Assembly: GCF_001598255.1 (NCBI RefSeq)
Contig: NZ_BCYP01000029.1
Location: forward strand, 1 to 61,329
From: Mitsuaria chitosanitabida ATCC BAA-476 = NBRC 102408
GTDB taxonomy: Bacteria > Pseudomonadota > Gammaproteobacteria > Burkholderiales > Burkholderiaceae_C
Reading direction: 5' to 3'
Length of the DNA stretch: 61,329 nt
Shown: piece by piece, positions 1 to 61,329 of the stretch
Numbering within the stretch: the first letter of the stretch is position 1
How the letters are laid out: every line of letters starts with the position of its first letter
Translations under genes and position numbers: made by a program
The notes under the pieces: model-generated
What the model saw: the letters and a program-made list of their open reading frames with translations, nothing else
What the model was told of the DNA's origin: nothing
The model's database searches: none

Positions 1-808
1 TGGCGGTGGCGCCAGCCGGCGCCACGATGGTCACGTTCGTGATGTTGGTGACGTTACGGACGTTGGTGACGTTGTTCGTCGTGTTGTAGGTGTTGTTGGT
101 CGTGTTGACGCTGTTGTTGATGTTGTTGGTGACGTTGTGCTGGATGCGCATGCCGACGTTGACCACCGGCGGCGCGCTGACCACCACGGCCGGCGCGGTG
201 CCGATCGGTGCCGGCACGATCAGGCCGGGCCGCGAGCCCGGCGGCGGCGGCACGAACACCCCCATCGGCCCCACCGGCCGCGAGCCGCCGCCGATGGCGA
301 CCTCGATGGCCAGGTGCAGGCTGGGCGGCGGCGGCACGAAGGCGACGTCGCGCGCCCCCCAGTAGCCGGAGACGAAGACCACCGCGCCGTCGCGGTGCTC
401 GTAATAGGGCTGGACCCAGACGTAGTCCGGCCGCGGCGGCGCCGACCAGCGGCCCGCGCACCAGACCCAGCGGCTCTGCCAGCCCCAGTAGCCTCCGGTC
501 CAGACCGCGCCGGCGAAGGGCGGGGGCGGTGGCACTTCCACCAGCATCGGCGGCGGGGCCGTGTCGATGAAGACGGGGTCGGGTTGCACCAGCGGCGGCT
601 CGACGTAGACGCTGACGGGCGGGGGCGGCGGAGTCCAGGCGGGGACACCGACGCGCATGTCGGCGCTGACGCGGGTATGGGCCGGCGCGACGCAGCCGCT
701 CAGCGCCGCCAGGGCCGTGACGGTGGCGACGGCGGCCACCGCGGTCAGGCGTCGCGGAAGACGCGCGGCGGACGGCGTGAGTGGTCGCGGGAAGGGGCGC
801 GGAGTCAT
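1..808 (-). CDS. WXXGXW-type lipoprotein with Asn/Thr-rich tail (3' end cut by window edge)
   Basis: The reverse frame is open from ATG at 808 to base 1 with no stop, so at least 269 residues are present and the C-terminus lies outside. The N-terminus has a basic stretch, a hydrophobic segment and a lipobox LSGC with Cys39, so a lipoprotein in the envelope is predicted. AAAGGACA lies just upstream of the ATG. Around residues 95-160 there are three W/F-x-x-G-x-W motifs (WTGGYW, WCAGRW, FVSGYW), the signature of the small WXXGXW/YXWGQ repeat family, interspersed with Pro-rich linkers. From about residue 217 the chain becomes Asn/Thr/Val-rich with repeated NVTN-like words. Family function is unknown. 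The lipoprotein call is firm; the role is not. It is divergent from the efflux operon at 1254. Confidence 0.8.
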   Translation of the reverse strand, partial: MTPRPFPRPLTPSAARLPRRLTAVAAVATVTALAALSGCVAPAHTRVSADMRVGVPAWTPPPPPVSVYVEPPLVQPDPVFIDTAPPPMLVEVPPPPPFAGAVWTGGYWGWQSRWVWCAGRWSAPPRPDYVWVQPYYEHRDGAVVFVSGYWGARDVAFVPPPPSLHLAIEVAIGGGSRPVGPMGVFVPPPPGSRPGLIVPAPIGTAPAVVVSAPPVVNVGMRIQHNVTNNINNSVNTTNNTYNTTNNVTNVRNVTNITNVTIVAPAGATA

Positions 809-1253
809 GGTTGTCCTTTGATGAGCAGGATGTCTCCGCCCAACGCCTGCCGCCGGCCCTCGTTGACGCCGGCGACCCGGGCTGGTTTCCGGTTGTGAGC
901 CCTGTCGTGAAGGGGGTGTGAGGGTGGTTTCAGGGACGCGTTCAGCCCCGTTCCGGACCCGTTCGCGCGCCGTTGCTGGCGTGTCGTCCGCCCGTCACGA
1001 GGATGCGGACGCGGCGTGAGGGCGACCCCTTGCCCGATGTACCCGCGCCGTACCCGCCGCCCTTCCGGGGGGATGTGCGACGGAACGCTGAATCCCGGGG
1101 ATGAACCGCGCTCATGACCACCTTCACCTGTCGGGGATGACGTTAAGCTAGCGCGCCTTTTTGCGCTTTGCGCACGCGGCACACATCTTTACCGCATTCG
1201 AAGCCTCTTCTGAAAGAGGCCCGCTTCCCGCCACGTCCCCTGGAGCCCGCTAC
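809..1253. other. intergenic region between divergent genes
   Basis: This 445-base gap separates the minus-strand lipoprotein from the plus-strand efflux adaptor and must hold promoters for both. The ORFs crossing it look like shadows: no plausible ribosome site and no family resemblance. The stretch around 1140-1200, just upstream of the adaptor, is locally less GC-rich and is the likeliest promoter area. No clear -35/-10 pair, riboswitch or operator palindrome was identified. Confidence 0.5.
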
Positions 1254-2468
1254 ATGTTGCGTCTCTCGCTGATCGCCCTCGTCACCGCGTCCCTGCTTGC
1301 CGGTTGCGGCAAACCCGGAGGAGGGGACCAGCAGGCGGCAACCCCGGCCGATGCCGCCGCCAGCGCGCCCAGCCTGCTGGTCTCCAGCGAGGACGTCCAG
1401 ACCCTGGGCATCTCCGAGTACGCCAGCGGTCCGGTCATCACCGGCTCCATCCAGCCCGAGCGCCGCGCCGACCTGCGCGCCGAGTTGCAGGCCATCGTGC
1501 TGCAGGTCTACAAGGAGAACGGCGAGCGCGTGAAGCGTGGCGACCTGCTGGTCCGCCTGGACGACACCGCCATCCGCGACTCGGTCCAGTCCGCCGACGA
1601 GGCCGCCCGCGCGGCGGGCCAGAGCTTCGAGCAGGCCGAGCGCCAGTACCAGCGCCTGAAGACGCTGCAGGCGCAAGGCATGAGCTCCATCCAGGCCATG
1701 GAGGACGCCGAGATCCGCCGCAACAACGCGCAGAGCGACTTGGTCGGCGCCCGCGCACGCGTCGCCACCGCGCGCCAGCAGCAGCAGCGCACCGAGGTCC
1801 GCGCGCCCTTCGACGGCGTGGTCAGCGACCGCAAGGTCTCGCCCGGCGACTCGGCCCAGTTGGGCAAGGAGCTGATCAAGGTCATGGACCCGGGCTCGAT
1901 GCGCTTCGAGGGGCTGGTCTCGGCCGACCGCATGTCCGAGCTCAAGCTCGGCCAGACCGTCTTCTTCCGCGTCAACGGGTATCCGCAGATCGACTTCCAG
2001 GGCAAGGTGCGCCGCATCGCCCAGGCCGCCAACGCCAACACGCGTCAGGTGGAGGTGCTGGTGGACTTCGCCGGCCAGCAGCAGCCCGGCGTCGCCGGCC
2101 TGTATGCCGAGGGCCGCGTGCAGACGACCAGCGTCTCGGCGCTGATGGCGTCGGACGGCGCGCTGGTGCGCGAGGGCGACAAGGTCTTCGTGTGGCGCAT
2201 CGACGGCGGCAAGATCGTCAAGACGCCGGTGCAGCTGGGCGCGCGCGACGACCGCCAGGGGCTGTATGTCGTGACCGGCGGCCTGAAGCAGGGTGACCGC
2301 ATCCTGCGCAACCCGACCAGCACGCTGATCAATGGTCAGCGCGTGGAGCTGGGCAAGGGCGCGAGCACCGGCCTGGGCGCGACCAAGGGCGCGCCGGCCG
2401 CGGCCGCCACCACCGGCAATGCCGCCGTCCCGGCGCTGCCGATGGCGTCGGCCGCCTCGGCCCAGTGA
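1254..2468 (+). CDS. RND efflux periplasmic adaptor (membrane fusion) lipoprotein
   Basis: A 404-residue HlyD/AcrA-type adaptor linking an inner-membrane RND pump to an outer-membrane channel. The N-terminus is a lipoprotein signal ending in LLAGC (Cys18). The usual order follows: a biotinyl-lipoyl half (about 65-100, with V-Y-K-E-N-G-E-R-V-K-R-G-D), a coiled-coil hairpin rich in Gln/Ala (about 105-180), the second lipoyl half (VRAPFDGVVSDR), then beta-barrel and membrane-proximal domains. An in-frame ATG at 1161 exists, but the start at 1254 puts the lipobox in place and has TGGAG upstream. The RND gene starts 20 bases downstream, so one operon. Ala-rich C-terminal tail. No outer-membrane factor or adjacent regulator is seen. 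Substrate cannot be told. Confidence 0.88.
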   Translation: MLRLSLIALVTASLLAGCGKPGGGDQQAATPADAAASAPSLLVSSEDVQTLGISEYASGPVITGSIQPERRADLRAELQAIVLQVYKENGERVKRGDLLVRLDDTAIRDSVQSADEAARAAGQSFEQAERQYQRLKTLQAQGMSSIQAMEDAEIRRNNAQSDLVGARARVATARQQQQRTEVRAPFDGVVSDRKVSPGDSAQLGKELIKVMDPGSMRFEGLVSADRMSELKLGQTVFFRVNGYPQIDFQGKVRRIAQAANANTRQVEVLVDFAGQQQPGVAGLYAEGRVQTTSVSALMASDGALVREGDKVFVWRIDGGKIVKTPVQLGARDDRQGLYVVTGGLKQGDRILRNPTSTLINGQRVELGKGASTGLGATKGAPAAAATTGNAAVPALPMASAASAQ

Positions 2469-2488
2469 CGCGCGAAGGAGCTTGAGCC

Positions 2489-5400
2489 ATGTTCCTGTCC
2501 AACTTCTCGGTCAAGAAGCCGATCGCGATGATCGTGATCATCATCGGCTTGATGTCCCTGGGCCTGCTGGCCCTGTCCAAGCTGCGCGTCAACGAGCGGC
2601 CGGACGTGGACCTGCCGCTGCTGGTCGTCAGCATCAGCTACCCGGGCGCGTCGCCCGAGACCTCCGAGCGCGAGATCGTCAACCGCATCGAGAAATCGCT
2701 GCAGAGCATCTCCGGCGTGAACGAGGTCCGCTCGACCTCGGGCGAGGGCTCCGCCCAGCTGCTGCTGTTCTTCAACTTCGACAAGAACATGATCGAGGCG
2801 GCCGACGAGGTCCGCAACGCGATCGCCGCGGTCCGGCACAAGCTGCCGACCGAGATGCGCGAGCCCGTGCTCCAGCGCGTCGACCCCTCGGCGCAGCCGA
2901 TCATGCAGCTGGCGCTGTCGTCCAGCAGCCAGTCGCACGCGGAGATCTCGCGCCTGGCCGAGGACCAGCTCGCCGATCGCTTCCGCGCGATCCCGGGCAC
3001 GGCCACGGTGACGGTCACCGGCTCGCTCAAGCGCGAGCTGTCGGTGCTGCTCAACGCACAGAAGCTGCGTGAGTTCAATGTCTCGGTGACCGAGGTCGTC
3101 AACGCGCTGCGCATGCAGAACACGACGGCGCCGGTGGGCAAGGTGCGCGGCCAGCTCGAGGACCAGAGCATCCGTCTGCTGGGCCGCATCGAGTCGCCGG
3201 CCGACTTCAACCAGATCGTGGTCAAGCGCGCGGGCAGCGAGCTGATCCGCCTGGGCCAGGTCGCGACGGTGCAGGACGGCTTCGCCGAGCAGACCGGCCT
3301 GTCGGTGCGCAACGGCCATCCCAACGTGGGCATCGCGGTGACGCGCTCGCGTGACGCGTCCACGGTGAGCGTGGCCAAGGAAGTGCGCCACCTGGTCGAC
3401 GAGATCGGCAAGACGCTGCCGGCCGGGACCCGGCTGGAGGTCGTGCAGGACGGCGGGCAGGACGCGCAGGACAGCCTGAACAACGTGATCCACGCGCTGG
3501 TCTTCGGCGCGGGGCTGACCATCTTCGTGGTCTACGTGTTCCTGAACTCGTGGCGCTCGACCATGATCACCGCGCTGTCGCTGCCGACCTCGGTGGTGGC
3601 GGCCTTCATCGCGGTCTGGCTGTGCGGCTTCACGCTGAACTTCATGAGCCTGCTGGGCCTTTCGCTGGCCATCGGGGTGCTGATCGACGACGCCATCGTG
3701 GTGCGCGAGAACATCGTGCGCCACATGGAGCGCGGCGCGGACCGCCGCACGGCGGCGCTCAAGGGCACGGCCGAGATCGGCCTGGCGGTGGCGGCGACGA
3801 CCTTCTCGATCGTCGCGGTGTTCATCCCCGTGGCCTTCATGCCGGGCGTGTCGGGCGAGTGGTTCCGGCCCTTCGGCCTGACGGTGGTGGCCTCGGTGCT
3901 GGTCTCGCTGTTCATCTCCTTCACGCTGGACCCGATGCTGTCGGCCTTCTGGGGCGACCCGCCCGGACATCACGAGGCGCCCAAGACCGGCATCTCCAAG
4001 AAGCTGCAGGGCTTCAATGAATGGTTCGACCGTCAGGCCGATCGCTACGGCAACGTCATCGCCTGGGCGCTGCATCACCGCAAGTGGATGGCGGCCTTCG
4101 CGATCATGAGCTTCGTCGGCGCGATCGCGCTGCAATCGACCTTCGGCGGCACCAGCTTCCTGCCGGCCTCGGACTCCGGGACCATCGCCATCGAGGTCCG
4201 TACCCCGGCCTCGTCCAGCCTGGAGTACGCCCGCCTGAAGATGGGCGCCGCGTCCAAGCTGGCGCGCGAGATCCCCGAGGTCGTGGCGACCAACGAGAAC
4301 GTGAACGCCAGCGGCGGCCGCGTCTACGTGGACCTGGGCAAGAGCACGAAGCGCAAGCGCAGCGCCGCCGAGATCGCCGCCGACCTGCGCACGCGGGTGG
4401 CGCGCCTGGTCGGCGCCGAGTACGTCGTGCTGGACGACCTGAACAACGGCGCGCAGAAGCCGGTGCAGATCCGCTTCTCGGGCGCGGACTCGCGCAAGCT
4501 GATGGAGATCACCACCGACTACATGGCGCAGCTGCGCAAGGTCAAGGGCGCGGTGGACGTCGGCCTGTCGGAGCAGGATCCGCAGAACGAGCTGCAGATC
4601 GAGATGAACCGTGGTCTGGCCAATTCGCTGGGCATCTCGGTGGGCGACGCGGCCAACGCGCTGCGGGTGGCCTTCGCCGGCGTGGAAGTCGGCGACTGGG
4701 TGGATCCCAGCGGCGAGACCCGCGACGTGGCGGTGCGCCTGGCGCCGCAGGACCGCGTCGACGCGAGCAACATCGAACGGCTGCCGATCTCGGTGACCGG
4801 TGCCGGCGTGATGGTGCCGCTGGAGCAGATCGCCACGGTGACCATGGGCAAGGGCCCGGCCAAGATCCAGCACGCGGACGGCAAGCGGATGATCGCGGTG
4901 TCGGCCAACGCGCACGGTCGCTCGCCGGGCGAGGTCACCGCCGACGCGCTGAAGCTGGCCAAGTCCATCAACTTCCCGCCGGGCTACGGCATCGAGCTGG
5001 CGGGCGCGGCCAAGGACCAGCAGGAGGTCTTCAGCGCGATGGGCATCGCGCTGGTGTCCGGTATCGGCCTGATGTACCTGATCCTGGTGATGCAGTTCGG
5101 CAGCTTCACCGCGCCGCTGGGCGTGATGCTGTCCCTGCCGCTGTCGCTGATCGGCGTGGTGGTGGCGCTGCTGCTGACCAAGGGCACGCTGAACCTGATG
5201 AGCTTCATCGGCATCATCATGCTGGCCGGCCTGGTGGCGAAGAACGCCATCCTGCTGCTGGACGCGGCGCGCCAGGAGGAGGCCGACGGCGTGCCGCGCG
5301 AGGAGGCGCTGATGCACGCGGGCCGCAAGCGCTTCCGTCCGATCCTGATGACGACCTTCGCGCTGATCGCCGGCATGTTGCCGGTGGCGATCGGCATCGG

Positions 5401-5716
5401 CGAGGGCGGCGAGTTCTACCGTCCGATGGCGGTGGCCATCATCGGCGGCACGATCACGTCGACCTTCCTGACGCTGCTGATGGTGCCCAGCTTCTACGAC
5501 AGCATCGAGATCAAGCGCGATTCGTTCCTGGCCAAGTTCCACGCCCGCGAGGCGCGCTGGACCACGGCGGGCGCGGTGCTCATGGGCCTGGTCGAAATCG
5601 TGCTGTTCCTGACGCTGGTGCGCTTCGTCTACCGTTCGCTGGTGTCGGGCTGGCGCCTGATCACCGGCAAGGGCCGTCGGGGGGCGGGCCAGGCGCAGCC
5701 GCACGGCGCCGATTGA
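2489..5716 (+). CDS. RND family efflux transporter, inner-membrane permease
   Basis: A 1075-residue HAE1-type RND proton antiporter, the normal length of the family. It has a first transmembrane helix after F-S-V-K-K-P, a large porter loop, helices TM2-6, a second porter loop and TM7-12. The proton-relay pair is Asp400-Asp401 in GVLIDDAIVVREN of TM4. The second half has GLVAKNAILLLD, another conserved family segment. It should pump drugs or other amphiphiles from periplasm or membrane out through the adaptor encoded just upstream. Start ATG is preceded by GAAGGAGC. It resembles the RND permease at 23937 and may be an ancient paralogue. The C-terminus extends about 60 residues beyond TM12, ending basic. 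Substrate unknown. Confidence 0.9.
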   Translation: MFLSNFSVKKPIAMIVIIIGLMSLGLLALSKLRVNERPDVDLPLLVVSISYPGASPETSEREIVNRIEKSLQSISGVNEVRSTSGEGSAQLLLFFNFDKNMIEAADEVRNAIAAVRHKLPTEMREPVLQRVDPSAQPIMQLALSSSSQSHAEISRLAEDQLADRFRAIPGTATVTVTGSLKRELSVLLNAQKLREFNVSVTEVVNALRMQNTTAPVGKVRGQLEDQSIRLLGRIESPADFNQIVVKRAGSELIRLGQVATVQDGFAEQTGLSVRNGHPNVGIAVTRSRDASTVSVAKEVRHLVDEIGKTLPAGTRLEVVQDGGQDAQDSLNNVIHALVFGAGLTIFVVYVFLNSWRSTMITALSLPTSVVAAFIAVWLCGFTLNFMSLLGLSLAIGVLIDDAIVVRENIVRHMERGADRRTAALKGTAEIGLAVAATTFSIVAVFIPVAFMPGVSGEWFRPFGLTVVASVLVSLFISFTLDPMLSAFWGDPPGHHEAPKTGISKKLQGFNEWFDRQADRYGNVIAWALHHRKWMAAFAIMSFVGAIALQSTFGGTSFLPASDSGTIAIEVRTPASSSLEYARLKMGAASKLAREIPEVVATNENVNASGGRVYVDLGKSTKRKRSAAEIAADLRTRVARLVGAEYVVLDDLNNGAQKPVQIRFSGADSRKLMEITTDYMAQLRKVKGAVDVGLSEQDPQNELQIEMNRGLANSLGISVGDAANALRVAFAGVEVGDWVDPSGETRDVAVRLAPQDRVDASNIERLPISVTGAGVMVPLEQIATVTMGKGPAKIQHADGKRMIAVSANAHGRSPGEVTADALKLAKSINFPPGYGIELAGAAKDQQEVFSAMGIALVSGIGLMYLILVMQFGSFTAPLGVMLSLPLSLIGVVVALLLTKGTLNLMSFIGIIMLAGLVAKNAILLLDAARQEEADGVPREEALMHAGRKRFRPILMTTFALIAGMLPVAIGIGEGGEFYRPMAVAIIGGTITSTFLTLLMVPSFYDSIEIKRDSFLAKFHAREARWTTAGAVLMGLVEIVLFLTLVRFVYRSLVSGWRLITGKGRRGAGQAQPHGAD

Positions 5717-5721
5717 TCGCG

Positions 5722-5795
5722 GCCGCGGCGTGAGGCCGCGGCGCCTCCGATCCCCGCGAGAGCGAAAAGGGCCCCGTCGACGACGAGGCCCTTCT
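5722..5795. terminator. bidirectional transcription terminator region
   Basis: Two hairpins stand between convergent genes. The first is an 8-bp stem GCCGCGGC repeated inverted at 5722-5729 and 5735-5742. The second is a stem AAGGGCC/GGCCCTT at 5767-5773 and 5787-5793, preceded by AAAA and followed by CTTCTTCATT, so it can act as an intrinsic terminator in both directions. Confidence 0.7.
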
Positions 5796-5840
5796 TCATT
5801 GGGGCGAGGGCGGGGCGGACCCGAAGGGCGGTGCCGGCGA

Positions 5841-6227
5841 TCAACCGCCGGCCGGCGGCTCCCAGAGCTCGACCTTGTTGCCCTCCGGGTCGATGACCCA
5901 GCCGAACTTCCCGTACTCGGACTCGTCGGTCTTGTCGAGCACCTGGCAGCCCTCGGCGCGCAAGGCCTGCAGCAGGGCCGCGAGGTCGGCGACGCGGTAA
6001 TTGATCATGAAGGGCGCCTTGGCCGGTCCGTAGCCTTCGCCGTCGTCCTTGTTGATGGACCAGGCGGTGGTGCCGCCGACCGGGCGCCCCTGATCGTCGG
6101 TCCAGTCGAAGGCGGCGCCGCCCCAGGGCTGGACGTCCACGCCCAGGTGCGTCCGGTACCACGCGTGCAGCGTGGCGGGATCCCTGGCGTTGAAGAAGAT
6201 GCCGCCGATGCCGGTGACTCGCTTCAT
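5841..6227 (-). CDS. VOC (glyoxalase/bleomycin-resistance fold) protein
   Basis: A 128-residue single-domain VOC protein. It begins GIGGIFFNARDP...WY, the usual first beta-alpha-beta unit, and ends with the second module G-x-x-x-x-x-D-P-E-G-N-x-V-E-L-W-E, whose Glu is a typical metal ligand. Such proteins dimerise to form a metal-binding pocket and include glyoxalase I, dioxygenases and antibiotic-binding proteins; the substrate cannot be assigned here. Start chosen at 6227 because GAGGAG lies eight bases upstream; the longer upstream frame has no such signal. It lies downstream of the sensor kinase gene on the same strand with a 118-base gap, so co-transcription is possible but not shown. 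Confidence 0.8.
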   Translation of the reverse strand: MKRVTGIGGIFFNARDPATLHAWYRTHLGVDVQPWGGAAFDWTDDQGRPVGGTTAWSINKDDGEGYGPAKAPFMINYRVADLAALLQALRAEGCQVLDKTDESEYGKFGWVIDPEGNKVELWEPPAGG

Positions 6228-6345
6228 CTGATGCTCCTCAGCGTGGTGAGGAGGCGAGGGTAGCCCGGCACGTGTTGCGCTGGTATTGCGGCGGGCCCCA
6301 GGGTCCCTCGTGCCGGCCGGGCGGCGACGTCGTCCTCGGGGCCCG

Positions 6346-9471
<3,126 letters not shown>

Positions 9472-9689
9472 GCCTTCGGCGCGGCGCGTGGGCGTCGGAG
9501 ATGTCATCGTGGGGAACTGCGGCGGGAACGAGACGGCGGAAGCGGGCGGATTGTGCCCGGCACGCATGCACGAATCGTGCAAGCCGATGTAAACCGCGAT
9601 TCCCCTGGGCATCGGAACCTGGAGGCTTCGCGGCCCCCCTGGGTCCGGCTTGCCGGAACGCGTGGGCCGGACGGTGATCCGGCGATCCG

Positions 9690-11150
9690 TCAGATCACAC
9701 GATTCGGATTCAGCAGCCCCTGGGGATCCAGCGCCTGCTTGATCTGGCGCATCAGCTGCAGGGCCACCGGGCTCTTGCGCTGCGCGAGTTCCTCGCGCTT
9801 GAGCTGGCCGATGCCGTGCTCGGCGGAGATGGAGCCCCCATGGGCCATCACCTGGTCGTAGACGACGGCGTTGACCGCGTGCTCCCGCTCGCGCAGGAAG
9901 TCGGCGGCGGCCACGCCTTCCGGCGCCTGCACGTTGTAGTGCAGGTTGCCGTCGCCCAGATGGCCGAAGTCGACCAGGCGGGCGCCCGGGAAGCGTTCGG
10001 CCAGCAGCGCGTCGCAGCGCGCGACGAAGTCCGGGATGCGCGACACCGGCAGCGCGATGTCGTGCTTGATGTTCAGGCCTTCCTCGCTCTGCGCGAGCGG
10101 GATGGACTCGCGCAGGTGCCACATGGCCTGGCTCTGCGCGAGGCTCTCGGCGACCGCGGCGTCGTCGATGGCGCCTTGCTCCAGCGCCTGCTCGAGCAGC
10201 GACTCGAACTGCGCGCGGGCATGGTCCTCGCCCTCGCTGTCGGACAGCTCCAGCAACACGGTCCACGGCCGCGGGCCCAGCGGCTGCGCCAGCTGCGGGA
10301 AATGCTTCGCCACCAGCGCCAGCGACAGCGCGTTCATCACCTCGAAGCCGGTCAGCGCCGCGCCGCAGCGCGCCTGCGCCAGGCCCAGCAGGCGGACGGC
10401 GTCGCGCAGCGTGTCGCAGGCGGCCAGTGCCGTCATGCGCGCGCGCGGCTGCGGGTGCAGCTTCAGCGTCGCGGCCGTGATCACGCCCAGCGTGCCCTCG
10501 GACCCGATGAACAGGTCGCGCAGGTCGTAGCCGGTGTTGTCCTTGCGCAGGCCCGACAGGCCGTCCCAGACCTGGCCGTCGGCGGTGACGACCTCCAGGC
10601 CCAGGCAGAGCTCGCGCGCGTTGCCGTAACGCAGCACCTGCGTGCCACCGGCGTTCGTCGCGAGGTTGCCGCCGATGGTGCAGCTGCCCTCCGCGGCCAG
10701 GCTCAGCGGGAAGAGCAGGCCCGCGTCGCGCGCGGCCTGCTGGACGTTCTGCAGCACGCAGCCGGCCTCGACGGTCATGGTGAGGTTGGCGGTGTCGACG
10801 TGGCGCACGCGGTTCAGGCGCTGCAGGCTCAGCAGCAACTGCGCGCCCGAGCCGTCCGGCACGCCGCCGCCGACCAGGCCGGTGTTGCCGCCCTGCGGGA
10901 CCACGGCCACGCCGTGCTCGCGCGCGAGGGCGACGACCGCGGCCACCTGCGCGGTGTCGGCCGGGCGGGCCACGGCCAGCGCGCGGCCGACGTAGCGCTT
11001 GCGCCAGTCGCGCTCGTAGGCGGAGAGGTCGTGGCCGTCGGGGGTCAGGACGTGCGCCTCGCCGAGCAGCGCGCGCAGCGAGGTCAGGAAGGCGGAGGAG
11101 GGCGGGGTGGCCGCGGCGTCCGCCGACATCGGCGTGGTGCTCGAACTCAT
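9690..11150 (-). CDS. FAD-linked 2-hydroxyacid dehydrogenase (GlcD/D-2-hydroxyglutarate dehydrogenase family)
   Basis: A 486-residue FAD enzyme of the vanillyl-alcohol-oxidase fold. The FAD-binding PP-loop is seen as VVPQGGNTGLVGGGVP, followed by SLAAEGSCTIGGNLATNAGG and the GSEGTLGVIT signature. The C-terminal FAD-oxidase domain carries GHLGDGNLHYNV and SAEHGIG with the conserved His residues that bind metal and substrate in D-lactate and D-2-hydroxyglutarate dehydrogenases. It should oxidise a D-2-hydroxyacid and pass electrons to a quinone, cytochrome or ETF; substrate undefined (D-lactate, glycolate and D-2-hydroxyglutarate are all possible). Its ATG overlaps the stop of the upstream DUF2069 gene as ATGA, so translation is probably coupled. 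Confidence 0.85.
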   Translation of the reverse strand: MSSSTTPMSADAAATPPSSAFLTSLRALLGEAHVLTPDGHDLSAYERDWRKRYVGRALAVARPADTAQVAAVVALAREHGVAVVPQGGNTGLVGGGVPDGSGAQLLLSLQRLNRVRHVDTANLTMTVEAGCVLQNVQQAARDAGLLFPLSLAAEGSCTIGGNLATNAGGTQVLRYGNARELCLGLEVVTADGQVWDGLSGLRKDNTGYDLRDLFIGSEGTLGVITAATLKLHPQPRARMTALAACDTLRDAVRLLGLAQARCGAALTGFEVMNALSLALVAKHFPQLAQPLGPRPWTVLLELSDSEGEDHARAQFESLLEQALEQGAIDDAAVAESLAQSQAMWHLRESIPLAQSEEGLNIKHDIALPVSRIPDFVARCDALLAERFPGARLVDFGHLGDGNLHYNVQAPEGVAAADFLREREHAVNAVVYDQVMAHGGSISAEHGIGQLKREELAQRKSPVALQLMRQIKQALDPQGLLNPNRVI

Positions 11151-11584
11151 CGCGCGGGCTCCGCGTCGGGCGAGGCCTTGGCTTCGGCCAGGCGGTGCCG
11201 GATCTGCGCGGCGCAGGCGACGAAGATCAGCACCGACAGCGCGACCTCGATCCACGCCAGCGCCATGCCGACGCCGCGCTCGGAGGTGGCGCGCACCAGG
11301 CCCTCGGTGGTGTAGAGCCAGATGAAGATGCTCAGCGCGCGGTAGGTGTACAGGCGGTAGCGCCACAGGCCGATCAGCGGCGGCAGCAGTGGCAGGGCCT
11401 TGATCGCCAGCGTGCCGCGGCCGGTCGGGGCCAGCCAGAGCTCCCAGGCCAGGCAGACCAGCGCCAGCGCCAGCGTGGCGGCGAAGGCGGCGTTGCGGCT
11501 GGCGCGCTCGCGCGCGGTGGGCTCGGTGCGCGGGGTCGGCGCGGGGCCGGCGGACGCGCCGCGGGAGGCGGGCAGGCTTGACAT
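11147..11584 (-). CDS. DUF2069 membrane protein
   Basis: A small inner-membrane protein of about 145 residues. After a Pro/Ala/Arg-rich cytoplasmic start there are about four hydrophobic helices: LALALVCLAWELW, LPLLPPLIGLWRYR, a segment around TYRALSIFIWLYTTEGLVRA, and WIEVALSVLIFVACAAQIR. The W-R-Y-R-x-Y-T-Y-R and Y-x-x-E-G motifs are typical of DUF2069, a proteobacterial family of unknown function. It overlaps the FAD dehydrogenase gene by four bases (ATGA). The start is uncertain: ATGs at 11605, 11596 and 11593 are also in frame and none has a good ribosome site; the first is embedded in the CATG shared with the divergent yihY start. Confidence 0.78.
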   Translation of the reverse strand: MSSLPASRGASAGPAPTPRTEPTARERASRNAAFAATLALALVCLAWELWLAPTGRGTLAIKALPLLPPLIGLWRYRLYTYRALSIFIWLYTTEGLVRATSERGVGMALAWIEVALSVLIFVACAAQIRHRLAEAKASPDAEPAR

Positions 11585-11603
11585 GGCTGGCATCATAGCC
11601 AGC

Positions 11604-12875
11604 ATGAATATCAGACAGCGGGTGGCGCGGCGAGGCTGGCGCGTGGCACTTCGGGAGGTGGGGCAGGGCTTGCTGAAGTGGCCGTGGCTGCGGACCTTGC
11701 GCATCTTCGTGCAGCGCTTCCGCGAGGAGCGCCTGGGCATGACCGCGGGCAGCCTGACCTTCACCACGCTGATCTCGCTGGTGCCGCTGCTGACCGTCGC
11801 GCTGGCGCTGTTCACCGCCTTCCCCATGTTCTCCAGCTTCCAGTCGGCGCTGGAGAAGTACTTCCTCAAGTCGCTGATCCCCGACAACATCGCGCGGCCC
11901 GTGCTGATGTCGCTGACGCAGTTCGCGGCCAAGGCCAATCGGCTGGGCGCCGTGGGTCTGGTGGTGCTGGCGGTGACGGCCTTGTCGCTGATGCTCACCA
12001 TCGACCGCACGCTGAACCAGATCTGGCGCGTGCAGCGGCCGCGGCCGATCGCGCAGCGCGTGCTGGTGTACTGGGCCGCGCTCACGCTGGGCCCGTTGCT
12101 GCTGGGCGGCAGCCTGACGGTGACGAGCTTCCTGATCTCCGCGAGTCGCGACTACGTCGACAACCTGCCGCGCAGCGTCGTGCTGCTGCTCAACAGCGTG
12201 GACGTGCTGGTGCTCTGGGGCGCGATCGCGGCGCTGTTCCACTACGTGCCCAACACGGACGTGCGCTGGCGCCATGCGCTGATGGGCTCGGGTTTCGTGG
12301 CCATCGCGTTCAACCTGGCCAAGCAGGGGCTGGCCTGGTATGTGAAGCAGGTCCCGACCTACTCGACCCTCTATGGCGCCTTCGCGGCGGTCCCGATCTT
12401 CCTGATCTGGATCTACGTCGGCTGGTCCATCGTGCTGCTGGGGGCGATCCTGTCCGCCAACGCGCCCGCGCTGGCGGGCGGTGTCAGCGTGCGGCGCAAC
12501 CGGCCGGGCATGCAGATGGCCCTGGCGCTGGATGTGCTGCGGGAACTCGACGCCGCGCGGGTGGCGGGTCAGGCGGGGCTGACCTCTCAGGCGCTGTCCA
12601 AGCGCCTGTGCGTGGATCCGCTGCAGATCGAGCCCGTGCTGCAGCAACTGCAGACACTGGACTGGATCGGCCGGCTGGAGGAGGACGGCGCGCAGCGCCT
12701 GGTGCTGCTGTGCGATCCCACCTCGACGATGGCCGAGCCGCTGATCCGCGCGCTGCTGGCCGAGCGGCAGGAGGGCCTGTCGACCCTGTGGGAGAAGGCC
12801 GGCTGGCAGCAGACGACGGTGGGCGCGCTGATCGCGAACGCCGTGCCGGTGTCCGCGCCTACCTCAGGTAGGTGA
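11604..12875 (+). CDS. YihY/BrkB family inner-membrane protein (UPF0761)
   Basis: A 423-residue membrane protein. The family signature is near the N-terminus (AGSLTFTTLISLVPLLTV), with six transmembrane helices through about residue 290, including the conserved VPNTDVRWRHALMGSG and IFLIWIYVGWSIVLLGA. The C-terminal 130 residues form a soluble winged-helix-like tail (ALDVLRELDAARVAGQAGL...LDWIGRLEEDG), a known variant in beta- and gammaproteobacteria. Once annotated as RNase BN, the family is not a nuclease; its function is unresolved. ATG 11604 was chosen over an in-frame ATG at 11583 because it begins the conserved region. Its start abuts the divergent DUF2069 gene, and its last 17 bases overlap the convergent small gene. 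Confidence 0.87.
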   Translation: MNIRQRVARRGWRVALREVGQGLLKWPWLRTLRIFVQRFREERLGMTAGSLTFTTLISLVPLLTVALALFTAFPMFSSFQSALEKYFLKSLIPDNIARPVLMSLTQFAAKANRLGAVGLVVLAVTALSLMLTIDRTLNQIWRVQRPRPIAQRVLVYWAALTLGPLLLGGSLTVTSFLISASRDYVDNLPRSVVLLLNSVDVLVLWGAIAALFHYVPNTDVRWRHALMGSGFVAIAFNLAKQGLAWYVKQVPTYSTLYGAFAAVPIFLIWIYVGWSIVLLGAILSANAPALAGGVSVRRNRPGMQMALALDVLRELDAARVAGQAGLTSQALSKRLCVDPLQIEPVLQQLQTLDWIGRLEEDGAQRLVLLCDPTSTMAEPLIRALLAERQEGLSTLWEKAGWQQTTVGALIANAVPVSAPTSGR

Positions 12876-13185
12876 GCGCCGCGCCGCCGGCGACCACCAC
12901 CAGCGCGAGGACCGAATAGAGCGTGCGCCGGAACGGGGGCTTGGGCCGCGTGCTGCCGGTGGGCTTCATGCCGTACTTGGGCGGGCTGCCGATGGGCAGG
13001 GCGCTCTTGTCGATCAGCGGGGTGGACCGGTGGTCGCGCGCGCGCTGCTCGGCGGCGCGCAGGCGCGCGGTGCCTTCGAGCAGTTGCAGTTGCTTGGCCT
13101 GGGTCTCGCTGTCGATCGTGGCGGGCTGCGTCGGTGTGGGGATGTGGTGGGACTTGTGCTGTGTATTCAACGAGCGTTGCTGCAT
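12859..13185 (-). CDS. small tail-anchored membrane protein, unknown
   Basis: A 108-residue unrecognised protein. The first 85 residues are hydrophilic, Gln- and basic-rich (AKQLQLLEGTARLRAAEQRA looks helical). Then comes Pro/Lys-rich text and one C-terminal hydrophobic helix YSVLALVVVAGGAALTYL that reaches the end, suggesting a tail anchor in the inner membrane with the bulk in the cytoplasm. AAGG lies about ten bases before the ATG. It overlaps the 3' end of yihY in the opposite direction. Coding is supported by the coherent topology; no family was recognised. Confidence 0.6.
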   Translation of the reverse strand: MQQRSLNTQHKSHHIPTPTQPATIDSETQAKQLQLLEGTARLRAAEQRARDHRSTPLIDKSALPIGSPPKYGMKPTGSTRPKPPFRRTLYSVLALVVVAGGAALTYLR

Positions 13186-13316
13186 GGGTGTACTGCCTTG
13201 ACTGCCGGGAACGCTCCCTCGCCTCCGCGATCGGGCGATTGTGACGATCGAGGCTGGGCGGTCAAGTAACAGTGGGTGTGATCCCGTGCGACGACATCTC
13301 CGTCGTCATCGGATGT

Positions 13317-13895
13317 CTACGCGTGCAGCACCACCAGCAGCGCCGTCGCCGCCTTCTTCGACAGGTTGCGGATCGCGTGCGCGCCGTCGACCGCGTAGCG
13401 GGCGGTCTCGCCTGGCTTGACCATCTGCCGGCTGCCGCCGGCGGTGACCTCCAGTTCGCCGCTGAGCACGCTCAGGTGCTCGCGCGAGCCCGGCTCGTGG
13501 GCCGCCGATTCCAGCGCGCCACCGGGCTGCACGGTCAGCTCGTACCACTCGAAGTTGCCGGCCAGCTCGATCGGGCCGAGTATCCGCAGGCGGCACAGAC
13601 CGTCCGGGCTCGACAGCCCCGGGGTCGCGTGCGACGCCACCACCTCGATGGGCGGCGCGGCGGGGCGCTCGCCTCCCAGCAGCTCCGACAACTCCACCCG
13701 CAGCGCATTGGCAAGCCGCCACACCACCGCCACCGTGGGATTGGCCTGATTCCGTTCGATCTGCGAGAGCATCGACTTCGACACGCCCGCCCGCCGCGAC
13801 AGCTCGTCCAGCGACAGGCCCTGCGATTGCCGCAGCGCCTGCAGGGTCGCGCCCACGCGCGGAGGTTCTAGCTTTTCGGAAGGAATGGCGGACAT
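13317..13895 (-). CDS. XRE-family regulator with C-terminal cupin domain
   Basis: A 192-residue transcription factor. Residues about 15-75 form an XRE helix-turn-helix (LRQSQGLSLDELSRRAGV-SKSMLSQIERNQANPTV). Residues about 110-190 form a small cupin barrel (PGSREHLSVLSGELEV...PGETARYAVDG) that probably binds a small ligand. This class often represses or activates catabolic genes for amino acids and amines. It is divergent from kbl with a 131-base intergenic region that contains an inverted-repeat operator candidate, so control of the threonine pathway and of itself is inferred. The ATG is preceded by only a weak purine run. Confidence 0.85.
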   Translation of the reverse strand: MSAIPSEKLEPPRVGATLQALRQSQGLSLDELSRRAGVSKSMLSQIERNQANPTVAVVWRLANALRVELSELLGGERPAAPPIEVVASHATPGLSSPDGLCRLRILGPIELAGNFEWYELTVQPGGALESAAHEPGSREHLSVLSGELEVTAGGSRQMVKPGETARYAVDGAHAIRNLSKKAATALLVVLHA

Positions 13896-13936
13896 CTCGG
13901 CTCGGGCGGAGGGGCTGGGATCCGGGACGCGCCGCC

Positions 13937-13996
13937 TTGACCGGCTCGCGCAGTTTCGTGATACTGCACGGCTGTTCGATATAGCGAACGCGTTCG
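13937..13996 (+). promoter_or_regulatory. kbl promoter with overlapping inverted-repeat operator
   Basis: TTGACC (13937-13942) and GATACT (13960-13965) are separated by 17 bases, a plausible sigma70 promoter with start near 13972. Directly downstream are GTTCG-N6-CGAAC (13974-13989) and the perfect 12-bp palindrome CGAACGCGTTCG (13985-13996), sharing the CGAAC arm. A repressor bound there would block initiation. The XRE-cupin protein is the obvious candidate; this is inference. Confidence 0.55.
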
Positions 13997-14026
13997 ATTT
14001 AACGGATTGTGCCGCAGGAGCACCGC

Positions 14027-15244
14027 ATGACCAACATCGCCACCCCGTCCACCGACGACTTCTATCGCCACCTGCAGAACGAGCTGCAAGGGATCCGCGA
14101 TGCCGGCCTCTTCAAGAACGAACGCATCATCACCAGCCCGCAGGGCGCGATCGTCAAGACGAAGGACGGCCGCGAGGTGATCAACCTGTGCGCCAACAAC
14201 TACCTGGGCCTGTCCGCCCATCCGCAGGTGCTGGAAGCCGCCCACGAGGCGCTGCGCACGCATGGCTACGGGCTGTCCTCGGTGCGCTTCATCTGCGGCA
14301 CGCAGGACATCCACAAGGAACTGGAGCAGCGCCTGGCGCGCTTCCTGGGCACCGAGGACACCATCCTCTACGCCGCGGCCTTCGATGCCAACGGCGGTCT
14401 GTTCGAGCCCCTGCTGGGCGAGCAGGACGCCATCATCAGCGACGAGCTGAACCACGCGTCCATCATCGACGGCATCCGGCTGTGCAAGGCCAAGCGCTAC
14501 CGCTACAAGCACAACGACATGGCCGACCTGGAGCGCCAGCTGATCGAGGCCCGCAACGCCGGCGCCCGTCATTTGATGGTGTTCACCGACGGCGTGTTCT
14601 CCATGGACGGCACGATCGCGCAGCTGGACAAGATCCGCGAGATCACCGATCGCCACGGCGCGCTGCTGGGCATCGACGAGTGCCATGCCAGCGGCTTCAT
14701 GGGCAAGACCGGCCGCGGCACGCACGAGTACCGGAACGTCTTCGGCAAGGTGGACATCATCACCGGCACGCTGGGCAAGGCGCTGGGCGGCGCGTCCGGC
14801 GGCTTCACCACCGGCCGCAAGGAAGTGATCGAGCTGCTGCGCCAGCGCTCGCGTCCCTATCTCTTTTCCAACACCGTGGCGCCCAGCATCGTCGGCGCGT
14901 CCATCGCCGTGCTGGACCTGCTGGAGGGCAGCACCGCGCTGCGCGACAAGCTCGAGGCCAACACCACCTACTTCCGCGAGGCCATCCAGCAGGCGGGCTT
15001 CCAGATCAAGCCGGGCACCCACCCGATCGTGCCGGTCATGCTGTTCGACGCCGTCAAGGCGCAGCAGCTGAGCGCGCGCCTGCTGGAGCTGGGCGTGTAT
15101 GCCGTCGGCTTCTTCTATCCGGTCGTGCCCAAGGAGCAGGCCCGCGTGCGGGTGCAGATCTCCGCCGTGCACGAGCGCGAGCATCTGGAGAAGGCGGTGG
15201 CCGCCTTCGCGCAGGCGGGCCGCGAGCTGGGCCTGGTGAAGTAA
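14027..15244 (+). CDS. kbl: glycine C-acetyltransferase (2-amino-3-ketobutyrate CoA ligase)
   Basis: A 405-residue PLP enzyme of the alpha-oxoamine synthase family. It cleaves 2-amino-3-oxobutyrate with CoA to glycine and acetyl-CoA, the second step of threonine catabolism. Motifs include NLCANNYLGLS, GTQDIHKELEQRLA, the DECHASGFMGKTGRG aspartate/histidine region and the PLP lysine Lys251 in GTLGKALGG. Length matches E. coli Kbl. The ATG has CAGGAG eight bases upstream; a GTG at 14009 overlaps that site and is rejected. The partner dehydrogenase begins 42 bases downstream, so the two probably form one transcript from the promoter at 13937. Confidence 0.95.
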   Translation: MTNIATPSTDDFYRHLQNELQGIRDAGLFKNERIITSPQGAIVKTKDGREVINLCANNYLGLSAHPQVLEAAHEALRTHGYGLSSVRFICGTQDIHKELEQRLARFLGTEDTILYAAAFDANGGLFEPLLGEQDAIISDELNHASIIDGIRLCKAKRYRYKHNDMADLERQLIEARNAGARHLMVFTDGVFSMDGTIAQLDKIREITDRHGALLGIDECHASGFMGKTGRGTHEYRNVFGKVDIITGTLGKALGGASGGFTTGRKEVIELLRQRSRPYLFSNTVAPSIVGASIAVLDLLEGSTALRDKLEANTTYFREAIQQAGFQIKPGTHPIVPVMLFDAVKAQQLSARLLELGVYAVGFFYPVVPKEQARVRVQISAVHEREHLEKAVAAFAQAGRELGLVK

Positions 15245-15286
15245 GCGGCGGGAACGCCCTGGCAGTACGCAAGAGAAGAAGACCCC

Positions 15287-16243
15287 ATGACCAAGATCCT
15301 GTTGATCGGCGCGAACGGCCAGATCGGTTCCGAACTGGCGGTGGAGCTGGCCAAGCGGCACGGCAACGCCAACGTCATCACCAGCGACGTCGCGCCGCAA
15401 GGCCGCGTGCCGCAGCTGACGCACGAGATGCTGGACGTGACCGACGCGGCGGCGCTGGCGGCGGTCGTCAAGCGCCACGGCATCACGCAGATCTATCACC
15501 TCGCGGCCGCGCTGTCGGCCACCGGCGAGAAGCATCCGATGTGGGCCTGGGACCTGAACATGAAGGGTCTGCTCAACGTGCTGGAGCTGGCGCGCACGGT
15601 GAAGCTGGAGCGCGTGTTCTGGCCGAGCTCGATCGCCGCCTTCGGTCCCCAGACGCCCAAGCAGGGCACGCCCCAGACCACGGTGATGGATCCCACGACG
15701 ATCTACGGCATCTCCAAGCTGGCCGGCGAGGGCTGGTGCCGCTGGTACCACGCGAACCACGGCGTGGACGTGCGCAGCCTGCGCTATCCAGGCCTGATCA
15801 GCTGGAAGACGCCCCCGGGCGGCGGCACGACCGACTACGCCGTCGAGATCTTCCACGAGGCGCTCAAGCACGGCCGCTACACCTGCTTCCTGAAGGACGA
15901 CCAGGCGCTGCCCATGATGTACATGCCGGACGCGCTGCGCGCGACGCTGGAGCTGATGGAGGCGCCGGCCGATCGCATCACCGAGTGGGGCAGCTACAAC
16001 CTGGCCGGCGTGAGCTTCACGCCGGAACAGATCGCCGCGTCGATCCGCCGCCGGATCGAGGGCTTCGCCATCGACTACGCGCCGGATTTCCGCCAGAACA
16101 TCGCGGCCAGCTGGCCGCAGTCCATCGACGACACGGTCGCGCAGCGCGACTGGGGCTGGAAGCTGGGTTACGACCTGGACGCGATGGTCGACGACATGCT
16201 GGCGTCGCTGAAGACGCAGTTCGCGGCGACGGCGAAGGCCTGA
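15287..16243 (+). CDS. L-threonine 3-dehydrogenase, SDR (epimerase-like) type
   Basis: A 318-residue extended short-chain dehydrogenase. It has a GANGQIG Rossmann motif at the N-terminus, NAD-binding acidic residues, and a catalytic YGISK (Tyr-x-x-x-Lys) preceded by a PSSIAAFGP serine segment, with WKTPPGGGTTDYAVE downstream. The SDR-type TDH oxidises L-threonine to 2-amino-3-oxobutyrate with NAD. It differs from the zinc-dependent MDR-type Tdh of E. coli. Its position right after kbl strongly supports this over a sugar-epimerase role. Together the genes convert threonine to glycine plus acetyl-CoA. Confidence 0.88.
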   Translation: MTKILLIGANGQIGSELAVELAKRHGNANVITSDVAPQGRVPQLTHEMLDVTDAAALAAVVKRHGITQIYHLAAALSATGEKHPMWAWDLNMKGLLNVLELARTVKLERVFWPSSIAAFGPQTPKQGTPQTTVMDPTTIYGISKLAGEGWCRWYHANHGVDVRSLRYPGLISWKTPPGGGTTDYAVEIFHEALKHGRYTCFLKDDQALPMMYMPDALRATLELMEAPADRITEWGSYNLAGVSFTPEQIAASIRRRIEGFAIDYAPDFRQNIAASWPQSIDDTVAQRDWGWKLGYDLDAMVDDMLASLKTQFAATAKA

Positions 16244-16343
16244 AGGTCGGGCGCCGTGGGGCGCCGCATCGCCCGCGGTCGCGCGCGGGGCGCTTCTGGA
16301 CGTAGAGTTCGAGGCTGTCTTCCAGCCCGACCTTGAACGCGCC

Positions 16344-17033
16344 GTGTCCCGACTCGCCACCGAATTCCAACGCCTCTACGCCGCCGGCCCCGACGGCGCC
16401 ACGCGCTCGCTCGTGCTCGACGTCGGGCGTCCGTCCGACTGGGACTTGCTCGCCACGGTGTGGCGCGGCGCGCAGCTCGACCTCGGGCTGCCCGCGCCAG
16501 GCATCGCCATCGCGGGCGAGAACAGCTATCAGCTGTGGTTCTCGTTGCAGCGGGGTTGCTCGACGGACGAGGCGATGCGCTTCTTCGACGGCCTGCGCGC
16601 CCGCTACCTGAGCGACGTCGCCGCGCCACGCATCCGTGCCCTGACCACGGCGCCAGTGGTGCCCGCTCAGGTCCAGGAGGACCAGTGGTCCGCCTTCGTC
16701 GCGCCGGACCTGGCGCCCGTCTTCGTCGAGGCGACCTGGCTGGACATCCCGCCGGGCGGGGAAGGGCAGGCCGACCTGCTCAAGGCGCTCAAGAGCATCA
16801 GTCCCCCGGAATGGGCGGCGGCCCTGGCGCAACTGACCCCGGAGCCGCAAGACCCGGCCCCCTCGACGGGAGCCCCGGCGGCGGCTCAACCCGCGGCGCC
16901 GACATTCGCATCCGCGACGACCTTCACCGACCCCCGAGCCTTCCTGATGCAGGTGATGAACGACGCCACCGTGCCGATGGCGCTGAGGATCGAGGCGGCG
17001 AAGGGCTTGCTGCTTGAATCGGGCAGCCCCTGA
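16344..17033 (+). CDS. hypothetical protein, unrecognised
   Basis: A 229-residue soluble protein starting at GTG 16344; no signal or membrane segment. The N-terminal 110 residues look like a compact alpha/beta domain (RSLVLDVGRPSDWDLLATVW, GENSYQLWFSL, DEAMRFFDGLRARYL). A middle part reads like a defined domain (DQWSAFVAPDLAPVFVEATW). It then has an Ala/Pro-rich linker and a C-terminal helical piece (DPRAFLMQVMNDATVPMALRIEAAKGLL). No strong ribosome site, and I recognise no family. It begins 100 bases after the threonine dehydrogenase on the same strand and could be read from that operon. Confidence 0.7.
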   Translation: MSRLATEFQRLYAAGPDGATRSLVLDVGRPSDWDLLATVWRGAQLDLGLPAPGIAIAGENSYQLWFSLQRGCSTDEAMRFFDGLRARYLSDVAAPRIRALTTAPVVPAQVQEDQWSAFVAPDLAPVFVEATWLDIPPGGEGQADLLKALKSISPPEWAAALAQLTPEPQDPAPSTGAPAAAQPAAPTFASATTFTDPRAFLMQVMNDATVPMALRIEAAKGLLLESGSP

Positions 17034-17135
17034 CCATCCGCTGTCAGCGTCCTTCAATCGTCGACATCGATGGGTCAATGACATTGGCCTCGGGTCTCGA
17101 CAGAGTCGCAGTCTTCCTTCCTGGAGGTGCTGCTC

Positions 17136-17585
17136 ATGTCATTCGGTGTTGTCGGATCTCAGTCCATGGTGTCGCCCGAGGATCTCTACATCCTCGACGT
17201 CACCGAGTTCTCCAAGGACTTCTATCGGATGGGGAACGGCACCTGGCCGCTCTTCACGGAGGGGCGGGCCAGGACCGATGTACCGATCGTCGTGCAGAAC
17301 GGCGTGGAGGTGGTCATGGCCGAAGGGAACGGATTCTCCGCATTCGACAAGATCACCCCGGCCATGTGTCTGCGAGGCAGAAAGGTCTGGCGCATCATGA
17401 AGGGCGCGGAGATTCCAGCCGAGTTGGTCGTGGTGAAGGATTTGCGGCCGAATCATCGCGGGCACTACATGATCGCGCCGGCGCGGATGATGCCGCTGAA
17501 GAAGTACCTGGGCGCGCTGGAGGAACTCGGCATGGATCGGAGCCGGGTTCAACTCATCGAGGAAGGAGATTCAGATGCCTGTTAG
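17136..17585 (+). CDS. Tse2-like ADP-ribosyltransferase-fold toxin
   Basis: A 149-residue protein aligning by eye with Pseudomonas aeruginosa Tse2, a cytotoxic type VI effector. The shared pattern is G-x-x-S-x-F-D-[RK], then I-P-x-[ED]-L-x-V-x-x-D, then H-Y-x-I-x-P-A-x-x-M. Here these are GNGFSAFDK, EIPAELVVVKD and GHYMIAPARMM. Tse2 residues implicated in toxicity, Arg60, Ser80 and His122, correspond to Arg46, Ser68 and His110; Thr79 is Phe67 here. There is no signal peptide, so it acts in the cytoplasm. GGAGG lies eight bases before ATG 17136; the in-frame GTG at 17127 is inside it. The stop overlaps the next gene by 11 bases. Codon use is visibly less GC-rich than neighbours, suggesting transfer. 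Similarity is from memory, not a search. Confidence 0.68.
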   Translation: MSFGVVGSQSMVSPEDLYILDVTEFSKDFYRMGNGTWPLFTEGRARTDVPIVVQNGVEVVMAEGNGFSAFDKITPAMCLRGRKVWRIMKGAEIPAELVVVKDLRPNHRGHYMIAPARMMPLKKYLGALEELGMDRSRVQLIEEGDSDAC

Positions 17586-17778
17586 GTTCATCGTCAGCGA
17601 GTACAACCTGCTCTGGGAGGCGCTGAGACTCTACGAGCAGCATTTGCAGAGGGAGTCCACCCAGGCGGAAGGCGAGGATGCGCAGATCCTGGCTGACGAG
17701 AAGTTGATCAAGCTCGATGCCATGCTGAAGGACGTGCAGGAGGGGGCTCAGCGGGACTGGGGGCTGGATCTGAGATGA
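17575..17778 (+). CDS. small helical protein, candidate immunity/antitoxin for the Tse2-like toxin
   Basis: A 67-residue, mostly acidic, predicted all-helical protein: LLWEALRLYEQHLQ then an acidic turn, DEKLIKLDAMLKDVQEGAQ. This helix-turn-helix hairpin and size recall Tsi2 (77 residues), the immunity protein that dimerises and binds Tse2, though sequence identity is low. It has a strong ribosome site (GGAAGGAG seven bases before ATG) located inside the toxin gene and overlaps its stop by 11 bases, ensuring coupled production. Function is inferred from position and size. An alternative is an antitoxin of a solitary toxin-antitoxin pair with no secretion link. Confidence 0.6.
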   Translation: MPVRFIVSEYNLLWEALRLYEQHLQRESTQAEGEDAQILADEKLIKLDAMLKDVQEGAQRDWGLDLR

Positions 17779-17833
17779 GCACTGCCGGTCACGAAGTCCC
17801 CGGGTCGCGCGGCCCCTGGGCCCGCCCCGGCCA

Positions 17834-18193
17834 TCAGAACGGGATCTTCCCCGTCCAGATGTCCTTGTACATGACCCAGTCGCCCATGAAGCTGTAGAGC
17901 GGGCGCTTGAACGAGGCGGGCTTGTTCTTCTCGAAGCCGAAGTGGCCGATCCACGCGAAGGCGTAGCCGCACAGCAGGCCGATCAGCAGGAAGCCCCAGG
18001 TCTGCGTCACCAGCGCATAGGCCAGACACGCCAGCCCCAGGGTCGAGCCGACGAAGTGCAAGCGGCGGCAGGTGGTGTTGCGGTGCTCCCCCAGATAGAA
18101 GGGGTAGAACTCAGCGAAGCTGCGCATCGCCTTGACCCGATTCGCGGTGGAATCGGCCTCGCGCGGCGCGTGGGGCAGGGGGCTGGTGCTCAT
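17834..18193 (-). CDS. DUF962 / Mpo1-like membrane protein
   Basis: A 119-residue membrane protein. It shows the family pattern: FYLGEHRNTTCRRLHFVG (conserved His with H-x-x-G), hydrophobic helices LGLACLAYALV and GFLLIGLLCGYAFAWIGHF, then GHFGFEKNKPASFKRP, the second conserved His/Glu/Asn/Pro motif, and a short C-terminal loop. Yeast Mpo1 is an iron-dependent dioxygenase that shortens 2-hydroxy fatty acids; bacterial members are mostly uncharacterised. Convergent with the toxin pair. Confidence 0.85.
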   Translation of the reverse strand: MSTSPLPHAPREADSTANRVKAMRSFAEFYPFYLGEHRNTTCRRLHFVGSTLGLACLAYALVTQTWGFLLIGLLCGYAFAWIGHFGFEKNKPASFKRPLYSFMGDWVMYKDIWTGKIPF

Positions 18194-18248
18194 CGCTCGT
18201 CTCCTTGGCGCGGCCCTTCCCGGGCTCTGTGCTCGGACTCTGCGACGC

Positions 18249-19100
18249 TCAGGCCAGCGCCGCCTTCAGCGCATTCAACATCCCTTCCGGCGCCTCGGTC
18301 ATCAGTGAATGCCCGGCCGGCAAGGTCTGCACCCGCGCGCCGAGCAGGTCCGCCAGTTGCTTCGCGGCTTTCGGCGGCGTCATCGCGTCCTTCGTGCCCA
18401 GGATCAGGTGCGATCGCACATGACCGTCGGCCGTCACCTTCGCGACAGCCTCGGGCGCGCCCTGGTAGCGATCGCAGACCTGGAAGTCGTGCTCGAAGAG
18501 ATTGCCCGTCTCCGCGTAGCCGTCCTGCAGGCGCTCCATCAGCGCCATGCCGCCGCCATGCAGCCAGCCGCCCGGGCCCGGATAGGAGGGCTTGGCCGCC
18601 GTCGTCGAGTGCGCGAAGGCGTTCACCATGGCCATCGCCGCGCGCGGACGTTCGCGCGAGGTCGACAGCAGGGCGTCCGACACCTTCATCGGCCAGGCCG
18701 TGCCGACCAGCGCCAGCCGCGACACGCGCGCCGGCCGCTGCGCCGCCGCCTCCAGGGCGATGAGCGAGCCCATCGAATGACCGACCAGCGCCACCCCGGG
18801 CGCGCCGTCCGCGCCCGCGCCGGCCGGCACGCCGGCCGCGTCGAGCAGCGCGTTGATCCAGCCGCCCAGCGCCTGCACGTCGGCCAGGGCCGGCCCCGCG
18901 CTGCGGCCGTGGCCGGGCAGATCGACAGCGAGCACCGCCCGGCCGTGATGGGCGAAGTAGCGCGCCAGCAGCGTCCACACGCTGTGGTCGTTGAGCGCGC
19001 CGTGGATGAAGACGACCGCCGGCAGCGAGGCGTCGAAGCGCTTGCCACCGGTGTACGCGTAGGCCTCGTGGCCCTGGACCTTCAGCTTGATCGAGCTCAT
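18249..19100 (-). CDS. alpha/beta hydrolase
   Basis: A 283-residue alpha/beta-hydrolase-fold protein without signal peptide. It shows the oxyanion strand VVFIHGALNDHSVW, the nucleophile elbow GHSMGS (catalytic Ser), the acid near GTKDAMTPP and the catalytic His in AGHSLMTEAP. Its ATG overlaps the stop of the upstream homocysteine synthase gene (ATGA), so the two are probably translated together. A role in sulfur or methionine metabolism is possible, for example on an acylated homoserine or thioester, but substrate cannot be read from sequence. Confidence 0.85.
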   Translation of the reverse strand: MSSIKLKVQGHEAYAYTGGKRFDASLPAVVFIHGALNDHSVWTLLARYFAHHGRAVLAVDLPGHGRSAGPALADVQALGGWINALLDAAGVPAGAGADGAPGVALVGHSMGSLIALEAAAQRPARVSRLALVGTAWPMKVSDALLSTSRERPRAAMAMVNAFAHSTTAAKPSYPGPGGWLHGGGMALMERLQDGYAETGNLFEHDFQVCDRYQGAPEAVAKVTADGHVRSHLILGTKDAMTPPKAAKQLADLLGARVQTLPAGHSLMTEAPEGMLNALKAALA

Positions 19101-20407
19101 TTGGCGGCCACCTTCAGCGCGGACTTCAGATCGGCGATCAGGTCGTCGGGATCCTCCAGACCGATCGAGAGACGGATCGTGCCCGCCGTGATGCCCGACG
19201 CCGCGAGCGCCGCGTCGTCCATGCGGAAGTGCGTCGTCGTCGCCGGATGGATGACGAGCGAGCGCGCGTCGCCCACGTTGGCCAGATGCGAGAACAGCCG
19301 CAGCGATTCGATGAAGCGCTTGCCCTGCTCGCGGCCGCCCTTCAGGTCGAAGCTGAACACCGCGCCGCAGCCCTTGGGCAGCAGCTTCCGCGCCAGCGCG
19401 TGATCGCGGTGCGAGGCCAGCCCCGGGTAGTTGACCCGCGCGACGATGTCCTGCGATTCGAGGAACTCGGCGACCCGCTGCGCATTGCTCACGTGGCGCG
19501 CCATGCGCAGCGGCAGCGTCTCGATGCCCTGCAGGATCAGCCAGGCCGTGTGCGGGCTCATGCAGGCGCCGAAGTCGCGCAGGCCCTCGCGGCGCGCGCG
19601 CAGCAGGAAGGCGCCCACTGTGCTCTCCTCGGTGAACACCATGCCGTGGAACCCGTCGTACGGCTCGCACAGTTCGGCGAAGCGCTGGCGGCCGCTGGCC
19701 GCATGCGCCCGGTCCCAATCGAAGCGGCCGCTGTCCACCAGCAGGCCGCCGACCACGGTCCCGTGCCCGCACAGGAACTTGGTCGCGGAGTGGTGCACCA
19801 GGTCCGCGCCCAGCGCCGCCGGCTGCTGCAGCCAGGGCGTGGTGAAGGTCGCGTCCACCAGCAGCGGCACGCCCGCCTCGTGCGCGATCTGCGCCACCGA
19901 CGGGATGTCCAGCACGTCCAGGCCGGGGTTGCCGAGCGACTCGCCCAGCAGCAGCTTGGTCTCGGGGCGGATGGCGGCGCGCCAGCCGTCCAGGTCGCCC
20001 GGGCGGACGAAGGTCGTCGTGATGCCGAAGCGCTTGAGCGTGTAGTGCAGCAGGTTGTGCGAGCCGCCGTACAGCGCGCTCGAGGCCACGATGTGGTCGC
20101 CGGCCGCGGCGATGGTCGCGATCGCCAGGTGCAACGCGGCCTGACCGCTCGCCGTCGCGAGGCCGCCCACGCCGCCCTCCAGCGCGGCGATGCGTTCCTC
20201 CAGCACCGCCGTGGTGGGATTGGACAGCCGCGAGTACACATGACCGCTGCGCTCCATGTTGAACAGGCCGGCGGCGTGCTCGGCGCTCTCGAACACGAAC
20301 GAGGTCGTCAGGTGCAGCGGCACGGCGCGGGCGCCGGTCGTGGGATCGGGCGCGGCCCCGGCGTGTAGCGCCAAGGTGTCAAAGCCCGGGTCTGAGGGAC
20401 CAGACAT
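19097..20407 (-). CDS. O-acetyl/O-succinylhomoserine sulfhydrylase, PLP enzyme
   Basis: A 436-residue Cys/Met-metabolism PLP enzyme. It begins with FDTLALHAG and the Y-S-R-L-S-N-P-T segment that binds the neighbouring subunit's PLP. It carries ALEGG...ASGQAALHLA, VDATFTTPWLQQP and the PLP lysine Lys210 in HHSATKFLCGHG. Length near 430 and the SGQAA motif fit O-acetylhomoserine sulfhydrylase (homocysteine synthase) better than the shorter cystathionine enzymes. It condenses an acylated homoserine with sulfide to homocysteine. GGAGA lies about seven bases before ATG 20407. It overlaps the hydrolase gene downstream. The 178-base region to the divergent CBS gene holds its promoter. Confidence 0.88.
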   Translation of the reverse strand: MSGPSDPGFDTLALHAGAAPDPTTGARAVPLHLTTSFVFESAEHAAGLFNMERSGHVYSRLSNPTTAVLEERIAALEGGVGGLATASGQAALHLAIATIAAAGDHIVASSALYGGSHNLLHYTLKRFGITTTFVRPGDLDGWRAAIRPETKLLLGESLGNPGLDVLDIPSVAQIAHEAGVPLLVDATFTTPWLQQPAALGADLVHHSATKFLCGHGTVVGGLLVDSGRFDWDRAHAASGRQRFAELCEPYDGFHGMVFTEESTVGAFLLRARREGLRDFGACMSPHTAWLILQGIETLPLRMARHVSNAQRVAEFLESQDIVARVNYPGLASHRDHALARKLLPKGCGAVFSFDLKGGREQGKRFIESLRLFSHLANVGDARSLVIHPATTTHFRMDDAALAASGITAGTIRLSIGLEDPDDLIADLKSALKVAAK

Positions 20408-20423
20408 GCATGTCTCCTGCGTG

Positions 20424-20459
20424 TTGTGCTGTTGTGTGCGGCGCATTGTGTGCTATGTT
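20424..20459 (+). promoter_or_regulatory. candidate promoter region upstream of CBS gene
   Basis: A locally GT-rich stretch has TTGTGT (20432-20437) and TATGTT (20454-20459) at 16-base spacing, and repeats the word TTGTG. It lies in the divergent region between the homocysteine synthase and CBS genes. Weak match only. Confidence 0.25.
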
Positions 20460-20585
20460 GGGCGCCACCTTTCCGCCTCGTGCGGATGCCCACCCACCCC
20501 CTCGCGCGCCACCGGCGTTCACCGTCTCCCGACTGTCCCGCGCGCGACGCCGTCCCCCGATCCCAACAGGCTTTTCCCCGAGATC

Positions 20586-21044
20586 ATGAAAGTCTCCGAC
20601 ATCCTGCGCGTCAAGGGCAACACGCTCTTCACCGTCTCCCCGGACCAACCGCTGGCCCACGCCGTCGAGACCATGGCCGAGCGCGACATCGGCTCGCTCG
20701 TCGTCATGGAGTTCGGCGACCTGATCGGCATGCTGACCTTCCGCGAGGTCATCCAGGCCGTCGTGCGCAACGGCAACACGGTCGGCACGTCGCTGGTCCG
20801 CAGCGTGATGGACGACGCCCCGCTGACCTGCACGCCCGAGACCGAGATCGACGAGGTCCGCCGCATGATGCTGGGCCGTCACGCCCGCTACATGCCGGTG
20901 CTCAACGGCAAGCAGCTGATGGGCGTGATCTCGTTCTACGACGTCGCCAAGACCGTCGTCGACGCGCAGGACTTCGAGAACCGCATGCTCAAGGCCTACA
21001 TCCGCGATTGGCCGGCCGAGGACGGCGCCGCCAACGCGTCCTGA
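20586..21044 (+). CDS. tandem CBS-domain protein
   Basis: A 152-residue soluble protein made of two CBS motifs. CBS1 spans about 1-60 (KVSDILRVKG...VETMAERDIGSLVVM-E-FGDLIGMLTFREVI); CBS2 spans about 70-130 (VRSVMDDAPLTCTPETEIDEVRRMM...HARYMPVLNGKQLMGVISFYDVAK). Such stand-alone pairs dimerise and bind adenosine nucleotides or NAD, regulating enzymes or transporters. The target is unknown. The ATG at 20586 begins exactly at the first motif. A strong hairpin terminator follows at 21118. Confidence 0.88.
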   Translation: MKVSDILRVKGNTLFTVSPDQPLAHAVETMAERDIGSLVVMEFGDLIGMLTFREVIQAVVRNGNTVGTSLVRSVMDDAPLTCTPETEIDEVRRMMLGRHARYMPVLNGKQLMGVISFYDVAKTVVDAQDFENRMLKAYIRDWPAEDGAANAS

Positions 21045-21117
21045 GCGACGACGCGGCGTTCCAGGGCGGGCAGACCGCCCGGGCCCCGACACCCCCGGAC
21101 ACCCCCGGACACCAGAC

Positions 21118-21145
21118 AGGCGCACCCTCGGGTGCGCCTTTGCAT
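21118..21145 (+). terminator. intrinsic terminator after the CBS gene
   Basis: A perfect 9-bp stem AGGCGCACC (21118-21126) and GGTGCGCCT (21131-21139) with loop CTCG is followed by TTGCATT. It stands 74 bases after the CBS stop and before aroC. Just upstream, the word ACACCCCCGG is tandemly repeated. Confidence 0.8.
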
Positions 21146-21278
21146 TGCGGGGTCGTCCGCGCGCCTCGCGAGCGGGCCGCGGCCTCGGCACGCAGCGTCC
21201 ATCGCCCGCCAACGAAGGGTGCCCAGGAACCAGGGCGATACACTCGGCGGCTCCCGCGACCCTCTCTGGAATTCCGCC

Positions 21279-22379
21279 ATGTCCGGCAGCACCTTCGGCT
21301 CTCTCTTCCGTGTCACCAACTTCGGCGAGAGCCATGGTCCGGCCATCGGATGCGTGATCGACGGCTGCCCCCCGGGGCTCCCGTTGTCGGTGGAGGACAT
21401 CCAGCCCGAGCTGGATCGCCGACGCCCGGGCACCTCGCGGCACGTGACGCAGCGTCAGGAACCGGACCAGGTGGAGATCCTGTCGGGCGTCTACGAGGGC
21501 CTGACGACGGGCACCCCCATCTGCCTGCTGATCCGCAACGTGGACCAGCGCAGCAAGGATTACGGGAACATCCTGGACACCTTCCGCCCCGGACACGCGG
21601 ACTACACCTATTGGCGCAAGTACGGCCTGCGCGATCCGCGCGGTGGTGGCCGTTCCTCGGCGCGGCTGACGGCGCCGATGGTGGCCGCGGGCGCGGTCGC
21701 CCGGAAGTGGCTGCGCGACGAGCTCGGCGTCCAGTTCCGCGGCTGCATGACGGCGCTGGGCGAGATCGACCTGGCCTTCGAGGGCTGGGACCACGTCCCC
21801 AACAATCCCTTCTTCGCCGCCAACGCCTCGCAGATCGAGGCGCTGGAGGCGTATATGGACGCGCTGCGCAAGGACGGTGATTCCGTCGGCGCGAAGCTGA
21901 TGGTCGAGGCGACCGGCATGCCCGCGGGCCTGGGCCAGCCGCTGTTCGACAAGCTCGATGCCGACATCGCCTACGCGATGATGGGCATCAACGCGGTCAA
22001 GGGCGTGGAGATCGGCGCCGGTTTCGAGAGCGTGCGCCAGCGCGGCAGCCAGCATGGCGACGAGCTGTGGCCGGACGGCTTCGCCAGCAACAACGCGGGC
22101 GGCGTGCTGGGCGGCATCTCGAGCGGCCAGGATCTGCGGGTCTCGATCGCGATCAAGCCGACCAGCTCCATCCGCACCGCCAAGGCCTCGATCAACCGGG
22201 CCGGCGAGCCGACCTCGGTCGAGACCTTCGGTCGCCATGATCCCTGCGTGGGCATCCGCGCCACCCCGATCGCCGAGGCCATGCTGGCGCTGGTCGTCAT
22301 GGACCACGTCCTGATGGACCGCGCCCAGTGTGGCGACGTCGAGCTGCCCCTCCCGCCGATCGCCGCCTCGCGCTTCTGA
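21279..22379 (+). CDS. aroC: chorismate synthase
   Basis: A 366-residue enzyme making chorismate from 5-enolpyruvylshikimate-3-phosphate, the last common step of aromatic amino acid synthesis; it needs reduced FMN. All signatures are present: [20 protein letters not shown] (AROC signature 1), [28 protein letters not shown], the [12 protein letters not shown] signature 2 and [19 protein letters not shown] near the end. Start ATG 21279 directly precedes the conserved N-terminus. Length equals the family norm. It appears as a single-gene unit between a terminator and the second efflux operon. Confidence 0.97.
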
Positions 22380-22676
22380 GCGCGCCCGGCCCCCCACCGG
22401 ATTCCTCACGCCGGCTTCACGCGCCGGCCCTCCGCGCCTCCCTGAGCGGCGCGACCCCGGAGCCCGCGCCCGGAGGGGCGCCGTCTCTCCGCCCATCCGT
22501 CCCTGCTGCATTTCGTCCGCCCGGGCGCTGATTTCGGGCCCGGAGAAAAGCAGGCCATGACGCGCAATCTGCAATTCGTCGCAGTTGGCGCACGGGTCGA
22601 ATTGGGGATTCCTACACTGCGCCGCATTCAAGGATCATCGGGCCCCGGTGATCCCGTCTCAAGGATGGGGGAGATC

Positions 22677-23828
22677 ATGCGCAAGCAATGGTGGATGGGT
22701 GGTGTCGTGGTAGCCGTCCTGGCGGGTGGCGCCGGTGTTTACGCCACCAGCCGGAGCGAACCTCCGGCGCAGAAGAAGGACGAGAAGCCCGCCCTGGAAT
22801 TCCAGGCCAACGAGGTGGTCAAGCCCACCCAGGCCCGGATGCCCGGCGTGATCGAGTTCTCCGGCCCGCTGGTCGCGCCGAACACGGTGATCGTCCGGGC
22901 CAAGGCCTCGGGCAGCCTGGTCAGCCTGGCGGTGGGCGAGGGCAGCCGCGTCCGCGCCGGCGAATCCCTCGGCCAGCTGGACCTGGAGGAGCTGCGCCAC
23001 CGCGTCGCCGAGCGCAGCGCCGGTGTCGAATCCGCCCGCGCCACGTACGAGCAGACCCAGCGCCAGTACAAGGCCAACCAGGGCCTGGCGGAAGCCAACT
23101 TCATCGCGCCGACGGCGCTCGACAATTCCCGCGCCGCGATGGAAGCGGCCCGCGGCCAGATGTCCTCGGCGCAGGCCCAGCTGGGCACGAGCGAGGTCCT
23201 GCTCAAGCAGGCGGCGCTGATCTCGCCGATCAACGGCATCGTCTACAAGCGCCATGCGCTCCCCGGCGAGAAGGTCGCGGCGGAGCAGCAGGTGCTGACC
23301 ATCGTCGACCTGTCCAAGCTGGAACTGGCCGGTCTGGTCGGCACCCACGAGGTCGGCAAGCTGCAGCCCGGCATGGAAGTGCAGATCAAGGTCGAGGGCG
23401 TCGACGAGCCGGTCACCGCGCGCATCGCCCGCATCGCCCCGGCCGCCGAGCCCGGCACCCGTTCCATCGGCGTGACGCTGAGCCTGGACAACCCCGGCGA
23501 GCGCTTCCGCGCCGGCCAGTACGCCGTCGCCCGCGTGGAGCTGGCCGACGACAAGCAGCGCATGACGGTGCCGATGGCGGCGCTGGGCAGCGTCTCCGGC
23601 CAGGAGCACGTGTGGGTGATCGAGAAGGGCGCGCTCGTGCGCCGCATCGTCACGACCGGCCGGCGCGATCCGCGCGAAGGCCGCGTCGAGATCCTCGCCG
23701 GCCTGACCGCGCAATCCCAGGTGCTGGGCGCGCGCTTCGACAACCTGAAGGAAGGCGAGCGGGCCGAGATCCGCGCGCCCAAGGCCAGCGTCGCCAGCGC
23801 CTCGGCGAGCGACTCGGTCGCCCAGTAA
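22677..23828 (+). CDS. RND efflux periplasmic adaptor (membrane fusion protein)
   Basis: A 383-residue HlyD-type adaptor. A single N-terminal hydrophobic segment (WWMGGVVVAVLAGGAGVYA) anchors or exports it; unlike the adaptor at 1254 it has no lipobox Cys. The order is lipoyl half (VIVRAKASGSLVSLAVGEGSRVRAGE), alpha-hairpin rich in Gln/Ala (about 105-190), second lipoyl half (LISPINGIVYKRHALPGEKV), beta-barrel (VEGVDEPVTARIARIAP) and membrane-proximal domain. ATG 22677 has GGGGGAGA upstream; the longer frame from 22557 lacks the right topology. The RND permease follows after 108 bases. The 297 bases between aroC and this gene hold no further gene that I can support. Confidence 0.87.
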   Translation: MRKQWWMGGVVVAVLAGGAGVYATSRSEPPAQKKDEKPALEFQANEVVKPTQARMPGVIEFSGPLVAPNTVIVRAKASGSLVSLAVGEGSRVRAGESLGQLDLEELRHRVAERSAGVESARATYEQTQRQYKANQGLAEANFIAPTALDNSRAAMEAARGQMSSAQAQLGTSEVLLKQAALISPINGIVYKRHALPGEKVAAEQQVLTIVDLSKLELAGLVGTHEVGKLQPGMEVQIKVEGVDEPVTARIARIAPAAEPGTRSIGVTLSLDNPGERFRAGQYAVARVELADDKQRMTVPMAALGSVSGQEHVWVIEKGALVRRIVTTGRRDPREGRVEILAGLTAQSQVLGARFDNLKEGERAEIRAPKASVASASASDSVAQ

Positions 23829-23936
23829 GCCGCCCGGCCCGCGAGGGCCCGCCTCCATGAGGCACGGACGTCCTCGGCCACGAGCCGGGCGTCGCGCCGT
23901 GCCGCCCGAACACGATCACAGGAAGGGACCCGCACC

Positions 23937-26900
23937 ATGTGGATGACCCGCGTCTCGATCAGGAACCCCGTCTTCGCCACCATGGTCATGGTCGCGCTGT
24001 GCGTGCTGGGCCTGGTCGCCTATTCCAAGCTGGGCGTCGAACAGTCGCCCGACATCTCCTTCCCCGGCGCCCAAGTCGACATCCAGTACCCGGGCGCCTC
24101 GCCCGAGGCCGTCGAGCGCGAAGTGGCCAAGCCGCTGGAGGAAGCGCTCAACACCATCGCCGGCGTCGAGCGCATCCAGTCGCGCAGCTTCGAGGGCCGC
24201 GCCCAGACCACGGTGGAGTTCTCGCTCAACGCCGACATGAACCGCGGCATGCAGGAGATCCGCGATCGCGTGGCCATGGTGCAGGCGCAGTTCCCCAAGG
24301 ACGTGAAGCCGCCGATGGTGCTGCGCTTCCAGGGCGAGAACGCGCAGCCCATCATCGTGGCCGCGCTGCTGAGCCCCAACCGCAGCGCCCGGGAAATCTC
24401 GATGATGGCCGACCTGGTCGTGTCCAAGCGGCTGGGCCGCGCCGAGGGCGTCGCCAAGGTCGATGTCGGCGGGCTGGCGCTGCGCGAGGTGCGCATCGAC
24501 CTCGATCCGCAGCGCCTGCGCGCCTACAGCATCACGCCGGCGCAGATCTCCACGGCGCTGAACGCCGCCAACACCGACGCGCCGGTGGGCCTGCTGTCCG
24601 ACCGCTTCGCCGACGCGATGCTGCGCGTCGAGGGCAAGGTCAAGGATCCCAAGGACTTCGCCAATGTCGTGGTCGCGCACCGCGGCGATCTGGTGCTGAC
24701 GCTGGGCGACCTGGGCACGCTGAGCGAGCGCGAACGCGAGCTCGACAGCATCGCCCGCATCAACGGCCAGACGGCCGTCACCTTCAACATCTTCAAGCAG
24801 CAGGACGCCAACATCGTCCAGACCGGCGAGGCGGTGAAGGCCGCCGTCGAGGAACTGCGCAAGACGCTCCCCAAGGACATGGAGCTGCGCATGATCTACG
24901 TCAACAGCGACTTCGTGAAGCACTCGCTGGACGGGTTGCGCCATACGCTGATCGAGGGCGCGCTGCTGACCATCGCCATCGTCTTCCTGTTCCTGCACAG
25001 CTGGCGCTCGACCATCATCACCGGCCTGACGCTGCCGATCTCGGTGATCTCCAGCTTCATCGCGGTGTACGCCTTCGGCTTCACGCTGAACTTCATGACG
25101 ATGATGGCGCTGAGCCTGTGCATCGGCCTGCTGATCGACGACGCCATCGTCGTGCGCGAGAACATCGTGCGCCACGTCGCGATGGGCAAGGGCCACCACC
25201 AGGCCGCCGAGGATGGGACCAACGAGATCGGTCTGGCCGTGATGGCCACGACCTTCGCGATCTGCGCGGTGTTCGTGCCCGTCGCCTTCATGGGCGGCAT
25301 CGTCGGCAAGTTCTTCTATCCCTTCGGCATCACCGTCGCGGTCGCGGTGCTGGTGTCGCTGTTCGTGAGCTTCACGCTGGACCCGATGCTGTCCTCGGTG
25401 TGGCCGGATCCGCCCAGCACCTACATCAAGAAGGTGCCGGTCATCGGTCACCTGATCCGCGCGACCGACGCCGGCATGGACGTGCTGCACGATTTCTACG
25501 AGAAGACGCTGCGCTGGGTGTTCTCGCCGCGCCGCTACCGGCTGTGGGTGCTGCCGTCCTATGGCCGGCCCTTCGATGCCGACGGCGAGCGCGACAAGTC
25601 GGCGCCTCGCCGGCTGCGCTCGGCCACCATCACGCCGCGCGGCATCGTGACGATGTCGGGCATCGGCAGCTTCGTCGCGGCGCTGATGCTGGTGCCCGCG
25701 GTGGGCAGCGAGTTCCAGCCCCAGGTCGACCAGGGCTTCACCCATCTGACGCTGCGCATGCCGGTGGCGACCAGCCTGGACCGCGGTGACGCGAAGGTGC
25801 GCCAGGTCGAGGAGATCCTGGCCAAGTTCCCCGAGATCAAGACCGTGTCCACCGTGGTGGGCAGCAGCGGCGAGGGCATGGCCACCGGCCGCAACCAGGC
25901 CAACCTGGACATCGCGCTGGTCGATCGCAAGGAGCGCAAGCGCACCCAGACCCAGGTCGAGGACGCGATCCGCGCCGAGATCGCCCGCATCCCCGGCGTC
26001 GAGGTCAGCGTCGGCTTCAACCGCCCGGTGTGGGTGACCATCCTGGGCTCCGATCCCGAGGTGCTCACGCAGGTGGCCAAGGACTTCGCCGAGAAGCTCA
26101 AGAAGATCAAGGGCGCCGTCGACGTCGACACCACCGTCAAGCCCGGCCTGCCGGCCTACGCGGTGCGGCTCAAGGATTCCGCCGTGCGGGAGCTGGGCCT
26201 GAGCGCGCCGCAGGTGGCCTCGTCGCTGCGCGCCTATGTCAACGGCGACATCGCCACCTACTGGACCACGCCGGACGGCAACCAGGTCGAGGTGCTGCTG
26301 CGCCTGCCCAAGGCGCAGCGCCAGAGCATCGAGCAGATGCGCAACCTGCCGGTGGCCTTCGCCAAGGATGGCTCGCCGATCTCCCTGGAGCAGGTCGCCA
26401 CCATCGAGCCGGTGTTCAACCCCGAGGTGATCCGCCGCCAGAACCTGCAACGCCGCGAGGCGGTGTACGCCGGCGTGCAGGGGCGCCCGGGCGGCGACGT
26501 CAACGCCGACGTGCAGAAGCTGATCAAGGAGACGCAGTTGCCCCCGGGCATCAGCTTCATGGTCGACGGCGACGGCAAGCAGCAGGCGGAAGCCTTCAAC
26601 GGTCTGCTGATCGCGATGGGCCTGGCGCTGATCTTCATCTACATCGTGCTGGCCAGCCAGTTCGGCAGCTTCGTGCAGCCGATCGCGATCATGGCCTCGC
26701 TGCCGCTCGCGCTGATCGGGGTGATGGTGGCGCTGCTGCTGTGGAAGACGACGCTGAACGTGTTCTCGATGATCGGCCTGGTGATGCTGATGGGCCTGGT
26801 GACGAAGAACGCGATCCTGCTGGTGGACTTCGCCAATCACGCGCGCCGCGACCAGGGCGTCTCCATCCCCGAGGCGCTGCTGCAGGCGGGCCTGATCCGG

Positions 26901-27206
26901 ATGCGCCCCATCATCATGACCACCGCGGCCATGGTGTTCGGCATGCTGCCGATGGCGATCGCGCTGAACGAGGGCGGCGAGATGCAGGCCCCGATGGGCC
27001 GCGCCATCATCGGCGGCGTGATCACCTCGACGCTGCTCACCCTGGTGGTGGTGCCGGTGATCTATTCCTACCTGGTGAAGGGTCGCAAGACCTTCGGCGC
27101 GGCGGACGCCTCGGGCGCGGCGCCGATGGCATCGAGCCATGGTGCCGAGGCCCCGGTCGCGCCCCTGCTGCCGGGCATCGCTCCCCAGCCTGGAGCCGCG
27201 GACTGA
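23937..27206 (+). CDS. RND family efflux transporter, inner-membrane permease
   Basis: A 1089-residue HAE1-like RND proton antiporter. It has the N-terminal helix after VSIRNPVFATMVM, porter loop, TM2-6 with the proton-relay pair Asp401-Asp402 (GLLIDDAIVVREN), a second porter loop and TM7-12 with GLVTKNAILLVDFANHAR. GGAAGGGA stands before the ATG. Compared with the RND protein at 2489, it carries about 30 extra residues after TM6 (YRLWVLPSYGRPFDADGERD) and has a separate adaptor type, so the two pumps are related but distinct systems. Substrate unknown; no outer-membrane channel gene is nearby. Confidence 0.9.
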   Translation: MWMTRVSIRNPVFATMVMVALCVLGLVAYSKLGVEQSPDISFPGAQVDIQYPGASPEAVEREVAKPLEEALNTIAGVERIQSRSFEGRAQTTVEFSLNADMNRGMQEIRDRVAMVQAQFPKDVKPPMVLRFQGENAQPIIVAALLSPNRSAREISMMADLVVSKRLGRAEGVAKVDVGGLALREVRIDLDPQRLRAYSITPAQISTALNAANTDAPVGLLSDRFADAMLRVEGKVKDPKDFANVVVAHRGDLVLTLGDLGTLSERERELDSIARINGQTAVTFNIFKQQDANIVQTGEAVKAAVEELRKTLPKDMELRMIYVNSDFVKHSLDGLRHTLIEGALLTIAIVFLFLHSWRSTIITGLTLPISVISSFIAVYAFGFTLNFMTMMALSLCIGLLIDDAIVVRENIVRHVAMGKGHHQAAEDGTNEIGLAVMATTFAICAVFVPVAFMGGIVGKFFYPFGITVAVAVLVSLFVSFTLDPMLSSVWPDPPSTYIKKVPVIGHLIRATDAGMDVLHDFYEKTLRWVFSPRRYRLWVLPSYGRPFDADGERDKSAPRRLRSATITPRGIVTMSGIGSFVAALMLVPAVGSEFQPQVDQGFTHLTLRMPVATSLDRGDAKVRQVEEILAKFPEIKTVSTVVGSSGEGMATGRNQANLDIALVDRKERKRTQTQVEDAIRAEIARIPGVEVSVGFNRPVWVTILGSDPEVLTQVAKDFAEKLKKIKGAVDVDTTVKPGLPAYAVRLKDSAVRELGLSAPQVASSLRAYVNGDIATYWTTPDGNQVEVLLRLPKAQRQSIEQMRNLPVAFAKDGSPISLEQVATIEPVFNPEVIRRQNLQRREAVYAGVQGRPGGDVNADVQKLIKETQLPPGISFMVDGDGKQQAEAFNGLLIAMGLALIFIYIVLASQFGSFVQPIAIMASLPLALIGVMVALLLWKTTLNVFSMIGLVMLMGLVTKNAILLVDFANHARRDQGVSIPEALLQAGLIRMRPIIMTTAAMVFGMLPMAIALNEGGEMQAPMGRAIIGGVITSTLLTLVVVPVIYSYLVKGRKTFGAADASGAAPMASSHGAEAPVAPLLPGIAPQPGAAD

Positions 27207-27269
27207 CGGCAACAAGAGGTGGGTCCCACGCCGTGACTTGACGCATTCCGGTCATGGCGCCTCGATCGC

Positions 27270-27322
27270 GGGGCAGGCAGATTCGGCGGCTCTTCCCACG
27301 AGCCGACCGAGATGCCTGCCCC
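27270..27322 (+). repeat. long inverted repeat spanning the DUF58-like start codon
   Basis: GGGGCAGGCA (27270-27279) is inverted as TGCCTGCCCC (27313-27322), and inside it CGGCTC (27286-27291) pairs with GAGCCG (27300-27305). There is no U-tract, so it is not a classical terminator. The right arm contains the TG of the ATG at 27312. It could end transcription of the efflux operon weakly or mask the start codon. Confidence 0.55.
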
Positions 27323-28310
27323 GCTGCCATTTCCCGCCCCCGCGCCAAATCCCGATCGTTCTCCGCGACGTCCGCCGCCCCGTGACGCGGCGGCGTCCGC
27401 CGGCACCGCAAGCCTCGACGACGGGTGTGGCCCTCCGGAGGACCCACCGAACGCGATGAACGGGGCCCGGGACGGCGACCGGGAAGACCAGCCGCTCGTG
27501 CTGACGTTCCGCACGCTCTCCATCGAGCTGACGCCGTCGTTCTTCGCGTTGCTGGCGCCGGTGGCGCCGCTGCTGGTGGTCGGCGTGTCCCTGGAGTCGG
27601 TGTTGGCGATCGCGCTCGCCATCCTGCTCGCGGCCGTCGCGATCGGGAGCCTGGGGCTCTGCATCGCCACCTTGCTCGGGCTGCGTCTGCGCGTGTTGCC
27701 GCCATCCCCCGGCTTCGCGGGCGACGCCGTCATGCTGGAGGTGCGCGTGGACAACCCGGGGCCGCGCTTCCGCTGGGACATCGGCATCGGTCTGGAGGCC
27801 GCCGACTTCCCCGGATGTCCGAGCCCCGCGGGCTGGATCGACGTCCCGCCGCATGCCTACGGCCTGGCCCTGGTCCCCGTGGCGGCGCGAGAGCGCGGCC
27901 GACGGCCCTTGCCGACGCTGTGGATCGAGACCCGGCATCCCTTCGGCTTCGCGCGGGTGGGACGGCGATGGACGCCCGCGGGCGCGATGCAGGTGTTCGC
28001 CCGTCCCGAGTGGCGCCCGCCGCGATTGCCCGCGCTGCGGCGCGGTCGAGGCGGCGCGGGGGCGGGCGCTGTCGTGCTGGATCCCATGCTGGCCCGTCGG
28101 CGCGAGATCGGCGTGCGCGGCGATGAGGGCGCTGGCGACGCCGACGTGGAGCGAACGGTCTCGCGCCTCAGCGCCTGGGTGTTGCAGGCCGAGTACGCCG
28201 GCCACCCCTATGGCCTTCGACTGGGTTCGGTGGTGGTGCCGCCGGGACTCGGCCACGCGCATCAGCGACGCTGCCTGGCGCTGCTGGCCGATTGGCCGGG
28301 CGACGAATGA
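27312..28310 (+). CDS. DUF58-like membrane protein lacking the core DUF58 motif
   Basis: A 332-residue protein. After a Pro-rich N-terminus come two hydrophobic helices (FFALLAPVAPLLVVGVSL and ALAILLAAVAIGSLGLCIAT), then a beta-rich periplasmic or cytoplasmic part with D-N-P-G-P-R and WIDVPPHAYGLAL, RGRRPLPTLWIETRHPFG, as in DUF58 proteins that accompany MoxR ATPases and transglutaminases. The C-terminus also fits (RLSAWVLQAEYAGHPYGLRL...GHAHQRRCLALLADW). The family's central motif, G-x-x-x-Y-x-x-G-D-x-x-R-x-I-x-W, is absent, replaced by a short Gly/Arg-rich stretch. The MoxR and transglutaminase partners are also missing. Possibly a decayed or internally deleted copy. The start codon sits in an inverted repeat. 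Confidence 0.65.
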   Translation: MPAPLPFPAPAPNPDRSPRRPPPRDAAASAGTASLDDGCGPPEDPPNAMNGARDGDREDQPLVLTFRTLSIELTPSFFALLAPVAPLLVVGVSLESVLAIALAILLAAVAIGSLGLCIATLLGLRLRVLPPSPGFAGDAVMLEVRVDNPGPRFRWDIGIGLEAADFPGCPSPAGWIDVPPHAYGLALVPVAARERGRRPLPTLWIETRHPFGFARVGRRWTPAGAMQVFARPEWRPPRLPALRRGRGGAGAGAVVLDPMLARRREIGVRGDEGAGDADVERTVSRLSAWVLQAEYAGHPYGLRLGSVVVPPGLGHAHQRRCLALLADWPGDE

Positions 28311-28376
28311 GGCGTCGCAGGCACGCCACCGGTCCCGGCCAAGCGGGCGCGGCCCCGGGACCTGGAACGGTCCGAC

Positions 28377-29432
28377 TCAGCAGCTCGACCGCATCACCAG
28401 CTCGAAGCCCAGATCCACGCGGCGCTCGGGCACGTCCTCGCCGCGCATCAGCGCGACCAGCATCCGGGCCGCATGCAGGCCGATCTCGCCGCGTGGCGTG
28501 CGGACCGTGCTCAGCGGCGGCAGCATCTGGTCGCCGCCCGTCAGGTCGTTGAAGCCGACGACGGCGATGCGCTCGGGCACCCGCAGCCCCAGGCGCAACG
28601 CCTGCAGCAACGCGCCCTGCGCGAGGTCGTCGTTGTTGAAGAAGATCGCGTCCACATCGGGCGCCTCGCGCATCACCCGCTCCAGCAGCTTGGCACCGAG
28701 CGCGAACGAGGAGGGCGCCGCGTCCATGAACTCCAGCCGCGGATCGTGCGCCGCGCCGAGCGCCGCCCGGTAGCCCTGGGCGCGCTGCAGCGTCCGGGGA
28801 TCCAGCTGCGCCGCCGCGAAGGCGATGCGCCGGTACCCGCGGCGCAGCAGCTCCGCCGTCATCGCGTGACCGGCCGCCTGCTGCGAGAAGCCCACGGAGT
28901 AGGGCTCCCCGCCGTCCTCGGCGTCGGCCGCGCCAGGCGCCGCTCCCCGGTTCTCCATCACATGCACGCAGGGAACGCCGCTGCCGTGGATCAGGGCGTG
29001 CGCGGCCTCCGTATGGTCGAAGCCGGTCACCAGCAGACCCGCGGGCCGGTTCATCAGGTAGGTGCGCAGCAGCGCCTCCTCCTCGTCGGCGCGGTAGTGG
29101 GTGACGCCGATCAGGCTCTGGTAGCCGGCAGCCAGCAGCGTCCGCTGGGCGGCGTCGAGCAGGTCCACGAACAGCGTGTTGGACAGCAGCGGGATCAGCA
29201 CCACGACCTGGTTGCTGCGCGCCGAGGCCAATGCCCGCGCGGCCGGATCCGGCACGTAGCCCAACTGGGCGACGGCCGTGGTGACGCGCTCGACCAGGTC
29301 GGCGGCCACGCTGCGCTCGCCGCGCAGCGCGCGCGAGGCCGTGATCGGGCTGACGCCCGCGGCCAATGCCACATCCTGGAGCGTGACCCGGCCCGTGGCG
29401 CGGCGTCGTTTGGGGGCGGAAGCTGTCGTCAT
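28377..29432 (-). CDS. LacI-family transcriptional regulator (GntR-like)
   Basis: A 351-residue repressor. The N-terminal helix-turn-helix reads VTLQDVALAAGVSPITASRALRG followed by the hinge helix region (YVPDPAARALASARS). A periplasmic-binding-protein-like effector domain fills 65-340 (VVVLIPLLSNTLFVDLLDAAQ, RIAFAAAQLDPRTLQRAQGY, DAIFFNNDDLAQGALLQAL, FNDLTGG). Its divergent neighbours, gluconokinase and a TRAP transporter, suggest gluconate or a related aldonate as effector. A 12-bp site matching those before gluconokinase lies 12 bases upstream of its ATG, so autorepression is likely. Confidence 0.9.
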   Translation of the reverse strand: MTTASAPKRRRATGRVTLQDVALAAGVSPITASRALRGERSVAADLVERVTTAVAQLGYVPDPAARALASARSNQVVVLIPLLSNTLFVDLLDAAQRTLLAAGYQSLIGVTHYRADEEEALLRTYLMNRPAGLLVTGFDHTEAAHALIHGSGVPCVHVMENRGAAPGAADAEDGGEPYSVGFSQQAAGHAMTAELLRRGYRRIAFAAAQLDPRTLQRAQGYRAALGAAHDPRLEFMDAAPSSFALGAKLLERVMREAPDVDAIFFNNDDLAQGALLQALRLGLRVPERIAVVGFNDLTGGDQMLPPLSTVRTPRGEIGLHAARMLVALMRGEDVPERRVDLGFELVMRSSC

Positions 29433-29443
29433 CGGGAAGGGAG

Positions 29444-29455
29444 GATAGCGCTGTC
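29444..29455. promoter_or_regulatory. LacI-type operator O1 (autoregulatory)
   Basis: GATAGCGCTGTC differs by one base from the perfect palindrome at 29591 and sits just upstream of the regulator's start codon. It has the central AGCGCT of many LacI-family sites. Confidence 0.65.
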
Positions 29456-29590
29456 TCCCTGGGAACGCAGCCGGGGCGGACCCGTGGATCGCCCCGCCGG
29501 CGCGTCGCCCGACGCCTCCTCCCGTCGCCCCGTTTCCGGGCGCCGTACCTGCGTGTAATCCCTATCGTGGTGCGACGAATCGCTGCCTAA

Positions 29591-29602
29591 GATAGCGCTA
29601 TC
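29591..29602. promoter_or_regulatory. LacI-type operator O2 (perfect palindrome)
   Basis: GATAGCGCTATC is a perfect 12-bp palindrome in the 228-base region between the divergent regulator and gluconokinase, 59 bases before the chosen gluconokinase ATG. Confidence 0.75.
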
Positions 29603-29608
29603 CCATTT

Positions 29609-29622
29609 GGACAGCGCTATCC
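29609..29622. promoter_or_regulatory. LacI-type operator O3
   Basis: GGACAGCGCTATCC, one mismatch from a 14-bp palindrome, lies 18 bases centre-to-centre from O2 (about two helical turns), so two dimers could bind the same DNA face. Confidence 0.7.
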
Positions 29623-29660
29623 CAAAATCGTTTGGAAGGCCTGTCCGGCAGTTCACGACC

Positions 29661-30293
29661 ATGGCTTCTCACGCGTCCTCACCCCCTGGATCGACCGCTC
29701 CACCCGCGCCTGCCGCGAGCGCGCGGTGCGCCCGCGCCCTCGTCGTCATGGGGGTGGCCGGCTGCGGCAAGACCAGCGTCGGCGAGGCGCTGGCGCGCGC
29801 GCTGGGCTGGGGCTTCATCGAGGGCGACGCGCACCACGCGCCTGCCTCGATCGCCAAGATGCAGGCCGGCCAGCCGCTGGACGACGCCGACCGCTGGGGC
29901 TGGCTGGACCGCCTCGGCGAGATGCTCGCGGCGCAGGCGCCGGTGGTGCTGAGCTGCTCCGCGCTCAAGGGCGCCTACCGCGAGCGGCTGCGGGCCGCGA
30001 GCCCGGGCCTGCGCTTCGTCTTCCTGGCGATCGACAAGCCGCTGGCGCTCGAGCGCGTGGCGGCGCGGGCCCAGCGCCATTTCTTTTCCGCCAGCCTGGT
30101 GGACAGCCAGTTCGCCACCCTGGAATCGCCCGATGGCGAGCCCGGCGTGCTGACGCTGCCGGCCGCGCTGCCGCTGGACGAGCAGGTCCGGCAGGCGCGC
30201 GCCTGGCTGGCCGCCGATGCACACGACCCGGGCGAGGCATCGCCCCAGCGCGCGGGCCGCTCCGGCCCCGCCGACGAGGAGACCTCCGCATGA
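29661..30293 (+). CDS. gntK: gluconokinase
   Basis: A 210-residue P-loop kinase that phosphorylates gluconate to 6-phosphogluconate with ATP. Walker A is GVAGCGKTS; then come the substrate segment FIEGDAHHAPASIAKM-x-x-G-x-P-L-D-D-x-D-R-W, the CSALKGAYRERLR motif and the RAQRHFFSASLVDSQFATLE lid, all typical of GntK. The N-terminal 30 residues are low-complexity Ser/Ala/Pro. ATG 29661 is preferred over a TTG at 29607 that lies in operator O3; ribosome site weak, so the start could also be the later ATG before GVAGCGK. It overlaps the TRAP small subunit gene by four bases. Confidence 0.92.
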   Translation: MASHASSPPGSTAPPAPAASARCARALVVMGVAGCGKTSVGEALARALGWGFIEGDAHHAPASIAKMQAGQPLDDADRWGWLDRLGEMLAAQAPVVLSCSALKGAYRERLRAASPGLRFVFLAIDKPLALERVAARAQRHFFSASLVDSQFATLESPDGEPGVLTLPAALPLDEQVRQARAWLAADAHDPGEASPQRAGRSGPADEETSA

Positions 30294-30823
30294 ACGAGCA
30301 CAAGCCTTCCGACGCGGTGCCGGCCCCGGCCGTCCCGCCCAAGTCCCGCTGGCAGATCGCCGCCGAAGCCGCGATGGCGTTGTGCCTGGGCGTGATGGCG
30401 CTGGCGGTCTTCGTCAACGTCGTGCTGCGCTATGGCTTCGGCAGCGGTGTCGCGGCCAGCGAGGAACTCTCGCGCCTGCTCTTCGTCTGGATGGTCTTCA
30501 TCGGCGCGACGGCGGCCTATCCGCTGGGCGAGCACATGGCCTTCACCAGCCTGCTGCTGCCGCTCAGGCGCAAGCCCGCGGCGCTGCGCGCGGTCACCGC
30601 GCTGATCCGCGTCGCCGTCATCGTGGCTGCGGTGCTGGTCGCCTGGGGCGCGTGGCAGCAGGTGGTGGTGGGCATGGACAGCCGCTCGGTGGTGCTGGGC
30701 TACTCGAATGCGTTGCTGCCGCTGCCGGCGCTGCTGTCCTGCGGGGCCATCGCGCTGATGGCGCTGTGGGAGCTGGTGCGCAACAAGCCGCTCGATCTCG
30801 AGCACGAGTCGGACGTCGAGTAA
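30290..30823 (+). CDS. TRAP transporter small membrane subunit (DctQ type)
   Basis: A 177-residue protein with four transmembrane helices: ALCLGVMALAVFVNVVLRYGF, the ELSRLLFVWMVFIGATAAYP signature of DctQ, RVAVIVAAVLVAWGAW, and LPALLSCGAIALMALWEL. It pairs with the DctM-type large subunit encoded 18 bases downstream. The ATG overlaps the gluconokinase stop (ATGA), with GAGGAGA upstream. Confidence 0.9.
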   Translation: MNEHKPSDAVPAPAVPPKSRWQIAAEAAMALCLGVMALAVFVNVVLRYGFGSGVAASEELSRLLFVWMVFIGATAAYPLGEHMAFTSLLLPLRRKPAALRAVTALIRVAVIVAAVLVAWGAWQQVVVGMDSRSVVLGYSNALLPLPALLSCGAIALMALWELVRNKPLDLEHESDVE

Positions 30824-30841
30824 GGGCAGGGGACATCGATC

Positions 30842-32134
30842 ATGAGCAACGAGGCACTGTCCTTCATCGTCTTCTCCGGCGGCATGCTGCTGCTGATGGG
30901 CATCGGCATCCCGATGGCCTTCGCGCTGGTGCTGACCGGCGCCGGCATGGCCTGGGCGCTGGAGTTCTGGGACACCCAGCTGCTGGCGCAGAACCTGGTC
31001 GCGGGCATCGACAGCTTCCCGCTGCTGGCCGTCCCGTTCTTCATCCTCGCGGGCGAGCTGATGAACGCCGGCGGCATCAGCCGGCGCATCATCCAGATGG
31101 CGCAGGCCTGGGTGGGGCACATCCCCGGCGGGCTGGGCTTCGTGGCGATCGGCGCGGCGGTGCTGATGGCCAGCATGAGCGGCTCGGCGCTGGCCGACAC
31201 CGCGGCGCTGGCCACCATCCTGCTGCCGATGATGCGCAACCACGGCTATCCGATGGCGACCTCCGCCGGCCTGATCGCCGCGGGCGGCATCATCGCGCCC
31301 ATCATTCCGCCCTCCATGCCCTTCGTGATCTACGGCGTGACGACCAACACCTCGATCTCGGCGCTGTTCCTGTCAGGCATCGTGCCGGGCCTGATCATGG
31401 GCATCGGCCTGCTGGTCGCGTGGAAGCTGCAGCTGCGCAAGATCGACCTGCCGCCGGGCCGGGCGCTGCCGATGTCGGAACGCCTGATGGCCACGGCCCG
31501 CGCCTTCTTCGCGCTGCTGATGCCGCTGATCATCATCGGCGGCATGAAGACCGGCGTGTTCACGCCCACCGAGGCCGCCGTCGTCGCCGCGTTCTACGCG
31601 CTGGTGGTGAGCTTCCTGGTCCACCGCGAGATGACGCTGAAGGACCTGCACGGCGTGCTGGTGCGCGCGGCCAAGACCACCGCCATCGTGATGTTCCTGT
31701 GCGCCGGCGCGCAGGTGGCCAGCTACATGATCACGCTGGCCGACCTGCCGGGCGTGCTGTCGGCCTGGCTGGGCGGGCTGATCGAGTCGCCCCGGCTGCT
31801 GATGGCGCTCATGATGCTGCTGCTGGTGCTGATCGGCACCGCGCTGGACCTGACGCCCACCATCCTGATCTTCGCCCCGGTGATGCTGCCCATCGCCGTC
31901 AAGGCCGGCATCGACCCGGTGTACTTCGGCCTGATGTTCGTGCTCAACGGCGCCATCGGCCTGATCACGCCGCCGGTGGGCACCGTGCTGAACGTGGTGG
32001 CCGGCGTGGGCCGGCTCACGATGCACCAGGTCATCAAGGGCGTGAATCCCTTCCTGGCGACCTACGTGCTCATCCTGGTGCTGTTCACCGCCTTCCCCGA
32101 GCTCGTCATCGCGCCGATGAAGTGGCTGCGCTGA
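30842..32134 (+). CDS. TRAP transporter large permease subunit (DctM type)
   Basis: A 430-residue, about 12-helix permease that uses the sodium gradient to import the ligand delivered by the binding protein. Signature segments include PFFILAGELMNAGGI, MASMSGSALADTAALATILLPMM, AAGGIIAPIIPPSMPFVIYG, and LNGAIGLITPPVGTVLNVVAGV. Context with gluconokinase suggests sugar-acid uptake. Confidence 0.93.
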   Translation: MSNEALSFIVFSGGMLLLMGIGIPMAFALVLTGAGMAWALEFWDTQLLAQNLVAGIDSFPLLAVPFFILAGELMNAGGISRRIIQMAQAWVGHIPGGLGFVAIGAAVLMASMSGSALADTAALATILLPMMRNHGYPMATSAGLIAAGGIIAPIIPPSMPFVIYGVTTNTSISALFLSGIVPGLIMGIGLLVAWKLQLRKIDLPPGRALPMSERLMATARAFFALLMPLIIIGGMKTGVFTPTEAAVVAAFYALVVSFLVHREMTLKDLHGVLVRAAKTTAIVMFLCAGAQVASYMITLADLPGVLSAWLGGLIESPRLLMALMMLLLVLIGTALDLTPTILIFAPVMLPIAVKAGIDPVYFGLMFVLNGAIGLITPPVGTVLNVVAGVGRLTMHQVIKGVNPFLATYVLILVLFTAFPELVIAPMKWLR

Positions 32135-32193
32135 CGCGCCCGGCCGACGACCTTCCCCGCAACCCCTCGAAGAACCACGACCCGGAGACCCCC

Positions 32194-33234
32194 ATGACGA
32201 CCGCACTCTCCCGCTTCCCCCGCATGCGCCGCCTGGCGCTGGCCGCCGGCACGATGCTGGCCCTGGCCGCCGTGCTGCCCGCGCAGGCCGCCGACATCAA
32301 GCCGCGCCTGATCCGCTTCGGCTACGGCCTGGCGGAGAACAGCAACCAGGGCCGCGCGGTGAAGGTCTTCGCGGACGAGGTGCTCAAGCTCTCCGGCGGC
32401 AAGATGAAGGTGCGCGCCATCGGCGGCGCCGCGCTGGGCCCGGACACGCAGATGCAGCAGGCGCTGATCGGCGGGGCGCAGGAGATGATGGTGGGCTCGA
32501 CCGCCACGCTGGTGGGCATCGCCAAGGAGATGGCGCTGTGGGACACGCCCTTCCTGGTCAACAACGTGCGCGAGGCCGATGCGCTGCTCGACGGTCCGGT
32601 CGGCGACAAGGTGCGCGGCAAGCTGGCCGAGAAGGGCATGGTGGGCCTGGCCTACTGGGAGAACGGCTTCCGCAACCTGACCAACAGCAAGCACGCGGTC
32701 ACGAAGCTGGAGGACCTGAATGGCATCAAGCTGCGCGTGATGCAGAACAACGTGTTCCTGGACAGCTTCAAGCAGCTGGGCGCCAACGCGGTGCCGCTGC
32801 CGTACTCGGAGCTCTTCACCGCGCTGGAGACCAATGCGGTCGACGGCCAGGAGAACCCGTACAACACCATCCTGTCGGCCAAGTTCTACGAGGTGCAGAA
32901 GTACCTGACGGTCACGAACCACGTCTACAGCCCGTGGATCGTCACGGTGTCGAGGAAGTTCTGGGACGGCCTGTCCAAGGACGAGCAGAACGTGCTGCAG
33001 CAGGCCGCGATCAAGAGCCGCGACTTCGAGCGCAAGGACACCCGTGACGAGGCGGCCAAGGCCTTGGCCGAGCTCAAGGCCAAGGGCATGGTGGTCAACG
33101 AGCTCAGCCCCGCCGAGGCCGGCCGCATGCGCGACAAGCTGACCAAGGTGAACGCGGGCATCGCGACGCAGGTCGGCATGGACCTGTGGACCGAGACCCA
33201 GTCCCAGCTGACCAAGCTGCGCGGCGGGAAGTGA
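32194..33234 (+). CDS. TRAP transporter periplasmic binding protein (DctP type)
   Basis: A 346-residue periplasmic receptor. The signal peptide (about 1-32) ends in LPAQAAD. The DctP features follow: IRFGYGLAENSNQGRAVKVFADEV, QMQQALIGGAQEM, WDTPFLVNNVREADALLD, IKLRVMQNNVFLDSFKQLGA (with the ligand-carboxylate Arg) and EALNTNAVDGQENPYNTI-like ETNAVDGQENP. The last gene of the gntK-Q-M-P cluster; the predicted ligand is gluconate or a related aldonic acid. Confidence 0.92.
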   Translation: MTTALSRFPRMRRLALAAGTMLALAAVLPAQAADIKPRLIRFGYGLAENSNQGRAVKVFADEVLKLSGGKMKVRAIGGAALGPDTQMQQALIGGAQEMMVGSTATLVGIAKEMALWDTPFLVNNVREADALLDGPVGDKVRGKLAEKGMVGLAYWENGFRNLTNSKHAVTKLEDLNGIKLRVMQNNVFLDSFKQLGANAVPLPYSELFTALETNAVDGQENPYNTILSAKFYEVQKYLTVTNHVYSPWIVTVSRKFWDGLSKDEQNVLQQAAIKSRDFERKDTRDEAAKALAELKAKGMVVNELSPAEAGRMRDKLTKVNAGIATQVGMDLWTETQSQLTKLRGGK

Positions 33235-33559
33235 CCGCGATCCGGGTGGCCGTCCGGCCGCCCGCCCAGGTGTCAGGCCCGGCTGCTTCGCCCGAGCGTC
33301 GGCGTCATGACACGCCGCCTCGGTGTTTTCCCCGCCCGCGTTTGCGTACGAATTCGCGGCGCGGACGCCGCATCCCGCGATCGAGTTAAGACACGACTGG
33401 TTACCGCCGCCTATCATCAAAAGCGCCTGCTGATGCGGGTTTCTTGACCGATTCGTGGTTCGGGGACTTGCCGGGGCGACTGATTTGTCCTTCGGGATCC
33501 TTGGCGGCGGCCGGTCGATGACCGGGCGCCGATGTCCAGCGGCTTGTGTGGGATCACGA
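33235..33559 (+). other. intergenic region without a supported gene
   Basis: A 325-base gap between the TRAP operon and the next binding-protein gene. The part around 33380-33430 is less GC-rich and holds TATCAT (33412-33417), a possible -10, but no convincing -35 at standard spacing. No clear terminator hairpin with a U-tract after the TRAP operon was found. Confidence 0.4.
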
Positions 33560-34390
33560 ATGCATCGACGACATCTGACCCTGGCGGGTCTGGCGTGGAT
33601 GAGCGGCGCCAGCGCCGCCGGGCGCGCCACGCCGGCCAGCCTGATCACGGCACTGCCGCCGGTGGCGCCGGGCATGGCCCCGTCCGCCGGGCCGGCACAG
33701 GTGCCTGCGTCGCTGCGCCTGCTCAGCGAGGAGTTCCCGCCGGTGAACTTCAGCGAGGGCGGCCATCCGCGAGGGCTGGCGGTCGACATCGTCCAGGCCA
33801 TCCAGCAGCGCCTGGGGCAATCGCTCCCCATCGAGTTCATGCCCTGGGCCCGTGCCTTCCGCGAGGCGCAGGACAACCAGCCCACCGCGCTCTTCGCCAC
33901 CGCCCGCATCCCGGAGCGGGAGGCGCTCTTCCAATGGGTCGGGCCCATCGTCCAGTTCCAGAGCACCTTCTACGCGCGCGCCGACAGCCGGCTGCGGCTG
34001 CGCTCCCTGGAGGAGGCGCGGCGCCTGCAGAAGGTGCTGGTCGTGCGGGACTGGTACACGCTGGTCCAGCTGCAGAGCGCGGGCTTCCACAACCTGCAGC
34101 AGATCAGCGATCCGGTGCAGGGCGTGCGCATGCTGCAGGCGGGCCGCGCGCCGGTGTTCGCCGCCGAGAGGATCACCATGCCGCAGACCCTGGCCCAGGC
34201 CGGGCTGTCGCCCAAGGCGGTGAAGGCGCTCTTCAGCTTCGCCAGCAGCGACGGCTACATCGCCTTTTCCAGGAGCACGCCGGCGTCCACCGTCGCGGCC
34301 TGGCAGGCGCAGCTCGCCGAGCTCAAGCGCGACGGCAGCTTCGCGGCGCTGCACAAGCGCTGGTTCCCGACCGACACGGCCTCGCGGTAG
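33560..34390 (+). CDS. periplasmic amino-acid-binding-like protein (SBP_bac_3 fold)
   Basis: A 276-residue secreted protein with a poor, Ala-rich signal sequence (MHRRHLTLAGLAWMSGASAA). The family-3 solute-binding fold is visible: LRLLSEEFPPVNFSEGGHPRGLAVDIVQAI, FMPWARAFREAQ, ALFATARIPEREALFQWVGPIV, and a C-terminal IAFSRSTPASTVAAWQAQLAELKRDGSFAALHKRW. Stand-alone copies of this type, with W-x-R-A motifs, are common in betaproteobacteria and often lack an ABC permease; none is next door. Ligand unknown. GGGATC precedes ATG 33560. Confidence 0.82.
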   Translation: MHRRHLTLAGLAWMSGASAAGRATPASLITALPPVAPGMAPSAGPAQVPASLRLLSEEFPPVNFSEGGHPRGLAVDIVQAIQQRLGQSLPIEFMPWARAFREAQDNQPTALFATARIPEREALFQWVGPIVQFQSTFYARADSRLRLRSLEEARRLQKVLVVRDWYTLVQLQSAGFHNLQQISDPVQGVRMLQAGRAPVFAAERITMPQTLAQAGLSPKAVKALFSFASSDGYIAFSRSTPASTVAAWQAQLAELKRDGSFAALHKRWFPTDTASR

Positions 34391-34433
34391 GCTCCGGGGG
34401 CCGCGGGCCCTGAGCTCCCGCGCCTGGACCGCC

Positions 34434-35654
34434 ATGCCGACTCCGCGACCGCGCCGCCGACCCGCCCTCCCTGGCCCCCTCGCTTCCGAGGCAACGAACG
34501 CCGGTTCGCCGGGCGCCGCCGCCCAGCCCGCCGCCCATCCCGCGGAAGCGCCGCGGTCCATCGACCTCGCGCTGCAGGGCGGCGGCTCGCACGGGGCCTT
34601 CACCTGGGGCGTGCTGGACGCGCTGCTCGAGGACGGCCGGCTGCGCATCGACGGGGTCTCCGGCACCAGCGCCGGCGCGATGAACGCCGCCGTCATGGCC
34701 AGCGGTTTCGCCAAGGGCGGGGCACTGGGCGCGCGCCAGGCGCTGTCGCGCTTCTGGCAGGACGTGTCCGGCGTGCCGGCCTGCTTCGGCGTCGTGGGCG
34801 CGATGGGCGAGGCGGGGAAGGGCGACCACCCGGGCGCGTCCGCCGGCATCCCCGGACCGGCGCCGGTGGAGATGCCCGCCTGGGTCTACAACCGCAGCGC
34901 CTGGCCCGGCTACGCCGCCTGGGACGCCTGGCTGCGCCTGTGGAGCCCCTACCAGCTGAACCCCTTCAACCTCGATCCGCTGCGGGACATCGTGCGCCGC
35001 CATGTCGACGTCGACGCGCTGCGCGAGGGCCCGATCCAGGTCTTCGTCACCGCGACCTCGGTGCGCACCGGTCAGCCGCGCGTGTTCAGCGGCGAGGACC
35101 TGGGCATCGAGGCGCTGATGGCCTCGGCCTGCCTGCCGCACGGCGCGCAGACGGTGGTCATCGACGACGAGCCCTTCTGGGACGGCGGCTACTCGGGCAA
35201 TCCGGCGCTGTGGCCGCTGGTGTACGGGACCCAGTCCGACGACGTGCTGCTGGTGCAGATCAACCCGCGCGAGCACGCCGGCATCCCGCGCACCGCCGCC
35301 GAGATCGACGATCGCATCAACGAGATCACCTTCAACGCCAGCCTGGTGGCGGAGCTGCGCGCGATCGCCTTCGTGCAGCGGCTGCTGCGTGATCGGCGCG
35401 TCGATCCGACCCGCTACAAGCAGATGCGGCTGCACCGCGTGGCCGACGAGGACGGCCTGGCCCCGTTCGGGGCGTCGAGCAAGCTCAACACCGATCCCGG
35501 TCTGCTGACCACCCTGTTCGGGCTGGGGCGCCTCGCGGGCGAGAAGTGGCTCCAGACCTGTTCGGCCAAGGTCGGTCACGAGAGCTCGGTGGACATCGGC
35601 GAAGTCTTCCTGGCCAACCGCGTCCGCACCGGCGGTCGGGGCAAGCAGTTCTGA
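34434..35654 (+). CDS. patatin-like phospholipase
   Basis: A 406-residue patatin-domain protein. The oxyanion motif is LALQGGGSHGAF, the nucleophile elbow is GVSGTSAGAMNA (catalytic Ser in G-T-S-A-G), and the catalytic Asp lies in DGGYSGNPALWPL. An Ala/Pro-rich N-terminal tail precedes the domain; there is no signal peptide, so it is likely cytoplasmic, acting on membrane lipids. This large single-domain bacterial type is widespread in Burkholderiales. The gene begins 43 bases after the binding-protein gene and may be co-transcribed. Confidence 0.88.
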   Translation: MPTPRPRRRPALPGPLASEATNAGSPGAAAQPAAHPAEAPRSIDLALQGGGSHGAFTWGVLDALLEDGRLRIDGVSGTSAGAMNAAVMASGFAKGGALGARQALSRFWQDVSGVPACFGVVGAMGEAGKGDHPGASAGIPGPAPVEMPAWVYNRSAWPGYAAWDAWLRLWSPYQLNPFNLDPLRDIVRRHVDVDALREGPIQVFVTATSVRTGQPRVFSGEDLGIEALMASACLPHGAQTVVIDDEPFWDGGYSGNPALWPLVYGTQSDDVLLVQINPREHAGIPRTAAEIDDRINEITFNASLVAELRAIAFVQRLLRDRRVDPTRYKQMRLHRVADEDGLAPFGASSKLNTDPGLLTTLFGLGRLAGEKWLQTCSAKVGHESSVDIGEVFLANRVRTGGRGKQF

Positions 35655-35774
35655 CCCGCCGCCCGGACCCGTCAGGCCGGGTCCTGGCCGTCCGCGACGC
35701 GGCGGGTCGGGCGCGGGCCGGACCGCCGCGCCGGCGGCCGATCGGCGTCATCCGCCCTGGCGTCATCGGGCGCC

Positions 35775-35804
35775 TTGACTTGGTTCATATCTTTCGGTTA
35801 TCAT
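35775..35804 (+). promoter_or_regulatory. sigma70-type promoter for the betaine-type ABC operon
   Basis: TTGACT (35775-35780) and TATCAT (35799-35804), each five of six consensus bases, are separated by 18. The surrounding 75 bases are conspicuously AT-rich for this genome. Predicted start near 35812. Confidence 0.65.
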
Positions 35805-35819
35805 TTGTCCTTAAATGTC

Positions 35820-35840
35820 AGTCAAATTGATATGTTGACT
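35820..35840. promoter_or_regulatory. inverted repeat AGTCAA-N9-TTGACT, operator candidate
   Basis: AGTCAA (35820-35825) is perfectly inverted as TTGACT (35835-35840) with nine bases between, immediately downstream of the predicted transcription start. The binding protein is unknown; no regulator gene is adjacent. Confidence 0.5.
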
Positions 35841-36200
35841 GCCCTCGCACTACTCGCGGATCTCTGAATCCCGTCGCGGTGCAGGTTCGCCGCCGGGCCC
35901 GTCCCGGCTTCTCCGGCCGGTCTTCCGGCCCCATTGCCACGCCAGGCTCGCCGGGCGGCGCCCCTCGACCAGGCCCGCCGTCCGCGCTCCGAGTCCTCCA
36001 GCGGGCACTGGCCCTTGCTTCGCTTTCGCCGTGCCCGCTGGCAGCCCTTGAGGCCCGCCGGGGCCGCCGCGTGCCCCTCCCGGTTCCCTCCCGACGGCTG
36101 ATGGCGTGACCGCCGCCGCGTTCGCGCGCGCCCGCGTCCTCCCGACGTCCGCGCGCAGACCGGCGACCCGTCCACCCCTGCACGAATGGAGTCACGGCAC

Positions 36201-37040
36201 ATGGCCAAGGGAATTCACATCGACCACGTCTTCAAGGTCTTCGGCGAGAAGCCGGCGCAAGCGCTGGCGCTGGTCCGAGAGGGTCTCGACAAGCAGGAGA
36301 TCCTGGCCCGCACCGGCCAGTCGATCGGCGTCTTCGACGCCAGCTTCGAGATCCAGGCCGGGGAGATCTTCGTGATCATGGGCCTGTCGGGCTCCGGCAA
36401 GTCGACCCTGGTGCGGCTGCTCAATCGGCTCATCGAGCCGACCGCCGGTCGCATCGTCATCGACGGCGACGACATCAACGCCTATTCCGACGCCCAGCTG
36501 CGTACCCTGCGCCGCAAGGACTTCGGGATGGTGTTCCAGTCCTTCGCGCTGATGCCGCACATGACCGTGCGGGACAACACCGCCTTCGGCCTGGAGCTGG
36601 CCGGGGTCGGCCGCCGCGAGCGTCTGGCGCAAGCCGACCAGGCGCTGGCGCAGGTCGGCCTGGCCGGCTGGGGCGACAAGTACCCGGACGAGCTGTCCGG
36701 CGGCATGCAGCAGCGCGTGGGCCTGGCCCGGGCGCTGGCCTCCGATCCCGCCATCCTGCTGATGGACGAGGCCTTCTCGGCGCTCGATCCCATCATCCGC
36801 GCCGAGATGCAGGCCGAGCTGCTGCGCCTGCAGCAGGTGCGGCGCCGGACCATCGTGTTCATCTCGCATGACCTGGACGAGGCCATGCGCATCGGGGACC
36901 GGATCGCGATCATGAAGGACGGTCACGTGGTCCAGGTCGGCACGCCCCAGGAGATCCTGGACGCGCCGGCCGACGATTTCGTGCGCAGCTTCCTGAGCGC
37001 GGGCGACCGCTCCGCCTCGCCGCTGCGCCACCTGAACTGA
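36201..37040 (+). CDS. proV: glycine betaine/proline-type ABC transporter ATP-binding protein
   Basis: A 279-residue ATPase of the quaternary-amine importer family. It starts with the family's extra helical region ([24 protein letters not shown]), then Walker [11 protein letters not shown]-loop [12 protein letters not shown], signature [15 protein letters not shown], Walker [14 protein letters not shown] and the H-loop His in [10 protein letters not shown]. It lacks the C-terminal CBS pair that senses osmolarity in longer ProV/OpuA proteins. GGAG before ATG 36201 favours it over the ATG at 36186. It starts ten bases before the permease-binding protein gene. Confidence 0.92.
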
Positions 37041-37050
37041 AAGGACCCCG

Positions 37051-39306
37051 ATGAACGACCTGATCCCACCGGTCGAGCTCGCCTCGTCCGACGCCGCCAC
37101 CTCGGCGATGCAACTGACCCCGCCGGCCGCGCAGCCGCCCGGCCTGGATCCCTGGGAGGCGATGTCCGCCACGCCGGATCCCTCGACCTCGACGGCCTGG
37201 CTGGACGCGCCGGTCCAGTCCGCCGCGCATGCCGCGACCCAGGCCGCCGGCCATGCCGACGCGGCCGCCAGCGTCGACCTGCACCGCCTGATCGACGGCT
37301 CGCTGCCGATCGCCGCCTGGATCAATCACGGCCTGGGCTGGGTGGTCGAACAGGCGCGTCCCGCCTTCCAGTCGGCGCGTCTGCCCATCGACGCGACGCT
37401 CGCCTGGGCGCAGAGCCTGCTGACCGGTCTGCCGGCACTGCCGACCATCGGCGTCGTGGCGCTGCTGGCCTGGCAGCTCGCCGGCGCGCGCATCGCGATC
37501 GGCACCGCGCTGTCGCTGTTCATCGTGGCGATGCTGGGCATCTGGCCCGAGACCATGGTGACGCTGTCGCTGGTGCTGACCTCGCTGGTGTTCTGCGTGC
37601 TGATCGGCTTGCCGCTGGGCGTGCTGCTCGCGAGCAGCGAGCGCGCGCAGCGCCTGGTGCGGCCCGTGCTCGACGCGATGCAGACCACGCCGGCCTTCGT
37701 CTACCTGGTGCCGGTGGTGATGCTGTTCGGCATCGGCGACGTGCCGGGCGTGATCGTCACCATCGTCTTCGCGGTGGCGCCGCTGGCGCGCCTCACCAGC
37801 CTGGGCCTGCGCCAGGTGCGCGGCGATCTGGTCGAGGCGGCGCGCTCCTTCGGCGCCTCGCCCTGGCAGATGCTGGTCAAGGTGAAGCTGCCCCTGGCGA
37901 TGCCTTCCATCATGGCCGGCATCAACCAGTCGCTGATGCTGTCGCTGTCGATGGTGGTGATCGCCTCGATGATCGCGGTCGGCGGTCTGGGTCAGATGGT
38001 GCTGCGCGGCATCGGCCGTCTGGACATGGGCCTGGCGACCATCGGCGGCGTCGGCATCGTGCTGCTGGCGGTGACGCTGGACCGGCTCACCCAGGCCATC
38101 GCCAAGCCGCGTCGCGGTGGCGAGCGCTGGTACCGCCGCGGTCCGGTGGGGCTGCTGCTCAAGCCGTTCTCGGGCGTCGGCCCGCGCGTGCTGACCGCCG
38201 CGCTGGTCGCGCTGGGCCTGGCCCCGCAGGCGCGCGCCGCCGACGTGGACCTGCCGCCGCAGGCGCAGGTCCAGTCGCAACCGCAATCGCAACCACAGGG
38301 CTCGGCCGCCTCGCCGGCGGAGACCGCGTCCCGGCCGCTGACCGAGGTCGAGGCGCCCGCCGCGCCCAAGGCCGCGGTGAACCCGCTGCCCGGTCGCGGC
38401 GTGACGGTGCAGCCGCTCAAGAGCTCGCTGGCCGAGGAGGCCTTCCAGACGCTGATCGTGTCCAAGGCGCTGGAGCAGCTCGGCTACCAGGTCAAGCCGA
38501 TGAAGGACCTGGAGCCCGCCACGGAGCACCTGGCCATCGCCAACGGCGATGCCACCTTCATGGCCAGCCACTGGCGGCTGCTGCACGGCCAGTTCTACGC
38601 CAACAGCGGCGGCGACGCGAAGATGGCGCGCATGGGCGCCTACGCCGAGGGGGCGGTCCAGGGCTACCTGATCGACCGCAAGACGGCCGAGCAGTACCGC
38701 ATCACCCGCATCGACCAGCTCAAGGATCCGGCGATCGCCAAGCTCTTCGACACCGACGGGGACGGCAAGGCCGATCTGACCGGCTGCAATCCGGGCTGGG
38801 GCTGCGAGCTCGCCATCGAGCACCACCTCGAGGCCTACGGCCTGCGCGGCAGCGTGACGCACCGCCAGGGCAGCTACGCGGCGCTGATGGCCGACACCAT
38901 CGCCCGCTTCAAGGAAGGCAAGCCGGTGCTGTACTACACCTGGACCCCGTACTGGGTCAGCGCGGTGCTGCGCCCGGGCCGCGACGTGGTGTGGCTGCAG
39001 GTGCCGTTCTCCGCCTCGACGGACGGGGCGGACACGCGCCAGGCCAACGGGAAGAACTACGGTTTCCAGGCTGACCAGGAGGAGATCGTCGCCAACAGGG
39101 GCTTCCTGGAGAAGAACCCGGCCGCGGCCAGGCTGTTCACGCTGATGCGGCTGCCCATCGCCGACATCAACGCGCAGAACCTGCGCATGAGCGAGGGCGC
39201 GAACTCGGAACGCGACATCGAGCAGCACGCCGACGGCTGGATCCGCGCGCACCAGGCCGAGTTCGACGGCTGGCTGGATCAGGCGAGGGCGGCCGCGTCC
39301 CGCTGA
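37051..39306 (+). CDS. fused ProW permease-ProX binding protein of a betaine-type importer
   Basis: A 751-residue fusion. Residues about 1-95 are an Ala/Pro-rich cytoplasmic part plus an amphipathic ProW-like helix. About 120-360 is the permease, with the ABC EAA loop [21 protein letters not shown] and [16 protein letters not shown]. About 380-400 is a hydrophobic, signal-like segment ending in APQARA, then a Gln/Pro-rich linker (QSQPQSQPQ). From about 450 to the end is a ProX-type periplasmic domain: [37 protein letters not shown] and [13 protein letters not shown], whose Trp residues would cage the quaternary ammonium. Known fusions of this type (OpuABC-like) tether the receptor to the permease. 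Ligand probably glycine betaine or proline betaine. Confidence 0.9.
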
Positions 39307-39504
39307 GCGTTCGCCGGCACACCGAAGGCGGGGCGCGTCGGGGACGGCGTGCCGCCTTGCTTTCCTCGAACTGTGTCCACATGCAAGCCGACTGCCCGCG
39401 ACGGGCGCGGCTTAACCGAATCGTCACGAGTCCCTCGGAACATCCGGGCCCGAACACGACGCGCGCACAGCGCGCACCTTCAGGCCAACCAGGGAGACTC
39501 CGAG

Positions 39505-40521
39505 ATGCGATCCATCCTGCTTCTGACCGCCGTCGCGGCGGGCCTTGCCCATCACGGCGAGGCTGATGCCTTCGCCCAGGAAACGCACAAGCGCATCGCG
39601 ATCGACGCGGTGCGCTACATGCAGCGCCACGCCGACACGACCCAGTACGCCAAGCTGCTGGCCGGCGTCACGCGCGCGGGCTACACCATCGACCAGTTCG
39701 CCGAGCAGCTCGGCCAGGGCGCCTACGACGTCGACGACTTCGCCGACACCTACCTCTGCGGCGCGGTCACCGGCGACTGCCAACTGGCGCCGGTGTGGGG
39801 GCTCGGGTCGGGCATCGTCAACTACACCTCGTACTGGCACTTCCAGAACCGCACGCAGGGACCGGACGCGCACGGCAACCCTTTCGGCGGCTACAACTAC
39901 GCCAAGCTCACGGTCAAGGGCGACATCGACGACCTGGCCGCCTCCTGGCTGGTCGGCGACCACCTGGACGACGGCAAGGGCGGCATGAAGGGCTGGTTCG
40001 GCGACGGCAGCAAGTACAACACCTACGGCCTGACCGAGGCCAACTACCGCCAGGGCAGCACCTCGACGCCGTCCATGTACGCGGACTTCGAGACCATGCC
40101 CTTCCAGCCGGTCGACAACCTCGGCCAGTACTGGTGGTCGCAGTTCCTGGCGCGGCCGACGGTGCAGAGCCTGGGCTTCGTGATGCACACGACGGACCTG
40201 CTGCAGCCACATCACACCTGGACCACGTCGGCGCTGAACCACTCGGGGTGGGAGAGCTGGGTCAAGGATTACTACGACAGCGAGGCGCTGAACGACGACG
40301 CTCGCGTCACCGCGGCGCTGGGGAGCTACACGCCGCTGGCGCCGACGGCGACCGACATCCGGCCGCTGCTGCGACAGGGCGGGCAGATCTCGTACAGCCG
40401 CGGGGGGCAGGTCTTGTCCTCGACCGACCACGGCGTGCGCCGCGAGGTGGGCCGCGTCGTCGTGCCGCACGCGATCGCGATGGTCGTGCACCTGCTCAAT
40501 CGCGCGGCCGAGCGGCTGTGA
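39505..40521 (+). CDS. secreted zinc-dependent phospholipase C-like enzyme
   Basis: A 338-residue exported protein with a short signal (LLLTAVAAGLAHHGEADAFA). The His/Asp layout is of zinc phospholipase C/S1-P1 nuclease type: AFAQETHKRIAIDA near the mature N-terminus, an aspartate after about 50 residues (DVDDFADTYLCG), WLVGDHLDD, and GFVMHTTDLLQPHHTW, giving several candidate metal ligands. Aromatic-rich middle part. The ATG follows AGGGAGAC. The next two envelope genes follow closely and may serve it. The exact substrate, phospholipid or nucleic acid, is not certain. Confidence 0.72.
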   Translation: MRSILLLTAVAAGLAHHGEADAFAQETHKRIAIDAVRYMQRHADTTQYAKLLAGVTRAGYTIDQFAEQLGQGAYDVDDFADTYLCGAVTGDCQLAPVWGLGSGIVNYTSYWHFQNRTQGPDAHGNPFGGYNYAKLTVKGDIDDLAASWLVGDHLDDGKGGMKGWFGDGSKYNTYGLTEANYRQGSTSTPSMYADFETMPFQPVDNLGQYWWSQFLARPTVQSLGFVMHTTDLLQPHHTWTTSALNHSGWESWVKDYYDSEALNDDARVTAALGSYTPLAPTATDIRPLLRQGGQISYSRGGQVLSSTDHGVRREVGRVVVPHAIAMVVHLLNRAAERL

Positions 40522-40637
40522 GGCGGACGCGAAGCGGGGCGCTGTCGTCGCCCTTGTCCGCCTTGGCGGCCAGGGCGTCCGCCCGGGCTCCGGCCTCAAC
40601 CTCGGCCGCAATCCCGACCCGAGCTCGCGCGCGGGTC

Positions 40638-42053
40638 ATGGCCGCGGCTGGCCAGTTCGGGATCGGGCTGGGCGTGGCGAGCCTCCTGGCGGCGCTCGTC
40701 CTGCCATCGCCCGTGCTGGGCGCGACGGAGAAGGGCGCGTCCACGACCGCCGCCAAGACGGCTGTCGACGCGAAGGCCTCATCGGCCTGGGTCGCACGCA
40801 TGGGCGAGGACCTCATCCCGCGCCGGCCCGCCGAGGCCTTGCTGATGCTCGCCCGACGCGAGCAACCCGACATCACGCTGCCCGAGCTGACACGGCGGCT
40901 CGCGCTGGATCTGCTGCTGGGCGAGGCCGCGCGGCAGGAGGTCGGCGACGAGCAGCTCTTCTCGAGCCGGCGGGTCGGGTTCGCGCCCGAGGTCGAATGG
41001 CGCCGCCAATGGCTCGCGACCTTGCAGCAGGTCTGGCCCGACCGCATCGACCGCGCCTGGCGGGCGGCCTCGCCCGAAGTGCCGACGAGCCTCGACGCGA
41101 AGGCCTGGGCGGCGTGGTGGTCGACACCGACGTCCACCGGCCTGCGCATGGACGAGGACCTCGACGAGGCGCAGCGGGCCGAGGCCGGGCGCCTGGTGCT
41201 GCTGCGTCACCGCGCCTACGAGGACACCGCGGCGGGCGCGATCACGCTGGCTGACATCTGGCCGCTGCAGAACGTGCAGGGCCGGCGGCTGCTGCGCATG
41301 GGCGGGATCGAGTTCGCGCAGGCCCAGGCGCGCCAGCTGCTGCATGAGCGCTTCGTCGAGCGCTGGCTGCGCCGCGAGAGCGGCTGGAGCACCGCCGAAC
41401 TGGACTTCGTGCGCCGCGCCATCGAGGCCCGGCAACGCAAGCTCGCGTGGGAGCGATGGCAAGGGCTGACGGCCGATCCGCACGGCGACGCGCCCGAACG
41501 CGATGCGCTCGCCGCCTCGGTGACGACGGAGGAGATCGCTGCCCACTACCGCGCGCATCCGGAGCGCTTCGAGCGGATCGAAGCCGTCGATGGCCTGCGA
41601 CTGCGGTGCCCGAGCGCGGCCTGCGGCGAGGGGTCGCAGGTCGGTGGCGCCGCGGGCGACCTTCGAGGAGAGGCCGATGCCCGATCCGTGGCCTGGCGGG
41701 TGGGCGATCCGGCGCCGGCGTCGGAGCTCGACGCCTGGTCGCTCGATCTGCTGCGCGCGTGGCCGGTCGGTCCGGCGTCTCCGCCGATCCGGCATCCGGA
41801 CGGGGCGGGCTGGGAGCGCGTGCAGACCTTGTCGGTCAAGCGGGGCCTTCATCCGGTGGACAGCGAGACCGTGCGCCACGAGGCGCGTCAGGCGCTGGCG
41901 CTGGACAAGCTCGAGCGCGCCTGGCAGCAGCGGCAGCGCAAGCTGCTGATGTCCGCCGGCCTGGTCTGGGCGCCGGGCGTCACGCCGCCGGCGAGCCCGT
42001 TCGAACCGGCGCTGCCGATCAAGAGCGACGAGGGCCATGCCCATGCGCATTGA
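40638..42053 (+). CDS. exported SurA/PpiC-like protein, possible periplasmic folding factor
   Basis: A 471-residue protein with a signal peptide (FGIGLGVASLLAALVLPSPVLGA) from ATG 40638; a GTG at 40518 overlapping the previous stop as GTGA is an alternative start giving 40 more residues. The middle is helical and rich in Arg/Ala. About 290-430 resembles the layout of parvulin-type peptidyl-prolyl isomerases (ERDALAASVTTEEIAAHYRAHPERFERI, then beta-rich text, then VDSETVRHEARQALALDKL), but key parvulin residues cannot be confirmed. The very C-terminus is His-rich (EGHAHAH). Placed right after the phospholipase, it may act as its dedicated chaperone, as lipase foldases do. The function is inferred. 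Confidence 0.6.
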   Translation: MAAAGQFGIGLGVASLLAALVLPSPVLGATEKGASTTAAKTAVDAKASSAWVARMGEDLIPRRPAEALLMLARREQPDITLPELTRRLALDLLLGEAARQEVGDEQLFSSRRVGFAPEVEWRRQWLATLQQVWPDRIDRAWRAASPEVPTSLDAKAWAAWWSTPTSTGLRMDEDLDEAQRAEAGRLVLLRHRAYEDTAAGAITLADIWPLQNVQGRRLLRMGGIEFAQAQARQLLHERFVERWLRRESGWSTAELDFVRRAIEARQRKLAWERWQGLTADPHGDAPERDALAASVTTEEIAAHYRAHPERFERIEAVDGLRLRCPSAACGEGSQVGGAAGDLRGEADARSVAWRVGDPAPASELDAWSLDLLRAWPVGPASPPIRHPDGAGWERVQTLSVKRGLHPVDSETVRHEARQALALDKLERAWQQRQRKLLMSAGLVWAPGVTPPASPFEPALPIKSDEGHAHAH

Positions 42054-42672
42054 TCCGCGTGTCGGCGGGGCCGTGGCGGCGGGGGGGCTCGCGATCGCGC
42101 TGGCCGGATGGCTTGCCCTTGGCGATGGCGATGACCGAGGGGAGGGGGCCATGGTCATGGCTGCCGCCGCATCGGGCTCGCCGGTCGATGGCCCCGCGCC
42201 GAGCGCGAACGTGGCCGGGCCTGGCGTCGACGCGGCGGAGCAACGCGTTCCGACGCTCGAGGGCGTGACCGCCGTCGCGTCAGCGGCGCAGGAGGGCGCA
42301 TCGATGCCGGCGTCGTCGTCGCCCGGGGGCGACGTGCCGGCCGCGTGGAGCCTGGCCGATGCGCGCGTCGCGGGCGATGACAGGACGCCGCCCCTCCGCC
42401 GTTCCGAGGCGGAGCCGGCGACGCCGGCCTGGCAGCTCGACGACCACCAGGCCTATGCGCGGCGCGAGCAGGACCGGCATCAGGCGGCCCAGCGCGCCTT
42501 CGTGGCCGCCGCGGAGCAGGCGCTGCCGGAGCTCGACCAGCAGATCGCGCGCGGCCGCGCCATGGGACTGTCGCCCGAGCAACTCGCCAAGGGCGAGGAG
42601 AAGCGGCGGCGCATCGCCGAGATGCAGGCCCGCCTGCGGGCGGGGCTCGCCGCGAGCGGCGCGACGCCCTGA
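42037..42672 (+). CDS. membrane-anchored protein with helical C-terminus, unknown
   Basis: A 211-residue unrecognised protein whose start overlaps the previous gene by 17 bases. One N-terminal hydrophobic helix (VGGAVAAGGLAIALAGWLAL) would anchor it. A low-complexity Ala/Gly/Ser/Pro stretch runs to about residue 125. A charged helical or coiled-coil C-terminus (ARREQDRHQAAQRAFVAAAEQAL...GEEKRRRIAEMQARLRAG) follows. This anchor-linker-helical design is that of lipase-specific foldases (LifO), though I see no sequence match. The third gene of the phospholipase cluster; ATG at 42043 is an alternative start. Confidence 0.6.
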   Translation: MPMRIDPRVGGAVAAGGLAIALAGWLALGDGDDRGEGAMVMAAAASGSPVDGPAPSANVAGPGVDAAEQRVPTLEGVTAVASAAQEGASMPASSSPGGDVPAAWSLADARVAGDDRTPPLRRSEAEPATPAWQLDDHQAYARREQDRHQAAQRAFVAAAEQALPELDQQIARGRAMGLSPEQLAKGEEKRRRIAEMQARLRAGLAASGATP

Positions 42673-42871
42673 GGGGCACGCGCACCACCAGCCGCCCTGG
42701 CGCGGCGTGCCTGTCGCGGATCCGTAGAACAATCACGGCCTCCCGATCGCCGAAGTGCCCGCCCGTGTCCCCCTGGCACGGCCACCTCGGCGCCGAGGCC
42801 CGGCATGACCGTCCTGGCCCCGGCTTCCGTCCCCGCTGCCGTTCCCGCTTCCGACCCTGCTGCCGCTTTCC

Positions 42872-44326
42872 ATGAACGCCACCCGCCTCCGCGCCGACGT
42901 CCTGGCCGGACTGACGACCTCCTTCGCGCTCGTGCCCGAGTGCATCGCCTTCGCTCTGGTCGCCCACCTCAATCCGCTGATGGGGCTCTACGGCGCCTTC
43001 TTCATCTGCACGATCACGGCCCTCTTCGGCGGCCGGCCGGGGATGATGTCGGGCGCGGCGGGTTCGATGGCCGTGGTCATCGTGGCGCTCGTCGTCCAGC
43101 ACGGGGTCGGCTACCTGCTCGCCACCGTGCTGCTGAGTGGTCTGATCATGGTGCTCTTCGGCCTGCTGCGGCTGGGCAAGCTGGTGCGCATGGTCCCGCA
43201 TCCGGTGATGCTGGGCTTCGTCAACGGGCTGGCCATCGTCATCGCGATGGCGCAGCTGGAGCACTTCAAGCGCGACCACCACTGGCTCGGTGGTCCGGCG
43301 CTGTGGCTGATGGCGGGACTGGTCGCGCTGACCATGGCGGTCGTCTTCCTGCTGCCCCGGCTGACCCGCGCGGTGCCGCCGGCGCTGGTGGCCATCCTGG
43401 GCGTGGGCGTGCTGAGCAACGCGCTGGGCCTGCCCACGCGCACGCTGGGCGACATGGCCCACATCGCGGGCGGCCTGCCCAGCCTCGCGCTGCCCGACAT
43501 CCCCTGGACGCTGGAGACGCTGCGCATCGTCGCGCCCTATGCGGTGCTGATGGCGATGGTGGGCCTGCTCGAGACGCTGCTCACGCTCAACCTGACCGAC
43601 GAGATCACCCAGACCCGCGGCCGCACCAACCGCGAGTGCGTCGCGCTGGGCGTGGCCAATGTGGCCTCGGGCCTGGCCGGCGGCATGGGCGGCTGCGCCA
43701 TGATCGGCCAGACCATGATCAACCTGAACTCGGGCGGCCGCGGCCGGCTCTCCGGCGTCGTCGCTGGCGTGCTGATCCTGATGTTCGTGCTCTTCCTCTC
43801 GCCCTGGATCGAGCGCATCCCGCTGGCGGCGCTGGTGGGCGTCATGTTCGTGGTCGCGATCGAGACCTTCGCCTGGGGCTCGCTCAAGGTGGTGGGCAAG
43901 GTGCCCCGGAACGACGTCCTCGTGATCGTCGCGGTCACCGTGATCACGGTGCTGACCGACCTCGCCGTCGCGGTGATGTGCGGCATCGTCATCGCCGCCC
44001 TGAACTTCGCCTGGCAGCACGCGCGCGAGCTCGAGGCCGATCACGACCTCGACGCCGACGGCGGCAAGCGCTACCGGGTGCGCGGGACGCTGTTCTTCGC
44101 CTCGGTGAAGCCCTTCCTGCAGCGCTTCGACGCGGCCGGCGACCCGACCCGGGTCACGCTGGACTGCCAGCACCTGAGCTTCGTCGACTACTCCGCCATC
44201 GAGGCCCTGCGCACGCTGCGCGAGCGCTACGCCAAGGCCGGCAAGCACCTGCACGTGGTGCATCTGTCCCCGCGCTGCAAGCAGCTGCTGCGCCGCGCCG
44301 GCCTGCATCCCGAGCTCGGGGACTGA
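42872..44326 (+). CDS. SulP family anion transporter with STAS domain
   Basis: A 484-residue transporter. It has 10-12 membrane helices with SulP features: the N-terminal DVLAGLTTSFALVPECIAFA, the FGGRPGMMSGAAGSMAVV region, PHPVMLGFVNGLAIVI and the NVASGLAGGMGGCAMIGQTMINL segment. From about residue 400 a cytoplasmic STAS domain follows (GTLFFASVKPFLQRFD, VTLDCQHLSFVDYSAIEALRTL). SulP proteins carry sulfate, bicarbonate, molybdate or dicarboxylates; the substrate here is unknown. The upstream gap has an imperfect direct repeat of CCGCTTCC/GCTGCCG words. A hairpin terminator follows at 44377. Confidence 0.9.
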   Translation: MNATRLRADVLAGLTTSFALVPECIAFALVAHLNPLMGLYGAFFICTITALFGGRPGMMSGAAGSMAVVIVALVVQHGVGYLLATVLLSGLIMVLFGLLRLGKLVRMVPHPVMLGFVNGLAIVIAMAQLEHFKRDHHWLGGPALWLMAGLVALTMAVVFLLPRLTRAVPPALVAILGVGVLSNALGLPTRTLGDMAHIAGGLPSLALPDIPWTLETLRIVAPYAVLMAMVGLLETLLTLNLTDEITQTRGRTNRECVALGVANVASGLAGGMGGCAMIGQTMINLNSGGRGRLSGVVAGVLILMFVLFLSPWIERIPLAALVGVMFVVAIETFAWGSLKVVGKVPRNDVLVIVAVTVITVLTDLAVAVMCGIVIAALNFAWQHARELEADHDLDADGGKRYRVRGTLFFASVKPFLQRFDAAGDPTRVTLDCQHLSFVDYSAIEALRTLRERYAKAGKHLHVVHLSPRCKQLLRRAGLHPELGD

Positions 44327-44372
44327 CGCGCGGCCGCGCTGGCGCGCCTGGACGGGACCAAGCCCGGAACGA

Positions 44373-44400
44373 CGACGGGGCCCCGAAGGGCCCCGCGTCG
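44373..44400. terminator. bidirectional terminator between sulP and the chemoreceptor gene
   Basis: A GGGGCCC (44377-44383)/GGGCCCC (44388-44394) stem with loop CGAA is extended by CGAC and GTCG arms. It sits between convergent genes; no strong U-tract. Confidence 0.6.
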
Positions 44401-44431
44401 AGGGGAAGGCGTGCCGTCGTTCAGGCGGGCC

Positions 44432-46009
44432 TCAGGCGGCCAGCAGGCCGTCGCGGACCTTGAACTTGGCGATGACCTCGGTCAGCGCCTGGGCCTGCTG
44501 ACGCAGGCTCTCGGCCGCCGCGGCGCTTTCCTCGACCAGCGCGGCGTTCTGCTGGGTGCCGCGGTCGATCGAGGCCACCGCCTCGTTGACCTGCACGATG
44601 CCGCTGCTCTGCTGCTCGGTGGAGGCGCTGATCTCGCCCATCAGATCGGTGACCTTGCGCACCTGGCTCATGATCTCGCCCATCGTGCGGCCGGCCTCGG
44701 CCACCAGCGCGCCGCCGGCGTCGACCTTCTCCACGCTGTCCGAGATCAGGGTCTTGATCTCCTTGGCCGCCTGCGCCGAGCGCTGCGCCAGCGCGCGCAC
44801 CTCGCCGGCCACGACCGCGAAGCCGCGGCCCTGCTCGCCGGCGCGGGCGGCTTCCACCGCCGCGTTCAGCGCGAGGATGTTGGTCTGGAAGGCGATGCCG
44901 TCGATGACGCCGATGATGTCGTGGATGCGCTTGCTGGAGCCGTTGATCTCCTCCATCGTCGTGATCACGCGGTTCACCACGTCACCGCCCTGGCCCGCGA
45001 CCTGCGCCGCCTGGTTGGCCAGGCCGGTGGCCTTGCGGGACGATTCCGTGTTGACCTGCACCGTGGCGGTCATCTGCGCCATCGAGGACGCGGTCTCCTG
45101 CAGCGCGCTGGCCTGGGTCTCGGTGCGGTTGGACAGGTCGTGGTTGCCGCTGGCGATCTGGGTGGACGCCGTGGCGATGCCGTCGGCGGCCTGCCGCACG
45201 CTGGTCACCATGGTCGACAGGTTGCCGCTCATGGACTTGAGCGCGCCCAGCAGCTGGCTCAGCTCGTCGCGCCCGGCCACGTCGATGTCCTCGCGCAGGT
45301 CGCCGTCGGCGACCGACTTGGCCAGCTTGATCGCGCGGTTCAGCGGACGGGTCACGGCGCCGCTGATCAGCCAGCCCAGCACGCCGGCCATCGCGGCGGC
45401 GGCCAGGGCCGCGGCGATCAGCAGCGACCGGTCGGTCGTGAACAGCTCGGTCGCCTCGCGGGTCTCGGTGGCGGAGCGGTCATCCTCGTAGCGGATGAAC
45501 TCGCCGGTGGCCGTCAGCAGCTGCGCCAGCAGCGGGCGGCACTCGTTGTTCATCTTCGTGACGGCTTCCTCGCGCTTGTTGTCCATCGCCAGACCGACGA
45601 TGGCCTCGGCGACGGCGCCGTACTTCTGCTCGATGCCGTCGAGCTTCTCGTAGAGCGTGCGGTCCTGCGCGGTGGTGTCCAGACCGCCGGTCAGGTCGGT
45701 CTTGAGCTTGGACAGGGAGTCCTTGACCTGCTTGTGCGAGGCCATGACGGCGTCGTACTCCATCTTGCGGTCGGACTCGGTGGTGACCAGCACCAGGTTG
45801 CGCGCCGCGATGGCCCGCGACTTGGCCGCCGATTCCAGCGCGATCACCAGGCGCTCGCGCTTGGCGACGCCGTTGAGGTAGCTCTCGAAACGGGTGTTGG
45901 ACTGGTCCAGCCAGTGCAGCGCGGCGCCGGAGACGGCCGCCACGATCACCGCCATGACGCCGAAACCCAGCCACAGCTTGGTCTTCACCTTGAAGGTCGA
46001 GAAGTTCAT
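44432..46009 (-). CDS. methyl-accepting chemotaxis protein
   Basis: A 525-residue chemoreceptor. TM1 is about 11-33, a four-helix-bundle-type periplasmic sensor about 34-190 (helices with [22 protein letters not shown]), TM2 about 192-214, a HAMP linker ([18 protein letters not shown]), then the methyl-accepting/signalling domain with the invariant hairpin tip [37 protein letters not shown]. There is no CheR/CheB-tethering pentapeptide at the C-terminus (ends KVRDGLLAA). Start 46009 has AGGGGGAA upstream and begins at the normal N-terminus. The ligand is unknown. Confidence 0.95.
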
Positions 46010-46359
46010 GTCGTTCCCCCTGCTTGCCGTTCTCACGCCCCGCGGACGGGCCTTCCGTCGCGGTGACCAGATATTGGGCGACCGCGACGAAGTTCTCAAT
46101 GCCGGACGGGCTTGGCCCGCCGTGCGCGTGCGCTGAACCCGGTGTGCGGATTTCGCCTACAAACCGGCCCCGGCGTACCGTACGGTGGACGGTTCTCCCT
46201 CTCAGCGAGCCCCGGCTGGCAGTCGCGACCCCGCCACGACGGACGCCGGAATCGGCGATGCCCGGTTCAAACCGGGCGTCCACAAGATTGAGGATGAAGC
46301 GGGCGCGGCGCGTGGCGCGGCCGCCTCACCGGGCGTCGCGGGAGCCGCCCCGAGGGCCC
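46010..46359 (-). other. intergenic region upstream of the chemoreceptor
   Basis: 350 bases between the glycosyltransferase operon end and the chemoreceptor start, both on the minus strand. It holds the chemoreceptor promoter, but I found no clear sigma28 (flagellar) or sigma70 box. A short palindrome ACCGTACGGT lies near 46175. No gene is supported. Confidence 0.4.
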
Positions 46360-47370
46360 TCAGGCCCCGAAGGCATGGGCCACGCCGGCCACCTCGCGCT
46401 CGAAGATCATGCGTTCGCGCTGCACCGCCTGACGGGCCGGGAGGGACAGGTCCAGATAGAGCTCGTACTGGCGCATGAGCTCGGTCGCGCCGGCGAAGAC
46501 CTGGTCCACCTGGTCGGGCTTGAAGTAGCACTCCTCGGGCAGCGCGTAGTCGCGCGCCGCACCCACGTCCAGCGCGAAGACGCAGCAGTCGCGCATCAGC
46601 GCCTCGCGCGCCAGGCGGTCCTTGCCGGGGAAGTTGCCCAGGTCGATGAAGAGCTTGCTGCGGCCCAGCGCCTCGTAGACCTGCGCCCGCGTCAGGCCGC
46701 GGATCAGGTGCACCTTGCAGCCCTCGATCTCGCGCTCCAGCCGCGCCGCGATGGCGCCCACGTCGTAGACCACCTTGTGATTGGCGTTGAGCGCGATGTC
46801 CGTCTTGGCCGAGCGCTCGAAGACCGGTTCGCCCTCGACCGGCACCGGCTTGCCCGGCGTGTAGTCCGACAGCGGCAGGGTGCGCAGGCACCCCAGCGCG
46901 CGGATCACGTCGTGCGCATAGCTCGACTGGTAGGTGTGCAGCACCCGCTCGCTGCGCAGCAGGTTCATGTTGATCTTGTTGACCGACAGGTACTCGAAGG
47001 CGTTGTCGATGCTCAGCCACCAGACCAGGGGCGTGCAGGGCTGGAAGTAGCGCAGCCAGTGCACATAGGTCTCCGCCAGCACCACGCAGGTGTCCGGCGT
47101 CATGGCGATCTCCTCGGCCAGCCGGACCTGGTACTTGGCGTAGTCGGCCACCGTGTTGGGCCGCGGCTGCAGCTTCAGCGCGGTGCCCGCGGTCAGGCCG
47201 TTGCGGCGGAACAGGTCGTCCACCGCCGGCAGGTCCGTCGGCAGCACGTACCAGACGCGGGCGTCGTGGCCCTGGCGGATCAGCGAGTCGGACAGCTGGT
47301 GCAGCGCCTCCGGGCCGCCGGTCTGCACGCCGTGGGGAATCAGGATGACGATCTGCTTCTTGGCGTTCAT
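46360..47370 (-). CDS. glycosyltransferase-like protein (GT-B type, family 1/4-like)
   Basis: A 336-residue soluble protein. It begins QIVILIPHGVQTGGPEALHQLSDSLIRQGHDARVWY, the N-terminal Rossmann domain of GT-B glycosyltransferases with the G-G-P-E loop. Its later half has KVVYDVGAIAARLEREI and SKLFIDLGNFPGKDRLAREALMRDCCVFA, where the usual E-x7-E donor site is replaced by K-D-R-x-x-R-E-A. ATG 47370 overlaps the previous stop by four bases (ATGA); a longer frame exists but is a shadow of the neighbour. The last gene of a three-gene overlapping operon. Donor and acceptor are unknown. Confidence 0.72.
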   Translation of the reverse strand: MNAKKQIVILIPHGVQTGGPEALHQLSDSLIRQGHDARVWYVLPTDLPAVDDLFRRNGLTAGTALKLQPRPNTVADYAKYQVRLAEEIAMTPDTCVVLAETYVHWLRYFQPCTPLVWWLSIDNAFEYLSVNKINMNLLRSERVLHTYQSSYAHDVIRALGCLRTLPLSDYTPGKPVPVEGEPVFERSAKTDIALNANHKVVYDVGAIAARLEREIEGCKVHLIRGLTRAQVYEALGRSKLFIDLGNFPGKDRLAREALMRDCCVFALDVGAARDYALPEECYFKPDQVDQVFAGATELMRQYELYLDLSLPARQAVQRERMIFEREVAGVAHAFGA

Positions 47371-48182
47371 CGCGGGCTTTCGGGGGAGGAGGCCGGCGCG
47401 GCGGCCGGCGAGATCGGGGGGGATGCGCCGTCGGCGGCGGTCAGCCGGGCCAGGCGCTCGCGCAGGCGCTGCGCGGCGGCCGGGGCGACGGCGTCCAGGC
47501 CGGGCAGCAGGTAGCCGCTGCGGCTCCTGACGATGCGGTCGGAGAGGTGGTCCAGCAGGAAGTCCGGCGCCTCGCGGTAGACGCTGGGCAGGTGGAAGAT
47601 CCCGTGGAAGCCGAAGGTGGGGAAGGGCACGGCGGGGAACTCGACCGAGAAGTGCTGCGCGATCGCCTTGGGCGCGAAGCGGCAGCCGGCCTGCTCCAGC
47701 ACCGGCCGCATCGTGCGGCAGATGAAGAGGTCCTCGGCCTCGGTCGGGTCCGGGTAGTCCAGTTGCGCGACCGCGTGGACCAGGCGCCTGGAGCGCCACG
47801 AGAAGCCGCCGTTGCCCACCTCGTTGTCGGGGTAGTTGGGCCAGGGCGCGCCGATGTAGTCGTAGTGCAGGAAGTGCGGCGAGAACTGGTCGGCGTTGAG
47901 CACGAAGCCGTCGTACTGGATCACCAGCACGTGATCGGCGCTCAGGTGCCCGGCGAGCTCGCGCGTGATCAGCAGGTTGTACTCGGTGATCGAGCGCAGC
48001 GTCGGCACCGGGATCACCGGCAGGCCGGGCCAGAGCTCGGGCCGGTCGGAATAGATCAGCACTTGGCTGAAGGGCAGCCCCTGCGCCTCCATCAGCCGCA
48101 TGCTGTGCAGCAGCGCCTGGCGCGCCAGCACATGCAGGTCGGTGTCGACGATGGCGACGGCCAGGCTGGGCTTGGCGGCCAT
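47367..48182 (-). CDS. DUF5672 protein, putative sugar-transferase-like enzyme
   Basis: A 271-residue protein of the DUF5672 type: SLAVAIVDTDLHVLARQALLHSM, TEYNLLITRELAGHLSADHVLVIQYDGFVLNAD, DYIGAPWPNYPDNEVGNGGFSWRSRRLV. The D-G-F-V and E-V-G-N-G-G-F-S motifs echo GT-A glycosyltransferases. Stop and start overlap the upstream gene (TGATG); GTG 48185 is a possible alternative start. Family function is not established, but it commonly sits in surface-polysaccharide clusters. Confidence 0.78.
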   Translation of the reverse strand: MAAKPSLAVAIVDTDLHVLARQALLHSMRLMEAQGLPFSQVLIYSDRPELWPGLPVIPVPTLRSITEYNLLITRELAGHLSADHVLVIQYDGFVLNADQFSPHFLHYDYIGAPWPNYPDNEVGNGGFSWRSRRLVHAVAQLDYPDPTEAEDLFICRTMRPVLEQAGCRFAPKAIAQHFSVEFPAVPFPTFGFHGIFHLPSVYREAPDFLLDHLSDRIVRSRSGYLLPGLDAVAPAAAQRLRERLARLTAADGASPPISPAAAPASSPESPR

Positions 48183-49336
48183 CACATCAGGTCCAGCAGC
48201 TGCTTCGTGACCGTCGCCCAGGAGAAGCGCTGCGCCAGGCGCTGGCGCGCGGCCTCGCGGCGGCCGGCCGGCGGCAGGCGGTGCTCGACCACCTGCAGCA
48301 TGGCCTCGCGCAGATCCTCCAGATCCGGCACGACGAAGGCGCCTACCGGCTGCGGCGCGTCGGCGTCGGTGCCGGGGCGGCTGTGCAGGCGATGGCAGAG
48401 CTCGGGCGGGGTGAAATCGTCGGTGGCGCCGCCGCCGCTGACGATCACGTGCGTGCCGCAGCCCATGGCCTCGAGCACCGGCAGGTTGAAGCCCTCGGCG
48501 CGGTAGGGGGAGAGGTAGGCGTCGGACAGCGCGTAGAGCGAGCGCAGCTGCGGCAGGTTCAGGCTGGTCGACAGCACCGAGATCCCGTCCCGCACCTGCG
48601 GCGTGTTGAGCTGCGGCGCGCGGGTGGCCATCTCGGCGAAGACGCGATCCACGCCGATCCCATACAGGCCCTGGTGGTCCTTGAGGATCAGCCGCACCGG
48701 CAGGCCCTGCAGGCGCAGCTCGGCGAAGGCCAGCAGGATCAGGTCGATGCCCTTGTTCCAGGTGGCGACGCCGACGTTGGTGAAGACGGTCTCGTGCGGC
48801 TGCAGGCCCAGCGCGGCGCGGGCGGCCTGGCGCTGCTCGGCCGTCATCGGGAAGAAGGTGTCGGTCTTGTAGCCGTGCGGGACCACGTGGACCTTGTCCG
48901 CGTCGAAGCCGTGGTCCACCAGCCGGGCCTTGGACCAGCGCGTCGGCGTGACGACGAAGTCATCGCCCTGGGTCAGCGCGGCGGGCGGCATCTCGGGCGG
49001 ATCGAAGCTCTTGCCGGACAGGCCGAACTCGGTGACCACGAAGGTCGCGTTGCGCCGCGCCGCGGCCATGTCGCCCAGTCGGACCGGGGAGGCGATGCGC
49101 AGGCGCACGTCCACGACCTGGTCGCCGGGATCGGGCAGGGCGTCGATGACGGCGCGCTCCTCGGGGGCGAAGCCGGAATCCAGCTTGTTCTTGTCCCAGT
49201 GGGGCAGGAAGAAGGGCGCGTCGCGGTGGAACAGCTGGAAGCGCGGGTCCTTCGCCATCTCCAGGATCTGGTTCTGGTTGACCATCGCGATGGAGTGGTT
49301 CACCCCCCGCCAGCCCTCGATGCACAGTGTTTTCAA
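48182..49336 (-). CDS. glycosyltransferase, GT4 family (TTG start)
   Basis: A 384-residue GT-B glycosyltransferase. The N-terminal acceptor domain starts LKTLCIEGWRGVNHSIAMVNQ. The donor domain has HVVPHGYKTDTFFP, FTNVGVATWNKGIDLIL and SPYRAEGFNLPVLEAMGCG, the last containing the E-x7-E nucleotide-sugar site. No ATG stands at the right place; TTG 49336 with AGGGGA eight bases upstream fits best. First gene of the glycosyltransferase operon and 178 bases downstream of the giant octad-repeat gene on the same strand, so it may modify that protein or a surface glycan. Confidence 0.82.
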   Translation of the reverse strand: MKTLCIEGWRGVNHSIAMVNQNQILEMAKDPRFQLFHRDAPFFLPHWDKNKLDSGFAPEERAVIDALPDPGDQVVDVRLRIASPVRLGDMAAARRNATFVVTEFGLSGKSFDPPEMPPAALTQGDDFVVTPTRWSKARLVDHGFDADKVHVVPHGYKTDTFFPMTAEQRQAARAALGLQPHETVFTNVGVATWNKGIDLILLAFAELRLQGLPVRLILKDHQGLYGIGVDRVFAEMATRAPQLNTPQVRDGISVLSTSLNLPQLRSLYALSDAYLSPYRAEGFNLPVLEAMGCGTHVIVSGGGATDDFTPPELCHRLHSRPGTDADAPQPVGAFVVPDLEDLREAMLQVVEHRLPPAGRREAARQRLAQRFSWATVTKQLLDLM

Positions 49337-49453
49337 CGCGGAATCCCCTTTTGACGCTCCGGCCGCGCGCCCGGAGCCGGGGCGGCCATCCCATCGATGT
49401 CCGGCCGATTGTGTCGCGGCCGGCGGGCCGACCATCTTCGGATAAGGGGGACA

Positions 49454-49473
49454 GGCCCGGCCAACTCCGGGCC
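49454..49473 (-). terminator. hairpin between octad-repeat gene and glycosyltransferase operon
   Basis: GGCCCGG/CCGGGCC 7-bp stem with six-base loop, followed on the minus strand by TGTCCCCCTTA. A weak intrinsic terminator or attenuator; it may reduce but not abolish read-through into the glycosyltransferase genes. Confidence 0.45.
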
Positions 49474-49514
49474 GGGCGGGGGGGCCGTCAGGGGGCGAGG
49501 GCCCGCCCGGGGGC

Positions 49515-52500
49515 TCAGATCAGCGCCGCGGCGCCGTCGTCCTCGCCGAGCTTGCGCATCGTCGCGTGGATCGCCGCGAGCGCGGCGTGGTGGACGTGGG
49601 TGCCGTCGTCCGAGGCGGCCGTGCCCGAGGCCGCGGCCGCGGCGGTGCTGCCCGAGGCGGTCGACGCGTGGGACGCGTCCGCCAGCACCGACGCGGTCGG
49701 CGCCGCCAGCACGTCGGAGGCGGCGATGTGCGCCTTGGCCTCGGTCGCGCTGGCGGTGCCGCTGGCCGTCGCGCCGTCGCCGGTCGACTTCGAGAACCAG
49801 ACGTCGCCCATCTGGTGGGTGACGCCGTCGGCCGTCTTGTAGCCGGAGATCAGGCCGATCACGTTGCCGTGGTCGATCGTCGAGCTGGCCTTGGCGTTCA
49901 GGTCCAGCTCGACGATGCCCAGCTCGGCCAGGGTCTTGAGCTCGCCCGTCTCGGTCTTGCCGTCGCCGTTGGCGTCGACCCAGACCCGCAGCTGGCTGAA
50001 GTTGGCGTCCAGCGCATTGAGCGCGTGGTCGCCGTTGGTGTCCATCGCGGCCATGGCCTCGTAGCCGTTGGCCGCGTGCTTGCCGTTGGCCAGGACGGTG
50101 CCGGTGCCGAAGAGCTCCGCGCCCGAGTCGATCTGGCCGTTGCCGTTGATGTCCCGCGCCAGCAGCCCGTTGCCGCCCGCCATCCAGCCCCATTGCTGGG
50201 CCTGGCCGGTGTTGTTCATGTCGAAGCTGACCCCGTGCTCCGCCGACACCGTGCCCAGCCCGTGGCCGTCCAGGTTCAGCATGATGGGCGTGGCCAAGAA
50301 CAGCGCGTCCAGCTGCTTGCCCGACATCGCGTGCAGCGCGTCCGTCGAGAAGGACAGCACCTGGTCCATGTTCAGCGCCGCCAGGTCGCGGGTCTCGAAG
50401 CCCACCACCGCGTCGCTGGTGATCGCGTGGATCTGGTCCAGCGTCAGCGCCTTGGCCTGGTCGCGGCTGAGCGCGGCCAGCTCGTCGCTGGACATGGTGG
50501 AGAAGCCCTCGGACGAGATCGCCGCCAGCTGCGCCGTGGTCAGCGCCATCACCTGTTGGCTGTCCATCGCGGCGATGGCGTCGCTGCTCAGCGCCGCGAT
50601 CGAGGCGTTGTTCAGGCCGTGCAGCACCTGCGTGCTCAGGCCGTGGATCTGGTCCGAGCCCAGGCTGGCGAAGACGTCCGTGGACAGCGCGTTCAGCGTC
50701 GTCGTGGTCAGCACGTGGAAGGCGCCGGAGCTCAGCGCCATGTAGTCCTCGGAACCGAAGCCCGAGAGCTGCGTCGTCGTCATCTCGACCAGCTGGGTGC
50801 TGGTCATCGCATGGACCTGGTCGGTGGTCAGGGCGGCGAAGTCGCCCACGCTCATGATCCGGATCGCGCTGCCGCGCAGCAGGGCGAAGTCCTGCGACTC
50901 GATCGCCGCGATCTGGTCCGTGCTCCAGGCCAGCACCTGCACATTGGTCACGCCCAGCATCTGCGCGGTGGTCAGCGCCTGGATCTGGTCCGTGGTCATG
51001 GCCGCGGCCTGCTGGTAGGTCAGGTTGCCGACCTGATCGGCCCGCAGCGCGGCGACCTGGTCGACCGTCAGCAGCGCGATCTGGTCGGAGCTCAACGCCC
51101 GCAGCGCGGTGGAGTGCAGCACCGCCAGGTCCTGGGTCTCGATCGCGTTCAGGTGGGCCGCGTCGAAGGCCGCCAGCTGCGACGAGCGCAGCGCCGCGAA
51201 CTGCGCCGTGGTCAGCGCCGCGATGGCGTCGGTGGACAGCGCCTCCAGCTGCAGCGAGTTCAGCGCCGCCATCTGCTTGGGCGACAGCGCCGCGATCTGC
51301 GCCAGGTCCAGCGCGCCGAACTGGTCGCTGCTCATGCCGATGATGGCGCCCGTCCCCAGGCTGGCCAGCTGGCTGGTGCTGAGGTGGTCGATCTGGTCGG
51401 CGGTCAGGCCCAGCAGCTGCCTGGAGCTCAGCGCCGCGAGCTGCGCGTTGCTCAGCGCCGCGACGGCGTCGCCGGTGAGGGCGCCCAGCTGGGTCGAGCT
51501 CAGGCCCAGCAGCGCGCGGGTGTTCAGGCCGACGACGTCGGCCACCTCCAGGTTGGCGAGCTGGTCGGTGCTCAGCGCCGCCAGCTGCTTCGACGAGAAG
51601 ACGGCGAACTGCGAGGAGTCCAGCGCGTTCAGGTCGGCCTGCTGAAGCCCGGCCATCTGGGCCGTGGTCAGCGAGGCCACCTGGTTGGTGCGCAGCGCCG
51701 CGAACTGCTCCGGCACCAGGCCGTTGAGCTGGTCCGTGGTCAGGGCCTGCAGCGCCTGCACGGTCAGGCCGCGCACGCCGTCGGTGGACATGGCGTCGAT
51801 CTGCGACGGCGTCAGCGCCGCCACCTGGCCGGTCGACAGCAGCGAGGTCTGGCTGCTGCCGAAGGCGCCCACCTGCTCGCGGCTCAGCGCGTGCACCTGG
51901 GCCGTGCTCAGCATGATCAGGTAGCCCGGCTTGACGGCGGCCAGCAGGTCGGGGGTCAGCGCGCCGATCTCGTCGGTGGAGATCGCCGCCAGCTGGTAGG
52001 AGGTCAACGCCGCGAAGTGCTGCGAGCCCAGCGCGTTCAGCGTGTCGTGGTCCAGGCTGCGGACCTGGGCCGTGGTCAGCGCCGCGAGCTGCGCGTCGCG
52101 CATCTGCGCCACGCCGGTGGGGCCGAGCGCGTCCAGCTGGGTGCTCGACAGGCCGCGGATGGCCAGCGTCGTGATGCCTTGCAGCGCGGCCGCGCTGAGC
52201 GACTGCAGCTGGCTGTCCGTCAGGCCGCTGATCTGCAGCGTGCTCAGCACGCTGGTCTGCTGCGAGGTCATCGCGCCCACCAGCGAGACGTCCAGCGCCT
52301 GCACCTGCTGGCTGCTCAGCGAGCGGATCACCGTCGCCGACAGGGCACCGAAGTCCTCGGCCTGCAGGTGCGCGACCTGGTCGGTGGTCAGCCCGCGGAA
52401 CTGCTGCGAGCTCATCGCGGCGAACTGCGCCGTGGTCAGGGTGTTCAGCTCGTCGAAGGACAGGGCCGACAGCTGGCCGGTGGTCAGCGCGCGCACCTGG

Positions 52501-54023
52501 TTGCTGGTCAGCGCGGTGAGCTGGTCCGAGGTCAGCATCTCCAGCTGCGCCTGCGACAGCGTCGCGATCACGCGGGTGGACAGCGCCTGGATGGCCGACG
52601 GGGTCAGCGCGGCGAGCTGGGCGTCGGTCAGGTGGCTCAGCTGCAGCGTGCCCAGGGCGCCGGTCTGCGTGCTGGACAGGGCCGCCATCTGGTCCGGATC
52701 CAGCGACGCGAGCTGCGCCGCGGTCAGGCCCTTGAGCGCGATGCTGCTCAGCGCGGCCAGGTCGTCGGTGCTCAGCGAGTGGAACTGCGCCGTGCTCAGC
52801 GAGGCGAGCTGGCCCGAGGTCAACGCCGCGATCTGGGTGGTCGAGAAGGCCGCCAGGTCGTCGGTGCCGAAGGCGGCCAGCTGGCGCGTGGTGATGGCCG
52901 CGACCTGGATGGTCTTGAGCGCGCCGAGCTGGTCGGGGCTCATGGCCGCCAGCACCTCGGGCTTCAGGCCGGCCAGGGCCATGCTGCTCAGCGAGCGCAG
53001 CTCGTCGGTGCTGAACGACGGCAGCTGGCCCGAGTTCAGGCCGATCAGCTGGGTCGAGGTCAGGCTGGCGACCTGGGTGGACGTCAGCGCGTCCAGCTGG
53101 TCCGAGCTCAATACCGACAGCTGGGTCGAGTCCAGGGTGCGGATGCCCTTGGTGCCGATGACGGCCAGGTCCTGGCCCTCCAGCGCGGCCACCTGCGTGG
53201 TGTTCAGCGACTTGATCTGCAGCGTGCCGACGGCGGCGAACTGGTCCGTCGTCAGCGCGATCAGGGCGTCGGTGCCCAGCGTGCGGAACTGCTGGCTGGT
53301 CATCGCGCCGACCTGCTGGCTGGACAGCGACTGCACCGCGTCCGAGGACAGGTGCGAGACCGCCTCGGTGCTCAGGCCGCGCACGGCGGCGGTGGTCAGC
53401 GCCTGCAGCGCGGTGGTGGTCAGCGAACTCAGCTGGTCGCCGTTCAGGCCGCGGGTCTGGTTGCCGCGCAGGGCGCCGATCTGGTCGGTGCTCAGCGCGT
53501 TGAGCTGGTCGCTGCTCAGCGCGCCGATCTGGATCGTGTTGAGCACCTGCATCGAGGCGGTGCTCAGCACGCCCACCTCGTCGGTGGTCAGCAGCTGGAT
53601 CTGCTGGCTGCCCAGGCCCCGGATCTGCACCGAGGACATGGCCGCGACCTGCTGGCTGTCCAGCGCGCTGAACTGGTCGCTGGTCATGCGGCGCAGCCGA
53701 TCCACCGTCAGCGCGGGCATCTGGTCGGAGCTCAGCGCGTGGATCTGGTCGGTGGTCAGCACCGCCAGCGCGTTGGTCGTCAGGGTGCGCAGCGCCGCGG
53801 TGTTCAGCGCCTGGATGTCGGCCGTCTCCATCGCCGACAGATGGCCCGAGGCCATGAAGCTGAGCTGGCGCGCGTTCAGCGAGGCCACCTGCAGCGTGGT
53901 CAGCGCCACCACCTGATCGGCGCTCAGCAATGCCCACTGCGCCCCCGTCAGCGTCGCGAGCTGGGCGGTGGTGAGCGCGGCGATCTGATCGGGGGTGAGC
54001 GATCCGACGTCGAAGGTGGCCAT
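49515..54023 (-). CDS. giant octapeptide-repeat protein A with C-terminal calcium-loop domain
   Basis: A 1502-residue protein. After MATFDV, residues 7-1238 are 154 consecutive octads of the form x-[AG]-L-[ST]-[ST]-x-[QD]-[VIL] (AALTTAQL, HALSSDQM) without a single register shift. Residues 1239-1502 form a distinct C-terminal domain starting FLATPIMLNLDGHGLGT, with WGWMAGGNGLLARDINGNG, a D-x-N-G-D-H loop and D-A-N-G-D-G-K-T-E-T-G-E, like EF-hand/dockerin-type calcium loops of large secreted RTX-associated proteins. An Ala/Ser-rich linker and the tail MRKLGEDDGAAALI close it. No N-terminal signal peptide, so type I-like export is plausible. Start 54023 begins the repeat register; upstream codons to 54113 are unlike it; ribosome site weak. 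I recognise no family name for the octad. Confidence 0.9.
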   Translation of the reverse strand: MATFDVGSLTPDQIAALTTAQLATLTGAQWALLSADQVVALTTLQVASLNARQLSFMASGHLSAMETADIQALNTAALRTLTTNALAVLTTDQIHALSSDQMPALTVDRLRRMTSDQFSALDSQQVAAMSSVQIRGLGSQQIQLLTTDEVGVLSTASMQVLNTIQIGALSSDQLNALSTDQIGALRGNQTRGLNGDQLSSLTTTALQALTTAAVRGLSTEAVSHLSSDAVQSLSSQQVGAMTSQQFRTLGTDALIALTTDQFAAVGTLQIKSLNTTQVAALEGQDLAVIGTKGIRTLDSTQLSVLSSDQLDALTSTQVASLTSTQLIGLNSGQLPSFSTDELRSLSSMALAGLKPEVLAAMSPDQLGALKTIQVAAITTRQLAAFGTDDLAAFSTTQIAALTSGQLASLSTAQFHSLSTDDLAALSSIALKGLTAAQLASLDPDQMAALSSTQTGALGTLQLSHLTDAQLAALTPSAIQALSTRVIATLSQAQLEMLTSDQLTALTSNQVRALTTGQLSALSFDELNTLTTAQFAAMSSQQFRGLTTDQVAHLQAEDFGALSATVIRSLSSQQVQALDVSLVGAMTSQQTSVLSTLQISGLTDSQLQSLSAAALQGITTLAIRGLSSTQLDALGPTGVAQMRDAQLAALTTAQVRSLDHDTLNALGSQHFAALTSYQLAAISTDEIGALTPDLLAAVKPGYLIMLSTAQVHALSREQVGAFGSSQTSLLSTGQVAALTPSQIDAMSTDGVRGLTVQALQALTTDQLNGLVPEQFAALRTNQVASLTTAQMAGLQQADLNALDSSQFAVFSSKQLAALSTDQLANLEVADVVGLNTRALLGLSSTQLGALTGDAVAALSNAQLAALSSRQLLGLTADQIDHLSTSQLASLGTGAIIGMSSDQFGALDLAQIAALSPKQMAALNSLQLEALSTDAIAALTTAQFAALRSSQLAAFDAAHLNAIETQDLAVLHSTALRALSSDQIALLTVDQVAALRADQVGNLTYQQAAAMTTDQIQALTTAQMLGVTNVQVLAWSTDQIAAIESQDFALLRGSAIRIMSVGDFAALTTDQVHAMTSTQLVEMTTTQLSGFGSEDYMALSSGAFHVLTTTTLNALSTDVFASLGSDQIHGLSTQVLHGLNNASIAALSSDAIAAMDSQQVMALTTAQLAAISSEGFSTMSSDELAALSRDQAKALTLDQIHAITSDAVVGFETRDLAALNMDQVLSFSTDALHAMSGKQLDALFLATPIMLNLDGHGLGTVSAEHGVSFDMNNTGQAQQWGWMAGGNGLLARDINGNGQIDSGAELFGTGTVLANGKHAANGYEAMAAMDTNGDHALNALDANFSQLRVWVDANGDGKTETGELKTLAELGIVELDLNAKASSTIDHGNVIGLISGYKTADGVTHQMGDVWFSKSTGDGATASGTASATEAKAHIAASDVLAAPTASVLADASHASTASGSTAAAAASGTAASDDGTHVHHAALAAIHATMRKLGEDDGAAALI
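50310..54005 (-). repeat. array of 154 coding octads (24-bp units), diverged
   Basis: 3696 bases = 154 x 24 with perfect register. Position 3 is nearly always Leu (or Met/Phe/Ile), positions 4-5 Ser/Thr, position 7 Gln/Asp/Glu, position 8 hydrophobic. No obvious higher-order period, unlike the neighbouring gene, so this array looks older or less homogenised. Confidence 0.92.
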
Positions 54024-54120
54024 CTGTGGAACGAGTACTTCGGAGAGAACTTCCGGGAGGAAACCTGAGGTCTGTCGTCTGCGGCCATGGGGCGAGGCGC
54101 CCGCCGGCCGCAAACGGCAA

Positions 54121-54143
54121 ACCGGGGGCGCGAGGCCCCCGGT
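54121..54143 (-). terminator. intrinsic terminator after octad-repeat gene B
   Basis: ACCGGGGGC (54121-54129) and GCCCCCGGT (54135-54143) form a perfect 9-bp stem, loop of five, followed on the minus strand by TTTGCCGTTTG. It lies 14 bases after the stop of the upstream giant gene, so protein A likely has its own promoter in the remaining 97 bases (54024-54120). Confidence 0.75.
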
Positions 54144-54156
54144 TCCGGTGCGGTGC

Positions 54157-57100
54157 TTAGATCAGCGGGCCCGAACCGGACTGGTCGTCTTCATGCAGCT
54201 TCTTGTAGGCCGCGCTCATGACGTCGGCGTGGACCGTCGCATCCGTCGCCGTGCTGGCCGCCGCGGTCGCCGCCGCCGTGGTCACGGTCGCGGTGTGCGT
54301 CGTGCCGCCGGTCAGCAGGTTGGCCTCGGGCTGCGCCAGCAGGTCGCCCAGTTGCGGCGTCGTGCCGGTCGTGGCCGTGGTGCCGGTCGTCGCATGCTGG
54401 GTCGCGCCGTCCTTGGCCAGCCAGACGTCGGACATCTCGTGCGTCGTGCCGTCGGCCTTGGTGTAGCTCGACACCAGACCCACGACGTTGCCGTTGTCGA
54501 CGTGCGTGGTCTTCGTGGCGTTCAGGTCGAGGTCGACGATGCCCAGGTCGGTCAGGGACTTCATCTCGCCCGCCTCGACCTTGCCGTCGTGGTTGGCGTC
54601 CACCCAGACCTGCAGCTTGCTGAAGTCCGCGTCCTTGGCGTTGATGTGGCCGTCATGGTTGACGTCCAGCGAGCCCAGGGCGCCGAAGCCGTCCAGCCCC
54701 TTGCGGCCGTTCACCGAGGTGCCCGAGCCGAAGAGCTCGGAACCGTCGTCGATCTGGCCGTTGCCGTTGCGGTCCATCACCAGCAGACCGGTGTTGCCGG
54801 CGGTCCAGCCCCACTTGTCGGTGTGGCCGGAGGCGTTCAGGTCGAAGTTCACGCCGTTGGCCGCCGAGGTGGTGTGGATGCCCGTGCCGTCCAGGTCCAG
54901 CATGATCGGCGTGGCCAGGAACACCGAGTTGCGCTGTTCGTCGGTCCAGCCGGCACGCTGCTCGGAGGTCATCGCCAGCACCTGCTCCATGTTCATGGAG
55001 GCCAGGTCCTGCGTGTCCCAGCCGATGAACTGGTCGGAGGTCATGGCCACGATCTGGTCCGTGGTCAGGCCCTGCACCTGGATCGAGGTCAGCGCGTGGA
55101 TGTCCGAGGAGTCCATCGCCAGGATCTGGCTCGTCGTGAAGGCGTGCATCTGCGCCGAGGTCAGCGTCGCGAAGTGCTGGCTGGTGAAGGCGTTGATGTC
55201 GTCCGTCGTCAGGGCCGCGATCTGGTCGGTGCCCAGCGCATGCATCTGCGCCGTGCTGAACTCATGGACCTGGTCGCTGGACAGGGCCGCGATCTGATCC
55301 GTGTGGAAGGCGTGGATCGCCGCGGTGCTCAGCGCATCGATGCCGTCGGTCGAGATGGACGCGATGTCCGCCGTCTCGATGCCCACGATCTGGGCCGAGC
55401 TCACCGCGCTCCACTGCGCCGAGGTCATCGCGTGGATCTGGTCCGACGTGAAGGCCGCGAAGTCACCGGAGTCGAAGGCCACCAGGTTGGTGCTGCTGAT
55501 CGCCGCCAGGTCGCCGCTGTCGATCGCCATCACCTGGTCGGTGGTGAAGGCGTGCAACTGCGCCGAGGTCATGGACACGATCTGCTGCGAGGTCAGCGCC
55601 TGCACGTCGTCGGTCGCCATCTGGCTGACCTGCAGCGTGCTCAGGGCCGAGACCTGCTGCGTGCTCAGCGCCGCGATCTGGTCGGAGCCCAGCGCTTCCA
55701 GCTGCGCGCTGTCCAGCGAGCGGATGGCCGCCGTGCCCAGCATGCGCAGGTCGGCCGTCTCGAAGGCCGCCATCTGGGCCGTCGTCAGGCCGTCGACCTG
55801 GACCGAGGTCAGGGCCGCCGCCTGGACGGTGGACAGCGCCACGATCGCGTCGGTGCTCAGGGCGCCGATCTGCGTCGAGCTCAGGGCCAGCATCTGCGTG
55901 CTGCTCAGCGCGGCCACGTCGGCCGTCTCCATCGCCGAGATCTGCGCCGTCGTCAGGGCCTGCAGCTGGCTGTTGCTCAGCGCGCGGATCTGGCCGCTGG
56001 TCAGGGCGTTGAAGTCGTCGCTGGTCAGGTTGGCGATCTGGCCGGTCGTCAGGCTGGCGACCTGGGTGGTCGTCAGCGCGGCGATCTGGTCGGACCCCAG
56101 GGCGTCCAGTTGCGTGGAGGTCAGGGCGCGCAGGGCGGCCGTGCTCATCGAGCGCAGATCCCCGGTTTCCAGCGCCGCCATCTGGTCGGTCGTCAGACCC
56201 GCCACCTGGGTGGAGGTCAGCGCCGCCGCCTGGCTCGAGGTCAGGGCGACGATCGAGTCGGTGCTCAGGGCGCCGATCTGGGCCGAGCCGAGCGCGATCA
56301 CCTGGTTGGTGTTCAGCGCGGCGACGTCCAGGCTCTCCATCGAGGCGATCTGGCCGGTGGTCAGCGATTGCAGCTGCTGCGTGGTCAGGGCCTTGATCTG
56401 GCCGCTGGTCAGCGCGTTCAGGTCGTCGCTGGTCAGGTTGCTCACCTGGCCGGTCGTCAGGCTGGCGACCTGCTGGGTCGTCAGCGCGCCGATCTGGTCG
56501 GTGTGCAGGGCGTTGAGCTGGTCGCTGGTCAGGGCGCGCAGGGCGGCCGTGTTCAGGGACTTCAGGTCACCGGACTCGATGGCGCCCATCTGGTCGGTGG
56601 TCAGGCCCGCGACCTGCTTGCTGGTCAGCGCGGCGACCTGGGTGGAGGTCAGCGCGACGATCGCGTCGGTGCTCAGGGCGCCGACCTGGGCCGAGCCCAG
56701 CGCCGCCACCTGGTTGGTGGCCAGCGCCTGCACGTCGGCGGTTTCCATCGTCGAGACCTGGGCCGTGGTCAGCGCGGCGACCTGGCCGGTCGTCAGCGCC
56801 TTGATCTGCGCGCTGGTCAGCGCGTTCAGGTCGTCGCTGGTCAGGTTGGCGATCTGGGCGGTGGTCATCGCGGCGACCTGCTGGGTCGTCAGCGCGGCGA
56901 TCTGGTCGCTGTTCAGGGCTTCCAGCTCGGCGGAGGTCAGCGAGGCGACCTGGCCGGTCGTCAGCGCGCGCAGCTGGCCGGTGGTCAGCGCGGCGAAGTC
57001 GTCGGTGGCGAACTGGCTGATCTGCGTGGTCGACAGGGCCTGCAGCTGCTGCGAGGTCAGGGCTTCGATCTGGTCGGAGCCCAGGGCCTGCAGCTGGTCG

Positions 57101-60100
57101 CTGGTCAGGGCGCGGACGGCCGTGGTCGACAGGGCCTTCAGGTCGCCCGTCTCGATGGCGGCCATCTGGTCGGTGGTCAGGCCGGCGACCTGCTTGGTCG
57201 TCAGCGCGCCCACCTGGGCCGAGGTCAGGGCCACGATCGAATCGGTGCTCAGCGCGCCGACCTGGGCCGAGCTCAGCGCCGCCACCTGGTTGGTGGCCAG
57301 CGCCTGCACGTCGTCGGACTGCAGGGTCGAGACCTGGCCGGTCGTCAGCGCGGCGACCTGGTTGGTCGACAGCGCCTTGATCTGGCCGCTGGTCAGCGCG
57401 TTCAGGTCGTCGCTGGACAGGTTGCTGACCTGACCGGTGGTCAGGGCGGCGACCTGCTGGGTCGACAGGGCCTGGATCTGGGCGGTGCCCAGCGCGTCCA
57501 GCTGCGTCGAGGTCAGCGAGGCCAGGGCGTTGGTCGTCATCGCCTTCAGGTCGCCCGTCTCGATGGCGGCCATCTGGTCGGTGGTCAGGCCGGCGACCTG
57601 CTTGCTGTTCAGCGTGGCGACCTGGGCGGAGCTCAGGGCGACGATCGAGTCGGTGCTCAGCGCGCCGACCTGGGCCGAGTTCAGCGCCGCCACCTGGTTG
57701 GTGTTGAGCGCGGCGACATCGGCCGATTCCATCGTCGAGACCTGGCCGGTCGTCAGGGCCGCGACCTGCTGCGTGGTCAGGGCCTTGATCTGGCCGCTGG
57801 TCAGCGCGTTCAGGTCATCGCTGGACAGGTTGCTGATCTGGCCGGTGGTCAGCGCGGCGACCTGCTGCGTCGACAGGGCGGCGATCTGGTCGGAGCCCAG
57901 CGCGTCCAGCTGCGTGGAGGTCAGCGAGGCCAGGGCGTTGGTGCCCAGCGACTTCAGGTGGGCCGTCTCGATGGCGGCGATCTGGTCGGTGGTCAGGCCG
58001 GCGACCTGCTTGCTGTTCAGCGCGCCGACCTGCGACGAGGTCAGGGCCACGATGGATTCGGTGCTCAGCGCGCCGATCTGGGCCGAGTTCAGCGCCTGGA
58101 CCTGCTGGGTCGTCAGCGACTGCACGTCGTCGGACTGCAGGGTCGAGACCTGCGCCGTGGTCAGCGCGGCGACCTGGGCGGTGCCCAGGGCCTTGATCTG
58201 GGCGCTGGTGAGGGCGTTCAGGTCGTCGCTGATCAGGTTGGCGATCTGGCCGGTCGACAGCGCGGCGACCTGGGCGGTCGTCAGCGCGCCGATCTGGTCG
58301 GTGTGCAGGGCGTTGAGCTGGTCGCTGGTCAGGGCGCGCAGCGCGGCCGTGTTCAGGGACTTCAGATCACCGGACTCGATGGCGCCCATCTGGTCGGTGG
58401 TCAGGCCCGCGACCTGCTTGCTGGTCAGCGCGGCGACCTGGGTGGAGGTCAGCGCGACGATCGCGTCGGTGCTCAGGGCGCCGACCTGGGTGGAGCTCAG
58501 CGCCACGACCTGGTTGGTGCCCAGGGCGGCGACGTCGGCCGATTCCATGGTCGCGATCTGGCCGGTGGTCAGGGCGGCGACCTGCTGGGTGGTCAGGGCC
58601 TTGATCTGGGCGCTGGTGAACGCGTTCAGGTCATCGCTGGTCAGGTTGCTGATCTGGCCGGTGGTCAGCGCGGCGACCTGGGCGGTCGTCAGCGACTGGA
58701 TCTGGTCGCTGTTCAGCGCTTCCAGTTCCGCGGAGGTCAGCGAGGCGACCTGGCCGGTCGTCAGCGCGCGCAGCTGGCCGGTGGTCAGCGCGGCGAAGTC
58801 GTCGGTGGTGAACTGGCTGATCTGGCCGGTGGTCAGGGCGGCGACCTGGTTGGTGGTCAGCGCCTCGATCTGGTCGGAGTGCAGGGCGTTCAGCTGGTCG
58901 CTGGTCAGCGCGCGCAGCGTGCCGGTCGACATGGCCTTCAGGTCGCCCGTCTCGAAGGCGCCCATCTGGTCCGTGGTCAGGCCGGCGGCCTGCTTGCTGG
59001 TCAGCGCGGCCACCTGGGCCGAGCCCAGGGCGACGATCGAGTCGGTGCTCAGCGCGCCGACCTGGCCGGAGCTCAGCGCCGCGACCTGGTTGGTGTTCAG
59101 CGCCGCGACGTCGTCGGACTGCATGGTCGAGACCTGGCCGGTCGTCAGCGCGGCGACCTGGTTGGTCGACAGCGCCTTGATCTGGCCGCTGGTCAGGGCG
59201 TTCAGGTCATCGCTGGACAGGGTGCTCACCTGGCCGGTGGTCAGGGCGGCGACCTGCTGGGTCGTCAGCGCCGCGACCTGGTCGGAGTTCAGCGCGTCGA
59301 GCTGGGCCGAGGTCAGCGAGGCCAGGGCGTTGGTGCCCAGGGCCTTCACGTCGCCCGATTCCATGGCGGCGATCTGGTCGGTGGTCAGGCCGGCGGTCTG
59401 CTTGCTGTTCAGCGCGGCGACCTGCGCGGAGGTCAGCGCGACGATGGATTCGGTGCTCAGGGCACCCAGCTGGGCCGAGTTCAGCGCGGCGACCTGGGCG
59501 GTCGTCAGCGACTGCACGTCGTCGGACTGCATGGTCGAGACCTGGCCGGTGGTCAGGGCGGCGACCTGGGCGGTGCCCAGGGCCTTGATCTGGCCGCTGG
59601 TCAGGGCGTTCAGGTCGTCGCTGCTCAGGTTGGCGACCTGGCCGGTGGTCAGGCTGGCCACCTGGTTGGTCGTCAGCGCGCCGATCTGGTCGGTGTGCAG
59701 GGCGTTGAGCTGGTCGCTGGTCAGGGCGCGCAGGGCGCCGGTGGACAGGGACTTCAGGTCAGCCGACTCGATGGCGCCCATCTGGTCGGTGGTCAGACCC
59801 GCGACCTGCTTGCTGGTCAGCGCGCCGACCTGCTGCGAGTTCAGGGCCACGATCGAGTCGGTGCTCAGCGCGCCGACCTGGGCGGAGCCCAGCGCCACGA
59901 CCTGGGCGGTCGTCAGCGCGGCGACCTCGTCCGAGTGCAGCGTGGACAGCTGGCCGGTGGTCAGGGCGGCGACCTGGGCGGTGCCCAGGGCCTTGATCTG
60001 GCCGCTGGTGAACGCGTTCAGGTCATCGCTGGTCAGGTTGCTGACCTGGCCGGTGGTCAGGGCGGCGACCTGGACGGTCGTCAGCGCCTGGATCTGGTCG

Positions 60101-61329
60101 GAGCCCAGCGCGTCCAGCTGGTCGCTGGTCAGGGCGCGCAGCGCGGCCGTGTTCAGGGCCTTCAGGTCGCCCGTCTCGATGGCGCCCATCTGGTCGGTGC
60201 TCAGGCCGGCGACCTGCTTGGTCGACAGCGCGCCGACCTGCGTCGAGGTCAGGGCGACGATGTTGCCGGTGGACAGGGCGGCGATCTGGTCCGAGCCCAG
60301 GGCCGCGACCTGGGCGGTCGTCAGGGCCTGGACGTCGTTGCTCTCCATGTTGGCGACCTGGGCGGTCGTCAGGGCCGCGACCTGAGCGGTGCCCAGCGCG
60401 CGGATCTGGGCCGAGCCCATCGCGTTCAGGTCCTCGGTCGACAGCGCCTGGATCTGGGCGGTGCCCAGGGCGGCGACCTGGGCGGTCGTCAGCGCGGCGA
60501 CCTGGTCGGAGGTCAGGGCGGCCACCTGGTCGGTGGTCAGCGCGCGCAGCGAGGCGGTGCTCAGGGCCTTGACGTCGACGGTCTCGATGGCGCCGACCTG
60601 GTCGGTGGTCAGGCCGCCGACCTGCTTGGTCGACAGCGGAGCGACCTGCTGCGAGGTCAGGGCGGCGATGTTCTCGGTCGACAGCGCGCCGACCTGGGCC
60701 GAGCTCAGCGCGGCGACCTGGGCGGTCGTCAGCGCCTGCACGTCGTCGGACTGCAGGGTCGAGACCTGGCCGGTCGTCAGCGCGGCGACCTGGCTGGTCG
60801 ACAGCGCCTTGATCTGGCCGCTGGTCAGGGCGTTCAGGTCATCGCTGGACAGGTTGCTGATCTGGCCGGTGGACAGCGCGGCGACCTGGGCGGTCGTCAG
60901 CGCGCCGACCTGGTCGGTGTGCAGGGCGTTGAGCTGGTCGCTGGTGAGCGAGCGCAGCGCGGCGGTGTTCAGGGACTTCAGGTCGCCGGTCTCGATGGCG
61001 CCCATCTGGTCGGTGCTCAGGCCCGCGGCCTGCTTGCTCGACAGCGCGCCGACCTGCGTCGAGGTCAGGGCGACGATGTTGCCGGTGGACAGGGCGGCGA
61101 TCTGGTCGGAGCTCAGCGCGGCGATCTGGGCCGTCGTGAGCGCCTGCACGTCGTCGCTCTCCATGTTGGCGATCTGGCCGGTCGTCAGGGCGGCGATCTG
61201 GGCGGTGCCCAGGGCGCGGATCTGGGCCGAGCCCAGCGCGTTCAGGTCGTCGCTGGACATGGCGGCGACCTGGCCCGTGGTCAGCGCGGCGACCTGGCCG
61301 GTCGTCAGCGCGGCGACCTGGTCGGAGTG
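54157..61329 (-). CDS. giant octapeptide-repeat protein B with C-terminal calcium-loop domain (5' end outside window)
   Basis: The reading frame is open to the right edge, giving at least 2390 residues; an internal Met codon at 61260 is not the start because octads continue beyond it. The visible part is 263 full octads (54931-61242) plus a few more at the edge, then a 257-residue C-terminal domain homologous to that of protein A: FLATPIMLDLDGTGIHT, WGWTAGNTGLLVMDRNGNG, D-V-N-H-D-G-H-I-N, D-A-N-H-D-G-K-V-E-A-G-E, an Ala/Thr-rich linker and tail YKKLHEDDQSGSGPLI. Loops D-x-N-x-D/N-G are typical calcium ligands. No Cys was noticed in the repeats. Probably an exported surface or matrix protein; the export route is not in the window. 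Its N-terminus must be read from the next segment. Confidence 0.9.
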   Translation of the reverse strand, partial: HSDQVAALTTGQVAALTTGQVAAMSSDDLNALGSAQIRALGTAQIAALTTGQIANMESDDVQALTTAQIAALSSDQIAALSTGNIVALTSTQVGALSSKQAAGLSTDQMGAIETGDLKSLNTAALRSLTSDQLNALHTDQVGALTTAQVAALSTGQISNLSSDDLNALTSGQIKALSTSQVAALTTGQVSTLQSDDVQALTTAQVAALSSAQVGALSTENIAALTSQQVAPLSTKQVGGLTTDQVGAIETVDVKALSTASLRALTTDQVAALTSDQVAALTTAQVAALGTAQIQALSTEDLNAMGSAQIRALGTAQVAALTTAQVANMESNDVQALTTAQVAALGSDQIAALSTGNIVALTSTQVGALSTKQVAGLSTDQMGAIETGDLKALNTAALRALTSDQLDALGSDQIQALTTVQVAALTTGQVSNLTSDDLNAFTSGQIKALGTAQVAALTTGQLSTLHSDEVAALTTAQVVALGSAQVGALSTDSIVALNSQQVGALTSKQVAGLTTDQMGAIESADLKSLSTGALRALTSDQLNALHTDQIGALTTNQVASLTTGQVANLSSDDLNALTSGQIKALGTAQVAALTTGQVSTMQSDDVQSLTTAQVAALNSAQLGALSTESIVALTSAQVAALNSKQTAGLTTDQIAAMESGDVKALGTNALASLTSAQLDALNSDQVAALTTQQVAALTTGQVSTLSSDDLNALTSGQIKALSTNQVAALTTGQVSTMQSDDVAALNTNQVAALSSGQVGALSTDSIVALGSAQVAALTSKQAAGLTTDQMGAFETGDLKAMSTGTLRALTSDQLNALHSDQIEALTTNQVAALTTGQISQFTTDDFAALTTGQLRALTTGQVASLTSAELEALNSDQIQSLTTAQVAALTTGQISNLTSDDLNAFTSAQIKALTTQQVAALTTGQIATMESADVAALGTNQVVALSSTQVGALSTDAIVALTSTQVAALTSKQVAGLTTDQMGAIESGDLKSLNTAALRALTSDQLNALHTDQIGALTTAQVAALSTGQIANLISDDLNALTSAQIKALGTAQVAALTTAQVSTLQSDDVQSLTTQQVQALNSAQIGALSTESIVALTSSQVGALNSKQVAGLTTDQIAAIETAHLKSLGTNALASLTSTQLDALGSDQIAALSTQQVAALTTGQISNLSSDDLNALTSGQIKALTTQQVAALTTGQVSTMESADVAALNTNQVAALNSAQVGALSTDSIVALSSAQVATLNSKQVAGLTTDQMAAIETGDLKAMTTNALASLTSTQLDALGTAQIQALSTQQVAALTTGQVSNLSSDDLNALTSGQIKALSTNQVAALTTGQVSTLQSDDVQALATNQVAALSSAQVGALSTDSIVALTSAQVGALTTKQVAGLTTDQMAAIETGDLKALSTTAVRALTSDQLQALGSDQIEALTSQQLQALSTTQISQFATDDFAALTTGQLRALTTGQVASLTSAELEALNSDQIAALTTQQVAAMTTAQIANLTSDDLNALTSAQIKALTTGQVAALTTAQVSTMETADVQALATNQVAALGSAQVGALSTDAIVALTSTQVAALTSKQVAGLTTDQMGAIESGDLKSLNTAALRALTSDQLNALHTDQIGALTTQQVASLTTGQVSNLTSDDLNALTSGQIKALTTQQLQSLTTGQIASMESLDVAALNTNQVIALGSAQIGALSTDSIVALTSSQAAALTSTQVAGLTTDQMAALETGDLRSMSTAALRALTSTQLDALGSDQIAALTTTQVASLTTGQIANLTSDDFNALTSGQIRALSNSQLQALTTAQISAMETADVAALSSTQMLALSSTQIGALSTDAIVALSTVQAAALTSVQVDGLTTAQMAAFETADLRMLGTAAIRSLDSAQLEALGSDQIAALSTQQVSALSTLQVSQMATDDVQALTSQQIVSMTSAQLHAFTTDQVMAIDSGDLAAISSTNLVAFDSGDFAAFTSDQIHAMTSAQWSAVSSAQIVGIETADIASISTDGIDALSTAAIHAFHTDQIAALSSDQVHEFSTAQMHALGTDQIAALTTDDINAFTSQHFATLTSAQMHAFTTSQILAMDSSDIHALTSIQVQGLTTDQIVAMTSDQFIGWDTQDLASMNMEQVLAMTSEQRAGWTDEQRNSVFLATPIMLDLDGTGIHTTSAANGVNFDLNASGHTDKWGWTAGNTGLLVMDRNGNGQIDDGSELFGSGTSVNGRKGLDGFGALGSLDVNHDGHINAKDADFSKLQVWVDANHDGKVEAGEMKSLTDLGIVDLDLNATKTTHVDNGNVVGLVSSYTKADGTTHEMSDVWLAKDGATQHATTGTTATTGTTPQLGDLLAQPEANLLTGGTTHTATVTTAAATAAASTATDATVHADVMSAAYKKLHEDDQSGSGPLI
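55603..61242 (-). repeat. thirteen 17-octad (408-bp) higher-order units with two 168-bp insertions
   Basis: Each unit has 17 octads with position-specific words: 1 NALTSGQI, 2 KALxTxQV, 4 ST[ML][QE]SxDV, 7 GALSTDSI, 9 xxLxSKQV, 10 AGLTTDQM, 11 xAIExGDL, 12 K[SA]LxTxAL, 17 xNLxSDDL. Unit boundaries (plus-strand starts): 55603, 56011, 56419, 56995, 57403, 57811, 58219, 58795, 59203, 59611, 60019, 60427, 60835. Seven-octad insertions occupy 56827-56994 and 58627-58794. 13 x 408 + 2 x 168 = 5640 bases, exactly the span, with no register slip. Octads in 54931-55602 (28 units) are diverged and lack this pattern. Confidence 0.9.

Follow-up and report, generated by a model that had tools for sequence, protein, structure and literature searches.

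The window analysed here, a stretch of 61,329 nucleotides that makes up contig C29 of the 5.8-Mb genome (G000) of Mitsuaria chitosanitabida, ends inside one of two adjacent genes whose giant products are assembled from an eight-residue unit, which raises the question of what these proteins are, how they fold and what they do for the bacterium that makes them. An earlier note on this DNA described the two genes as consisting of octads kept in strict register, 154 in one and at least 263 in the other, and proposed that each octad forms a very short capped helix within a compact solenoid.

Two adjacent giants and their repeat family

A phase scan counted 154 octads in the smaller protein (giant 2) and 266 in what the contig holds of the larger one (giant 1), both encoded on the minus strand, and no register-breaking insertion or deletion in either, so that the unbroken register and the first count are confirmed while the second rises from "at least 263". 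The best of the eight phases won clearly, scoring 1230 against 711 in giant 2 and 2156 against 1198 in giant 1. Both proteins share the consensus x-A-L-[ST]-[ST]-x-[QD]-[VIL], from which, under a lenient pattern, none of the 266 octads of giant 1 departs; a lenient count of giant 2 from residue 21 of its open reading frame gives 156 octads, one of them weak (GALRGNQT). At position 5, Ser or Thr is found in 263 of 266 octads for giant 1 and, on the lenient count, in 106 of 156 for giant 2.

Giant 2 occupies 49515–54023 (1502 amino acids from ATG) within a frame, 49515–54113, that reaches back to a TTG at 54113. The ATG at 54023 is its likely start, because relatives in the genus also begin there (MATFDV). 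Its octads span 50310–54005 (residues 37–1268 of the open reading frame). Giant 1 occupies 54157–61329, where the C-terminal 2390 amino acids are encoded and the 5′ part lies beyond the contig end; its octads, residues 6–2133, span 54931–61314 and carry a super-repeat of 17 octads (408 bp). An N-terminal part of 473 amino acids, beginning MASLITNL, is found at the edge of contig C30. Of the genus's 16 genomes, 13 have a homologue of giant 1 with an open frame of 3157–3217 amino acids; the frame is shorter in G000, G006 and G009, in the first two because contigs end there. The description of the genes as built of octads applies to nearly the whole of each protein, but not to the C-terminal domain of about 170 residues and the tail that follow the repeats in each. 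No signal peptide is visible by eye, and the giants start directly in repeats. The plus strand also holds long frames (2445 and 1500 amino acids), which have no Pfam match with E up to 0.001 and look like GC-rich mirror frames; plus-strand coding was rejected in favour of the minus strand with its matches to known families.

The repeat belongs to Pfam family PF20080, the "ALTTAQ repeat" (ALTTAQ_rpt), with 44 matched stretches in giant 2 (E 9e-205, 662.5 bits) and 79 in giant 1 (E 0, 1878.7 bits) against a curated cut-off of 26.4 bits; with such E values a chance repeat is excluded. The repeat of the giants is the same as that of the family and differs from it in nothing. A match to a described repeat family is an outcome that the earlier note itself had named as refuting its reading, and a designed protein with the same repeat is also present in the Protein Data Bank (9zem). 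Both the repeat family and the FrpC-type calcium domain considered below have thus been described already, while a literature search found no paper on PF20080/ALTTAQ, on HeliScrew, or on GT41 with type I secretion. The statement that the repeat is not of the RTX type agrees with the Pfam matches of the giants (E up to 1), among which there is no RTX repeat family. Further Pfam matches, among them LRR_EndoS, DUF7443 and CAAP1 (the last exceeding its cut-off with 71 bits), were set aside as artefacts of the repeat's composition, since no single stretch passes by itself; matches to leucine-rich repeat structures (E 5e-7 and weaker, with one at 3e-9 for giant 1) were treated alike.

Of 60 relatives, 21 carry ALTTAQ repeats, among them each of the 15 further genomes of the genus; in a sample of 398 genomes from the phylum, 28 do. 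The closest named loci come from Roseateles, Mitsuaria and Rubrivivax, which places the genus in the Roseateles group. A tblastn search with giant 2 matched 111 plasmid records, many of them alphaproteobacterial. The names given to homologues, "heme utilization protein" and "ICE nucleation protein" among them, are labels and not tests of function.

Predicted fold and superhelical period

Structure prediction bears directly on the proposal of one short N-capped helix per octad and agrees well with it. AlphaFold2 with a 76-row alignment placed 20 helices of 4–6 residues each over 21 octads (pLDDT 96.8, pTM 0.88), and a prediction for another segment from its single sequence gave the same helix pattern (pLDDT 70.2, pTM 0.61). 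The octad is therefore very probably one short N-capped helix followed by a tight turn, hundreds of which would wind into a long alpha-helical screw, and the structural constraint on repeat length that the strict register had been taken to imply is likewise supported.

The designed protein HeliScrew4 (PDB 9zem), the name of which suggests a helical screw, matches giant 2 with an E value of 2.6e-16 over 109 residues and giant 1 with 2.3e-17. The comparison is one of sequence: the two share the octad pattern (for example AALTPEQI), whereas HeliScrew4 is only 120 residues long and 11 of the 13 units shown have Pro at position 5, a place held mostly by Ser or Thr in the natural repeat. Because the designed protein has Pro there, Ser/Thr at position 5 seems to exceed what the fold needs. 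Foldseek returned mesothelin as the top match (E 1.3e-3), with 11–16% identity and TM (query) of 0.23–0.47 for mesothelin and ARM-HEAT solenoids. Mesothelin is described as a right-handed, compact solenoid built from short helices (PMC10035497), and in this respect it and the ARM-HEAT proteins may resemble the predicted octad fold; unlike the giants, mesothelin is human and its repeat is irregular, and the matches do not show common ancestry with the octads. In a viral structure library, four matches had E up to 0.001, all to uncultured phage proteins with TM (query) of at most 0.40. Such weak structure matches were not counted as a sign of a new fold.

Within the repeats, a longer order was apparent. 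In either giant, octads are most alike when they stand 17 or 34 units apart; next comes a lag of 51 for giant 2 and of 58 for giant 1. Within giant 1 the identity at lag 17 is 0.643 against a median of 0.383, and PF20080 matches are spaced 408 bp apart. The same analysis was extended to 69 best-phase runs, one per open reading frame, from 54 loci outside the loci of the genus itself, 60 of the runs being long enough to test. A period of 3.40 octads fits their identity-by-lag profile (r 0.691, against at most 0.418 for shuffled octad order, with shuffles on up to 15 runs per set). The best period was 3.4 octads in 43 of the 60 single runs and another period in 17. The top lags in this set were 17, 34, 51, 24, 10 and 27, and the favoured lags 7, 10, 17, 24, 27 and 34 all lie near whole multiples of 3.4. 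In the window alone the period exceeds the shuffle maximum by a thin margin (r 0.63 against 0.575), and a single Pseudomonas run gave a period of 2.45 that was not significant (r 0.548, shuffles up to 0.541). We infer a turn of 3.4 octads, or about 27 residues, with exact recurrence after 17 octads, equivalent to five turns. The 17-octad period could also be a trace of gene growth by duplication. With this number of octads per turn and an assumed rise of about 10 Å per turn, the estimated length of a complete giant 1 is of the order of 100 nm.

Charge also varies with phase. When octads outside the loci of the genus are phased by position 6, Asp/Glu rises from 4% to 20% at position 4 and from 6% to 29% at position 7, and on the side where it rises Arg at position 1 drops from 23% to at most 6%; the octads of the window show the same trend. 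Position 6 was left out of this argument because it had set the phase. The screw thus seems to carry an acidic stripe on one side and a basic stripe on another. Neither the 3.4- and 17-octad super-periods nor the calcium domain and the glycosyltransferase-type genes described below figured in the earlier note.

The C-terminal domain and the neighbouring genes

The C-terminal domains of both giants are homologous over about 165 residues to the self-processing module (SPM) of FrpC, structure 6sjw (giant 2, 49794–50288, minus strand, 6sjw_A E 1.5e-37; giant 1, 54406–54909, minus strand, 6sjw_A E 1.7e-33). In FrpC, calcium triggers cleavage of the Asp414-Pro415 bond, as described in PMC7078468. 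By sequence, EF-hand-like loops are kept in the giants, and for two loops of giant 2, DINGNGQIDSGAE and DANGDGKTETGE, the aligned counterparts in FrpC are D462-E474 and D521-E532. In place of the scissile Asp, however, Thr precedes the Pro in both giants and Thr or Ser does so in 12 of 12 aligned tails; among 93 junctions from 75 related loci there is no Asp (Thr in 67, Ser in 26). The giants differ from FrpC in this residue and in having no Pfam match to an RTX repeat family. From its residues, the domain should bind calcium without clip-and-link activity.

Directly downstream of the giants on the minus strand stands a GT4-type glycosyltransferase gene (Glycos_transf_1, 48182–49435, PF00534 E 2.4e-11), followed with a 4-bp overlap by a gene for a DUF5672 protein (47367–48185, PF18922 E 2.2e-19) and, with another 4-bp overlap, by a third gene (46360–47370) that has no Pfam or NCBIfam match and is glycosyltransferase-like by eye only (MNAKKQIVILIPHG...). 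The three-gene set also follows giant 2 in G001, G012 and G015, and it was found in all nine of the closest named loci (L063–L071), with an extra open reading frame in between in L063 and L064. In 14 of the genus's 16 genomes DUF5672 is a single-copy gene, lying in 12 of these 14 on an ALTTAQ contig, at most 13 kb from the listed repeats, and on another contig in G009 and G013; it is absent from all six genomes of other genera tested.

No type I system stands beside the giants among the 10 proteins of the window and the 10 proteins of contig C30 scanned. An HlyD-type match at 1590–2048 of the window was rejected as weak (36 bits, cut-off 208.65) and 50 kb away. Elsewhere in the same genome, contig C7 carries a GT41-ABC-HlyD-OEP cassette that is orthologous to the one beside ALTTAQ in three sister genera, with identities to the three cassettes of 60–65% for GT41, 66–72% for ABC and 56–64% for HlyD, and of 63% between its OEP and that of G022. 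In G001, G012 and G015, too, GT41 and HlyD form a pair at a site apart from ALTTAQ, and GT41 lay beside ALTTAQ in none of the six genomes of the genus that were included.

Beyond the genus the association is closer. Among the matches listed, 11 of the 16 GT41-bearing genomes outside the genus have GT41 no more than 15 kb from ALTTAQ, against about 2.1 expected under generous assumptions, and 2 million simulations never gave as many as 11; counted by genus, the linkage holds in eight of nine genera against 0.58 expected. Distances were collected by hand from the matches listed, so misses may be under-recorded; the number of GT41 genes was taken as half the number of matches, and two or six ALTTAQ loci were assumed per genome. 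The genomes comprised all five other genera of the family, six of the 16 of the genus itself and 14 of 27 others, the remaining 13 ALTTAQ-positive genomes, weak and fragmentary ones included, being left out. The count over nine genera used the first listed genome of each, and for g159 the one of its five genomes that has the linkage: GT41 and ALTTAQ lie within 15 kb on one contig in one of the five, and in G026 they are 27 kb apart. G444, G251 and G329 have ALTTAQ, and no GT41 was found in them.

Export genes form part of the same neighbourhoods. HlyD lies within 10 kb of ALTTAQ in four of six genomes of other genera tested, G404 and G027 having no strong HlyD near the repeats. The order in G022, G028 and G020 is GT41, ABC transporter, HlyD, outer-membrane protein, other genes and ALTTAQ (of these, only G022 and G028 were scanned for sugar genes), while in G424 ALTTAQ has GT41 directly downstream and, after it, HlyD and ABC. 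On plasmids, a TPR/Glyco_transf_41 gene adjoins ALTTAQ in three of four loci, two of which also have type I secretion genes, and ABC and HlyD accompany ALTTAQ on Cereibacter and Pseudomonas plasmids; rfb genes are found near the Cereibacter locus. By tblastn, no GT41 was found at the fourth, unannotated Sinorhizobium plasmid locus (L034), and in the downstream flanks (up to 10 kb) of 75 named loci GT41 was found at nine, ABC with HlyD at nine and either at 13. Linkage of GT41 or an exporter to ALTTAQ is far from universal.

The GT41 family is generally tied to protein O-glycosylation, and FlmG of Caulobacter presumably belongs to it. FlmG, in which TPRs are joined to a GT-B domain, is described as both required and sufficient to O-glycosylate flagellin (PMC7591256). 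The proteins linked to ALTTAQ resemble it in combining TPR with Glyco_transf_41, but FlmG acts on flagellin, whereas octads are only the putative substrate of the linked enzymes.

Candidate functions and their meaning

The explanation that best accommodates these observations, to which we give about an even chance, is that the giants are exported surface rods of a Roseateles-group bacterium, glycosylated on Ser/Thr and closed by a calcium cap. The giant chain would be made in the cytoplasm, where the TPR/GT41 enzyme and the linked glycosyltransferases would place sugars on Ser/Thr of the octads; the glycosylated giant would then leave by a type I secretion system. Outside the cell, calcium would fold the C-terminal domain, which, because the scissile Asp is lost, would act as a calcium-triggered folding cap and not as a self-cleaving module, and the octads would wind into a giant glycosylated surface rod. 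Export by a type I system, which a chain starting directly in repeats and showing no signal peptide by eye would suit, is the more probable component, with perhaps two chances in three, while glycosylation of the octads, to which gene linkage and the conservation of Ser/Thr point, may be judged evenly balanced. Several considerations weigh against this explanation: GT41 is not beside ALTTAQ in the genus itself and was not found in G444, G251 and G329; the linkage of GT41 and exporters is rarer in the 75 named loci and the fourth plasmid locus than the whole-genome counts would have it; GT41 (four) and GT2 (seven) make up few of the 148 downstream proteins considered below; and type I secretion exports unfolded chains, so that heavy glycosylation before export could hinder it.

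Some of the same genes can be read differently, the giants being unglycosylated and the linked sugar genes building a surface polysaccharide that the screw, as an exported scaffold or lectin, would hold. Among 148 proteins downstream of 55 loci (of 160 open reading frames, selected by a GC-position rule, and 57 loci; the counts are descriptive, with no random-gene control), there are 10 hexapeptide acyltransferases, seven GT2 glycosyltransferases, four FdtA and three GDP-mannose dehydratases, as in polysaccharide clusters, together with four GT41, and the rfb genes near the Cereibacter locus fit the same picture. The recurrent GT41 partner, an OGT-like enzyme family linked in eight of the nine genera tested, argues against this reading, as does the near-invariant Ser/Thr at position 5 of giant 1, and we regard it as possible though rather doubtful. 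It is less likely still that the giants are unglycosylated stalks or adhesin rods exported by type I secretion and near unrelated glycosyltransferases through the clustering of surface genes in genomic islands. Their size, repetition and calcium domain would suit giant type I adhesins, and ABC and HlyD near nine of the 75 related loci and on the Cereibacter and Pseudomonas plasmids would suit the export, but the tight three-gene set with its two 4-bp overlaps after the giants in the genus, and the single-copy DUF5672 gene that shares a contig with ALTTAQ in 12 of the 14 genomes having it, speak against this reading. An ice-binding or ice-nucleating protein, as the names of several plasmid homologues would have it ("ICE nucleation protein" in Cereibacter) and as the frequent Thr-Thr pairs in the octads might recall, is highly improbable, since known ice nucleators are beta-solenoids, whereas the giants are predicted with high confidence to be all-alpha and have no ice-nucleation family among their Pfam matches (E up to 1).

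If the glycosylated surface rod is taken as the working explanation, a wider and more tentative proposal, which we hold to be somewhat unlikely, is that such giants are widespread mucin-like rods of Gram-negative bacteria: screws of exactly 17 octads in five turns, with Ser/Thr at the helix starts glycosylated in the cytoplasm by dedicated TPR/GT41 enzymes, type I export and a calcium cap that derives from a self-cleaving module and lacks the Asp. Their genes would tolerate duplications mainly of whole turns (7, 10, 17, 24 or 27 octads), which would keep the stripes in line. A literature search did not find the combination of an Asp-less FrpC domain, a screw with one helix per octad (17/5), an OGT-type enzyme and an exporter. 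The serine-rich repeat glycoproteins of Gram-positive bacteria, which are described as O-glycosylated surface proteins with Ser-rich repeats and dedicated export, offer an analogy only; they use accessory Sec export and are not known to have an octad screw or an FrpC-type domain.

For the families concerned, the 75 loci examined make use of an FrpC domain that lacks the residue needed for clip-and-link chemistry, and PF20080 gains a confident predicted fold, a superhelical period and candidate partners in GT41, type I export and the FrpC-type calcium cap. Roseateles and its kin provide a tractable environmental group in which PF20080 can be studied. If the octads are glycosylated, the giants would be to Gram-negative bacteria what the serine-rich repeat glycoproteins are to Gram-positive ones, and would offer protein design a screw scaffold that is natural and can be extended.

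Doubtful labels in and around the repeat genes

In a profile search, the octad repeats of the two giant ALTTAQ genes (49515-61329 of the window) exceeded the curated cut-off of the Pfam family CAAP1, with no single stretch passing alone; an annotation resting on the CAAP1 score would give these repeats a wrong name. ARAGORN predicted tRNA-Cys and tRNA-Ser within the repeat genes (53372-53461 and 59225-59308, both on the plus strand, opposite to the enclosing genes), which are most likely false matches within repetitive, GC-rich DNA. An ALTTAQ gene is also present in a metagenome bin titled Bordetella parapertussis (L103), a species label that looks doubtful.

Neighboring genes

On contig C30, which carries the N-terminal part of giant 1, a lytic polysaccharide monooxygenase gene with GbpA_2 and CBM5/12 domains (L021:4403-5605, minus strand) is separated from the giant 1 start by ~3 kb. 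In two close relatives, giant 2 is separated from the GT4 gene by an ORF of ~1290 aa (L063:11082-14960; L064:7859-11722), which is absent from this position in the window; a Pfam search of the L063 copy gave no matches. In the window, the next gene after the glycosyltransferase set encodes a methyl-accepting chemotaxis protein (44432-46099, minus strand), as it does in relatives from the genus; two further lineages likewise have chemotaxis receptors encoded downstream of their ALTTAQ genes (L126:13319-14992; L133:13516-14913).

Putative amino-sugar genes in a sister genus

In the sister-genus genome G028, a gene for an FdtA-hexapeptide fusion together with a DegT aminotransferase gene (L140:15137-17201) is flanked by type I genes and ALTTAQ. 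This pair is as would be expected for a dTDP-3-amino-sugar, and it offers a hint of which sugar may be attached.
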